39,043 nucleotides of DNA, taken from positions 1 through 39,043 of IMG/VR virus record IMGVR_UViG_3300045999_003495. The stretch is one strand, 5' to 3'. The position numbers and the translations under genes were made by a program. The stretch is from a virus. Below the pieces are notes generated by a model, which was not told the DNA's origin, did no database searches, and was given only the letters and a program-made list of their open reading frames with translations. Shown here piece by piece: positions 1 through 39,043 of this stretch (its first letter is position 1; each line of letters begins with the position of its first letter).

Positions 1-126
1 AATGTCTAATTCGCTTCTTACCATTGACATGATTACTCGCAAGGCCCTTGAAATCCTTGAGAATAATCTTGTCCTGACCCGCACGGTCAACCGCCAGTAT
101 GACGACTCTTTCGCCGTTGAAGGCGC
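1..126. repeat. Terminal direct repeat closing the contig (copy 1)
   Basis: Bases 1-126 are identical to 38916-39041. The identity then breaks (g at 127 against t at 39042), two bases before the contig ends. The repeat lies inside the coat gene rather than at a gene boundary. This fits a circular assembly graph cut at an arbitrary point, hence a circularly permuted or circularising genome, better than a biological terminal repeat. The non-redundant length is then about 38,915 bases. Confidence 0.9.
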
Positions 127-1198
127 GAAGATCGGCTCGACCCTCCGTATCCGTCTGCCCGACCGCGCGCTGGTCACGGACGGCGCGGCGCTTCAGGTGC
201 AGGACGACAACGAGCAGTACACCACGCTCGCGGTTTCCAGCCAGAAGCACATCGGCGTTAACTTCACGACCGCCGAACTGACCATGCAGCTCGACGATTT
301 CGCCGAACGTGTTCTGAAGCCGCGTATTTCGCAGCTCGCGTCGTCCATCGACGCCGACGTTGCGAACGCCTTCAAATATATCGGCAACTCGGTCGGCACG
401 CCGGGCACGACCCCGGCTACCTCGTTGGTTCTGCTTCAGGCTCAGCAGAAGCTCAACGAGAACGCCGCTGTCATGTCGCCGCGCTATGCGACGGTCAACC
501 CGGCTGCAAACGCCGCGCTGATCGAAGGCATGAAGGGCCTGTTCAACCCGGTGTCCACTATTGCCAAGCAGTTCAAGAGCGGCATTTTTGGCGAAGGCAT
601 CCTCGGCTACGATGAACTGAATATGTCGCAGTCAATCAAGCAGTTCACGACTGGCTCGCGCGCTGGCACGGTTACGGTCAATGCTACGGTCACAACTGAA
701 GGTTCCACGACTGTCGTTTTGACAGGTCTTACTACGACCACGATCAAGGCTGGCGACGTGTTTACCATCGCTGATGTCTATGCCGTTAATCCGCAGACCC
801 GTGAGTCGACTGGTTCGCTGTATCAGTTCGTGGCTTTGGCTGACGTTACCGCGTCGACCACTGCTTCGGTCACTGTCCCGGCGATGTATTCGGCTTCGCA
901 GGCTCTGGCTACGGTCGACGCTCTGCCGGTTTCTGGGAAGGCCGTGACCTTCCTCGGCGCTGCTTCGACGCAGTATCCGCAGAACCTGGTCTACCACAAG
1001 GACGCCATCGCGTTCGCCACCGCCGACCTTCTGCTTCCGCAGGGCGTCGATATGGCATCGCGCCAGGTCCATAACGGTATTTCGCTCCGCGTTGTCCGTC
1101 AGTATGACATCAACAACGACCGACTGCCCTGCCGTATTGACGTTCTGTATGGCTACAGCGTCATTCGTCCGCAGATGGCGGTTCGTCTTTGGGGCTAA
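2..1198 (+). CDS. Major capsid protein, P22 coat-protein family
   Basis: This 398-residue protein builds the icosahedral head shell. It has the hallmarks of the P22 gp5-like coat family: an N-terminal stretch opening MSNSLLTIDMITRKALEIL, an early R-x-R-x-P-D segment around residues 49-53, a Thr/Val-rich beta insertion at about residues 220-310 that resembles the inserted surface domain of this family, and a C-terminal beta segment ending VRLWG. It follows the scaffold gene: read through the circular junction, scaffold ends at 38913 and the coat ATG is at 38917, with AAGGA just upstream as ribosome site. That scaffold-coat order is typical. A GNRA-loop terminator follows. The family call is from motif memory, but neighbours (P22-type portal, gp4 and gp10) support it. 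Confidence 0.9.
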   Translation: MSNSLLTIDMITRKALEILENNLVLTRTVNRQYDDSFAVEGAKIGSTLRIRLPDRALVTDGAALQVQDDNEQYTTLAVSSQKHIGVNFTTAELTMQLDDFAERVLKPRISQLASSIDADVANAFKYIGNSVGTPGTTPATSLVLLQAQQKLNENAAVMSPRYATVNPAANAALIEGMKGLFNPVSTIAKQFKSGIFGEGILGYDELNMSQSIKQFTTGSRAGTVTVNATVTTEGSTTVVLTGLTTTTIKAGDVFTIADVYAVNPQTRESTGSLYQFVALADVTASTTASVTVPAMYSASQALATVDALPVSGKAVTFLGAASTQYPQNLVYHKDAIAFATADLLLPQGVDMASRQVHNGISLRVVRQYDINNDRLPCRIDVLYGYSVIRPQMAVRLWG

Positions 1199-1200
1199 TA

Positions 1201-1224
1201 GGAGGGGCGCAAGCCCCTTCTTTC
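1201..1224 (+). terminator. Intrinsic terminator after the coat gene
   Basis: The stem GGGGC/GCCCC (1204-1208 with 1213-1217) closes a GCAA tetraloop. It can be extended outward by A-T, G-T and G-C pairs and is followed by TTCTTTC. It sits directly after the coat stop codon. A similar hairpin core with the same GCAA loop recurs at 19928-19947. It probably trims coat mRNA or lowers expression of downstream tail genes. Confidence 0.75.
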
Positions 1225-1249
1225 ATCTCAGATTAAGGAGCAATGAACC

Positions 1250-1717
1250 ATGGCTATTACTACGCAGGGTGCGTCTTACCCACTTGAATCGTTTGGCCCG
1301 ACTCCGCCTCTTTCCCAGGGCACGGGCGGCTATCAGCTTGGCGCCGGCAACCTCAACGAACCGTTGATGTTTGCTACGGCGGTCCCGGCTACGGCGACCG
1401 CGTCGGCTACTCTGACGGCCAACCAGGTGCTTAACGGCATCCTGCTTGGCTCGCCGGGCGGCACGGCGGCTTCGTATCAGCTTCCGACGGTTGCTGCTCT
1501 CGAAGTCGGCATTCCTTCGGCGTCTAGTGTTGGCGATGCGTTTGACTTTTCGGTCATGAATGTCGACGGTTCGGGCACCGGCGTTATCACGCTGACGACC
1601 AATACTGGCTGGACGCTGGTGGGTCTGATGACTGTGGTGGCCACGGCCGGCACGTCGCAGATGTTCCGCGCCCGCAAGACGGGTTCCGGCACTTGGACGC
1701 TGTATCGTCTCGGCTAA
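1250..1717 (+). CDS. Probable head surface/decoration-type structural protein
   Basis: This is a 155-residue protein rich in Ala, Thr, Gly and Ser. The N-terminus is flexible and Pro/Gly-rich (about residues 1-45), followed by a beta-rich body and a C-terminal FRARKTGSGTWTLYRLG. I have seen that kind of ending in small surface proteins of other podophages, though I cannot name a family. The ATG at 1250 lies 9 bases after AAGGAG. An out-of-frame ATG at 1243 is too close to the Shine-Dalgarno. It follows the coat gene past a terminator, a position typical of decoration or head-fibre proteins. The role is inferred from location and composition. Confidence 0.6.
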   Translation: MAITTQGASYPLESFGPTPPLSQGTGGYQLGAGNLNEPLMFATAVPATATASATLTANQVLNGILLGSPGGTAASYQLPTVAALEVGIPSASSVGDAFDFSVMNVDGSGTGVITLTTNTGWTLVGLMTVVATAGTSQMFRARKTGSGTWTLYRLG

Positions 1718-1732
1718 TCACAGGAGAAGGCA

Positions 1733-2275
1733 ATGCCTAATACGAAAGCTATCGGCGTTGCCTTCTCTGATCCTGAGCTTGTAAGTGGCACGACCATTTC
1801 AGGCGCAGCGATCAGCGGAGGCACTACGCTGGATTCAACCTCCAAGGTTGCGTCCAACATTGCCAGCGGCTTGTCCATGAGCCAGCAGGGCGCGACGATT
1901 GCCGTTACTACCGCAGGCACAAATGATGTTTTTATGATCGCACCGGCTGCGGGCGTGCTGACATCGGCGTTGTTCTCGGGCGTTGACGCGCTGACGGCAA
2001 ACGACACCAACTATATCACTTTTGGTATCACCAACCTTGGTCAGGCTGGCTCGGGAACGGCAGCTATGCTAGCGGCGACCGACGTCAACACGACCAAGGC
2101 GACCGGCGGCACTGGGCTTGCCGCAAATACTGTGCGTTCGCTTACGCTCAACGGCACGGCCGCCAATCTAGTGGTTGCGGCTGGCGACCGTATCCGCATC
2201 CGCGCGACGGTTTCTGGAACGCTTGCTAATACGGTGACGTTCCCAGTTTACAGACTGACGTTTACTGTCGCTTAA
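1733..2275 (+). CDS. Probable virion surface protein, beta-rich
   Basis: A 180-residue protein of very low sequence complexity, dominated by Thr, Ala, Gly, Ser and Val, without Cys or Trp. The first 60 residues alternate Gly/Ser/Thr with hydrophobics (fibre-like). Residues 60-180 look like a compact beta sandwich ending VYRLTFTVA. Start is supported by AGGAGAAGGCA just before the ATG. No enzyme motif is present. It lies between the coat and tail modules and is followed by a stable hairpin, so a head decoration or head-fibre role is plausible but unproven. Confidence 0.6.
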   Translation: MPNTKAIGVAFSDPELVSGTTISGAAISGGTTLDSTSKVASNIASGLSMSQQGATIAVTTAGTNDVFMIAPAAGVLTSALFSGVDALTANDTNYITFGITNLGQAGSGTAAMLAATDVNTTKATGGTGLAANTVRSLTLNGTAANLVVAAGDRIRIRATVSGTLANTVTFPVYRLTFTVA

Positions 2276-2286
2276 TTCAATCTTAC

Positions 2287-2306
2287 GGGCGGGCTACGGC
2301 CCGCCT
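2287..2306 (+). terminator. Stable hairpin, possible weak terminator
   Basis: GGCGGGC (2288-2294) pairs with GCCCGCC (2299-2305) around a C(TACG)G loop, an unusually stable UNCG-type tetraloop in RNA. No U-tract follows, so it may be a processing or mRNA-stabilising hairpin rather than a terminator. Confidence 0.5.
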
Positions 2307-2327
2307 GGCCCTTACCATAGGTGTAAA

Positions 2328-2588
2328 ATGGCTGTAATATATCTGCGCCATCCGGTTCACGGTCTTAAAGTCGCGTCTATGGATTTAGAGGCTGATGCTG
2401 ACCGCGAAAACGGCTGGACTGACTATGACCCATGCGAGATGACGCCCGCAACGGACAATGCTATAACCCGAAGACGCGGACGCAGACCAAAGGCTGATTA
2501 TGAGACTGATTTACGCTCTTCTTGCGGTTCTGATCCCTCAGATAGCGCAGTCACAAACATATTCACAGATGCAATGGGGCATGAATAA
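2328..2588 (+). CDS. Small conserved phage protein of unknown function
   Basis: An 86-residue protein opening MAVIYLRHPVHGLKVASM, a pattern I recall from short proteins in the tail regions of other podophages, then an acidic stretch, a basic RRRGRRPK segment around residues 48-55 and a polar tail. Its last 30 codons overlap, in another frame, the signal-peptide region of the tailspike-like gene starting at 2500. Related proteins as I remember them end near the basic segment, so the extra tail may be an accident of the overlap. ATG is preceded by a weak AGGTG. Confidence 0.55.
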   Translation: MAVIYLRHPVHGLKVASMDLEADADRENGWTDYDPCEMTPATDNAITRRRGRRPKADYETDLRSSCGSDPSDSAVTNIFTDAMGHE

Positions 2589-4842
2589 TGCGGCCAATCC
2601 TTATGGAATTGGCATAAAACTTGGCACCTCTTGGTTTGATGTTGGCAGCATATCCTCGACAGGAAATCTGTCTTGGGTAAGTGTTCAGGACAATGTCGCT
2701 GGCGGGTCTTATTTTGGTGTGCCGAACGCTAAATTTGACGGCGTGACCGATGACACTGCGGCCATTAATTCGCGTATCTCAAATATCAATACCGCCGGAG
2801 GCGGCACGCTCTATCTCCCGTCCGGCACCGCCTATCTGGCGTCACCTATTCTTTTGAAAAGCCACGTTAAGATTGTCGGCGCGAGCAATGGCACGACGTT
2901 TTCTTGTGTGGGTGTTTGCGTTGGGCAGGCTAGCAACAGCTTTGTCTCGCAAGCGCAATTAATAAATGTTAATCTTTCCATGCGTGCGGGCAATACCAGC
3001 GACGCCATTCTCTTAACTTCAGTTCAAGACACCGAAATTGGCGGAATCAAAGTCTTTGGTTCCGGTTTTCGTTCTGTATTGAGCATTATATCGGCCGCCG
3101 CCACCGGCGGCACGGATAATATAGGCGGCAATACTATATTCAATACGTTTCGCGATATTGACGCTTGGGGCGCGCTGTCAACTTATGGAGTTTATGTAGC
3201 TGGTCGATACGGGACTTCCGCGCCACTCCCGGCGCAAGTCGCGACAGTAAATGAATTTCGAAATATCAAAGTTTATGCCACAAACGCTTGTTTCGACTTT
3301 GTAAAAGCTGCTGACAGCAATACAATATACAACCCTACATGCCGATTAGGCCAGACAGGCGGCCGCGCGTATGTTGATGCAGACGACCCGGCGTATTCCG
3401 GCGTCAATAACTATGTTAATAATCAGCGTTATTATGCGCCTATTATTAGTGTCGCCACTGTTGGCGCTTACACGTATTTTACAGGAAACTGGACCTTTGG
3501 TGTAGAAGTCTACGGACTGCTTCAAGATGTGAACCCTGTCACAAACACCATTACGCCCGTAAATTACGGAACGGCTTCGTCATATTGTATACGCGGTCAA
3601 AATATCCGTTCTGAAGGCGTCGTTTCGAACGGTAATCTTTTGCTCGGCGATTACTGTAAAGGCTATTACGGAAAAGATAGCTGGATAAACACGGCTGTCT
3701 CAGAAGGATTTAATGTCGCTAATACGGTGACAAGCCCTTATAATTATCTTCTGCTACAGCCAGCAACAGAACTGACTCAAGGGACTATTAATCTTCCTTG
3801 TGGAAGCCCCGACAGCGCTCTTTTTGCTGTTAACACATTGAAATTAATCACTAGAGTGACTCTAACGCCTTGTTCGGGCGATAATATATCTATTGGCGCC
3901 AATCCGTTCCGGTTGGCCGCAAACCAGACAATAAAAATAAAATATCTTGAATCTAGCGGATTTTGGGTTTCGGATTCTGACCCTCCTTCAATAAACGGGA
4001 ACTTACTTGATTACGTGCCGACCACTGGATTTTCGCTTACTTCGGCAGCGATAGCCGAATACAGTTTTTTGCTTATTAATCCGGTGACGGACTTAGCATC
4101 CGGCACAGTTAATCTTCCCTGTAACCGCGACGACAGCGACGAATTTACAATTAGCACGCTGAAACGCATTACTGCATTGACCATTACGGGATGCGCTAGC
4201 CCTGCGGACTCTGTGCAGATAGGCACCGGCAAGAATCCATTTTGGATTGATGCTGGCGGCACAGTGACGCTCACTTACGTCAAGGCAAGCTCCACTTGGG
4301 TGCCGAAAAACACATCGTCCAATCTCGGCGTCTTAGCTGTAGCAGGCGGCGGCACAGGGCTGTCGCAAGGCACTTCGGGTGGCGTCCCATATTTTTCCGG
4401 CTCGTCAACATTGGCGTCTTCGGCGGCCTTGGGGGCTACTCAAGTTGTTTTAGGCGGCGGCGCGGGGGCTGCGCCATACACAGTATCTTCTTTTACTTCA
4501 GACAATTCGGGTAATGTCGCCGCTACGTCCCTGAGCGCAACAACGCGTGTCGTTGTGGCAGCGTCTCTTCCTACGATTAGTTCTTGCGGGACATCGCCGC
4601 CAGCCGCGACGGCGGGTAGCAGCAATAACGCCGGACAGTTTACACTAGGAACGGCTACACCCACGGCTTGCACCATCACCTTTGCAGCGGCGTACGCAAC
4701 CCACGCTTACTGCACAGTTACGCCGGCGAGCAATTATACAGGAACCTATTACATAAGCTCGCAGAGTAATACGTCGTTTACAGTGACGTTAGGCACAGGC
4801 ACAGATAGCGTCGTCTTCAACTATACATGTTTCGGGAACTAA
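2500..4842 (+). CDS. Tailspike/tail-fibre-like protein with pectate-lyase-type beta helix
   Basis: A 780-residue protein. Residues 1-19 look like a Sec signal peptide (MRLIYALLAVLIPQIAQSQ), odd for a virion protein. At about residues 65-130 it has the pectate-lyase-superfamily entry motif seen in tailspikes: FGVPNAKFDGVTDDTAAINS, then GGGTLYLPSGTAYLAS and VKIVGAS. The middle is Gly/Asn-rich and fits a right-handed parallel beta helix. Two related modules of about 85 residues follow (roughly 413-496 and 519-604), each with a G-T-hydrophobic-N-LPC core and ending in a W-V strand. The C-terminus carries an AGGGTGLSQGTSGGVPYFSG linker and a Cys-containing beta domain. Base composition looks more AT-rich than in flanking genes, suggesting acquisition. 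Likely host-polysaccharide recognition or cleavage; catalytic residues cannot be assigned by eye. Confidence 0.75.
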   Translation: MRLIYALLAVLIPQIAQSQTYSQMQWGMNNAANPYGIGIKLGTSWFDVGSISSTGNLSWVSVQDNVAGGSYFGVPNAKFDGVTDDTAAINSRISNINTAGGGTLYLPSGTAYLASPILLKSHVKIVGASNGTTFSCVGVCVGQASNSFVSQAQLINVNLSMRAGNTSDAILLTSVQDTEIGGIKVFGSGFRSVLSIISAAATGGTDNIGGNTIFNTFRDIDAWGALSTYGVYVAGRYGTSAPLPAQVATVNEFRNIKVYATNACFDFVKAADSNTIYNPTCRLGQTGGRAYVDADDPAYSGVNNYVNNQRYYAPIISVATVGAYTYFTGNWTFGVEVYGLLQDVNPVTNTITPVNYGTASSYCIRGQNIRSEGVVSNGNLLLGDYCKGYYGKDSWINTAVSEGFNVANTVTSPYNYLLLQPATELTQGTINLPCGSPDSALFAVNTLKLITRVTLTPCSGDNISIGANPFRLAANQTIKIKYLESSGFWVSDSDPPSINGNLLDYVPTTGFSLTSAAIAEYSFLLINPVTDLASGTVNLPCNRDDSDEFTISTLKRITALTITGCASPADSVQIGTGKNPFWIDAGGTVTLTYVKASSTWVPKNTSSNLGVLAVAGGGTGLSQGTSGGVPYFSGSSTLASSAALGATQVVLGGGAGAAPYTVSSFTSDNSGNVAATSLSATTRVVVAASLPTISSCGTSPPAATAGSSNNAGQFTLGTATPTACTITFAAAYATHAYCTVTPASNYTGTYYISSQSNTSFTVTLGTGTDSVVFNYTCFGN

Positions 4843-4846
4843 CCGT

Positions 4847-4939
4847 ATGACCCGCGAAATGGCTCGTGCCCTTTGTGAAGCAGGTTACATAAGCATAGTG
4901 GATTATATCGCGTTATGCCATGAAAAGGGCTGGGCATGA
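4847..4939 (+). CDS. Short 30-residue protein
   Basis: An ATG four bases after the tailspike stop opens a 30-codon frame beginning MTREMARALCEAGYISIVDY and ending HEKGWA. Its stop overlaps the next start (ATGA at 4936-4939), the tight coupling seen through this operon. No clear Shine-Dalgarno precedes it, so it may rely on re-initiation after the tailspike. Similar MT-x-E-x-A-x-x-L/M peptides occur in other phages as far as I recall. The function is unknown. Confidence 0.55.
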   Translation: MTREMARALCEAGYISIVDYIALCHEKGWA

Positions 4940-5172
4940 TAACCACTGTCACCAAACAACAGCTTTTTACGGCTTTGGCGAATGTGTCTGAGATGGACGC
5001 AGCCTATCAAGGCGTATCGGCTGACGCAAACTATCCTGATTGGATAGAGTTTAATTCGGCCAAAATAGTGCAAGTTGGCGATCCGTTGTATGTTCAAATT
5101 CAACTGGCGTTGGGCTATACGTCCGCGCAAATGTTGACTCTTTTTGACGCCGCTGTGCAGGTGCCCGTATGA
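4936..5172 (+). CDS. Stand-alone copy of the adaptor N-terminal domain
   Basis: This 78-residue protein aligns without gaps to the first 76 residues of the next protein: 39 of 76 positions identical by hand count. Shared blocks are TTVT-QQ, FTALA, ADAN, DWIEF, GDP and AA-x-x-VPV. The two genes overlap by ATGA. It is therefore a tandem duplicate of the N-terminal domain of the gp4-like adaptor, kept as a separate polypeptide. It could co-assemble at the portal-tail junction or act as a chaperone for the adaptor; neither is shown. Confidence 0.8.
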   Translation: MITTVTKQQLFTALANVSEMDAAYQGVSADANYPDWIEFNSAKIVQVGDPLYVQIQLALGYTSAQMLTLFDAAVQVPV

Positions 5173-6137
5173 CGACCGTGACGCGACAACAGTATTTTAC
5201 CGCTTTGGCTCAGCTAGGCGACATGAACCTGTTGTTTCAGGCTGTGCCGGCGGATGCTAATACGGACGACTGGATTGAGTTCTGGGCCGCCGAATATATT
5301 ACTTCGGGCGATCCTATTGCTGTTCTGACGCAGTCGTCGCAGAGCTGGACGGACGGTCAAATGATCGCGCTGTTCAACGCAGCGCTGAATGTGCCTGTCG
5401 TCGTTCCGTCCACGTCTAATACCAATACGTCTTCCGTTGCTCATCTTATAAATGGCTCGCTTCGGCTTCTTGGCGTTCTGGCGGAGGGCGAAACACCGTC
5501 CGCCGAGACCGCAAACGACGCGCTTATCGCGTTTCAGCAAATGGTCGATAGCTGGAATACCGAGCGTTTGGCAGTGTTTTCCACGCAAGATCAGGTGTTT
5601 AACTGGCCGTCCGGGGAGCTGTTTCGCACGCTCGGGCCGTCGGGAGACTTTGTCGGCAACCGCCCTGTCCTGCTGGATGACTCGACCTATTTCCGCGACC
5701 CGCAGACCAATGTCTCTTACGGCATCAAGTTCATTAATCAGCAGCAGTATAACGGCATCGCCGTCAAGACCGTGACCAGCACCTACCCACAAGTCATATT
5801 TGTAAACAATACTTATCCTGATATTGAGATGTATGTCTACCCAAAGCCGTTGCGGCTTTTGGAGTGGCATTTCATTTCAGTCAACGAACTTACCAAACCG
5901 GCGAATCTTGGCACGACGCTCGCGTTTCCGCCGGGCTATCTCAGGGCCATGCGCTACAATCTGGCCTGCGAACTCGCCCCGGAATTTGGCATTGAGCCAT
6001 CTGCACAGGTGCAGCGGATTGCCATGTATAGCAAGCGCAATCTGAAGCGTATCAATAATCCTGATGATATTATGGCGCTACCTTACAGCATCGTCGGCAC
6101 GCGCCAGCGCTATAACATTTACGCAGGTAATTTTTGA
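5169..6137 (+). CDS. Head-completion/adaptor protein, P22 gp4-like
   Basis: A 322-residue protein that probably binds beneath the portal ring and seals the DNA exit. Residues 1-78 duplicate the upstream small protein. After a Val/Ser/Thr linker, residues about 92-320 resemble the P22 gp4-type tail accessory factor: helical segment AHLINGSLRLLGVLAEGE, then ALIAFQQMVDSWNTERLAVF, a beta region, LAFPPGYLRAMRYNLACELAPEFG, and a late helix with KRNLKRINN. The extra N-terminal domain is not part of gp4 as I know it. Start overlaps the upstream stop (ATGA). Location before the gp10-like hub matches P22 tail gene logic. Confidence 0.8.
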   Translation: MTTVTRQQYFTALAQLGDMNLLFQAVPADANTDDWIEFWAAEYITSGDPIAVLTQSSQSWTDGQMIALFNAALNVPVVVPSTSNTNTSSVAHLINGSLRLLGVLAEGETPSAETANDALIAFQQMVDSWNTERLAVFSTQDQVFNWPSGELFRTLGPSGDFVGNRPVLLDDSTYFRDPQTNVSYGIKFINQQQYNGIAVKTVTSTYPQVIFVNNTYPDIEMYVYPKPLRLLEWHFISVNELTKPANLGTTLAFPPGYLRAMRYNLACELAPEFGIEPSAQVQRIAMYSKRNLKRINNPDDIMALPYSIVGTRQRYNIYAGNF

Positions 6138-7567
6138 TGCAGACGCCCATCCTTGGCTCCAGCTACGTCGCCCGCAGTGTCAACGCTGCGGATAACAGGA
6201 TGGTCAATCTTTTTCCCGAAATTGTATCAGATGGCGGCAAACAGCCGGCATATCTTCAGCGCGCGCCGGGGCTTCGAGAACTTCTGCAATTTCCGACTGG
6301 TCCTGTTCGGGGGCTGTGGACATTTGGCGACTACGCTTATGCAGTAGCCGGGACGCGTTTTTATCAGATCGACTCTAACTGGAACTTCGTGGATAAGGGC
6401 GGCGTCCCCGGTTCCAATCCGGTTAATATGGTGGACAACGGCACGCAGTTGTTCATTGCTGACGGCGCTACCGGCTATATTTACAACGCCAATACGGATG
6501 TGTTCGCCCAGATCACAGACCCTGACTTTTATGGCGCAGTGGGCGTTGGGTTCATTGACGGCTATTTTGTCTTCAACCAGCCCAACAGCCAGAAATTCTG
6601 GGTGACTACCCTCTATGACGGGTCTTCTGTCGACCCGTTGGACTTCGCCAGCGCCGAAGGTTCGCCCGACAATCTCGTCACACTGATCGTTGATCACCGC
6701 GAAGTCTGGCTGTTTGGAACCAACTCCATCGAGGTCTGGTATAATGCCGGTCTTCCCGACTTTCCGTTGGCGCGTATTCAAGGCGCGTTCAACGAAATCG
6801 GCTGTCAGGCGGCCTATTCGGTCGCCAAACTAGATAACGCCTTGTTTTGGCTGGGGAAAGACGCTCGCGGTAACGGCATCGTCTATAAATCCAAAGGCTA
6901 CACGGGCGAGCGTATTTCAACGCACGCCGTCGAGTGGCAGATACAGCAATACACGACGCTTGCCGATGCCGTGGCCTACACATACCAGCAGGACGGTCAC
7001 GCCTTCTATGTGCTGAACTTTCCGACTGCTAACACGACCTGGGTGTATGATGTCTCAACCGGCGTCTGGCATGAGCGCGCCGGCTGGGAGAATAACCAGT
7101 TCACGCGGCATCGCGGGCAATGCCAGATGAACTTTGCCGATGAGATTGTCATTGGCGATTATGTAGCCGGCGTCCTCTACGCTTACGACATGAATGTCTA
7201 TGTCGAGGCCAATACGGTCCAGAAGTGGCTCCGGTCGTGGCGGGCGCTTCCTACCGGACAAAACGACCTCAAACGAACGGCGCAGCATAGCCTTCAGCTA
7301 GACTGTGAGTCGGGCGTTGGACTATCCAACGGGCAGGGCAGTAATCCGCAAGTTATGCTGCGATGGTCCGACGACGGCGGCCACACATGGTCAAATGAGC
7401 ATTGGAAATCAATGGGTAAGGCCGGCGAATACGGCAAGCGCGTTATTTGGCGGCGGCTGGGCATGACTCAAAAGATACGTGACCGCGTATATGAGGTGTC
7501 TGGCACAGACCCGGTCAAGATAGCGATTGTTGGCGCGGAGCTAATCTTGAGCCCGACCAATGCGTGA
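6137..7567 (+). CDS. Tail hub / packaged-DNA stabilisation protein, P22 gp10-like
   Basis: A 476-residue protein opening with QTPILGSSYVARSVNAADNR and MVNLFPEIV, a pattern of gp10-type hub proteins in podophages. The rest reads as a beta-propeller-like chain: repeated G-hydrophobic-W/Y blades such as GLWTFGDYAYAVAG, LFIADGATGYIYN, WVYDVSTGVWHERAGW and a late EIVIGDYVAGVLYAYD. It would form the hexameric hub below the gp4-like ring, where spikes attach. An upstream TTG adds one residue, but ATG at 6137 overlapping the TGA (TGATG) is the better start. Its 3' end overlaps the next gene by 8 bases. Confidence 0.8.
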   Translation: MQTPILGSSYVARSVNAADNRMVNLFPEIVSDGGKQPAYLQRAPGLRELLQFPTGPVRGLWTFGDYAYAVAGTRFYQIDSNWNFVDKGGVPGSNPVNMVDNGTQLFIADGATGYIYNANTDVFAQITDPDFYGAVGVGFIDGYFVFNQPNSQKFWVTTLYDGSSVDPLDFASAEGSPDNLVTLIVDHREVWLFGTNSIEVWYNAGLPDFPLARIQGAFNEIGCQAAYSVAKLDNALFWLGKDARGNGIVYKSKGYTGERISTHAVEWQIQQYTTLADAVAYTYQQDGHAFYVLNFPTANTTWVYDVSTGVWHERAGWENNQFTRHRGQCQMNFADEIVIGDYVAGVLYAYDMNVYVEANTVQKWLRSWRALPTGQNDLKRTAQHSLQLDCESGVGLSNGQGSNPQVMLRWSDDGGHTWSNEHWKSMGKAGEYGKRVIWRRLGMTQKIRDRVYEVSGTDPVKIAIVGAELILSPTNA

Positions 7568-8132
7568 GAACACGACGCAAATCCCCGCCTCGCGTGTTCC
7601 GATCACGTTTACGGAACTTATCTCGCGTGAGTGGTATCGGTTCCTCTACAATATCTTTGCGATCCTCGGGAGCGGGTCGCTAAGATTTGGCGCGTTCCAT
7701 AGCAGCGTGTCCCAACCGCTCGTCGCGGCCAACGTCGCGCAGACTATCACTTACAGCGCCACGGACATCTCAGCAGGCGTGTATGTTGGAACGCCAACGT
7801 CCAGGCTGTATGTGGATAGGCCGGGCGCGTATAACTTTCAGTTTTCTTTACAATTAATTAGCCGAAATACGGCGACTAAATTTGTCTATATATGGGCGCG
7901 AATTAACGGCACGGACGTCCCTGATTCCGCCACCAAAATCACCATGCAGGGCAATAACGACGCTTATGTTGCCGCGTGGAATTTTGTGCTAAGAATGAAC
8001 ACTGGGGATTATTTTGAACTCATGTGGTCTGGAAGTAATCCTAACATAGAAATACTGGCTGAAGCGGCAGCGCCGCCATATCCCGGTATCCCCTCGGTCC
8101 TTATGACCGTATCATGCAACATAGGTGAATAA
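7560..8132 (+). CDS. Tail-associated protein with C1q/TNF-like jelly-roll
   Basis: A 190-residue protein. The N-terminal 38 residues (ITFTELISREWYRFLYNIFA core) look like a virion-anchoring segment found on several podophage fibres. Residues about 40-190 have the rhythm of a C1q/TNF jelly-roll: SRLYVDRPGAYNFQFSLQL, then VYIWARINGTDVPDS, AYVAAWNFVLRMNTGDYFEL and a terminal VLMTVS strand. Such domains trimerise and bind receptors or cap fibres. It is coupled to both neighbours by overlaps. Specific ligand unknown. Confidence 0.65.
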   Translation: MRENTTQIPASRVPITFTELISREWYRFLYNIFAILGSGSLRFGAFHSSVSQPLVAANVAQTITYSATDISAGVYVGTPTSRLYVDRPGAYNFQFSLQLISRNTATKFVYIWARINGTDVPDSATKITMQGNNDAYVAAWNFVLRMNTGDYFELMWSGSNPNIEILAEAAAPPYPGIPSVLMTVSCNIGE

Positions 8133-9040
8133 TGGCGGTCCTTACACCAGCCCCCAAGATGCAGTTCTTCGACATCAATGGCGAGCCTTTGGTGGGCGGG
8201 AAAGTCTATACTTATGAGGCCGGCACGACGACGGGGTTGGCGACATACGCGGACAGTAGCGGCACGTCAGTCAATCCGAATCCGGTTATCCTGAACGCGC
8301 GGGGCGAAGCTCCGATATGGCTCGGCGCGAGCATTTATAAGTTTAGGCTTACCGACGCCAACGACGTAGAAATTTGGACGGTAGATTACATTTCCGCGCC
8401 AATTTCGGGCGTCTCTCCCGTGCTTTCGGGAAATGTCGTTATTGACTCCAACTCATCCAATCCGGCGCTGAAGATCACCCAGACAGGGTTTGGCTTGGCG
8501 CTGCGCGTCCAAGACGCCGTCGACCCTGACCTCACGCCCTTCGCTATTGATTCGAACGGCAACGTGGGCATCGGCACCGCTAGTCCAGTAAGCGCCCTTG
8601 AAATCGCCGCGCCGGGCGTTTTCACCGGCGCTTGGGCGTATCTCCCCGCTGGCACGACCATGTTGTTTGCGCAAAGCAACGCGCCGACAGGCTGGACGAA
8701 GTCGACCACACATAACAACAAGGCGTTGCGCGTTGTGTCGGGGGCGGCCGGCACGGGCGGCACGGTGGCTTTCACGACGGCGTTTTCGGCGTCGCGCGGG
8801 CTTTCTGGTTCAACGAACGGTCATGAGCTGACCATTTCGGAAATGCCGGCGCACAGTCACACAATTGGCATCCAAGCAGCAACATACGCCAGCGGTCCAA
8901 CGCCAGTAAACGGCGCTAACACGGGTACCAGTTCCACAAGCACCGTTGGCGGCGGCGCAGCGCACTCTCATACGCTCGCAAGCGGTTCGGTCAATCTAGA
9001 CGTTCAGTATGTTGACGTGATTATTGCGGTGAAAGACTGA
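8132..9040 (+). CDS. Tail fibre with collar domain
   Basis: A 302-residue protein in two parts. Residues 1-90 (LTPAPKMQFFDINGEPLVGG, then KVYTYEAGTTTGLATYADSSG and VILNARGEAPIWLG) form a widespread phage fibre N-terminal domain that attaches to the tail. Residues about 165-302 are a phage tail-collar domain: PAGTTMLFAQSNAPTGWTKS, HNNKALRVVSG, two H-S-H motifs (MPAHSHTI and AAHSHTL) and a final VDVIIAVKD. Between them, SNGNVGIGTASPVSALEI is a common fibre knob linker. The two His-x-His motifs often bind iron in needle-like fibre tips; that is family knowledge, not shown here. Confidence 0.8.
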   Translation: MAVLTPAPKMQFFDINGEPLVGGKVYTYEAGTTTGLATYADSSGTSVNPNPVILNARGEAPIWLGASIYKFRLTDANDVEIWTVDYISAPISGVSPVLSGNVVIDSNSSNPALKITQTGFGLALRVQDAVDPDLTPFAIDSNGNVGIGTASPVSALEIAAPGVFTGAWAYLPAGTTMLFAQSNAPTGWTKSTTHNNKALRVVSGAAGTGGTVAFTTAFSASRGLSGSTNGHELTISEMPAHSHTIGIQAATYASGPTPVNGANTGTSSTSTVGGGAAHSHTLASGSVNLDVQYVDVIIAVKD

Positions 9041-9300
9041 TGGAACTAAAAAACGGCTCCTTCTGCCCGCTGATTAAGAAGGACTGCGTGCAGCTTAAGT
9101 GCGCGTGGTTCACCATGCTGCGCGGCACCAACCCAAACACCGGCAAGGAAGTCGACGAGTGGATGTGTGCTATTACCGCCATGCCCATGCTTCAGGTTGA
9201 GGTCGCCAAAGAGGCTCGTCAAGGCGCAGCGGCGACAGAGTCGTTCCGTAATGAAGTTGTGGCGCTCCGCCAACCTGTCCAACGAATGCGGCTTGTCTGA
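9040..9300 (+). CDS. Small Cys-motif protein in tail operon
   Basis: An 86-residue protein with four Cys in its first half (C8, C15, C20 and C43: CPLIKKDCVQLKCAWF, then W-M-C-A-I) and a helical second half. The spacing suggests a zinc- or iron-binding knuckle. I recall small proteins with CPxxxxxC-x4-CAW in the tail operons of other marine and alphaproteobacterial podophages, without known role. It is coupled on both sides by TGATG. Metal binding is inferred. Confidence 0.6.
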   Translation: MELKNGSFCPLIKKDCVQLKCAWFTMLRGTNPNTGKEVDEWMCAITAMPMLQVEVAKEARQGAAATESFRNEVVALRQPVQRMRLV

Positions 9301-9659
9301 TGACAACGCGGGTTGTCGAAAACCGTGATTTGGCGTTGAAGATCGGTTACGCGGCAACCGATTGGAACTATCCAATCACGTTTGAGGAGCATGTAAGCCG
9401 CGCCAAAAAATGGGACGTCCGGCTTATTGAAAGAGATGGTAACCCAATTGGGGCCATTTTTGAAAAAGACGGTGAAGTCCACTGTTCCATATTGCCAGAA
9501 TGGCGGCGGCGATGGCTGACAAAAGGGCTTTTGCGTCAGATTGTTGGCGGCCCTGCGTTTCATACGCGTGTGGACGACGGGCACGACTATATGTATGGTA
9601 TTCTAGAGCGTTTGGGCATGACGCGCGGTCCTGACGGCGTTGTGAGAAAGGTATCATAA
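9300..9659 (+). CDS. Small GNAT-like protein in ejection cluster
   Basis: A 119-residue protein whose core resembles part of an acyl-CoA N-acyltransferase fold: an IGAIFEKDGEVHCSILPEWR strand pair, helix RRRWLTKGLLRQIV, then HTRVDDGHDYMYGILERLGM, reminiscent of the GNAT neighbour-residue and C-terminal motifs. A canonical Q/R-x-x-G-x-G/A acetyl-CoA loop is missing, so it may be non-enzymatic. It lies directly before the ejection proteins. Some T7-like internal virion proteins are said to have a similar fold, which makes an inner-virion role possible. Low certainty. Confidence 0.5.
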   Translation: MTTRVVENRDLALKIGYAATDWNYPITFEEHVSRAKKWDVRLIERDGNPIGAIFEKDGEVHCSILPEWRRRWLTKGLLRQIVGGPAFHTRVDDGHDYMYGILERLGMTRGPDGVVRKVS

Positions 9660-10333
9660 TGGGTTGGGGTAAAGCGGCGGAAGCCCAGACGCAGGGCATT
9701 CAACAGAGCATGATGGCTCAAATGCTGGCGGCGCAACAGGGCGCGCAGGCGCTTCAGCAGAGCCAGAAACAGGCCGAAGTTGCCTATCAGCCCTATCAGC
9801 AGTTTGGCACGGAAGCCACTAATAGACTGGCTGTTCTTATGGGGCTTCGCCCTGGCGAGGAATCCGGCGCGCTCATGCAGCAGCCCACTATTGCTCAGCT
9901 TCAGATGGACCCCGGCTACGCATTCCGTGAGCAGCAGGGAATGCAGGCCGTTAATCGTTCCGCCGCCGCAGCAGCAGGGCTTCAGTCGGGTTCAGCGTTA
10001 AAGGCGGCGCAGCGGTTCGGGCAGGACATGGCCAGCCAGGAATATGGCAATGCCTACAACCGGTTCATGCAGAACCGTCAGAATCAGATTGGGCTGCTTC
10101 AGGGCGGCGTCGGAACGGGTTTTGGCGCGGCGCAGGGCATCGGCAACGCGGCCATGAACACCGGGACTAATCTGGCGAATGTATATGGTAATCTGGGCCA
10201 AGGATTGGGCCAAGGTTACGCGGATGCGGGCGCGGCGCGGGCTAGTTCTTATATGGCCCCGACAAACATGCTTGCACAGGTTCTTGGCCAAGGCATCCAA
10301 GCCGCCGGGTACGCTTACGGGAGAAAGCCGTAA
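9659..10333 (+). CDS. DNA-ejection (internal virion) protein, gp14/gp7-type
   Basis: A 224-residue protein that is Gln-, Ala- and Gly-rich with almost no Cys. Characteristic blocks are QPYQQFGTEATNRLAVLMGL, LQMDPGYAFREQQGMQAVNR, SAAAAAGLQSGSALKAAQRF and YGNAYNRFMQNRQNQIGLL, followed by a Gly/Ala-rich amphipathic tail. This pattern is common in podophage DNA-transfer proteins that leave the capsid on infection and help form the trans-envelope channel. It is first of three ejection genes joined by TAATG or adjacent start/stop. Confidence 0.8.
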   Translation: MGWGKAAEAQTQGIQQSMMAQMLAAQQGAQALQQSQKQAEVAYQPYQQFGTEATNRLAVLMGLRPGEESGALMQQPTIAQLQMDPGYAFREQQGMQAVNRSAAAAAGLQSGSALKAAQRFGQDMASQEYGNAYNRFMQNRQNQIGLLQGGVGTGFGAAQGIGNAAMNTGTNLANVYGNLGQGLGQGYADAGAARASSYMAPTNMLAQVLGQGIQAAGYAYGRKP

Positions 10334-12258
10334 TGGTCGTCCGATATACTCCTACGCCGGAATTTCAGTTTCCGAACGTCAATTTTCTTGGCGCAATGGC
10401 GCAGGGAGAGGCGTCGCGGCTCCAAGAGTTGCAGCAAGAAAAACTGGCGCAGCAACTTGAGCTTCAGAACAAAGCGGCCGTATATGCGGCCAATACAGAC
10501 GCTCGCGCGGCTGAAAAAGAAGAGCAAGAAAAGCTTAACCGTGAATTTGATCTTGCGGCTAAATACAAAGATCAATTTAACACGGAGGTTTCTAAGCTCA
10601 ACCCTCGTGCACCTAATTTTCAAGCCGGCTATGACGCACTCTTGCAAAAATATACGCCACTTGCCCCCACTTTGATGGCTAATGTGCCTAAAACGCATAC
10701 GCCAGAGTCGTGGCAATCTTTTATTAGTGGCCATGATGACCTTATGAAACAGCTTTCTCCGACCGAAACTGAAACGGTCGTTGACGGCGTGCGCGGCAAA
10801 GCTCTGTTCAGAACAGACCCATTTACGCAGCAGCGGACTATGGTGGCGGATTCATTCGTTCCCGCAAGAGAAAAATGGTCGCCTGTTCGCAGCGAAAAAC
10901 AAACAATTGAATATTATCAAAATGAATCGGGCACAAAAATATTAACGCCCGAAGAATATAAAGCTATGGCTACATCTCAGGCTCAACCCATAGCATCACG
11001 CGGGCAAGCAGGCGCGTTTCAAACGCCGGTCGCTTTAACGCCGCCCGCTGCGGAGCCTATGAATCTCGTTAATCAGGCTAAGCAAGGCGTTGCCAAAGTT
11101 GAAAGCGGCGGCAATTATGGCGCTATTGGCCCTGACGTTAAGCGCAAAAGCGGCGCGGTTGATAATGCCTATGGCAAGTATCAGGTTATGGGCGCGAACA
11201 TTCCGTCGTGGACCAAACAGGCTATTGGCCGCAGTCTCACCCCGCAAGAGTTCTTGCGTGACAAAGACGCGCAAGAAGCCGTTTTTGAAGATCAGTTCAA
11301 ACGCAACATTGCTAAATACGGCTCGCTTGAAGACGCCGTATCGGTCTGGTTTTCGGGCCGTCCGTTGGCGCAGGCCGCAAAAGCCGGCGCACGCGACGTA
11401 AACATGGGCGTTAGCGACTATGTCAGTAAGGTCATGGCTGGTAGCGTTGGCCCTTATCAGGCCAATAAAACGGTGCCTTTGACAGGCGAACGTCCGTCGC
11501 TCAGAGCGCTACCGGCTGAACCTATTAACGCGCTCGCGCCGTCTGTTGCGCCCGTAAATGCTTTTGCCGCGCCGGCCTCTGTAATGCCGGTTGTGCAACC
11601 GCCTGTTCCTTCTATGGCTGCCGCGCCTGAAGATACTGCCGTGCGGCAACAGAAGTTTATTGCTACCGCGCCTCTTGGCCAGACGGCCAAATACAAAAGC
11701 AAGGTTGAACTTGAGAATATGCTCACCAATTTTGGCAACGAGATAGAATATCTCGTTGAGCAAGGCGGTGTGCCTAGCGTCAAGAACACACCGGCTAAGA
11801 ACGCGGAAATCTCCGCCGGCTCATCGTGGCTTGGTCAGGCGTATGGCCGCTTCACGGGTTCTCCAATTCAATCAACCCGCGATACGGTTGATAGCATTCG
11901 GCAAAACCTTGTGTCGGTCTTGGCACGTGCAACGGGCAAAACAGCGCAAGAACTTAACTCTAACTTTGACGTCAAGAACGCCATTAAGGCGCTCGGCGAT
12001 CCGAAGGCGACGGTCGAGTCTGTTCGCGCCACGTTAAATAATCTCAACAAAACATTTGGCACAAATGTAGATATTTCCGGTTCTTCGGCTAAGTCTGAAA
12101 GCCGTCGACAGATTGAAGCGGCCAAAGCGGCTCCTTCAGAAGCGGCTGGCATCCCGCCGGCGGCGATTGAAGAGTTGCGTGCTAATCCGGGCACGGCAGC
12201 GATGTTTGACGAATACTTTGGCGTACCAGGCTTGGCGGCAAAGATTTTGGGGCGCTGA
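10333..12258 (+). CDS. Ejection protein with lytic transglycosylase (SLT) domain
   Basis: A 641-residue internal virion protein. Residues 25-90 form a charged coiled coil (EEKLAQQLELQ-like heptads). At about residues 248-370 there is an SLT lysozyme-like domain: GVAKVESGGNYGAIG with E257 as likely catalytic acid, AYGKYQVMGANIPSW at about 279-293 (G-K-Y-Q motif), then a helix with EAVFEDQFKRNIAKYG and SVWFSG. Pro/Ala linkers and a helical C-terminus (residues 430-640) follow. It would cut peptidoglycan locally during DNA entry, as T7 gp16 does. The upstream neighbour is coupled by TAATG; the downstream start directly follows its stop. Confidence 0.8.
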   Translation: MVVRYTPTPEFQFPNVNFLGAMAQGEASRLQELQQEKLAQQLELQNKAAVYAANTDARAAEKEEQEKLNREFDLAAKYKDQFNTEVSKLNPRAPNFQAGYDALLQKYTPLAPTLMANVPKTHTPESWQSFISGHDDLMKQLSPTETETVVDGVRGKALFRTDPFTQQRTMVADSFVPAREKWSPVRSEKQTIEYYQNESGTKILTPEEYKAMATSQAQPIASRGQAGAFQTPVALTPPAAEPMNLVNQAKQGVAKVESGGNYGAIGPDVKRKSGAVDNAYGKYQVMGANIPSWTKQAIGRSLTPQEFLRDKDAQEAVFEDQFKRNIAKYGSLEDAVSVWFSGRPLAQAAKAGARDVNMGVSDYVSKVMAGSVGPYQANKTVPLTGERPSLRALPAEPINALAPSVAPVNAFAAPASVMPVVQPPVPSMAAAPEDTAVRQQKFIATAPLGQTAKYKSKVELENMLTNFGNEIEYLVEQGGVPSVKNTPAKNAEISAGSSWLGQAYGRFTGSPIQSTRDTVDSIRQNLVSVLARATGKTAQELNSNFDVKNAIKALGDPKATVESVRATLNNLNKTFGTNVDISGSSAKSESRRQIEAAKAAPSEAAGIPPAAIEELRANPGTAAMFDEYFGVPGLAAKILGR

Positions 12259-13902
12259 ATGGAAAACCCATACTCTAAATACGCCAAACCTTCTGAAAAC
12301 CCATACGCGAAATATGGTAAGCCTGAAGATTTGACGCTTGGCCGCGCTGGCGAAGTCGCTTTAGGTGAAGCGCTTCCTACCGCTGCGGCGGCGGGGCTTG
12401 GCGGTTTAGCGGGCGCGGCGCTTGGCGCGGGGGCGCTTCCGGCGGCGGCTTTAGGCGCTACGGCGCTTGGCGCGGCGGAATTGGGCACGTCGCTTTACAA
12501 TCTAGCCGCGCCGACTCTTGGTGCGCAGCCGGTTCGCACTCCGGTTCAAATGTTCCAAGAAACTTTCACGCCGTCTTACATTCCTAAGACCGGCCCAGAA
12601 AAAGTCGAGGCTGGTTTAATTGGTGGCGCTCTTGGTGGGTTTACGCAAGCGCGAGGCGCTAATGCTCTGTTGCGGTATCTCATGCCCGAAACGCGGGGGG
12701 CTCGCATTGCCGAAGGTTTTGCAGCGGGTCCAGCAGCACAAACAGCCGCTGGCGCTGTCGGCGGGGCTGCGCCTGAGTATTACAAAGAAGTCGCAGGCGG
12801 CCAGAACCCTTATTTTCAATTTGGTCTTGGCGTGCTAGGCGGCGGCGTGGGCGGCCGCGCTATGGGGGCCATTGAGCGTGGCGTAACCGGAGCAATCCCG
12901 ACGCTGGCGCAAAATATTGAGTTTGGCGCAAAAGAAATGGGCCAAACGGCGCGTAATCTGCGTGCTGAAGCCTATTCATCGGGCGCTAAATACGACGCTT
13001 CGGCCTACGATTCGCTTGTAAGCAAAATGGCTCAAGACTTTGCGGACCAATATCAATGGAGCCCGGCCAAAAAATCGCGGTTTGGGGCCATAAACGATGT
13101 TATGACCGACTTAACTTCGGCCACGGGTAAAGACGTGTCTATGGCAGACATACACGGTCTGCGCAAAGACGCCGGCGCAGTATTTCAAAATCCTAACGCT
13201 ACGGAAGTCGAAAAGGCTATGGCGCATGATGTCATAGATCGCATTGATCTGTTCCGTAACGAGCCTATGAACGCAATTCCCGGCAAGGAGTTAGCGGCGG
13301 CTAAAGGCACGTCAGACCTTACTAAGTCTATAGAGGCTGATGCGCGGCTGTTTAGAAACGCCGATGTTCAAGCGGCGATGACCGCCGCTAAAGAATCTCC
13401 TAATTTTGCGACGGGGGTAAAACAACAGTTTACGGCGCTTAAAAAATCAGGCGCGTATAAATCTTTTACGCCAGAGCAACAAAAAATAATTGATGATCTA
13501 GCCAAAGGCCGCACGTCATCAAGCGCGATAAATTTTATGTCCGCTTTTGCCCCTAGCTTTAGTAAGACAGGATTAGCTGAAGCTGGACTTACTGCTGCGC
13601 CTTTTGCAGTCGGATTCATGCCGGACGAATACCGCGAGCGTTTTTTATTGGATGATTATGCTCGTCTTGGTGCATTAGGGGCTGTCGGGGGTGCAAGTCT
13701 GGGAATGCTTGCCAAGAATAGACAGACTGCTAACGCTATGCGCGCTTCGCAGCAGCTTCAGGCAAATGTCCTTGGAAACGTAGCGCGGCCTCCGGTCAAT
13801 TACGCTAACCTTCCGTCGCTGGCAACGGCCGGTGCACAAGGATTGATGTATCAAGGCCAGAACGCCATGGCCAATCCGTATGCGCGATTTACGAGGCAAT
13901 GA
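12259..13902 (+). CDS. Large ejection/internal virion protein with hydrophobic N-terminal region
   Basis: A 547-residue protein. Residues 1-22 contain two NPY-S/A-KY motifs (ENPYSKY and ENPYAKY). A related ANPYARFTRQ closes the C-terminus. Residues about 37-80 are an Ala/Gly/Leu-rich hydrophobic stretch able to form membrane helices, with further Gly-rich glycine-zipper segments at 120-140 and 185-205. The middle is helical and soluble (LRKDAGAVFQNPNATEVEKA region). This build, with membrane-inserting Gly zippers, fits channel-forming ejection proteins. No enzymatic motif seen. Start is the ATG immediately after the previous TGA. Confidence 0.7.
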   Translation: MENPYSKYAKPSENPYAKYGKPEDLTLGRAGEVALGEALPTAAAAGLGGLAGAALGAGALPAAALGATALGAAELGTSLYNLAAPTLGAQPVRTPVQMFQETFTPSYIPKTGPEKVEAGLIGGALGGFTQARGANALLRYLMPETRGARIAEGFAAGPAAQTAAGAVGGAAPEYYKEVAGGQNPYFQFGLGVLGGGVGGRAMGAIERGVTGAIPTLAQNIEFGAKEMGQTARNLRAEAYSSGAKYDASAYDSLVSKMAQDFADQYQWSPAKKSRFGAINDVMTDLTSATGKDVSMADIHGLRKDAGAVFQNPNATEVEKAMAHDVIDRIDLFRNEPMNAIPGKELAAAKGTSDLTKSIEADARLFRNADVQAAMTAAKESPNFATGVKQQFTALKKSGAYKSFTPEQQKIIDDLAKGRTSSSAINFMSAFAPSFSKTGLAEAGLTAAPFAVGFMPDEYRERFLLDDYARLGALGAVGGASLGMLAKNRQTANAMRASQQLQANVLGNVARPPVNYANLPSLATAGAQGLMYQGQNAMANPYARFTRQ

Positions 13903-14159
13903 TGGTCGAATATCAAGTTCTTTTTGACATCGCTATCGGCATTATCGGCGTAATGGGCGGCTGGACACTTAACACTGTCTGGGGCGCTGTCCGCGATCTT
14001 CAGAAGGCCGACAAGGAGTTGGCCGAAAAGGTTGGCGAGATTGAAGTTCTCGTCGCCGGCCGTTACATGACGCGCGTTGAGTTCAACGACACGCTTGGCC
14101 AAGTGTTTGCCAAGCTTGATAACATCCGTGACATGCTCGCAAACAAGGCAGACCGATGA
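13902..14159 (+). CDS. Small membrane protein with N-terminal TM and coiled coil, lysis-associated
   Basis: An 85-residue protein. Residues 3-25 form a transmembrane segment (LFDIAIGIIGVMGGWTLN core), then a charged amphipathic coiled coil (VRDLQKADKELAEKVGEIE and onward). The two overlapping ATGs at 13899 and 13902 are both possible; GAGG is better spaced for 13902. One TM plus a periplasmic or cytoplasmic helix matches either a class III-like holin or an inner-membrane spanin. Position directly before the M15 endolysin supports a lysis role. No family confirmed. Confidence 0.6.
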   Translation: MVEYQVLFDIAIGIIGVMGGWTLNTVWGAVRDLQKADKELAEKVGEIEVLVAGRYMTRVEFNDTLGQVFAKLDNIRDMLANKADR

Positions 14160-14521
14160 AGTTCAACGCCACCAGCATCCGCCGCATGGCCGGCGTCGAT
14201 CCGCGCCTCGTCGCGGTTATGAAGGCCGCACGCGCCGCCAGCCCAATTCCGTTTGAAATCACCGAGGGTCTGCGCACCAAGGAGCGGCAACGCTACCTCG
14301 TCAAGACCGGCAAGAGCCGGACAATGAACTCGTATCATCTTCGCGGTAAGGCGGTCGATGTTGTCGCCATGCCCGGCGGTAAAGTCTCATGGAACTTGGC
14401 CGATTACCGCAAGATTGCCGGGGCCGTGGCAAAAGCGGCAAAAAAGGCCGGCGTCACCATCACTTGGGGTGGGACGTGGAAAAGCATCGTGGACGGGCCG
14501 CACTGGCAGATTGAGGGATAG
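14156..14521 (+). CDS. M15-type peptidoglycan peptidase (endolysin)
   Basis: A 121-residue zinc peptidase of the M15 VanY / L-Ala-D-Glu endopeptidase type, which cuts peptide cross-bridges or stems. Visible motifs: EGLRTKERQRYLV (residues 39-51), SYHLRGKAVDVVA with H61 and D68 as zinc ligands, and GPHWQI with H116 as third ligand. Length is normal for a single-domain phage M15 enzyme. No signal peptide is present, so it needs a holin for access to the wall. It overlaps the upstream membrane-protein gene by ATGA and is followed by two small membrane proteins. Confidence 0.9.
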   Translation: MKFNATSIRRMAGVDPRLVAVMKAARAASPIPFEITEGLRTKERQRYLVKTGKSRTMNSYHLRGKAVDVVAMPGGKVSWNLADYRKIAGAVAKAAKKAGVTITWGGTWKSIVDGPHWQIEG

Positions 14522-14523
14522 CC

Positions 14524-14781
14524 ATGATCGCCGCGACAAAACTCCTTGGCGTGATCTTTGCCGTTACGTCGATGCTGTTGGCGGCGCTGTTCGGCTTTGC
14601 CAGCACCTTGTCGCTGAACTCACCGGACGCCCGCGAGCGCCGCGATGCGACGATCTCGGCTTTTTGGTCGCTCGTCGTTATCGGGCTGTGCGCCGTCCTG
14701 CTCATCACGCTATCTGGCTGTATGTCGGTAAAAGAACTATCGTGTCTGGCGCGCGACAATACGTCGCGGCCGTGCAACTAG
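14524..14781 (+). CDS. Two-TM holin-like protein with internal lipobox
   Basis: An 85-residue protein: TM1 at about residues 7-29, a polar loop SPDARERRDAT, and TM2 at about 46-64, ending in L-S-G-C (C66) and a 20-residue Cys-containing tail CMSVKELSCLARDNTSRPCN. Two TM segments with a short charged loop next to an endolysin suggest a holin. The L-S-G-C is also a canonical lipoprotein-processing motif, and I remember short phage lipoproteins with a similar tail. It may therefore be a fusion of a TM segment to a lipoprotein, or a dual holin/spanin-like protein. Confidence 0.6.
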   Translation: MIAATKLLGVIFAVTSMLLAALFGFASTLSLNSPDARERRDATISAFWSLVVIGLCAVLLITLSGCMSVKELSCLARDNTSRPCN

Positions 14782-14790
14782 GAGATTGAT

Positions 14791-14967
14791 ATGCTTACGA
14801 ACTGGATGACAACTATCCCCGGCGTCCTGCTGCTGCTGCGCGTTTTGTGGGAAGCCTGGTCGACCAAGACGGTCAACTGGGCTGATCTTCAAAATGGCCT
14901 TATCGCTATCGGTCTAGTCGCCGCTAAGGACTTCAATGTGACCGGCGGCACCAAGCCCCAGGATTGA
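14791..14967 (+). CDS. 58-residue conserved phage membrane-associated protein
   Basis: A short frame with AGGAG ending 6 bases before its ATG. The protein starts MLTNWMTTIPGVLLLLRVLW, a weak TM segment, and ends KDFNVTGGTKPQD. That N-terminus plus the F-N-V-T-G-G-T-K-P ending is a pattern I have seen in many phage lysis regions, sometimes called holin. Cytoplasmic or membrane location unclear. It sits between the holin-like gene and the lipoprotein. Confidence 0.7.
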   Translation: MLTNWMTTIPGVLLLLRVLWEAWSTKTVNWADLQNGLIAIGLVAAKDFNVTGGTKPQD

Positions 14968-14983
14968 AAGCGGCAGGCTGAAA

Positions 14984-15202
14984 TTGCCAAACCCAAGACC
15001 GTCGAAGAAACTGCTGCCGATCTTGATGCTGGTCGGTTTTAGCGGATGCAAATCGACCAGCGAAGGGTGTCCTCCGCTGGTCGACTATTCGGCAGAACGC
15101 CAGACCTTAGCTGCCAAAGAGTTACGCCGGCTCCCCGCGAATAGCGAGGTCGCTAAGCTGGTCGTCGACTATGGAAAGCTCCGCGCGGCGTGCCGGCTTT
15201 AG
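14984..15202 (+). CDS. Lipoprotein, possible outer-membrane spanin (Rz1-like)
   Basis: A 72-residue protein with a positively charged start (MPNPRPSKK), a short hydrophobic stretch LLPILMLVGF and a lipobox F-S-G-C (C22). The mature part of about 51 residues has two further Cys and a helical PANSEVAKLVVDYGKLRAAC region. The final gene of the lysis cassette is where o-spanins sit. It is not notably Pro-rich, unlike lambda Rz1. Its last 81 bases overlap, antisense, the 3' end of the - strand gene at 15122-15517, so the two transcripts converge. Confidence 0.65.
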   Translation: MPNPRPSKKLLPILMLVGFSGCKSTSEGCPPLVDYSAERQTLAAKELRRLPANSEVAKLVVDYGKLRAACRL

Positions 15203-15517
15203 GTCTTTCTTGCGCTTGTAGCCAATCTCAGCCGCCGTGCCGGCCTTTGACTGAAGATAGTCCTCGGCAAACGTCGCGGCGAACAGTTCGTAGTTCACGG
15301 CGTCAATATGGCTGTCGAGATGCGTAGGAGACGCAAACGCGCGGGCGTTCTTAACGCAAGCCAGGATGATGGCGATTTCGTAAGGGTGAAAGTCTCGGCC
15401 TAGCCTTAGCGTGGCGATATCAGCGGCAAGCTGGAAATTTGACTCGATCCCGCCGTAGCCTTCGCCGCGCTGGTCAATGATCTTAGCCGCTTGGCTAAGC
15501 AGTTCGTGAGGATTCAT
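15122..15517 (-). CDS. Phage protein of DUF6378-like type
   Basis: A 131-residue protein beginning with LLSQAAKIIDQRGEGYGGIE and SNFQLAADIATL, then YEIAIILACVKNARAFASP and a D-x-x-D-A-x-N-Y helix. I recall this arrangement from a phage family (DUF6378) with all-alpha structure somewhat like MazG-type nucleotide pyrophosphohydrolases. The family name is from memory. It is last gene of the - strand operon and overlaps the lysis lipoprotein end to end by 81 bases. Confidence 0.6.
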   Translation of the reverse strand: MNPHELLSQAAKIIDQRGEGYGGIESNFQLAADIATLRLGRDFHPYEIAIILACVKNARAFASPTHLDSHIDAVNYELFAATFAEDYLQSKAGTAAEIGYKRKKDLKPARRAELSIVDDQLSDLAIRGEPA

Positions 15518-15704
15518 CTATACTCTCCAAGAGTTCCGCCCGTTCGCGTAACATGCGCAGCACCGTGTAGCGTTGGTGCAACCGCACTAAGACCGTGGAG
15601 CGTCGGGTGTCCCGCTTCTCGGCTTCCAGAAGGTCCAAGACCTCCTGTTCGGTCAGATCGGCCAACCGATCATTAAGCTCTTTCCATGTCAGATAGTTCG
15701 GCAA
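15495..15704 (-). CDS. Small helical protein downstream of SNF2 helicase
   Basis: A 69-residue, highly charged helical protein: LTEQEVLDLLEAEKRDTRRS, then LVRLHQRYTVLRMLRERAEL. The start is a TTG (minus strand) with GGAG seven bases upstream; no nearer in-frame ATG fits. It overlaps the 3' end of the helicase by 32 bases and the downstream gene by 23, so is translationally coupled. Similar short proteins occur in other phages as far as I recall. The function is unknown; a helicase accessory role is only guessed from position. Confidence 0.6.
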   Translation of the reverse strand: MPNYLTWKELNDRLADLTEQEVLDLLEAEKRDTRRSTVLVRLHQRYTVLRMLRERAELLESIDESSRTA

Positions 15705-16962
15705 GGGCCAACTCCGCTAAAGACTTCTTGTCGTGTAACGCGCTGAAGATACGCTCGTCAATAGTTTTATTACACATCAGCACATAGCACCAGACATCTC
15801 GGGTCTGGCCGCTGCGGTGCAGCCGCCCCACGGTCTGCTCGAACAGTTCCAGTGACCATGGCAGGGACAAGAAGATGATTTTGTTGCCGCCGAACTGAAG
15901 GTTGAGCCCGTGGCCGGCGCTCTTGGGGTGAATGGCTAGAAGCTCTATTTCCCCTTTGTTCCAGTTTTCAATTGCGTTGTCATCGTCTATCGTGGAAAGT
16001 TTATACCGACGCTGAAGCTCGGCTAACTCTTCCTTGTAGTTGTAGACGATGATGGTGTTGTCGCGCTGGTTTTCGTCGAGGATGTCTCGGAGGGCGTCAA
16101 ACTTGTGATAGCCAAACCACTGAGCAGCGCCTTGGCCATCATAAGCGAAGCCGGAGGTAAGCTGTTGAAGTTTGTTTGTGAGAGCAGCCGCCGTTGGAGC
16201 CGTGATCTCTTCATGCACATATTCCTTCTTCATGTTCTCGTAAGGCGTGCGGTCATCTAGATCGCACCGCATCTCGACGACGTGGAGCGGCGGCAGCTTG
16301 TCCTTATACTCGCCAGGCTCCAGCACATAGGTTGCCGGCTTGATGGTATTCATGACCTTGGGCAGCGCGTTCGGCAACGGCTCCCACTGGCCGTAGTCGC
16401 GGTTTGTGCAGTAGAAATACCGTTGCAGAAACGCGCCCTTGCTACGGCCAAGCAACGTCTGATCGACGACTTTGCATTGGCCGAACACATCAATCAGCCC
16501 ATTCGATGTAAACGATCCGGTTAGCCCCCACCTGATCTTGAATTGGTCGAGGATTTTGAGAAGATGTTTGAATCGTTTGCCAGACGGGTTTTTCAGCCGC
16601 GTCAATTCGTCGAAGACGATGCCATCAAAGCCAGCCGGATCGACGGAGGGGATGTTATCGTAGTTGGTGACAACGATGTCGGCGGCCGAATCAAACGCTT
16701 TCTTGCGTTGCGCGGGCGTGCCAACGGCGACGGCGATGTCGAACGTCTCGGCCCATTTGCGCCCCTCTACCGGCCAAACGTCCGTGCAGACGCGCTTGGG
16801 CGCAAGGACCAGCCAACGGTCGCAATGTCCGCGCACGGTCATCTCGGTCATGGCGGTCAGCGTGATCGCCGTCTTGCCCGCGCCGACTGGCGCGAGGATC
16901 ATTGCCCGATCATGGGCGAAGAGGAAATCGGCGGCTTCGTGTTGGTATGGTCGCAAATCCAT
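15673..16962 (-). CDS. SNF2/DEAD-type helicase
   Basis: A 429-residue superfamily 2 helicase. Motifs in order: Q-like LRPYQHEAADF at residues 3-13, Walker A APVGAGKT (K30), Walker B-type VFDELTRLK (D-E), motif III LTGSF, motif V region SAGHGLNLQFGG, and motif VI QTVGRLHRSGQ. Short for SNF2 proteins and without accessory domains, as usual in phages. It follows a VRR-NUC gene, a classic phage pairing thought to act in recombination or replication-fork processing. ATG at 16986 lies 24 bases upstream in frame, but AGGA spacing favours 16962. Confidence 0.85.
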   Translation of the reverse strand: MDLRPYQHEAADFLFAHDRAMILAPVGAGKTAITLTAMTEMTVRGHCDRWLVLAPKRVCTDVWPVEGRKWAETFDIAVAVGTPAQRKKAFDSAADIVVTNYDNIPSVDPAGFDGIVFDELTRLKNPSGKRFKHLLKILDQFKIRWGLTGSFTSNGLIDVFGQCKVVDQTLLGRSKGAFLQRYFYCTNRDYGQWEPLPNALPKVMNTIKPATYVLEPGEYKDKLPPLHVVEMRCDLDDRTPYENMKKEYVHEEITAPTAAALTNKLQQLTSGFAYDGQGAAQWFGYHKFDALRDILDENQRDNTIIVYNYKEELAELQRRYKLSTIDDDNAIENWNKGEIELLAIHPKSAGHGLNLQFGGNKIIFLSLPWSLELFEQTVGRLHRSGQTRDVWCYVLMCNKTIDERIFSALHDKKSLAELALAELSDMERA

Positions 16963-17216
16963 TCGTCGACATCCTGTGTTGACCATAGGCAGGCGTAGTT
17001 CTGGTTCATTTCGCGCATGTCGGACGCAAAACGTTGTTGCAACGGCGATAACTTGCCGCCGGGGCGCTTCAACTCGACAAAATGTGTGGACCCGTCCGCA
17101 AAGCAGACGACGCGATCACTTACGCCGCGATTCGACGGCGAAACAAACTTATATGCTTTGCCGCCAACGGCTTGCACACACTTCACAAAATATTTTTCGA
17201 TGTCTTTCTCAAGCAT
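16899..17216 (-). CDS. VRR-NUC domain nuclease
   Basis: A 105-residue minimal VRR-NUC (PD-(D/E)XK superfamily) nuclease: LEKDIEKYFVKCVQAVGGKA at the start, SNRGVSDRVV giving the metal-binding Asp, then FVELKRPGGKLSPLQQRFA with the E-x-K catalytic pair. This is the usual size for the stand-alone phage form, a Holliday-junction or flap-type structure-specific nuclease. ATG at 17216 overlaps the end of the upstream gene. A TTG five codons earlier is less likely. It overlaps the SNF2 start by about 64 bases. Confidence 0.85.
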   Translation of the reverse strand: MLEKDIEKYFVKCVQAVGGKAYKFVSPSNRGVSDRVVCFADGSTHFVELKRPGGKLSPLQQRFASDMREMNQNYACLWSTQDVDEWICDHTNTKPPISSSPMIGQ

Positions 17217-18120
17217 TGTCTTCGTCCGCAAAGACCTCGCATGATTCTTCGCACCCAGCGCCTACATCAAAATCTGGGTCAAATACCGATGCATCGTCGT
17301 CAGCGCGGTTAAATCGGGCTTTCTTTTTTTCATATTCAACAAAAAGATCTTCAACGGACATATTTCCACGAAAAAAAGTGCGCCGGTAATCGGCAGGTAG
17401 AGGATCGCGCCGTGTTGTTGGATCTTTTAAAAACTCGGGGCCGACCTTGCCATAAAGGCGTTCCATGCGTTTTGGAAAATCATAGGCGCTCGGATTTTCG
17501 TCAATTATGGTGAGATGTTTCCGAAGTGATTTTTTCCAGCACCATTTGCAATTACCTTGATACCCTCTTAATTGCAGGCGAAATGGTTGGACCCCCCACC
17601 AACTATTTATCTTAGGCTTAGTCATCGGATGAGGGCTGATAAGTGGATATACAATACGGCGCTGTGCCGCTGCTGCCGACATGCGGTCAATCTCGTCGGC
17701 GCGTATTCCTATCGCTAAATCATAAGAGCCTAATGCCCACCCACAAGATTTAGCGTATGCTTCAATAGGCTTTTGTTTAAGGTTGCGGGTGCAATCCTTG
17801 AATTTAGCGTTAGGTATGCCGTATTTTTTGATCGCGTCTTCAAACGGCGTTCCGTCGCGCGAAGCCGTGTCAAAATTTACAACTTTAAATCCTGCTGCTC
17901 GGCGGGCTCCGTGAAATTGAATTGCTTCTATCCATACAGTTCCAAAACCAAAATGCGCGTCACAACATCTAACAAATTCAAGAGTTTGTTCGTTTTCTTG
18001 GCCTGTGTTAGCAAACACAACCAAGATTTCGTCATATTGATTCTTCCAATTTTGAAGAATCCAATTTGTCATGTAAGCCGATGTTTCTCCACCAGAAAAA
18101 CTTATCAATAGCCGTTTCAT
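17209..18120 (-). CDS. PAPS-reductase-family (PP-loop ATPase) enzyme
   Basis: A 303-residue protein of the adenine-nucleotide alpha-hydrolase fold. The PP-loop is S-G-G-E-T-S at residues 9-14 and a strand plus helix follows (VVFANTGQENEQTLEFV). Near residue 190 there is NCKWCWKKS with a C-x2-C pair, and another Cys follows DCTRNLKQKPI. True PAPS reductases need a C-terminal E-C-G-L-H that I do not see, so sulfate reduction is unlikely. Phage members may act in DNA or tRNA sulfur modification. First gene of the operon. ATG at 18120 is chosen because GGAGG sits 5 bases upstream. AT-richer than neighbours. Confidence 0.75.
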   Translation of the reverse strand: MKRLLISFSGGETSAYMTNWILQNWKNQYDEILVVFANTGQENEQTLEFVRCCDAHFGFGTVWIEAIQFHGARRAAGFKVVNFDTASRDGTPFEDAIKKYGIPNAKFKDCTRNLKQKPIEAYAKSCGWALGSYDLAIGIRADEIDRMSAAAAQRRIVYPLISPHPMTKPKINSWWGVQPFRLQLRGYQGNCKWCWKKSLRKHLTIIDENPSAYDFPKRMERLYGKVGPEFLKDPTTRRDPLPADYRRTFFRGNMSVEDLFVEYEKKKARFNRADDDASVFDPDFDVGAGCEESCEVFADEDNA

Positions 18121-18143
18121 CGCGTCCTCCATGAAATTATTTC

Positions 18144-18172
18144 TTGCACACCCGTAAAAGATTGTCTAGTGT
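18144..18172 (+). promoter_or_regulatory. Sigma70-like promoter for the early + strand operon
   Basis: TTGCAC (18144-18149), a 17-base spacer, then TAGTGT (18167-18172), 24 bases before the start of the exonuclease gene. It lies in the 75-base divergent gap between the two early operons. A facing promoter for the PAPS-reductase-like gene must share this gap, but I can find only a weak candidate (TAGACA). Confidence 0.5.
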
Positions 18173-18195
18173 CCGAATCATAGAAAGGTAAGGTC

Positions 18196-19290
18196 ATGTC
18201 ACACAGCAACATCGTCGGCGGTTCGACCGCCAAGCGCCTCATTAAATGCCCCGGGTCGCGCAAGCTTGTGGTGGAAATGCCGCCGCAGCCGTCGAGCAAA
18301 TACGCCGAAGAAGGCACGCGCCTCCACAACGCGATGCACATGATCTTGTCGCATGGCGACCGTGTGGAGGATTACGAGAACAACGAAAAGCTCATGTTCG
18401 CGCTTGACGCGCTGGACCAGATCGACCCAGATAAGCGCCTTGAGTTTGCCACGGAGGTTAACGTCCATTTCAACGATTTTCTCGCCGGAGTTTACGGTAG
18501 TTGCGATCTCGCTGGTCGTGTGGGCAATCGTGCGATAATCCTTGACTGGAAGTTTGGCGATGGCGTCGCCGTCGAAGCCGAAGAGAGCGAACAGCTTATG
18601 TTCTACACCGCCGCGGGTATGCGGACGGCGGAACTGGCGTGGGTGTTCGACGGCATTGAAGAGATCGAGCTTATCATAGTCCAGCCGCCATATGTGAAGC
18701 GTTGGGTGACGACGATAGAACGCATCAAGCAGTTCGAGCGTGCGCTGTATGACGCTGTGCAGACTTCGTTCCGACATGACGCGCCATATGCCAGCGGCGA
18801 CCATTGCCGGTGGTGCGCGGCCAAGCCGGTCTGCCCGCTGCTGACGGGCAAGCTGGAGCGCGCCGTTGCGACGAAGGTGAAGGCTATAGACGCGGAGAAA
18901 CTGGGAAATGCTCTGGAAATGGCGGCGCTTGCGGAAGACTGGGCTAAAGGCGTCCGCGAGTTGGCGCAGACGTTGTTGGAAAACAACGTGCCGGTCCCTG
19001 GCTGGAAACTTGTCCCCAAAGGCGCCCGTCGACAGTGGGCGAATGAGGAAAGAGCTAGAGAAAGTCTTACAGAAATGGGACTGGATACCGAGGAATTGAT
19101 CGTAACCGAATTGAAGTCGCCGGCACAAATCGAGAAAGCGCTGAAGAAGCACAAGCTTCAATTGCCGAGCGACCTGACGGTTTCGATCTCATCAGGTAAC
19201 ACGATAGCGCCGGAGAGTGATCCCCGTCCTGCCGTGCTTACGATAGGCAAGGACATTCGTTCTGCCTTCTCTAAACTTGAGGTGAAGTAA
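18196..19290 (+). CDS. DUF2800-type PD-(D/E)XK exonuclease with probable Fe-S cluster
   Basis: A 364-residue protein of the phage DUF2800 type, in the RecB/Cas4-like nuclease group. Catalytic motifs: a His-containing helix EEGTRLHNAMH near 34-44, YGSCDLAG with D104, ILDWKFG with D117 and K119, then EESEQLMFYTAAG (QxxxY-like). Four Cys, C18 and C204/C207/C213 (H-C-R-W-C and P-V-C), are placed like the split Fe-S cluster ligands of AddB and Cas4. Likely a 5'-3' exonuclease for phage recombination. First gene of the rightward early operon, coupled to the ssDNA-binding-like gene by TAATG. Confidence 0.85.
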   Translation: MSHSNIVGGSTAKRLIKCPGSRKLVVEMPPQPSSKYAEEGTRLHNAMHMILSHGDRVEDYENNEKLMFALDALDQIDPDKRLEFATEVNVHFNDFLAGVYGSCDLAGRVGNRAIILDWKFGDGVAVEAEESEQLMFYTAAGMRTAELAWVFDGIEEIELIIVQPPYVKRWVTTIERIKQFERALYDAVQTSFRHDAPYASGDHCRWCAAKPVCPLLTGKLERAVATKVKAIDAEKLGNALEMAALAEDWAKGVRELAQTLLENNVPVPGWKLVPKGARRQWANEERARESLTEMGLDTEELIVTELKSPAQIEKALKKHKLQLPSDLTVSISSGNTIAPESDPRPAVLTIGKDIRSAFSKLEVK

Positions 19291-19916
19291 TGTCTAATAT
19301 CGTGAAGTTCGGTAACGCCAATCTCCCCACCGCTACGTCGCTTGCGGCGTCGCTGCGCAGCCTCGACGTGGACGCGGGTGTCGGTTCGGTCATCCTTAAG
19401 ATGGACAAGACCGGCCACTGGGTCTACGGCGCGGACCAGACTGAGATCGACAAGGAAGGGCGTTGGGCGGTCAATCCGTTCTCGTTCGTCCACGGTTTCA
19501 TTGCGTGGGGAGAGGGCGAGGTGCTTGGCGAGAAGATGGTGTCCATTACGGAGCCGCTTCCCGAACTGGACGTGCCGCCGCCTGGCGCTAAGCGTGGGTG
19601 GGAGCCGCAGATCGGCATGAGCGTCAAGTGCCTTTCTGGCGAGGATAAGGGCGTCGAGGCGCGTTACACGGTCACATCCGTGGGCGGTAAGCGCGCGATG
19701 CACCAGCTTGCCATGAAGGTTGCCGATCAGGTGGAGCAGAATCAGGATGCGCCCGTGGCGATTCTGAAGCTGGGTTCCGAGTATTATCAGCACAAGAGCT
19801 ACGGTCGTGTGTATACGCCGGTGTTCGACATCATCGACTGGGTTTCGTTGGAAGGCGAGCCCGCAGACGCTCCGGCGGATGCGGTCGCTGACACCGGCCG
19901 TCGTCGTCGTGGCTGA
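19290..19916 (+). CDS. Probable ssDNA-binding protein partner of the exonuclease
   Basis: A 208-residue protein without catalytic motifs. N-terminal SNIVKFGNANLPTATSLAAS, a beta-rich middle with W-V-Y-G-A and PFSFVHGFIAWGEGEVLG, YYQHKSYGRVYTPVFDIIDW near the C-terminus, and a final Ala/Asp-rich acidic stretch followed by RRRRG. In many alphaproteobacterial phages a protein like this follows a DUF2800 nuclease, paralleling exonuclease-SSB pairs. OB-fold assignment is my inference. Its transcript meets a strong terminator directly after the stop. Confidence 0.65.
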   Translation: MSNIVKFGNANLPTATSLAASLRSLDVDAGVGSVILKMDKTGHWVYGADQTEIDKEGRWAVNPFSFVHGFIAWGEGEVLGEKMVSITEPLPELDVPPPGAKRGWEPQIGMSVKCLSGEDKGVEARYTVTSVGGKRAMHQLAMKVADQVEQNQDAPVAILKLGSEYYQHKSYGRVYTPVFDIIDWVSLEGEPADAPADAVADTGRRRRG

Positions 19917-19921
19917 TAATA

Positions 19922-19955
19922 GGGAGAGTGGGGGCGCAAGCCCCCGCTTTTTTAA
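19922..19955 (+). terminator. Strong terminator that also separates SD and start of the next gene
   Basis: The stem GTGGGGGC/GCCCCCGC (19928-19935 with 19940-19947) closes a GCAA tetraloop and is followed by six T. GGGAGA lies just 5' of the stem, and the next ATG (19956) is only 8 bases 3' of it. There is no other Shine-Dalgarno. Folding would bring GGGAGA to normal distance from the ATG. It can therefore be read as an intrinsic terminator or as a structure-bridged ribosome site in read-through RNA. Confidence 0.8.
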
Positions 19956-20441
19956 ATGAAAATCCTCGACATCATCAAGGAAGAGGCCGCGCGAGGCGGC
20001 TACACGGTCGCGCAGATCTTGGCGGATGATCGAACGTTGCGCATTACCAAGTTGCGTCAATACGCCATGTGGCGGGCGCGGGCGGAAACCAAACGGTCGC
20101 TGGCTGAGATTGGTCTTATGTTCAAGCGCGATCACACGACGGTCCTGTATGCGTATCAGAAGATAGATGCGATGCCCTCTGACGTGCGAATAGCCCTGCC
20201 GCCGATGTTCCTTGTGCCGCCTAGATTCGCGTCTGTTTCACACGGAGCGCGGCGGTATCTCGGCCGTGAGTGTGCGCGCTGTCATGGCCGTGAGCGTTAC
20301 GTTGCGAATAGCGGCTGCGTGGAGTGTAAGAGACTAAACAATTGGGCGACTCGACATGCGAAAAATAGTCTGGGAACCAGAGATGGACGAGCAGATAAGG
20401 CGCTTGGCTGCGTCGCGGTTGAGCAGCCGAGAGACTGCTGA
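19956..20441 (+). CDS. DnaA domain IV-like DNA-binding protein with zinc ribbon
   Basis: A 161-residue protein. Residues about 10-70 match the C-terminal DNA-binding domain of DnaA: a helix with LRQYAMWRARAETKRSLAEI, then GLMFKRDHTTVLYAYQKI, including the D-H-T-T-V signature that contacts the DnaA box. Residues about 108-128 hold C-x2-C and C-x2-C (CARCHGRE, then GCVECKRL), a zinc ribbon. No AAA+ ATPase is present, so it cannot open an origin alone. It likely competes with or redirects host DnaA, or regulates phage promoters. The last 86 bases overlap the next gene. Start has no direct SD (see the hairpin). Confidence 0.8.
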   Translation: MKILDIIKEEAARGGYTVAQILADDRTLRITKLRQYAMWRARAETKRSLAEIGLMFKRDHTTVLYAYQKIDAMPSDVRIALPPMFLVPPRFASVSHGARRYLGRECARCHGRERYVANSGCVECKRLNNWATRHAKNSLGTRDGRADKALGCVAVEQPRDC

Positions 20442-20601
20442 GCGGTTGGGTTTGCCGCATGAGCGCGTAAAGAAGCGCGCCGCGCGGATCGGCGTGCGGT
20501 TCGGCCGATATACCGCCGCCCAGAAGAACGCGCCTGGCGGCCATCGCGCCGCCGACGAGCGTAGCGCCGAGCTACTGAGACAAGTGGGGATGAGGATATG
20601 A
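20356..20601 (+). CDS. GcrA-like small HTH protein
   Basis: An 81-residue basic protein: WEPEMDEQIRRLAASRLSSRE, then TAERLGLPHERVKKRAARIG, a Trp-led helix-turn-helix like the N-terminal domain of GcrA and related Myb-like phage proteins. GcrA is a sigma70-associated cell-cycle regulator of alphaproteobacteria, so a phage copy would link infection to host cycle control. The gene overlaps the DnaA-like frame by 86 bases and the next gene by ATGA. Homology is inferred from pattern only. Confidence 0.65.
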   Translation: MRKIVWEPEMDEQIRRLAASRLSSRETAERLGLPHERVKKRAARIGVRFGRYTAAQKNAPGGHRAADERSAELLRQVGMRI

Positions 20602-20840
20602 CTGACGAAATCGAACGCCTGCGCGCCGAACTCGCCGCCGAGCGGGAGCGCGTGAGAGAGCTTACGGAAGAAATGCAAGAGCGCCGTGATGAATTTGCGG
20701 CGTATCGCATAGACGTAAATGACCGCATAACCAAGCTGCGCGAGGCGCTGGAGGAAGTGACAAACGCTTTGGCGGAAAGCGAGGAAGGCCCGCGCATAGA
20801 CCGCGCCCGCGCAGTGCTGGCAGAAACCAAAGGAGAGTAA
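20598..20840 (+). CDS. Coiled-coil small protein, copy A
   Basis: An 80-residue protein, almost all charged heptads: IERLRAELAAERERVRELTE through KLREALEEV, ending DRARAVLAETKGE. A paralogue at 21633-21929 shares RLRAELAAE, KLREAL and AVL-x-ETKGE. No TM or enzyme motif. Start overlaps the upstream stop by ATGA, with GGGG eight bases before. May oligomerise with its paralogue. The function is unknown. Confidence 0.65.
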   Translation: MTDEIERLRAELAAERERVRELTEEMQERRDEFAAYRIDVNDRITKLREALEEVTNALAESEEGPRIDRARAVLAETKGE

Positions 20841-20841
20841 G

Positions 20842-21141
20842 ATGACTAAGACAGTGACCATTGACGGTATTGAGTATGCGCCTGTTCAGAAGAACACAGG
20901 AACACGCGCCGTTGTTGTTGTGGACCGTGGTTGGATTTTCGCGGGCGACGTGACACGCAAGGATGGACGGATTTATCTGTCAAACGCGCTTCACGTTTTC
21001 AAGTGGGTGTCGGGTGGTTTTGCCGGAATGATTGCGGACCCGAAGAACGCGAAAGCCGACCTGCGAAAAATTGCAGACGTAGACATCCCAGAAGGAGCTG
21101 AAGTGTTTTGCGTCCCCGTGCCGGACGGATGGGGGTGCTGA
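20842..21141 (+). CDS. DUF6948-like small protein
   Basis: A 99-residue protein: TRAVVVVDRGWIFAGDVTRK, DGRIYLSNALHVFKW, an FAGMIADPKNAKADLRKIAD stretch and a closing C-V-P-V-P-D-G-W. I recall this pattern from a family named DUF6948, common in phages of Gram-negative hosts and of unknown role. Preceded by AAAGGAGAGTAAG. Its TGA overlaps the next ATG. Confidence 0.7.
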   Translation: MTKTVTIDGIEYAPVQKNTGTRAVVVVDRGWIFAGDVTRKDGRIYLSNALHVFKWVSGGFAGMIADPKNAKADLRKIADVDIPEGAEVFCVPVPDGWGC

Positions 21142-21407
21142 TGGCCAATACCTTCTATCCTGTTGGCTATGGCTCTGGCTCTGGCTATGGCTATGGCGAT
21201 GGCGCTGGCTATGGCGATGGCTATGGCGATGGCGCTGGCGATGGCGCTGGCTATGGCGATGGCTATGGCGCTGGCTATGGCTATGGCGCTGGCTATGGCT
21301 CTGGCTATGGCTCTGGCTCTGGCTATGGCGATGGCGCTGGCTATGGCGATGGCTATGGCGCTGGCTATGGCTCTGTAGACCGAAACATGCGGCGGAGGCG
21401 GGGATGA
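21141..21407 (+). CDS. Gly-X repeat protein (X = Tyr, Asp, Ala, Ser)
   Basis: An 88-residue protein: MANTFYPV, then 35 Gly-X dipeptides (residues 9-78), then a basic tail VDRNMRRRRG. X is Tyr 15 times, Asp 7, Ala 7 and Ser 6. Every Gly codon is GGC and every X codon is TAT, GAT, GCT or TCT, that is KMT. Start and stop are both embedded in overlaps (TGATG at the start, ATGA at the end), so it is a bona fide coupled gene. Such Gly-Tyr polymers resemble intrinsically disordered, condensate- or adhesion-type sequences. No function known to me. I saw no similar protein elsewhere in the window. Confidence 0.75.
   Translation: MANTFYPVGYGSGSGYGYGDGAGYGDGYGDGAGDGAGYGDGYGAGYGYGAGYGSGYGSGSGYGDGAGYGDGYGAGYGSVDRNMRRRRG
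21165..21374 (+). repeat. 35-unit hexanucleotide array GGCKMT
   Basis: 210 bases consist of 35 uninterrupted hexamers GGC-[G/T][A/C]-T. Only positions 4 and 5 vary, and only by G/T and A/C. Longer blocks recur, for example Y-S-S-Y at units 1-4 and 24-27, and Y-D-A-Y-D-Y-A near units 27-33. The third codon position never varies. The array is likely length-variable by slippage or recombination. Confidence 0.95.
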
Positions 21408-21640
21408 GTGACCTTATCGAACGCGCAGCAAAGCATGTCGCAGCCTTGAACGGCCATTCCGACGAATGGGAACGCTTTATGGACGAAGCGCGCGACTATG
21501 TGAGCTTTGCCGTCGAAGAATGCGCCAAGGTTGCGGAAGGCTTCCCGCGTAACCGCGAATGGGTGCCTGGGAGCCTTTACGACACGCTGCGGCGGGAGAC
21601 GGCGGCGGCTATTCGGAAGCTTGGAGGCGGGGATGAGTGA
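21404..21640 (+). CDS. Small helical protein of unknown function
   Basis: A 78-residue, mainly helical acidic protein: LIERAAKHVAALNGHSDEWE, FMDEARDYVSFAVEECAKVA, and a terminal LRRETAAAIRKLGGGDE. I recall repeated E-x-x-E-C-A-x-x-A-E patterns in small phage proteins, but no function. Its ribosome site and first codons (ggaggcggggatgagtga, 21394-21411) are an exact copy of those of the next gene. Confidence 0.6.
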   Translation: MSDLIERAAKHVAALNGHSDEWERFMDEARDYVSFAVEECAKVAEGFPRNREWVPGSLYDTLRRETAAAIRKLGGGDE

Positions 21641-21929
21641 CGATATGACGCCTTTCAAAATAGACCTTAATCCACAAGACGCGGCGGAACTTATTAAGGA
21701 ACTGTGCGAGGAGAACACCCGCCTCCGCGCGGAACTCGCCGCCGAGCTTGAAACATCAATACGCGCGCGGGCCGCACATGGAGCCGCGCTTCTCAAGATA
21801 ATGAAGCTGCGCGAGGCGCTGGCAAAGGCGCGCGATTCAATAGATGTGCGCTTCTCTGACGATGAATACAACGCCGTTGTTGACCGCATCGACGCCGTGC
21901 TGGAAGAGACGAAGGGAGAGGAAAAATGA
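21633..21929 (+). CDS. Coiled-coil small protein, copy B
   Basis: A 98-residue protein paralogous to the coiled-coil protein at 20598: ENTRLRAELAAELE, IMKLREALAKARDS and a terminal IDAVLEETKGEEK. It carries an N-terminal extension MSDDMTPFKIDLNPQDAAEL. ATG 21633 follows the repeated ggaggcgggg element and overlaps the upstream gene by 8 bases. Four genes with similar size or style alternate here, suggesting tandem duplication. The function is unknown. Confidence 0.65.
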   Translation: MSDDMTPFKIDLNPQDAAELIKELCEENTRLRAELAAELETSIRARAAHGAALLKIMKLREALAKARDSIDVRFSDDEYNAVVDRIDAVLEETKGEEK

Positions 21930-22366
21930 ACGCGAATGAAAAACTGATTGCTGATAAATTGGCGCGGAAGGGCTTTACTATCATAGACAAAGGATGGCCG
22001 GATTTTCTATGCGTTAAAAAACAATATGTTAATGGGCAAAAAGTCTATGAATACGCGACTTCGGGCGTTATGTGCGTGGAAGTTAAAGCTGGCAAAGATA
22101 AATTGTCGGACGCTCAAAAATCAGTCCACGCCATACTCAAGAATATAGGTCTTCCAGTCTATACTATACACACGGATATGCTGGTAGAAAAACGAACATT
22201 CAATACGCGGCGGTTCATAACGCACGACGAATTAAGGTCCGCTAAAGCGCAATTACATGATCTGCAAAGAAAAGCCGATGAGTTGCAGCGCATAATAGAC
22301 GAGACATCTTTTCTATTGGACGAAAGCGATGTCGATAGAATTGCTGAATTGAGTAAATTCGCATGA
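21926..22366 (+). CDS. VRR-NUC/RecB-like endonuclease with C-terminal coiled coil
   Basis: A 146-residue protein. Residues 1-85 carry PD-(D/E)XK signatures: a KLARKGFTIIDKGWPDFLCV start giving the metal-binding Asp, then MCVEVKAGKDKLSDAQKSVH with E-x-K, and VYTIH. The C-terminal half is a coiled coil (RSAKAQLHDLQRKADELQRI). It is visibly AT-richer than its neighbours. ATGA overlaps at both ends show that it is built into the operon. It is the second such nuclease in the genome; the first pairs with SNF2. May process recombination or replication intermediates near the polymerase. Confidence 0.7.
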   Translation: MNANEKLIADKLARKGFTIIDKGWPDFLCVKKQYVNGQKVYEYATSGVMCVEVKAGKDKLSDAQKSVHAILKNIGLPVYTIHTDMLVEKRTFNTRRFITHDELRSAKAQLHDLQRKADELQRIIDETSFLLDESDVDRIAELSKFA

Positions 22367-24252
22367 TCTTTTGGGCAGACTTTGAGACGCGCAGCGCGTG
22401 CGACCTGAAGGCGGGGGGAGTTTACAACTACGCCCGTCATCCCACGACTGAAGTGCTGTGCATGTCCTACGCTGAAGACGACGGGCCTGTCCGCACATGG
22501 CGGCCGGGCGATCCCTTTCCCGCGATCAAAGGGCAGATACGCGCTCACAACGCGGCGTTCGAACGGCTGATCTTCTGGCATGTGCTGAAGATGCCTATAC
22601 CGTTGGAACAGTTCTATTGCACGGCGGCGCAGGCTCGCGCCAACTGTGCGCCAGGGAGTTTAGAAGATGTTGGTCGCTTCGCTGGAACGAGTATGCGCAA
22701 GGATCATCGTGGCGCTGCTCTTGTGCGGGCTTGCTGTATCCCGCCTTATAAAGATGATCTCATCCCAGAGTTGATCGAGTATTGCGAGCAGGACGTGCGG
22801 ACCATGCGGGCCGTCAGTCAGGCCATGCGCGAACTGACGCCGGAAGAACTGGAGGATTACCACGTCAACGAACGGATCAACGACCGGGGCGTCTTGGTGG
22901 ATGTGCCGCTCTGCCAAGCGGCGGTCAAGTATGCCGCCGACGAACTGGCCGAGATACAGGAGACGGTGCGGACGCTGACGCGGGGCGAGATCCTGTCCGT
23001 TCGCAGCCCCAAGATGCGCCTATGGGTGCAGGACCGGCTCGGCCCCGAGGCGCTGAAGCTGATGGAGCGCGACGACAAGTTCTCTATTGACAAAACCGCG
23101 CGGGCGAATCTCCTTGCTGTAGACGACCCCGAACAGGTGCCCCCCGATGTCAGAGAAGTCATTCAGTGTGCAGATGATCTTTGGGCGTCTTCTGTTGCTA
23201 AGTTTGATCGTCTCGCCAAGCTTGCTGGCGATGATCATCGTGTCCGAGGGGCTTTCGTTTTCGCTGGCGGCAGCGCCACAGGTCGCGCCTCTTCTTACGG
23301 CGCACAAGTCCACAATTTCACCCGCAAATGCGCCGAAGACCCTGAAGCCGTGCGCCATGCCATGGTTCGAGGCCACACCATCGTGCCTCAGTTCGGACGT
23401 CGCGTCACAGACGTTCTGCGGGGTATGCTACGACCCGCGCTGATCCCGTCGCGCGGTAAAAAGTTCGTCGTAGCCGATTGGTCTGCCATCGAAGGCCGCG
23501 TCAACCCGTGGTTGTCGGGCCGTGGTGAGGATAAGTTACAGCAGTTCCGCGACCGGCTCGATCCTTACGTCGTCAACGCCAGCCAGACCTTCAGGGTCGG
23601 CTACGCCAAGGTAGACAAGGCCCAGCGTCAGGTCGGCAAGGTGCAAGAGCTTGCCTGCGGGTTCGGTGGCGGCGTGGGGGCCTTCGCGGCGATGGGCCGG
23701 GTATACAATGTCCACTTACCGGAGGTGCAGGCGCGGCGCATGGTAGACGCCTGGCGCGCGGCTAATCCTTGGGCTGTGCCGTTCTGGTCTGATCTTGAGA
23801 CGGCATACACAAGAGCGGTCAGGAATCAAGGAAAGATATTCAAGGCCGGTCGGATTTCCTACTACTGCGACGGTCAGCATCTCTGGTATGCTCTGCCTTC
23901 CGGCCGCGTGCTATGCTACCCTAACGCCAAGTTCGAGGATGATGGCTCGATCACCTATTCAAAGGCGGCTTGGAAGCCTGCGGCCGACGCTAAGGAGTGG
24001 CCTAGAGCGCGTCTCTGGCGCGGGCTTGCGTGCGAGAACGTCACACAAGCGACCGCCCATGACCTTCTACGTGAGGCTCTGCGCCGTTTGCCTGACGTTG
24101 TGCTGCATGTTCACGATGAGATTGTGCTGGAGACTGACGCGCCGGACGATGCGAAGGCGGTTCTTGAGCAAGTGATGACGACGCCGCCCGCATGGGCCGA
24201 GGGGCTACCGCTCGACGTAGAAGCGAGCGTGATGGAGAGATATGGCAAATGA
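22363..24252 (+). CDS. DNA polymerase, family A, with 3'-5' exonuclease
   Basis: A 629-residue replicative polymerase. Exonuclease domain (residues 1 to about 190): DFETRS with D6 and E8, HNAAFERLIF, and YCEQDV with D144. Polymerase domain: motif A VVADWSAIEGRV with D372, a motif B region KVQELACGFGGGVGAF, and motif C VHDEIV with D585. The F-G-G-G form of motif B and I-E-G-R in motif A mark a phage-type subgroup rather than bacterial Pol I; no 5' nuclease domain is present. ATGA overlaps couple it to the nuclease upstream and the primase-helicase downstream. Confidence 0.92.
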   Translation: MIFWADFETRSACDLKAGGVYNYARHPTTEVLCMSYAEDDGPVRTWRPGDPFPAIKGQIRAHNAAFERLIFWHVLKMPIPLEQFYCTAAQARANCAPGSLEDVGRFAGTSMRKDHRGAALVRACCIPPYKDDLIPELIEYCEQDVRTMRAVSQAMRELTPEELEDYHVNERINDRGVLVDVPLCQAAVKYAADELAEIQETVRTLTRGEILSVRSPKMRLWVQDRLGPEALKLMERDDKFSIDKTARANLLAVDDPEQVPPDVREVIQCADDLWASSVAKFDRLAKLAGDDHRVRGAFVFAGGSATGRASSYGAQVHNFTRKCAEDPEAVRHAMVRGHTIVPQFGRRVTDVLRGMLRPALIPSRGKKFVVADWSAIEGRVNPWLSGRGEDKLQQFRDRLDPYVVNASQTFRVGYAKVDKAQRQVGKVQELACGFGGGVGAFAAMGRVYNVHLPEVQARRMVDAWRAANPWAVPFWSDLETAYTRAVRNQGKIFKAGRISYYCDGQHLWYALPSGRVLCYPNAKFEDDGSITYSKAAWKPAADAKEWPRARLWRGLACENVTQATAHDLLREALRRLPDVVLHVHDEIVLETDAPDDAKAVLEQVMTTPPAWAEGLPLDVEASVMERYGK

Positions 24253-26543
24253 TGCTCGACTATTTTACCGGCCTTGCGCCGAAGGGTGAGACGGCGCTGA
24301 TCGTTAAGCAGATCGACACGGGCCGTCTGCACAAGGACGGTTCGCCTAAATACACTTGGCCAGCTTACATGCCGACGCACAAGCGCAAGGAAGGCGAGAG
24401 TTGGTTCCTAAATACGGGCTCATTCATTCGCGACCGTATGCCTAGCAAGCCATCTGCCAGCGTCGCCAACTGCACGCATGTCCTGTTCATGATGCTGGAC
24501 GACATTGGCACTAAGAGCAAGACGCCGCCGCTCCCGCCGACCGCTATCGTTGAGACGAGCCCCGGTAACTTCCAATACTGGTATGCCTACAGCGACCAGC
24601 CGACCGTCGAGGAGCATTGCGCGGCCCTGACCGCCATCGCAGCCGCCGGCTACACGGACCCTGGCGCGACTAACGCCGTGCGCAACTGCCGCCTGCCCGG
24701 CTCGGTCAATGTCAAGCCCGGCCGCGACGCCTTCGTCTGCCGCGAGGTGGAGTTCCACCCCGAGCGCGAGTTCACACTTGCCGAGATTTGCGCCGCCCTT
24801 GAGGTGACGCCTGCCGAGGTGGGAAACGCGCAGCGGATTACGTTTCGCGTAAAAGACACGGGCAACGACACGGTGTTGGCGTGGCTCAACGAACAAGGGC
24901 TTGTCACCTCCAACGTCAACGCCGAAGGGTGGTGCGGCGTCGTCTGCCCGAACCATGCCGATCATAGCGACGGCCAGATCGAGGCCCGTTACCGGCCGCT
25001 CGACCGTTCGTTTTGTTGCTATCACGCCCACTGCGAAGACCTCGACAGCAAATTTTTTTGTGACTGGGTGGCCGAGCAGGGCGGCCCGCGCGTGACGCCT
25101 GGCTTCCGCGATGACTTGATTGCGGACTATACGAGCAGGCTTGACAAGCTCACGCCCACGGCGGCGTTTCCTGATGAAGGGGCGGCGCGCATTGCCGAGA
25201 CGGAGGCCAAGCAGGCCGGGCGCGAGGGCCGCGCCGAGTGGCATGGCCGCTTTGCCTATATCATCGACGACGACGCCTACTTCGACCAGGTGACGTGCAG
25301 CGAGATCAGCCGCAAGGCGTTCAACGCCCTGTTCCGGCACGTCGAATGCACGTCCATGGGGCCGAATGGCAAGGCCCGCCGTGTCGAGGCGTCGCACTGG
25401 TTCGACGAGCAGCGCGAGGCCCGCGGCGCTTACGCGCTCAAGGGCCTGACCTACGCCGCCGGAGAGGAGCAGCTAGTCCAGAAGGACGGCCTTGTCTATG
25501 GCAACCTTTGGCGCGACGCGAGGCCCCAAGTGACGGGCGGCGGCGACGTGACGCCTTGGCTCGACCACTGCCGCCGGCTGGTGCCGGAACCGGCCGAGCT
25601 GGCGCATATCCTCGACGTCATGGCGTTCAAAATCCAGAACCCGCGCATCAAGATCAACCACGCCGTCCTGCACGGCGGCAAGGGCGGCTGCGGCAAAGAT
25701 ACCATGTGGTCGCCCTTCATATGGGCCGTCTGCGGCCCGCATGAGAAGAATAAGGGCCTGATCGACAATGACAGCCTCACAAGCCAGTGGGGCTATCAGC
25801 TCGAGGCCGAGATCGTCGTTCTCAACGAACTGAAGGAGCCAGACGCCCGCGACCGCCGCGTGCTGGCAAACCGGCTGAAGCCGATCATCGCCGCCCCGCC
25901 TGAGATGCTGTCGATCAACCGCAAGGGCTTGCATCCCTACGATATGGTGAACCGCATCTTCATGCTGGCGTTTACGAACGAAGACATGCCGATCACGCTC
26001 GACTCGGATGATCGGCGCTGGTTCTGCGTCTGGTCCGAGGCCCCCAAGATGACCCACGCCGCCGCCGACGCGCTCTGGCGTTGGTATAAGGCTGGCGGCT
26101 TCGAGGCCGTGGCGGGCTGGCTGCGCGCCCGCGACGTGTCCAAGTTCGGCCCCCAGGCCATGCCTCCCATGACCGATTACAAGCAGAAGCTTATTTATGT
26201 TGGCATGAGCAACGCCGAGGGTTACATCTTTCATGAGATCGAAGCCGGCCATGCGCCGTTCAACGTCGATATTATCGCCGGTCCCTGGCATAAGATCGTC
26301 AAGGACATGACCGACGCCACGAATGGTTCTGTTAAGGTTGTCCAGCCGGCGCTGTTTCATGCCCTGAAAGAGGCCGGATGGATTGACAAAGGGCTCTGCT
26401 ATTCGACCGACTATAAATCGAAAAAACATTGTTTCGTGCGCCCGGCCCTGCGCGACTGGACCCGTTCGGACGTAAGGCGCGAGCTCGCGCGAATCACGGG
26501 TGAAGGAAGGGACGCGCCGAATGTCGTCGGAATCAAAGGTTGA
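24249..26543 (+). CDS. Primase-helicase with zinc finger
   Basis: A 764-residue protein. N-terminal half (to about residue 220) resembles an AEP/RepB-type primase: FMMLDDIG near residue 82, then NCRLPGSVNVKPG. A zinc-finger-like cluster of Cys and His lies at about 228-262 (WCGVVCPNHADHSDG to CCYHAHCED). The C-terminal SF3/D5-type ATPase has Walker A HGGKGGCGKD (K483), Walker B-like VVLNELKEP and a sensor NRIFMLAFTNED. This matches primase-helicase fusions paired with family A polymerases. ATG 24249 overlaps the polymerase stop; an upstream frame opening at 24192 has no better support. Confidence 0.85.
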   Translation: MMLDYFTGLAPKGETALIVKQIDTGRLHKDGSPKYTWPAYMPTHKRKEGESWFLNTGSFIRDRMPSKPSASVANCTHVLFMMLDDIGTKSKTPPLPPTAIVETSPGNFQYWYAYSDQPTVEEHCAALTAIAAAGYTDPGATNAVRNCRLPGSVNVKPGRDAFVCREVEFHPEREFTLAEICAALEVTPAEVGNAQRITFRVKDTGNDTVLAWLNEQGLVTSNVNAEGWCGVVCPNHADHSDGQIEARYRPLDRSFCCYHAHCEDLDSKFFCDWVAEQGGPRVTPGFRDDLIADYTSRLDKLTPTAAFPDEGAARIAETEAKQAGREGRAEWHGRFAYIIDDDAYFDQVTCSEISRKAFNALFRHVECTSMGPNGKARRVEASHWFDEQREARGAYALKGLTYAAGEEQLVQKDGLVYGNLWRDARPQVTGGGDVTPWLDHCRRLVPEPAELAHILDVMAFKIQNPRIKINHAVLHGGKGGCGKDTMWSPFIWAVCGPHEKNKGLIDNDSLTSQWGYQLEAEIVVLNELKEPDARDRRVLANRLKPIIAAPPEMLSINRKGLHPYDMVNRIFMLAFTNEDMPITLDSDDRRWFCVWSEAPKMTHAAADALWRWYKAGGFEAVAGWLRARDVSKFGPQAMPPMTDYKQKLIYVGMSNAEGYIFHEIEAGHAPFNVDIIAGPWHKIVKDMTDATNGSVKVVQPALFHALKEAGWIDKGLCYSTDYKSKKHCFVRPALRDWTRSDVRRELARITGEGRDAPNVVGIKG

Positions 26544-26757
26544 TCTTTATTCGGTCGTTATGCCGGTTTTGGTAGAATTAACCGAGGCCGCCGACGAATA
26601 TCTTGACTGGGCCGCGACGCCGGGGGACGATGAATGTCCGCCGGAAACGGTGGAAAGGCTTTGCAAGGCCCACCAAGAGGCCCAAGATCGGCCCATAACT
26701 ATTCGGTCGGACTCTGCGTCCGGCAGGCACAATCAGAGGAGCATCGATGCCCGATGA
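26521..26757 (+). CDS. Small acidic protein of unknown function
   Basis: A 78-residue acidic protein: VDLYSVVMPVLVELTEAADE, then YLDWAATPGDDECPPETVER and a polar C-terminus. ATG 26521 has GAAGGAAGGG upstream and overlaps the primase end by 23 bases. No motif recognised. It precedes the XRE regulator, whose start lies within its last codons. Confidence 0.5.
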   Translation: MSSESKVDLYSVVMPVLVELTEAADEYLDWAATPGDDECPPETVERLCKAHQEAQDRPITIRSDSASGRHNQRSIDAR

Positions 26758-27127
26758 CAAACCCATGGAGACGCATGCCAACCCTTCACTCGGACCGTTT
26801 CTGAAGAAGGCCCGCCAGGACATGCGGATGTCGCTGCGCGAGGTTGAAGAAGCCACGGGTAAGGAGATCTCGAACGCGTATCTGAGCCAGTTGGAGAGCG
26901 GCAAGGTTACGAAACCGTCGCCGCATGTGCTGTACGCGCTATCGACCGCCTTGGGCGTCGCCTACGAAACGCTGATGGAGCGCGCGGGGTACATCGTGCC
27001 CGCGTCGAGCCGTGTCGACGGTGAAAAGCACGGTAGAGCCGCGACCTTCTCGATCGACAATCTCAGTGCCGAAGAAGAGACTGAACTGCTCGACTATCTC
27101 ACCTATATCCGCTCCAAACGGAAATAA
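26747..27127 (+). CDS. XRE-family HTH transcriptional regulator
   Basis: A 126-residue protein with an N-terminal lambda-repressor-like HTH: LKKARQDMRMSLREVEEATG, then ISNAYLSQLESGKVTKPSPH and LYALSTALGVAYETLMERAG. The C-terminus LSAEEETELLDYLTYIRSKR resembles a short multimerisation tail, not a cleavable Ser-Lys repressor domain. Its ATG follows AGAGGA. It ends the rightward early operon. With no integrase visible, it is more likely an early/late switch than a lysogeny repressor. Possible targets are the repeats at 30.1-30.7 kb. Confidence 0.8.
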   Translation: MPDDKPMETHANPSLGPFLKKARQDMRMSLREVEEATGKEISNAYLSQLESGKVTKPSPHVLYALSTALGVAYETLMERAGYIVPASSRVDGEKHGRAATFSIDNLSAEEETELLDYLTYIRSKRK

Positions 27128-27169
27128 TCATGCGCAGGCCGGACGCTTGATAGAGGGCCTGGGCCATGG

Positions 27170-27373
27170 TCAGATTTTTTCTTGAGGCGCTGTTAATTTG
27201 GCTATGTCAACCAACGCCGATTCCAGTGCGAGTCGTAAGCGCTCGTTCTCGGCATAGGCGGCGTTGAGGTTCCACTGGGCGCGGTCGCGCGCCTCGGAAT
27301 AGCCCTTCAGGTAAGCTTCCGTTACCTCTTGCTGAAGCGCCTTCAGGCGCCGTTCGAACTCGGCCTGCGTCAT
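27170..27373 (-). CDS. Small coiled-coil protein after a terminator-like hairpin
   Basis: A 67-residue protein: MTQAEFERRLKALQQEVTEA, YLKGYSEARDRAQWNLNAAY, AENERLRLALESA, all helical and charged. I prefer ATG 27373 over the in-frame start 19 codons upstream because those codons would run through a GC hairpin. There is no ordinary Shine-Dalgarno: GGAG sits on the far side of the hairpin, 9 bases of T-rich sequence separate hairpin and ATG. Convergent with the XRE gene. Confidence 0.6.
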   Translation of the reverse strand: MTQAEFERRLKALQQEVTEAYLKGYSEARDRAQWNLNAAYAENERLRLALESALVDIAKLTAPQEKI

Positions 27374-27402
27374 AAAAGAAAACCCCGCTCGCGCGGGGCT
27401 CC
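27374..27402 (-). terminator. Terminator hairpin, also bridging SD and ATG
   Basis: On the - strand, CCCCGC (27398-27393) and GCGGGG (27388-27383) pair around a GCGA (GNRA) loop, then TTTTCTTTT leads straight into the ATG at 27373. GGAG lies immediately 5' of the stem. The layout repeats that at 19922-19955 on the other strand. It probably ends the long leftward transcript partly, with read-through RNA translated via the bridged site. Confidence 0.8.
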
Positions 27403-27455
27403 AAGTCGGGGGAGGAAAGTGACACCGCAAGGCGTCACAAGTCTTTTAGCAGCGT

Positions 27456-27662
27456 TCAGCCGGTGTTGCAAGTTCCGTCGCCGAAATAGAGCATATCCAA
27501 GCGCCGAACAATTTCTTGTTCTGTCAAGATGGGGTGCTCTTTCGTGCCAGGCTCTATCTTGCGCCAGAACGCCCATAGGGGCGGGTTGACTTCATAGCAG
27601 GGGCGATCCTGCGGCCAGTCCGGCACAACGGCCCCATACTCCTCGAATTGTTCTTGCCACAT
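27456..27662 (-). CDS. Small protein of unknown function
   Basis: A 68-residue protein with several Trp and aromatic residues: MWQEQFEEYGAVVPDWPQDR, NPPLWAFWRKIEPGTKEHPI, then a helix EQEIVRRLDMLYFGDG. ATG follows GGGGG by 8 bases. About 85 bases of non-coding sequence, including the hairpin, separate it from the next gene downstream. No domain recognised. Confidence 0.5.
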   Translation of the reverse strand: MWQEQFEEYGAVVPDWPQDRPCYEVNPPLWAFWRKIEPGTKEHPILTEQEIVRRLDMLYFGDGTCNTG

Positions 27663-27684
27663 TTATTTGACCCCCAAAAAGATT

Positions 27685-27972
27685 TCAATCAGGACGGCAA
27701 TCAAGATTGCCACGGTTTCGGTAGGTTTCATAGCGTCTCACCCCATACATGATCGTCGTATGGTCGCGCCCGCCTAGGACGCGACCGATTAGCTTGTAGG
27801 ACATTCCCAGCTCTAGCCGGGCGCGGTGCATGATCTCGAACCGCGCCCACGCCACGCCCGCGCGCCGCGTGTGCCCGATTAGATACTCTGTTGAGATGTT
27901 ATGCGTCGCCGCGACTTCCCGAATCAGTTCGTGCATTTCGAGGGCTTGTCTCTCTTGGTGCCAGCTTAGCAT
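27685..27972 (-). CDS. Second DnaA domain IV-like protein
   Basis: A 95-residue protein: HELIREVAATHNISTEYLIG, then a helix WARFEIMHRARLELGMSYKL and GRVLGGRDHTTIMYGVRRYE, matching DnaA domain IV including D-H-T-T. It differs clearly from the protein at 19956, lacking a zinc ribbon. Also no ATPase domain. ATG 27972 is chosen because GAGG is 6 bases upstream; it overlaps the preceding gene by 74 bases. Likely a repressor or DnaA antagonist that recognises DnaA-box-like sites. Confidence 0.75.
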   Translation of the reverse strand: MLSWHQERQALEMHELIREVAATHNISTEYLIGHTRRAGVAWARFEIMHRARLELGMSYKLIGRVLGGRDHTTIMYGVRRYETYRNRGNLDCRPD

Positions 27973-28108
27973 GTCGGGCCTCAATTTCGTTCGTGATGAT
28001 AGACGCGCGGAACGAATCCGCTTCTGTTTCCAACATGATCGCAAGGGCCTCTTCCGAAAGCCAATGCAATAGCTGGCTGAATTCGAAATAGTCTTTCATT
28101 CTAGCCAT
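27899..28108 (-). CDS. Small helical protein of unknown function
   Basis: A 69-residue protein: MARMKDYFEFSQLLHWLSEE, ALAIMLETEADSFRASIITN, then a basic polar tail. ATG 28108 is 9 bases from GGAGG; ATG 28114 in the same frame is too close. The 3' third overlaps the DnaA-like gene. No motif recognised. Confidence 0.5.
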   Translation of the reverse strand: MARMKDYFEFSQLLHWLSEEALAIMLETEADSFRASIITNEIEARHAKLAPRETSPRNARTDSGSRGDA

Positions 28109-28388
28109 TGTCATGGTCCTCCACACATTTCTGCGCAACGTGGTCGCTTGCTTCAAGAGTAGCCGCAGCGGCGTCAAACAAGTGCGAACCGCGCGGCACG
28201 ATCATTGACTCGTCATCGCCGCTAATCACTAGGCTTTGGAGCCTGATGTTAGTCGGGCCGCCGCGCCAGCCAATGCTAGGGTCCGGGCTTTCCCAGAGAT
28301 ACGTGAGCATAGCCGTCCCGTATAGATAACAGGCTTGACCGGGCCAAGGTTGGAACTCGTCCAATTCGTAAATGATATAGTTGCTCAT
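28101..28388 (-). CDS. Protein of unknown function
   Basis: A 95-residue acidic protein: YIIYELDEFQPWPGQACYLY, then a W-E-S-P-D-P motif, RLQSLVISGDDESMIVPRGS and a helical C-terminus with one Cys. Start overlaps the upstream stop (ATGA on the - strand), stop overlaps the next start. No family recognised. Confidence 0.5.
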   Translation of the reverse strand: MSNYIIYELDEFQPWPGQACYLYGTAMLTYLWESPDPSIGWRGGPTNIRLQSLVISGDDESMIVPRGSHLFDAAAATLEASDHVAQKCVEDHDNG

Positions 28389-28897
28389 GCTACTGCCCTC
28401 AAAAATTCGCGCGCCATTGCCTCGACGTCGCCCGTTGCGGCGATAGCGGCGGCGGCCGATAGGGTTAAGCCAAAGCGGCTTAGGAAGGCCGCTAGTTCGC
28501 CTTCCGGCACTTTGGCCAGTATGGCCGCCGCTTGCTCGATTCGCTTACGGCTGACACGTTTGCGCGTTTCCTTGGCCGGTTCGGTGGCCGGGCTTGCCTT
28601 TGGCCAAGTGTAATGCGGCATAGGTTGAATTTTATCGTCTTCCTTCCATGATTTAGCAGGGACTTTCATTGGCCGCATTTCCCGCGTTGCTTCCGCGAGA
28701 ATAATATCCTTTAGCTTTGGGTTATACATGGCAAAGCCCTTCTGGCGGCGCTTGGTTTCCTTGGACGTATACTGCCACGTATGCCCCGCTTTCACTTGCG
28801 GCCGGCCATCTTCCGACATGGTGAATACGTTACCATTGGCGGCGTGAAAGACGCCCTTGGACTGCCAGTTCGCTTCGCACCATTCTTTGATGTTCAT
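28385..28897 (-). CDS. Protein of unknown function, basic with Ala-rich helical C-terminus
   Basis: A 170-residue protein. N-terminal 50 residues have aromatic and basic residues (IKEWCEANWQSKGVFHAANG, HTWQYTSKETKRRQKG). The C-terminal third is helical and Ala-rich (RKRIEQAAAILAKVPEGELA, AFLSRFGLTLSAAAAIAAT). GAAAGG lies 8 bases before the ATG, within a reused junction cassette. No enzymatic signature. Nucleic-acid binding is possible from charge, unproven. Confidence 0.5.
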   Translation of the reverse strand: MNIKEWCEANWQSKGVFHAANGNVFTMSEDGRPQVKAGHTWQYTSKETKRRQKGFAMYNPKLKDIILAEATREMRPMKVPAKSWKEDDKIQPMPHYTWPKASPATEPAKETRKRVSRKRIEQAAAILAKVPEGELAAFLSRFGLTLSAAAAIAATGDVEAMAREFLRAVA

Positions 28898-28901
28898 GAT
28901 C

Positions 28902-29186
28902 TTAACCTTTCTTTACGGGTTGATAGGTCCAAGCGCCTTCGTTCTTTGGCATGGTTGCGGGCGGTAGGTCAGGGCAGACTTTTTGGACTGTCTTTGTGAC
29001 GTGACGCAATAGCGTTCCACTAAAACCCGCGTTAATAGCGTCAAAGACGTTAGCGCCCGCGTCAATGTCCGCCAGCACGTCGTCGACGCGCGCTAGATAC
29101 TGGCCAAGCGCGTAGATATTGTAGCCGCGCTTTGTGGATTGTTTACGGTCGTACGCCGTTACGGCGTGAACTAGGATAGCTCGCAT
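28902..29186 (-). CDS. Small protein of unknown function
   Basis: A 94-residue basic protein: MRAILVHAVTAYDRKQSTKR, GYNIYALGQYLARVDDVLAD, then INAGFSGTLLRHVTKTVQKV and a KKG C-terminus. The Y-N-I-Y-A-L-x-Q-Y-L-x-R-V-x-D-V pattern is one I have seen in phage proteins adjacent to the next gene's family. GAAAGG precedes ATG 29186. It sits 4 bases after the upstream gene. Confidence 0.6.
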   Translation of the reverse strand: MRAILVHAVTAYDRKQSTKRGYNIYALGQYLARVDDVLADIDAGANVFDAINAGFSGTLLRHVTKTVQKVCPDLPPATMPKNEGAWTYQPVKKG

Positions 29187-29190
29187 TATC

Positions 29191-29961
29191 TTAGCCTTTC
29201 TTTCCGACACGGAACCCGTGAAGGTTGATGACAATGTCGCGCGGCGAATTAGAGCTATTCCCGGCGCATAGGCCGCACAAAGCGCAACTAGTCTTCGCGC
29301 CATTTTCTTTGGCCGCTGGACAACCAATCTCAGAACGGGCTTTCGGCTCCGCCGCCCGCTTGGCGCGGAACGTACGCCAACCACAAGCGCTCGCCAGCAA
29401 TTGATCGGATTCCGTTTCGCATGACGCCATGCAAAGCGCGCTAAAGGCTTGGAAGGCCGGATTGCGCCATTGGTGGCTGTAACCTGTGATCTTCTTGGCC
29501 TTAGCAGTGCAAGCTTGCCATATAGCGAAAGGAGCCGCGGCCGGATCGCCATAAGTGCCAAGCCGGAACGCTAGCCCGGCGAATAGTTCGGGCAGAATTT
29601 CGGCGCAATAGTCGACGCCCGGCCGGGCGTATCGATTCCGCTGATAAGCGCCAAAGACGCTAACAACCGATTTCGCCACGTCGACATAACAATTGCCTCC
29701 GTTAAACGGTCTTTGTGGGCAGTCGCCGCAAACAGCATCGTCCCGGCCATCCTGCAACGCGCGGAACGGGTTAACGTCGGCGGCCAATATGAAGGTTTGC
29801 ACCATTGCGCCGGTCTTATCGTTGTTAGACTTTGCCACAATGCGATTTGCAATAACGACGATCGGCGCGCCATTGATGGCGCTTGGCCCTTCATAAAGGA
29901 TCACACCTGTGAACTGATTCCGCTTGATAGCGGTGAGCATGTCTTGTGCAGTTGTTATCAT
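29191..29961 (-). CDS. Cys-rich conserved phage protein (DUF7227-like)
   Basis: A 256-residue protein. Blocks: NQFTGVILYEGPSAINGAPI, then C-G-D-C-P with a third Cys shortly after, LGTYGDPAAAPFAIWQACTA, ITGYSHQWRNPAFQAFSALC, MASCETESDQLLASACGWRT, and a last cluster CPAAKENGAKTSCALCGLC. Seven or more Cys in C-x2-C-like spacings suggest metal or Fe-S sites. I recall this as a common alphaproteobacterial phage family (DUF7227), role unknown. Its leader contains a repeat shared with the gene upstream. Nothing here shows a reaction. Confidence 0.65.
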   Translation of the reverse strand: MITTAQDMLTAIKRNQFTGVILYEGPSAINGAPIVVIANRIVAKSNNDKTGAMVQTFILAADVNPFRALQDGRDDAVCGDCPQRPFNGGNCYVDVAKSVVSVFGAYQRNRYARPGVDYCAEILPELFAGLAFRLGTYGDPAAAPFAIWQACTAKAKKITGYSHQWRNPAFQAFSALCMASCETESDQLLASACGWRTFRAKRAAEPKARSEIGCPAAKENGAKTSCALCGLCAGNSSNSPRDIVINLHGFRVGKKG

Positions 29962-29987
29962 TGTCTTCGTTCCTATGTTGATAGGTT

Positions 29988-30018
29988 ACAGCGCCGCGCG
30001 GGTTAGGCGCGGCGCTGT
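29988..30018 (-). promoter_or_regulatory. Perfect 12-bp hairpin between two leader genes
   Basis: ACAGCGCCGCGC (29988-29999) is perfectly complementary to GCGCGGCGCTGT (30007-30018) with a 7-base loop. It begins at the stop codon of the 28-residue gene. On the - strand no U-run follows, so it is not a classical terminator. It may be an RNA processing or attenuation structure between the leader peptide and the next gene. Confidence 0.65.
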
Positions 30019-30104
30019 TAGATGATAGCCGGGATGGCGTGGGTAAACACGACGACCGCGACGAGCGCGGCGGCGATTAGCTCGATTATCTGATTTGCAT
30101 ACAT
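30018..30104 (-). CDS. 28-residue single-pass membrane peptide
   Basis: An ATG at 30104 with a strong GGAGG nine bases upstream opens MYANQIIELIAAALVAVVVF and ends THAIPAII. A single hydrophobic helix (residues about 5-28) would span the inner membrane. It is first in the leftward operon, right after the promoter, so is expressed strongly and early. Could be a host-takeover or superinfection peptide, or simply a leader peptide controlling the hairpin at its stop. The strong ribosome site argues it is translated. Confidence 0.6.
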   Translation of the reverse strand: MYANQIIELIAAALVAVVVFTHAIPAII

Positions 30105-30137
30105 GTGACCTAACCTCCTACATTGTGGATAGGTTAC

Positions 30138-30166
30138 AGAGTAGGGCGTGATTTTCTGTCCGTCAA
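30138..30166 (-). promoter_or_regulatory. Sigma70-like promoter of the leftward operon
   Basis: On the - strand, TTGACG (30166-30161), 17-base spacer, then TACTCT (30143-30138). Transcription would start near 30131, inside the TGTGGATAGGTTACAG motif, and reach the 28-residue gene after about 27 bases. A motif at the start site suggests control by a repressor. Confidence 0.65.
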
Positions 30167-30362
30167 GGATTTTTTTATCTAGGCGAGTTGGCCAAGCGAT
30201 ATATGCCGGGCTTAGGCGAGTCGACGGCGCGCGAAATGCTTTTAAAATCCTATTGATAGGTTATTAGACAGATAGATGGTAGTTATTTGAATCTTAAGAA
30301 TTTTACAGTAATAATATGTAGATTAAATTTATCTGTGGCGGATTTGTTAGGCGGTTTAGAAT

Positions 30363-30387
30363 CGCCTATATCGCCTAACTCGCCTAA
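30363..30387. repeat. Three iteron-like CGCCTA repeats at 9-base period
   Basis: CGCCTA occurs at 30363, 30372 and 30381, exactly 9 bases apart, preceded each time by T. The same hexamer, mostly in the opposite orientation, occurs at 30180, 30213, 30348 and 30495. The extended form TTAGGCGAG is exact at 30212, 30379 (- strand) and 30494. Looks like a protein-binding array. Confidence 0.7.
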
Positions 30388-30586
30388 CCTCGCCCCGCCG
30401 CGCCCGCGTCAAAAGCTGCCGAAAAAATCTTTCATCGACATATGCAGTTTTGCTCGACGTTCGCCCATTGTTCTTTTTGAGCTTGGTTGCGCGTTAGGCG
30501 AGCGGCGCTTACACTGGCAGAGCTCGAAGAGAACGGGCGCGCCGGGCGGCGCGATGTTGGGAGAATGTCGCGCCGCCTATCGGCGC

Positions 30587-30622
30587 ACGCAATGTTATAA
30601 CGTTACGCAATGTTATAACGTG
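30587..30622. repeat. Tandem 18-bp repeat with GTTATAAC palindrome
   Basis: acgcaatgttataacgtt (30587-30604) is repeated directly at 30605-30622, differing only in the last base. Each copy contains the perfect palindrome GTTATAAC. This is the look of a dimeric regulator operator or paired -10 elements, about 100 bases upstream of TerS. Confidence 0.75.
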
Positions 30623-30721
30623 GCAAGCGGGAACGAGGCAGGGGGGCTGGGCCTTGGGCTCTCCGTTAAAAAATACGCAGCCATCACGCGAACTTTTTTA
30701 TTTTTTGTGATAAAAGGTCTT

Positions 30722-31237
30722 ATGACGTTTGAGAGCCTTCCATACGAACCGCGCCAGATCGCCGCGACAGAGGCGGTGCTAGAGCGCATTTACACGGCCG
30801 CGCGAAAGGGCCTAAAAGGTGACGCGCTGGCGTATGCGGCGGGGCTGACGCCGCTGGAATATCGGCGGCTCACGCAACTGGACCCCATCGCGGAGTATGC
30901 CGAACAGAAGGGACGCGCCGAGAGTGAGGCCGAGATGGCGAGCGTTCTAAGAGACGCCGCCCTCCAAGGCGACACCAAGGCGGCGTTGGACATCCTCAAG
31001 CATGTGCATAAGTGGACCGCGCCGCAGTCGGTGCAGGTGCAGGTCGAGCAACGCATATCTATCTTAGCCGCGCTGGAAGAGGCGCAGATGAGGGTTATTG
31101 AAGGTGCAGACGCCGATATACTCAGCGGACGAAGAACAGAAGCTGATGGCCACTATGTGGTCGCCACAGGTGAAGAACGATCCGGTGGCGTTCGTGAGGC
31201 TGGCGTTCCCGTGGGGGAAGGCGGGAACGCCGCTTGA
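30722..31237 (+). CDS. Terminase small subunit (probable)
   Basis: A 171-residue protein, helical and charged: TFESLPYEPRQIAATEAVLE, an HTH-like GDALAYAAGLTPLEYRRLTQ, then an oligomerisation-type helix AEYAEQKGRAESEAEMASVL and LKHVHKWTAPQSVQVQVEQR. That resembles small terminase subunits that bind pac/cos DNA and pair with the following large subunit. An open frame reaches 145 codons further upstream, but those codons cover repeats and lack coding character, so ATG 30722 is used (AAGG nearby). The last 134 bases overlap TerL. Confidence 0.7.
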   Translation: MTFESLPYEPRQIAATEAVLERIYTAARKGLKGDALAYAAGLTPLEYRRLTQLDPIAEYAEQKGRAESEAEMASVLRDAALQGDTKAALDILKHVHKWTAPQSVQVQVEQRISILAALEEAQMRVIEGADADILSGRRTEADGHYVVATGEERSGGVREAGVPVGEGGNAA

Positions 31238-32633
31238 GCATTTTACTGGGCCTAGACGCTGGCAGTTGGAGGTGCTGCAAGACCTGCGGGACCATATCAA
31301 ACAGAACAACGGCCGGGTGGACTTTGAGACGTTCCGCATGGCCACCAGTTCAGGCCGCGGCATCGGCAAGTCGGCTCTCGTCAGTTGGCTAGTCATATGG
31401 ATGCTGACGACCCGTATCGGGTCCACGACCATCGTTAGCGCCAACAGTGAGGCGCAGCTTCGCTCGGTGACGTGGGCCGAGATCACCAAATGGCTGTCCA
31501 TGTCCCTCAACACCCACTGGTTCGAGGTGAGCGCAACGCGGGTGCTGCCGGCCAAGTGGATCGCGGAACTGGTCGAGCGCGACCTGAAACTGGGCACGCG
31601 CTACTGGGGCGTTGAGGGGCGGCTGTGGTCAGCAGAGAACCCTGACAGTTACGCGGGCGTCCACAACTTCGCGGGCGTCATGCTGGTGTTCGATGAGGCG
31701 AGTGGTATTGATGACAGTATATGGGCGGTGGCCAGCGGCTTCTTCACGGAGAATACTCCTAATCGTTTCTGGCTTGCTTTTAGCAACCCCCGCCGAAACA
31801 CAGGATATTTCTACGAGTGCTTCAACTCCAAGCGCGACTTCTGGCGAAACAAGGTTGTTGACGCTCGAGGGGTGGAGGGAACTGACAAGGCCGTTTATCA
31901 GCAGATCATCGACGAGTATGGACCCGACTCCGCGCAGGCGCATGTGGAGGTCTACGGGGCGTTCCCGAACGCATCAGATGACCAGTTCATACCGTCATCG
32001 CTGGTCATGGACGCGCAGTCACGGCCGCCATCGCAGGACCAGAGCGCACCGATAGTGGTGGGGGTGGACCCGGCGCGGTTCGGGGCGGACGCCACGGTCA
32101 TCGCTATCAGGCAAGGCAGAGACATCATCGGCATCCGGCGCTACCGAGGCGACGACACCATGGAGGTGGTGGGGCGCGTGATCGACGTGATCGAGGAGTT
32201 CAAGCCGACGCTGGTGGTGGTGGACGAGGGCGGGCTGGGGGCGGGCGTCGTCGACCGGCTCAAGGAGCAGCGTTACAAGATCAGGGGGGTTAACTTCGGG
32301 CAGAAGTCGGCCAAGCCCATCATGTTCGGGAACAAGCGAGCCGAGATGTGGCACGCCATGCGCGAGTGGCTGAAGACGGCGTCGATCCCCAACGACCGGT
32401 TTCTGAAGTCGGACCTGACCGGGCCGATGATGAAGCCGGACAGCAAGGGGACCATCTTCCTGGAGAGCAAGAAGGACATGAAGGCGCGTGGCTTAGCATC
32501 TCCAGATGCTGCGGATGCGATTGCCGTGACGTTCGCATACCCCGTGGCCCACCGCGAAGCGCGCCCGATGGACAGGCGACCGCGACTAAGTTATGGTGGC
32601 GGGGCTAATTCTTCTGGATGGATGGCGTCATAA
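31104..32633 (+). CDS. Terminase large subunit
   Basis: A 509-residue packaging motor and headful/site-specific nuclease. ATPase motifs: Walker A SSGRGIGKS (K89), Walker B LVFDEAS (D197, E198). RNase H-like nuclease: GVDPARFGADATV (D322), VVVDEGG (D374) and SPDAADA (D468/D471). Starts considered: GTG 31104 with GAGGG nine bases upstream, TTG 31098 (too close), ATG 31146 (no SD). The start region overlaps TerS in another frame. TAATG couples it to the next gene. Confidence 0.92.
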   Translation: MQTPIYSADEEQKLMATMWSPQVKNDPVAFVRLAFPWGKAGTPLEHFTGPRRWQLEVLQDLRDHIKQNNGRVDFETFRMATSSGRGIGKSALVSWLVIWMLTTRIGSTTIVSANSEAQLRSVTWAEITKWLSMSLNTHWFEVSATRVLPAKWIAELVERDLKLGTRYWGVEGRLWSAENPDSYAGVHNFAGVMLVFDEASGIDDSIWAVASGFFTENTPNRFWLAFSNPRRNTGYFYECFNSKRDFWRNKVVDARGVEGTDKAVYQQIIDEYGPDSAQAHVEVYGAFPNASDDQFIPSSLVMDAQSRPPSQDQSAPIVVGVDPARFGADATVIAIRQGRDIIGIRRYRGDDTMEVVGRVIDVIEEFKPTLVVVDEGGLGAGVVDRLKEQRYKIRGVNFGQKSAKPIMFGNKRAEMWHAMREWLKTASIPNDRFLKSDLTGPMMKPDSKGTIFLESKKDMKARGLASPDAADAIAVTFAYPVAHREARPMDRRPRLSYGGGANSSGWMAS

Positions 32634-33040
32634 TGGCTGGCAAGAAAGCAACCCCCGCATCAGGCACGGGCCGCGTCATGGGCGACGCACAGATGAGTTC
32701 AAGCAGCCCGGCAACGTATGGTTTTTTGCCGCCGGGGTCGGAAACCCGCGAGTTTGCGCCGGGGCCGGCTACGCCACCAAACATGAATATGGCAGCCATG
32801 CGCGGGTACACCCGCAACGCTCCATACATGGAAGAAGTCCTTAGCGATCCGCAGACCATCATGCGCGAGATATACGGATTACAGACAGCCATGGCGCGTA
32901 ATCCTGGCGCGGCTGACGAAACAAGCGCATATCGGCTACGTATTCTTCAGCAGGCGTTGCAAGACATCTATGGAATGCAGCCATCGCGCTCCGACGTGTT
33001 TACCGCTCGCGCGGTAGGCCCAACTACTCCGATGCGCTAA
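32633..33040 (+). CDS. Small Pro/Ser/Met-rich protein in head module
   Basis: A 135-residue protein: disordered N-terminus AGKKATPASGTGRVMGDAQM and an FLPPGSETREFAPGPATPPN stretch, then a helical part with YMEEVLSDPQTIMREIYGLQ, RLRILQQALQDIYGM. Located between terminase and portal, as are several small proteins of this style in podophages. It may be a minor head or packaging protein. TAATG junctions couple both ends. Confidence 0.55.
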   Translation: MAGKKATPASGTGRVMGDAQMSSSSPATYGFLPPGSETREFAPGPATPPNMNMAAMRGYTRNAPYMEEVLSDPQTIMREIYGLQTAMARNPGAADETSAYRLRILQQALQDIYGMQPSRSDVFTARAVGPTTPMR

Positions 33041-33300
33041 TGCCTAAATCTGTCTCATTATCCGTAGGGCGCGGCGAGAAGCTGCCGACGAAGCAGGGCG
33101 CTGGCCTGACCGCCAAGGGACGCCAGAAATACAATGCTGCGACGGGCAGCAAACTGAAGGCCCCCGCGCCGAACCCCAAGACGGAAGCCGACAAGGGGCG
33201 TAAAAAGTCCTTCTGCGCCCGTATGGGCGGCGTCGTGGCTAAGTCGAAGAATCCAGAACGCGCTAAAGCCTCGATGCGGAGATGGAACTGTGGCAAGTAA
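33040..33300 (+). CDS. Small basic phage protein (DUF6321-like)
   Basis: An 86-residue Lys/Arg-rich protein: VGRGEKLPTKQGAGLTAKGR, then QKYNAATGSKLKAP and KGRKKSFCARMGGV ending [12 protein letters not shown] with two Cys. I recall near-identical blocks in a family named DUF6321 from many phages and prophages, role unknown. Basic charge suggests DNA or RNA contact. Overlaps the next small gene by 11 bases. Confidence 0.75.
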   Translation: MPKSVSLSVGRGEKLPTKQGAGLTAKGRQKYNAATGSKLKAPAPNPKTEADKGRKKSFCARMGGVVAKSKNPERAKASMRRWNCGK

Positions 33301-33439
33301 GCCGGGGCTCTACGCCAACATCCACACCAAGAAGGCCCGCATCAAGGCCGGGTCGGGCGAAAAGATGCGCAAGCCGGGGGCCAAGGGCGCTCCAACGGCC
33401 GACGCCTTCAAGCAGTCCGCCAAGACAAGGAAGAAGTAA
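33290..33439 (+). CDS. 49-residue basic phage protein
   Basis: GTG start with GGAG eight bases upstream. The protein begins [20 protein letters not shown], contains [15 protein letters not shown] and ends [12 protein letters not shown] remember this as a very widespread tiny podo- and siphophage protein, of unknown role, usually in this position before the portal. It overlaps its neighbours (11 bases upstream, TAATG downstream). Confidence 0.8.
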
Positions 33440-33588
33440 TGCCCCTCGTCAAGTCATCCAGCAAGAACGCTTTTCGCAAGAACGTGGCGACTGAAGTGAA
33501 GGCGGGCAAGCCGCCGAAACAGGCCGTGGCAATCGCCTACTCGGTCAAGCGCGCGGCTCCCAAGAAGGGCAAGTCTTGTGGCAAATGA
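33439..33588 (+). CDS. 49-residue basic phage protein, second type
   Basis: ATG start within TAATG after the previous gene. The protein starts [20 protein letters not shown], contains [17 protein letters not shown] and ends in a Lys-rich PKKGKSCGK. Also a common phage mini-protein in my memory, function unknown. Highly basic, with an amphipathic helix in the middle. It overlaps the portal GTG start by 11 bases. Confidence 0.8.
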
Positions 33589-35701
33589 CGTAACCGCCGC
33601 TGGCAAAGTGTCCGAGGCCGACGATACGGATCGTCTGGCCACCATGCGCCATCGCTTCACGGTGGCGCAGACGGCTTATAGTGACAGCCGCGAGGACGAG
33701 CTCGACGACCTCCGGTTCATGGCCGGCTCGCCCGACAATGCATGGCAATGGCCGGCGGACGTGCTGGCGACCCGCGGCGCGGTGCAGGGGCAGACGATCA
33801 ACGCGCGGCCGTGCCTGACGATCAACAAGCTCCCGCAGCATGTGCGGCTTGTCACCAACGAGCAGCGGCAGAACCGCCCGACTGCCCGCGTCATCCCCGC
33901 CGACGAGCAGGCCGACCCCCGCGTGGCGGAAATCTTTGACGGCATCGTGCGGCATATTGAGTATATGTCCGACGCCGACGTGGCCTATGACACCGCCTGC
34001 GACAACCAGGTCACTTACGGTGAGGGTTACATCCGCATCCTGACGGAATATACGAAGGAAGACTCCTTCGATCAGGACATTCGTATTGGCCGCGTCCGTA
34101 GCTCGTTCTCGGTCTACATGGACCCGATGATCCAAGACCCCTGCGGTCAGGACGCCGAGTGGTGCTTCATTACGGAAGACATCCCCAAGGCTGAGTATGA
34201 GCGCATGTATCCCGACGCCACCCCGGTCACGGGGATGATGTCGCAGGGCGTGGGCGACCAAAATCTGTCTCAGTGGCTCACGCAGGAGACGGTTCGGATT
34301 GCTGAATATTTCTATATCGAACACCGCAAAGCGACGTTGAACCTCTACCCCGACAATATCACCGCGTTTGACGGGACGCCCGAAGATAAGCGCCTCAAGG
34401 CGGCCTATGGCAAGCCATTGCGCTCGCGCGAGAGCGACCGCCGACAGGTCAAGTGGGTCAAAACCAACGGCTACGAAGTGCTGCAAGAGCGCGACTGGGC
34501 GGGCAAGTATATCCCCGTCGTCCGCGTCGTCGGCAATGAGTTTGAGGTGGACGGGCAGCTTTACATCAGCGGGCTGGTGCGCAACGCCAAGGACGCCCAG
34601 CGCATGTATAACTACTGGGTCAGCCAAGAAGCCGAGATGCTGGCGCTGGCGCCCAAAGCGCCGTTTATCGCCTATGGCGGTCAGTTCGAGGGGTATGAGA
34701 ACAACTGGAAGACCGCCAACACCAATAACTGGCCGTATCTTGAGGTAAATCCTGATGTCACCGATGGGGCCGGAAACCCCCTCCCCCTCCCTGAACGCGC
34801 CCAACCTCCGATGGCTCAAACGGGCCTTATCCAAGCCAAGATGGGGGCGGGCGAGGACATTAAATCGACCACTGGCCAATACGATAGTAGCATTGGGGCG
34901 ACTTCCAACGAACGGACGGGTCGTGCGATCCTGGCTCGGGAAAGGCAAGGCGACACGTCTACTTATCATTATGTCGACAATCTCTCGCGGGCGGTGAAAT
35001 ACGTTGCGCGGCAGTTGGTTGATCTGATCCCCAAGATTTACGACACGCAGCGCGTCGCCCGTATCATCAACGTCGAGGGTGATGTCGACATGGCGCGCAT
35101 CAACCCGGCGCAGCCGGAGGCGGTCAGAAGTGTCGTAGACCAGAACGGGATTGAAATCGCCAAAATTTACAACCCGAACGTCGGCACTTACGACGTTCAG
35201 GTGTCTTCCGGCCCGAGCTACATGACCCGTAAGCAGGAAGCCATGGACACGATGGGTCAGATTTTGCAGACCAACCCGGCTCTTTGGAGCGTTGCGGGCG
35301 ACCTGTTCGTTAAGAACATGGACTGGCCGGGTGCGGAGACAATGGCCAAACGGTTTGAGAAGATGCTCGACCCGAAAGTGCTGCAAGACACCGACGAGTC
35401 GCCGGAAGCCCAGGTCATGCGCCAGCAAATGGAGCAGATGGCGCAGGCCATGGAGCAGACAACCGCGCAGATTCAGCAACTTATGCAGTCGTATGAAATG
35501 CAAAAACTGGCGATTGACGAGCAGAATAGCCAGATCAAGGCTTACGAGGCTGAAACCAAGCGGATTCAGGTTACGCAGCCCGCCATGACGCCCGAGCAGA
35601 TTCAGGACATCGTGCAGGGCACCATCGCGGCAGCGCTGGATATGGGCGATATTGTCCCTAATAGCCCGCCCATGCAGACTTTACCGGAGTTTGAACAATG
35701 A
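33578..35701 (+). CDS. Portal protein, P22 gp1-like
   Basis: A 707-residue dodecameric portal for DNA passage. Typical P22-type features: N-terminal [40 protein letters not shown] then [52 protein letters not shown], a long helical stem, [20 protein letters not shown], and a Gln/Met-rich coiled C-terminus (about residues 600-670) equivalent to the barrel. GTG start at 33578. A long antisense frame here is a shadow. Coupled by ATGA to the next gene. Confidence 0.92.
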
Positions 35702-36054
35702 GTTGCGCTGATTTGATTGGGCAACTGTTTTTGGCGCGGGATGTGACCCATTCTGTGCATCTGAACACGCGGTCCTATGCCAAACACAAGGCTCTGGGCG
35801 GCTTTTATAGCAGGGTCATCGACCTGACGGATGATTTGGTAGAAACCTATCAGGGTCGGCATGGTCTTATCGGGCCGATTACGCTCCATTCGGCGGAAAA
35901 AACAGGAAATGTCGTTGAATTTCTTGAAGATTCGCTGAAAAAGATTGAAAAAGGCCGGGAAGAGTTCGGCGACGATACGGCCATTCAGAACATTGTCGAC
36001 GAGATAGTTGGCTTGTATCTGAAAACGCTGTATAAATTGAAATTCTTGGCGTGA
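35698..36054 (+). CDS. Ferritin/Dps-like small phage protein (DUF5856-like)
   Basis: A 118-residue helical protein: LIGQLFLARDVTHSVHLNTR, SYAKHKALGGFYSRVIDLTD, DLVETYQGRHGLIG, then KIEKGREEFGDDTAIQNIVD. H-x-x-H-x-x-L-x-x-F-Y and E-x-Y-Q-G-R are patterns I recall from a phage family resembling Dps four-helix bundles (DUF5856). Whether it binds iron is unknown. It sits between the portal and small structural genes. ATGA overlap with portal. Confidence 0.65.
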   Translation: MSCADLIGQLFLARDVTHSVHLNTRSYAKHKALGGFYSRVIDLTDDLVETYQGRHGLIGPITLHSAEKTGNVVEFLEDSLKKIEKGREEFGDDTAIQNIVDEIVGLYLKTLYKLKFLA

Positions 36055-36061
36055 GGCTGAC

Positions 36062-36364
36062 ATGGAACTTTTGAATCCGCTTGCTGACGGTAACTTTCCG
36101 GGGCGAACCATCACTTATACCGGCACGGCTGGGTCTACAGCAACATGGCCGGCGGGCCCGCAAGGCGTTGTCGTATGGGCCACAACTGCATGTTATGTGA
36201 TTGTCGGCGAGGGCGTCACGGCTACGACAGCGTCTACTCCAATTCCGGCTAATACGCCAATTCCGTTTACTGTGCCTTCCGGTACGGGTTCACCTTGGCG
36301 GGTTAGCGCTATCCAAGTATCTTCCGGGGGGTCGGTTTATTGTAAACCGATTAACATTCGATGA
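36062..36364 (+). CDS. Small beta-rich structural protein
   Basis: A 100-residue protein: a start with LLNPLADGNFPGRTITYTGT, then AGSTATWPAGPQGVVVWATT and AIQVSSGGSVYCKPINIR. All-beta, no catalytic residues; the arrangement is common for small phage surface or head-closure accessory proteins. Its TGA overlaps the next ATG. Confidence 0.6.
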   Translation: MELLNPLADGNFPGRTITYTGTAGSTATWPAGPQGVVVWATTACYVIVGEGVTATTASTPIPANTPIPFTVPSGTGSPWRVSAIQVSSGGSVYCKPINIR

Positions 36365-36537
36365 GTTTTGGTGTCGCCCTTCGAAATGCCGTCTCCATCG
36401 GGCTCGGCGGTATTATTAGTTTCGTATCCGGCGACACAAGCATTGCTCCGGCTATCTCTGACGGCATACTTTTGGAAAATAACGTCGATTTTCTTATGAT
36501 GGAAGACGGCGCCAGCTACCTGTTGCAAGAGGCATAA
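36361..36537 (+). CDS. 58-residue protein with repeated L-L-E-N/D-type motif
   Basis: ATG at 36361 overlaps the upstream stop (ATGA). The protein starts MSFGVALRNAVSIGLGGIIS; the C-terminus has D-G-I-L-L-E-N-N-V-D-F-L-M-M-E-D-G-A-S-Y and L-L-Q-E-A, three variants of a short (L/M)(L/M)-x-E/Q motif. This short hydrophobic-acidic repeat is familiar from small phage proteins next to fibre genes. Function unknown. Confidence 0.7.
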   Translation: MSFGVALRNAVSIGLGGIISFVSGDTSIAPAISDGILLENNVDFLMMEDGASYLLQEA

Positions 36538-36538
36538 A

Positions 36539-37522
36539 ATGGCCAATACCAGCATTTCTAACCTCGCAGCGGGCGCAGCCGTATCCGCGACAGATATTGT
36601 GCCGAACGTGCAAACGGCCGGCGTAGGCCCAGTAAAGACGACTGCGGCGCAACTTAAGACATTTATGAGCAACAGCCCAACGCTTGTAACGCCCGCTCTT
36701 GGCGTAGCCAGCGCGACAAGCATCAATAAGGTTGCGATTACTGCGCCTGCGTCCGGATCGACGCTAACAATAGCTGACGGCAAAACTTTAACAGCAAATA
36801 ATACATTGACGCTTGCTGGCACGGACAGCACGACGATGACGTTCCCGTCTACGAACGCGACGATCGCGCGAACAGACGTCGGGCAAACATTTACAGGGTC
36901 ACAGACCTTTAGTGGCGACACTTTTAGCTTTACGTCCGCCGTTAATTTCACTCCTCAACTTACAGTCTGGAATCAAACGGCGAACGGTAATTCTGCCTAT
37001 TACATACTGCAAAAATCGCGCGCCGCAAGCGGCGCGGGCGCGGCAGTTTCGGTGAACGATACGCTAGGAATTATTTTGTTCCGAGGCGCGGACACAGGCG
37101 GCGTTATTCGTAATTGTTCCAACATACAATCTATAGTAACCGCTGTAGGCGCGTCTTCGGTAGATAGCGCGATAAGATTTGTGACTACAGGCACCACATC
37201 ATACGTCAACTATTTGATTAATAACGTAGAAACGGTTCGTTTTGATATTTCTGGCAATATTCTCTTGGGGACAACGACTAGCCCCACCACTGGCACGCAA
37301 TGTCTTACTATAGAAACAGGCACCGCACCAACCGCGACGCCAGCGGATACGGTAACAGTATATTCAACTGACAGGAGCGCGGGAAATACGATTCCGTCTA
37401 TTTATTGTGAAGGAACTGGCGTCACCGACGCCGCTATAACTAACGTAACAGTAACGAATAAGATTGCGGTCAGAGTAAACGGAACAATATATTATCTTCT
37501 TGCCACCACCAGCGATGCGTAA
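36539..37522 (+). CDS. Fibre-like structural protein
   Basis: A 327-residue Thr/Ser/Ala-rich protein. N-terminal ANTSISNLAAGAAVSATDIV with PVKTTAAQLKTF is a common phage fibre-anchoring motif. A central part has TLTIADGKTLTANNTLTLAG and FTGSQTFSGDTFSFTSAVNF. The C-terminal half is beta-rich and ends with KIAVRVNGTIYYLLATT, a strand found in fibre-tip or head-fibre proteins. It lies before the scaffold, far from tail genes, so a head fibre is as likely as a tail fibre. More AT-rich than the portal. Confidence 0.7.
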   Translation: MANTSISNLAAGAAVSATDIVPNVQTAGVGPVKTTAAQLKTFMSNSPTLVTPALGVASATSINKVAITAPASGSTLTIADGKTLTANNTLTLAGTDSTTMTFPSTNATIARTDVGQTFTGSQTFSGDTFSFTSAVNFTPQLTVWNQTANGNSAYYILQKSRAASGAGAAVSVNDTLGIILFRGADTGGVIRNCSNIQSIVTAVGASSVDSAIRFVTTGTTSYVNYLINNVETVRFDISGNILLGTTTSPTTGTQCLTIETGTAPTATPADTVTVYSTDRSAGNTIPSIYCEGTGVTDAAITNVTVTNKIAVRVNGTIYYLLATTSDA

Positions 37523-37531
37523 GGCAAAACA

Positions 37532-37858
37532 ATGAGCAACCAATATAAATGGGTCATTTCTCAACTAGAATGTTACCCGGAACACAGCGGCTTCTCGGAC
37601 GTTGTTTTTAGTATTCACTGGCGACGTCAGGCGACTGATGGCATACGTTCTGCTGAAATATATGGCTCGCAATCAATAGCTTTGTCTAATGAAACATCTT
37701 TTACGCCGTATGCTGATCTGACATTAAATCAAGTTGTTAGTTGGCTTGAAAGTGCTATGGGCTCTGACAAAGTTGCTGAGCTTAATACACTTCTTGATAA
37801 TAAAATCGAGGAGATTAAAAATCCTGTTATTGTACGCCCCACGCTGCCGTGGGTGTAA
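37532..37858 (+). CDS. DUF7936-like small phage protein
   Basis: A 108-residue protein: YKWVISQLECYPEHSGFSDV, VFSIHWRRQATDGIRSAEIY, then LTLNQVVSWLESAMGSDKVA and VIVRPTLPWV. The W-V-I-S-x-L/M-E-C and V-F-x-I/V-H-W-R-R motifs match a phage family I remember as DUF7936, function unknown, typically near fibre genes. AGGC upstream is a weak ribosome site. Confidence 0.65.
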   Translation: MSNQYKWVISQLECYPEHSGFSDVVFSIHWRRQATDGIRSAEIYGSQSIALSNETSFTPYADLTLNQVVSWLESAMGSDKVAELNTLLDNKIEEIKNPVIVRPTLPWV

Positions 37859-37866
37859 TTAAAACG

Positions 37867-37895
37867 GCGCGGGAGGTTGTCTGCTCGGCCCGCGC
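37867..37895 (+). terminator. Possible terminator or regulatory hairpin before scaffold
   Basis: GCGCGGG (37867-37873) pairs with CCCGCGC (37889-37895) around a 15-base loop. No U-run follows. It separates the fibre-like gene group from the scaffold-coat group. Weak evidence. Confidence 0.35.
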
Positions 37896-37931
37896 TGTTC
37901 TCCACCGGGCAGATATACCTTGGAGAAGGTT

Positions 37932-38087
37932 ATGTTTACTATAGATGAGCTTCAGAAGCTCTTGCAGATGCTGGACATCGCAACGAAAGCTGGCGGCCTC
38001 GCCATAGCTAACGAAGCGCTTCCCTTGGCACTTAAAATTCAAGACCTTGCAAATGGTATTGTTGACGCCCGCGCTGAAAAAGCGTAA
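37932..38087 (+). CDS. 51-residue helical protein
   Basis: ATG with GGAGAAGG close upstream. The protein is amphipathic helical: MFTIDELQKLLQMLDIATKA, GGLAIANEALPLALKIQDLA, ending VDARAEKA. Small helical proteins of this style occur before scaffold genes in some podophages. No function known. Followed by a short CTAGC/GCTAG inverted repeat (38102-38117). Confidence 0.6.
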   Translation: MFTIDELQKLLQMLDIATKAGGLAIANEALPLALKIQDLANGIVDARAEKA

Positions 38088-38133
38088 TATTTGTAAACCG
38101 ACTAGCCGGATAGCTAGGTAAAGGAGTATCGCC

Positions 38134-38913
38134 TTGAGCGACGAAGAACAGGCTGTAGTGGAGATCAGCCCCGCGCCGGAACCGGAAGCCACGGCAGCAC
38201 CGGAGACCGCTGTAGAGACGCCGGAGGAACAGCAGCCTACAAAATCGTTCACTCAGGAAGAGCTGGACGCCATTGTAAGCAAGCGCCTTGCAAGAGAACA
38301 GCGGAAATGGGAACGTGAGCAGGCCCAACGGCTTGCGGAGCAACAGGTCAGACAACCTGTCGCACCTCCTGCGGACCCCAACGATTTCGAGTCGGCTCAG
38401 CAATACGCGGAAGCGTTGGCGGAGCAGAAGGCTCGGGAGATGTTGGCTCAGCGCGAGGCCGCAAGGCAACAGGCTGAGATCATTGAGTCCTATCGCGACC
38501 GTGAAGAGGAAGTGAGGGAAAAATACGAAGACTTCGAGCAAGTCGCGTATAACCCCAATCTACCCGTCACGGACGTTATGGCTCAGGCTATTCAGGCTTC
38601 TGACATTGGCCCCGAGGTAATCTACTTCCTCGGCTCCAACCCGAAAGAAGCCAGCCGTATATCCCGTTTGTCGCCCGTCTTGCAGGCAAAAGAGATCGGT
38701 AAGATTGAGGCCAAACTGGTCGACAATCCGCCGGTCAAGAGGACATCAACCGCGCCAGCGCCTCTTGCGCCTGTCACGGCAACCCGGTCGAACTCTGGCC
38801 CGAGACGAGACACGACGGACCCCCGGTCCATAAAAGAAATGTCGACGTCGGAATGGATTGAAGCGGAACGTCAGCGACAGATCAAGAAGTGGGAAGCGCA
38901 GAATCGGAGATAA
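38134..38913 (+). CDS. Capsid scaffolding protein
   Basis: A 259-residue, very charged, helical protein without Cys. It starts at TTG with AAGGAG seven bases before. The order is an acidic N-terminus, FTQEELDAIVSKRLAREQRK, a long Glu/Gln/Arg coiled coil (to about residue 130), VTDVMAQAIQASDIGPEVIY, FLGSNPKEASRISRLSPVLQ, and a basic C-terminus with KEMSTSEWIEAERQRQIKKW. Directly before the coat gene. The C-terminal helix-turn basic region is how P22-type scaffolds bind coat protein. Confidence 0.85.
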   Translation: MSDEEQAVVEISPAPEPEATAAPETAVETPEEQQPTKSFTQEELDAIVSKRLAREQRKWEREQAQRLAEQQVRQPVAPPADPNDFESAQQYAEALAEQKAREMLAQREAARQQAEIIESYRDREEEVREKYEDFEQVAYNPNLPVTDVMAQAIQASDIGPEVIYFLGSNPKEASRISRLSPVLQAKEIGKIEAKLVDNPPVKRTSTAPAPLAPVTATRSNSGPRRDTTDPRSIKEMSTSEWIEAERQRQIKKWEAQNRR

Positions 38914-38915
38914 GG

Positions 38916-39041
38916 AATGTCTAATTCGCTTCTTACCATTGACATGATTACTCGCAAGGCCCTTGAAATCCTTGAGAATAATCTTGTCCTGACCCGCACG
39001 GTCAACCGCCAGTATGACGACTCTTTCGCCGTTGAAGGCGC
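38916..39041. repeat. Terminal direct repeat (copy 2)
   Basis: Identical to bases 1-126; single mismatch at 39042, then the window ends. Duplicate of the start of the coat gene. Confidence 0.9.
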
Positions 39042-39043
39042 TA
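38917..39043 (+). CDS. Major capsid protein, 5' fragment (window end)
   Basis: The first 42 codons of the same coat gene seen at position 2. It supplies the ribosome site that is missing at the window start (taaggA before ATG 38917). It is not a second gene copy; the repeat closes the map. Confidence 0.9.
   Translation, partial: MSNSLLTIDMITRKALEILENNLVLTRTVNRQYDDSFAVEGA

Follow-up and report, generated by a model that had tools for sequence, protein, structure and literature searches.

We conclude, from sequence and its comparison across relatives, that the junction between two genes of a phage replication operon carries a putative split, or 'accommodated', ribosome binding site (RBS) of the T4 gene 25/38 type, in which the hairpin that would be looped out between the Shine-Dalgarno (SD) sequence and the start codon is also an apparent intrinsic terminator. 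A dual-use RNA signal of this kind is the best explanation for the region and we consider it probable. Split RBSs are rare textbook cases, represented by T4 genes 25 and 38. The stretch of DNA analysed here (the window, 39,043 nucleotides) appears to be a complete P22-like podovirus, with a 126-bp end repeat, a P22-type coat protein and a portal.

The putative split site and its flanking genes

The upstream ORF (19290-19916, + strand; 208 aa in the ORF list; PHROG 9528) lies in an exonuclease/ssDNA-binding/polymerase gene block and ends in-frame in the tandem stops TGA, TAA and TAG (19914-16, 17-19 and 20-22, + strand). The last G of these stops begins GGGAGA (19922-19927, + strand; GGAG core 19923-19926), which we regard as the SD half of the putative split RBS on the basis of its sequence, its pairing with the anti-SD (-9.0 kcal/mol) and its invariance in L001-L010 (L-numbers denote the loci of related phages and contigs used in the comparison). 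The looped-out spacer and apparent terminator stem is an 8-bp GC-rich hairpin (19928-19947, + strand), with arms GUGGGGGC (19928-35) and GCCCCCGC (19940-47) and a GNRA loop, GCAA (19936-39). It is followed by a U6 tract (19948-19953, + strand), conserved in relatives, which belongs both to the apparent terminator and to the excised SD-AUG spacer, then by AA and the ATG at 19956-58. No SD lies in the normal window of this ATG, positions 19948-19955 reading UUUUUUAA. The layout described by the sequence-only reading, with GGGAGA, a GNRA-capped stem and an ATG that has no normal SD, is therefore confirmed. GGAG stands 29 nt from the AUG in the linear sequence, too distant for normal use, and the stable hairpin fills the gap; subtracting its 20 nt leaves an effective spacing of 9 nt, within the approximately 5-11 nt expected of a split RBS, and the arrangement is kept in relatives. 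With its GC-rich 8-bp core and a conserved U6 immediately 3', the hairpin has all the sequence hallmarks of an intrinsic terminator and is apparently one.

The downstream DnaA domain-IV-like gene (19956-20441, + strand; 161 aa) starts at the bridged ATG and is a real gene, with a Pfam Bac_DnaA_C match (E 2.7e-15) and an N-terminus that is conserved in L001-L010. Since the match begins at residue 5, a later start would cut the domain and the ATG at 19956 is well placed; translation from a downstream start, which had been named as grounds for abandoning the bridged start, is thus disfavoured. The replication block runs from the exonuclease (DUF2800) through the 208-aa protein to the DnaA-domain-IV gene, with DNA polymerase A and a primase/helicase later. 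The 208-aa protein has no Pfam match, and its structure model shows an OB-fold/SSB resemblance that is weak and non-significant (best E 0.04), so we rejected its assignment as an SSB. Another DnaA-domain-IV-like protein, matching the first at E 1.5e-4, is encoded at 27685-28044 on the minus strand, in the operon there, and an array of 12/18-nt coding-type repeats (GGCTCTGGCTATGG...) occupies 21125-21406. The T7-like look of ATAGGGAGA is not that of a late promoter, as no phage RNA polymerase match was found among the larger proteins scanned and exact TAATAGGGAGAG occurs once in the window.

The stem alone is predicted to fold at -17.2 kcal/mol (z -4.0), and none of 200 shuffles was as stable. 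In free RNA, GGAGA at 19923-27 pairs weakly with the U-run through A-U and G.U pairs, giving a 13-bp stem at -23.2 kcal/mol. Given this mutual pairing, worth about 6 kcal/mol, the modelled SD is not fully free in unbound RNA, which suggests that initiation could be weak, or of modest or controllable efficiency. The site was not listed by the terminator scan, probably because the SD pairing swallows the U-run. One predicted fold also pairs GGGA with UCCU in codons 3-4, a complement that is absent in L007-L010. Exposing the SD, spacer and start with the hairpin intact would cost 9.7 kcal/mol compared with 28.0 kcal/mol for opening the entire region, and SD pairing returns about -9, so that a hairpin-bridged start should be far cheaper than a melted one. 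As a control for chance, 60 dinucleotide-shuffled windows were searched on both strands for a hairpin of -10 or lower just 5' of an ORF ATG with anti-SD pairing of -7 or lower; this SD-hairpin-ORF start arose 0.017 times per window, and the same pattern with a U-run was found in none of the 60.

Unrelated hairpins at the same junction

Among close relatives, ten loci whose DnaA-like proteins are 55-100% identical carry GATAATAGGGAGAGTGGGGGCG(C/A)AAGCCCCCGCTTTTTT unchanged except for the loop base (the loop is GCAA or GAAA and the stem invariant), with a 1-nt spacer insertion after the U-run in the 55% group. The element forms a local peak of identity (0.93, vs 0.69 before it and 0.79 falling to 0.4 after it); on either side of it, the 3' end of the upstream gene and the downstream gene diverge. 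Rfam gave no match at the gathering threshold, and a relaxed scan added a single chance match below it. The annotated phage closest in the upstream block, MW202483, has a different junction that lacks the element and was rejected as a carrier.

Relatives of the upstream gene yielded 197 distinct junctions in 82 sequence clusters. A pattern that recurs among these is an SD (AAGGAG or GGGAGG) directly 5' of a hairpin unrelated to that of the window, an AUG 7-11 nt 3' of it and no post-hairpin SD. Carriers include L029/L033/L036, in which the stem sequence differs from the window's, the L109 type (31 junctions), the L279 type (16), the L186-L196 type and L333, together with L351 and L354 from bacterial MAG contigs. 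In relatives with a strong split SD, the linear SD-AUG spacing is about 25-34 nt, and the spacing from the SD core with the hairpin excised is 8-11 nt. The genes found at the bridged start encode DNA_pol_A, Bac_DnaA_C, NUMOD4/HNH and C5-methylase families. DNA polymerase is preceded by TAAGGAGA-GGCGGCUGAAAGGCCGCC-U7-AUG or by AAGGAGA-AGCCCCGAAAGGGGCU-UUUUUAGCC-AUG, and its start is fixed there (MPILYIDFET.. and MLFIDFET..) by the catalytic DFET motif, which follows within eight codons (4-8 codons on). AGGGAG-GGCGGGGGCUAAUAACCCCCGUC-U6/7-A(A/G)-AUG precedes another DnaA-like gene, and GAAGGAAU-GGCCCUCGGCGCAAGCCGGGGGCC-UUUUCARC-AUG, with a GGAUC variant, precedes polymerase, HNH endonuclease or cytosine methylase. 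The U-run, nearly invariant in two other clusters, is absent from L333 (AAGGAGC-hairpin-AAUCUUUC-AUG), from L351 (AAGGGGAG-hairpin-ACACUGAC-AUG) and from L354, where the split SD is likewise retained. Double compensatory stem changes occur in the AGCCCC type (C-G/G-C) and the GGCCC type (two pairs), the covariation counts being small, with 61/500 and 80/500 shuffles as good. A few junctions (L039, L231, L241 and L253) lack a good SD both before and after the hairpin. Separately, NUMOD4/HNH-type endonuclease genes start exactly at the bridged AUG in L188, L238, L241 and L351, as if inserted there to borrow the ribosome site.

These junctions also provide natural controls. Near-identical upstream genes are followed by AAGGAG-hairpin-AUG in some loci and by TTAAGAAG-hairpin-U8-own SD in others; in the latter, U8-terminator group the gene's own SD lies further downstream (TTAGGAACGACTATG) and the pre-hairpin GGAG is gone. 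Genes with their own post-terminator SD have often lost the pre-hairpin SD (AAGAAG), which is either weaker or gone in several lineages that have a normal SD. Insertion of a PAPS-reductase-like gene that brings its own SD often leaves the pre-hairpin SD in place; the post-hairpin ATG then either opens a short leader that overlaps the new start (L110 type) or, as in L113, is lost. The leader has eight codons (MFVLLELI) in L075, L110, L122, L130, L135 and L136, and its stop overlaps the start of the inserted gene.

Such patterns bear on the rival explanation that survives best, in which GGGAGA is no SD but simply the purine strand that pairs with the U-run to extend the terminator, the downstream gene being started through an A/U-rich, S1-assisted leader or translated poorly. 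The predicted fold does pair GGAGA with the U-run and UUUUUUAAAUGAAAAU is A/U-rich, but L283-type terminators, ahead of a gene with its own SD, have AAGAAG and no GGAG. AAGAAG is at least an equal partner for U, so U-run pairing is not what preserves GGAG elsewhere; the SD is moreover retained in the three loci that have no U-run, and the excised spacing is constant at 8-11 nt. We therefore consider this rival unlikely.

Among 101 hairpin junctions, a strong SD is found only before the hairpin in 55, only after it in 26, on both sides in 13 and on neither in 7. In independent contrasts on the upstream-protein tree, a count that uses re-labelled classes, 2.9 pairs were in favour vs 0.1 opposite, which is not significant (p 0.25) because there are too few informative contrasts. 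A cruder cluster-level comparison found pre-hairpin SD strength no different (p 0.71), a result that reflects a mixed class of hairpin types, including SDs inside the 3' arm of the hairpin (L245, L326 and L316) and a misassigned start (L223). Nearly all the U-run terminators found were further copies of this junction, so background terminators from other parts of the loci were unusable as a control. Taken with the constant excised spacing and the patterns of SD loss and retention, the unrelated hairpins give the proposed hairpin-bridged start good comparative support.

Translational coupling normally needs a close stop-start overlap. Coupling alone, with reinitiation at an ATG 42 nt downstream and the hairpin and SD secondary, would fit with the upstream stops lying 5-6 nt before the SD and with the direct TGATG overlaps used by several hairpin-less relatives (L051 etc.). 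We think it very unlikely, however, as the stop at 19914 and the start at 19956 do not overlap, a 42-nt gap holding a -17 kcal/mol hairpin is far from such an arrangement, and a strong SD beside the hairpin would be superfluous. Coupling may nonetheless coexist with the split RBS. Weakest of all, and very improbable, is a plain terminator between transcription units with a leaderless or short-leader mRNA made from the downstream gene's own promoter: the U-run terminator is present, and L151, L271 and L278 have a TATAAT-like box and a small-RNA-like unit after theirs, but those loci have lost the pre-hairpin GGAG, unlike the window, polymerase-type AUGs right after U7 leave no room for a promoter 3' of the hairpin, and a scan of 18500-21500 for sigma-70-like promoters, the type scanned, found none, whether at 19948-19956, where one would have counted against the sequence-only reading, or elsewhere placing a transcript start at the ATG.

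Other RNA structures and a second candidate site

A second candidate for a split RBS lies on the minus strand (27354-27400), reading TTGGAG, CCCCGC GCGA GCGGGG, TTTTCTTTT and ATG (27373), and precedes a 67-aa ORF (27170-27373); the spacer before this AUG is also given as UUUUCUUUU. Its SD is GGAG in L341/L342/L344 and GAGG in L346/L347. The case is weaker, as the SD is weak in L345 and the surrounding fold is not significant (z -0.91).

Other lineages carry different structures at the junction. An RNA of about 90 nt, with four nested helices and a pseudoknot, occurs there in L044 (3658-3753), L085 (973-1068), L353 (2079-2173) and 14 other loci. In this RNA 97.7% of cells are paired, compensatory changes are seen in 17 of the 27 pairs, none of 500 shuffles reached its covariation score, and no Rfam match at the gathering threshold was found in the loci scanned. 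Its 3' end is often 10-13 nt from a polymerase AUG, with no SD between, and in L300/L102 a simple hairpin replaces it between similar flanks. It is possible, if doubtful, that all of these are forms of one modular 'RNA bridge' of the phage clade (a terminator hairpin, a plain hairpin or the pseudoknotted RNA of about 90 nt), which would both set the yield of downstream transcript and build the start, the presence or absence of a ribosome at the upstream stop, beside the SD, deciding between termination and readthrough with translation.

Just after the upstream-gene stop in L205, L197, L200 and L247, a hairpin presents a C-rich loop (e.g. UUCCUCCCCC) complementary to a GGAGG just upstream and is flanked by GCGAAAGC / GCGAGUAGC-like strands; this is possibly an SD-sequestering loop. 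The sequence GGGGGAAAGCGGAUGC ... GCAGCGAGUACCCC, which resembles a bulged-G (loop E) motif, recurs at the junction in L049, L050, L059, L070, L264, L263 and L317. In L151, L271 and L278, an extended -10-like TGGTATAAT (TATACT in L271) follows the terminator approximately 30-160 nt after the upstream-gene stop, with a structured unit of about 110 nt that ends in its own U-run. The unit resembles an inserted small-RNA gene; no tRNA was found in the loci scanned.

Known split sites and the proposed mechanism

The parallel with T4 gene 38 drawn by the sequence-only reading is apt. In that gene an SD 5' of a stable hairpin has its distance from the AUG reduced from 22 to 5 nt (PMC3014915); likewise, the SD of the window lies directly 5' of a spacing-reducing hairpin, and the 5' half of the T4 site (ATAAGGAGAGGGGC-UUCG-GCCC..AUAUG) is nearly that of junction cluster C (ATAAGGAGAGGGGCGGC..), with no sign of common descent between the two. 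Unlike the window, T4 gene 38 has no U-run and so no terminator, the gene is an unrelated one (tail-fibre assembly), and the function of the site has been tested experimentally. At the 26-25 junction of T4, an intercistronic hairpin reduces the spacing for gene 25 from 27 to 11 nt (Nivinskas 1999; Malys & Nivinskas 2009, cited in PMC3014915), which is close to the window's 29 to 9 nt. Proof of both T4 sites came from mutation, reporter assays and DMS probing (for gene 25, lacZ fusions and DMS probing), and the gene 25 hairpin persists in near relatives but has been lost from distant ones. The gene 25 case concerns a single lineage with no swapping of hairpins or downstream genes, and that review does not describe its hairpin as a terminator. 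Intrinsic (Rho-independent) terminators between phage genes resemble the window in their GC-rich stem, GNRA loop and U6-8, but in those the next gene's SD and AUG are both downstream of the stem, whereas here they flank it. The merger with a terminator and the modular recurrence set this element apart from known split RBSs, a priority we claim tentatively on the part of the literature searched.

We propose that RNA polymerase exiting the upstream gene would meet a leaky intrinsic terminator, formed by the GC hairpin and the U-run, at which some transcripts end. In readthrough transcripts the hairpin would remain folded and loop out 20 nt, so that GGGAG, 29 nt from the AUG at 19956 in the linear sequence, would stand an effective 9 nt from it, and the 30S subunit would then use the split RBS for the DnaA-domain-IV gene, a step with which the comparisons agree. 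A ribosome terminating at 19914-19922 would end about 5-8 nt before the SD and may hand over. The arrangement would be modular, unrelated hairpins of related phages serving different downstream genes at this junction. Any readthrough transcript necessarily contains the hairpin; that antitermination and translation are regulated together, as had been suggested, is a further conjecture, and nothing in the comparisons demonstrates such regulation.

One genomic junction of a widespread phage clade thus appears to show the split-RBS solution repeatedly, built on unrelated hairpins that in several lineages look like terminators as well. The natural variants differ in whether the SD precedes the hairpin, follows it or does both, and in the presence of a U-run, so that the split-RBS idea can be tested directly on them, and gene finders that require a nearby SD could mis-score such starts. 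If the proposal is true, it would give these phages a compact means of punctuating transcription while still starting the next gene, in which one structure may both limit and permit that gene's expression.
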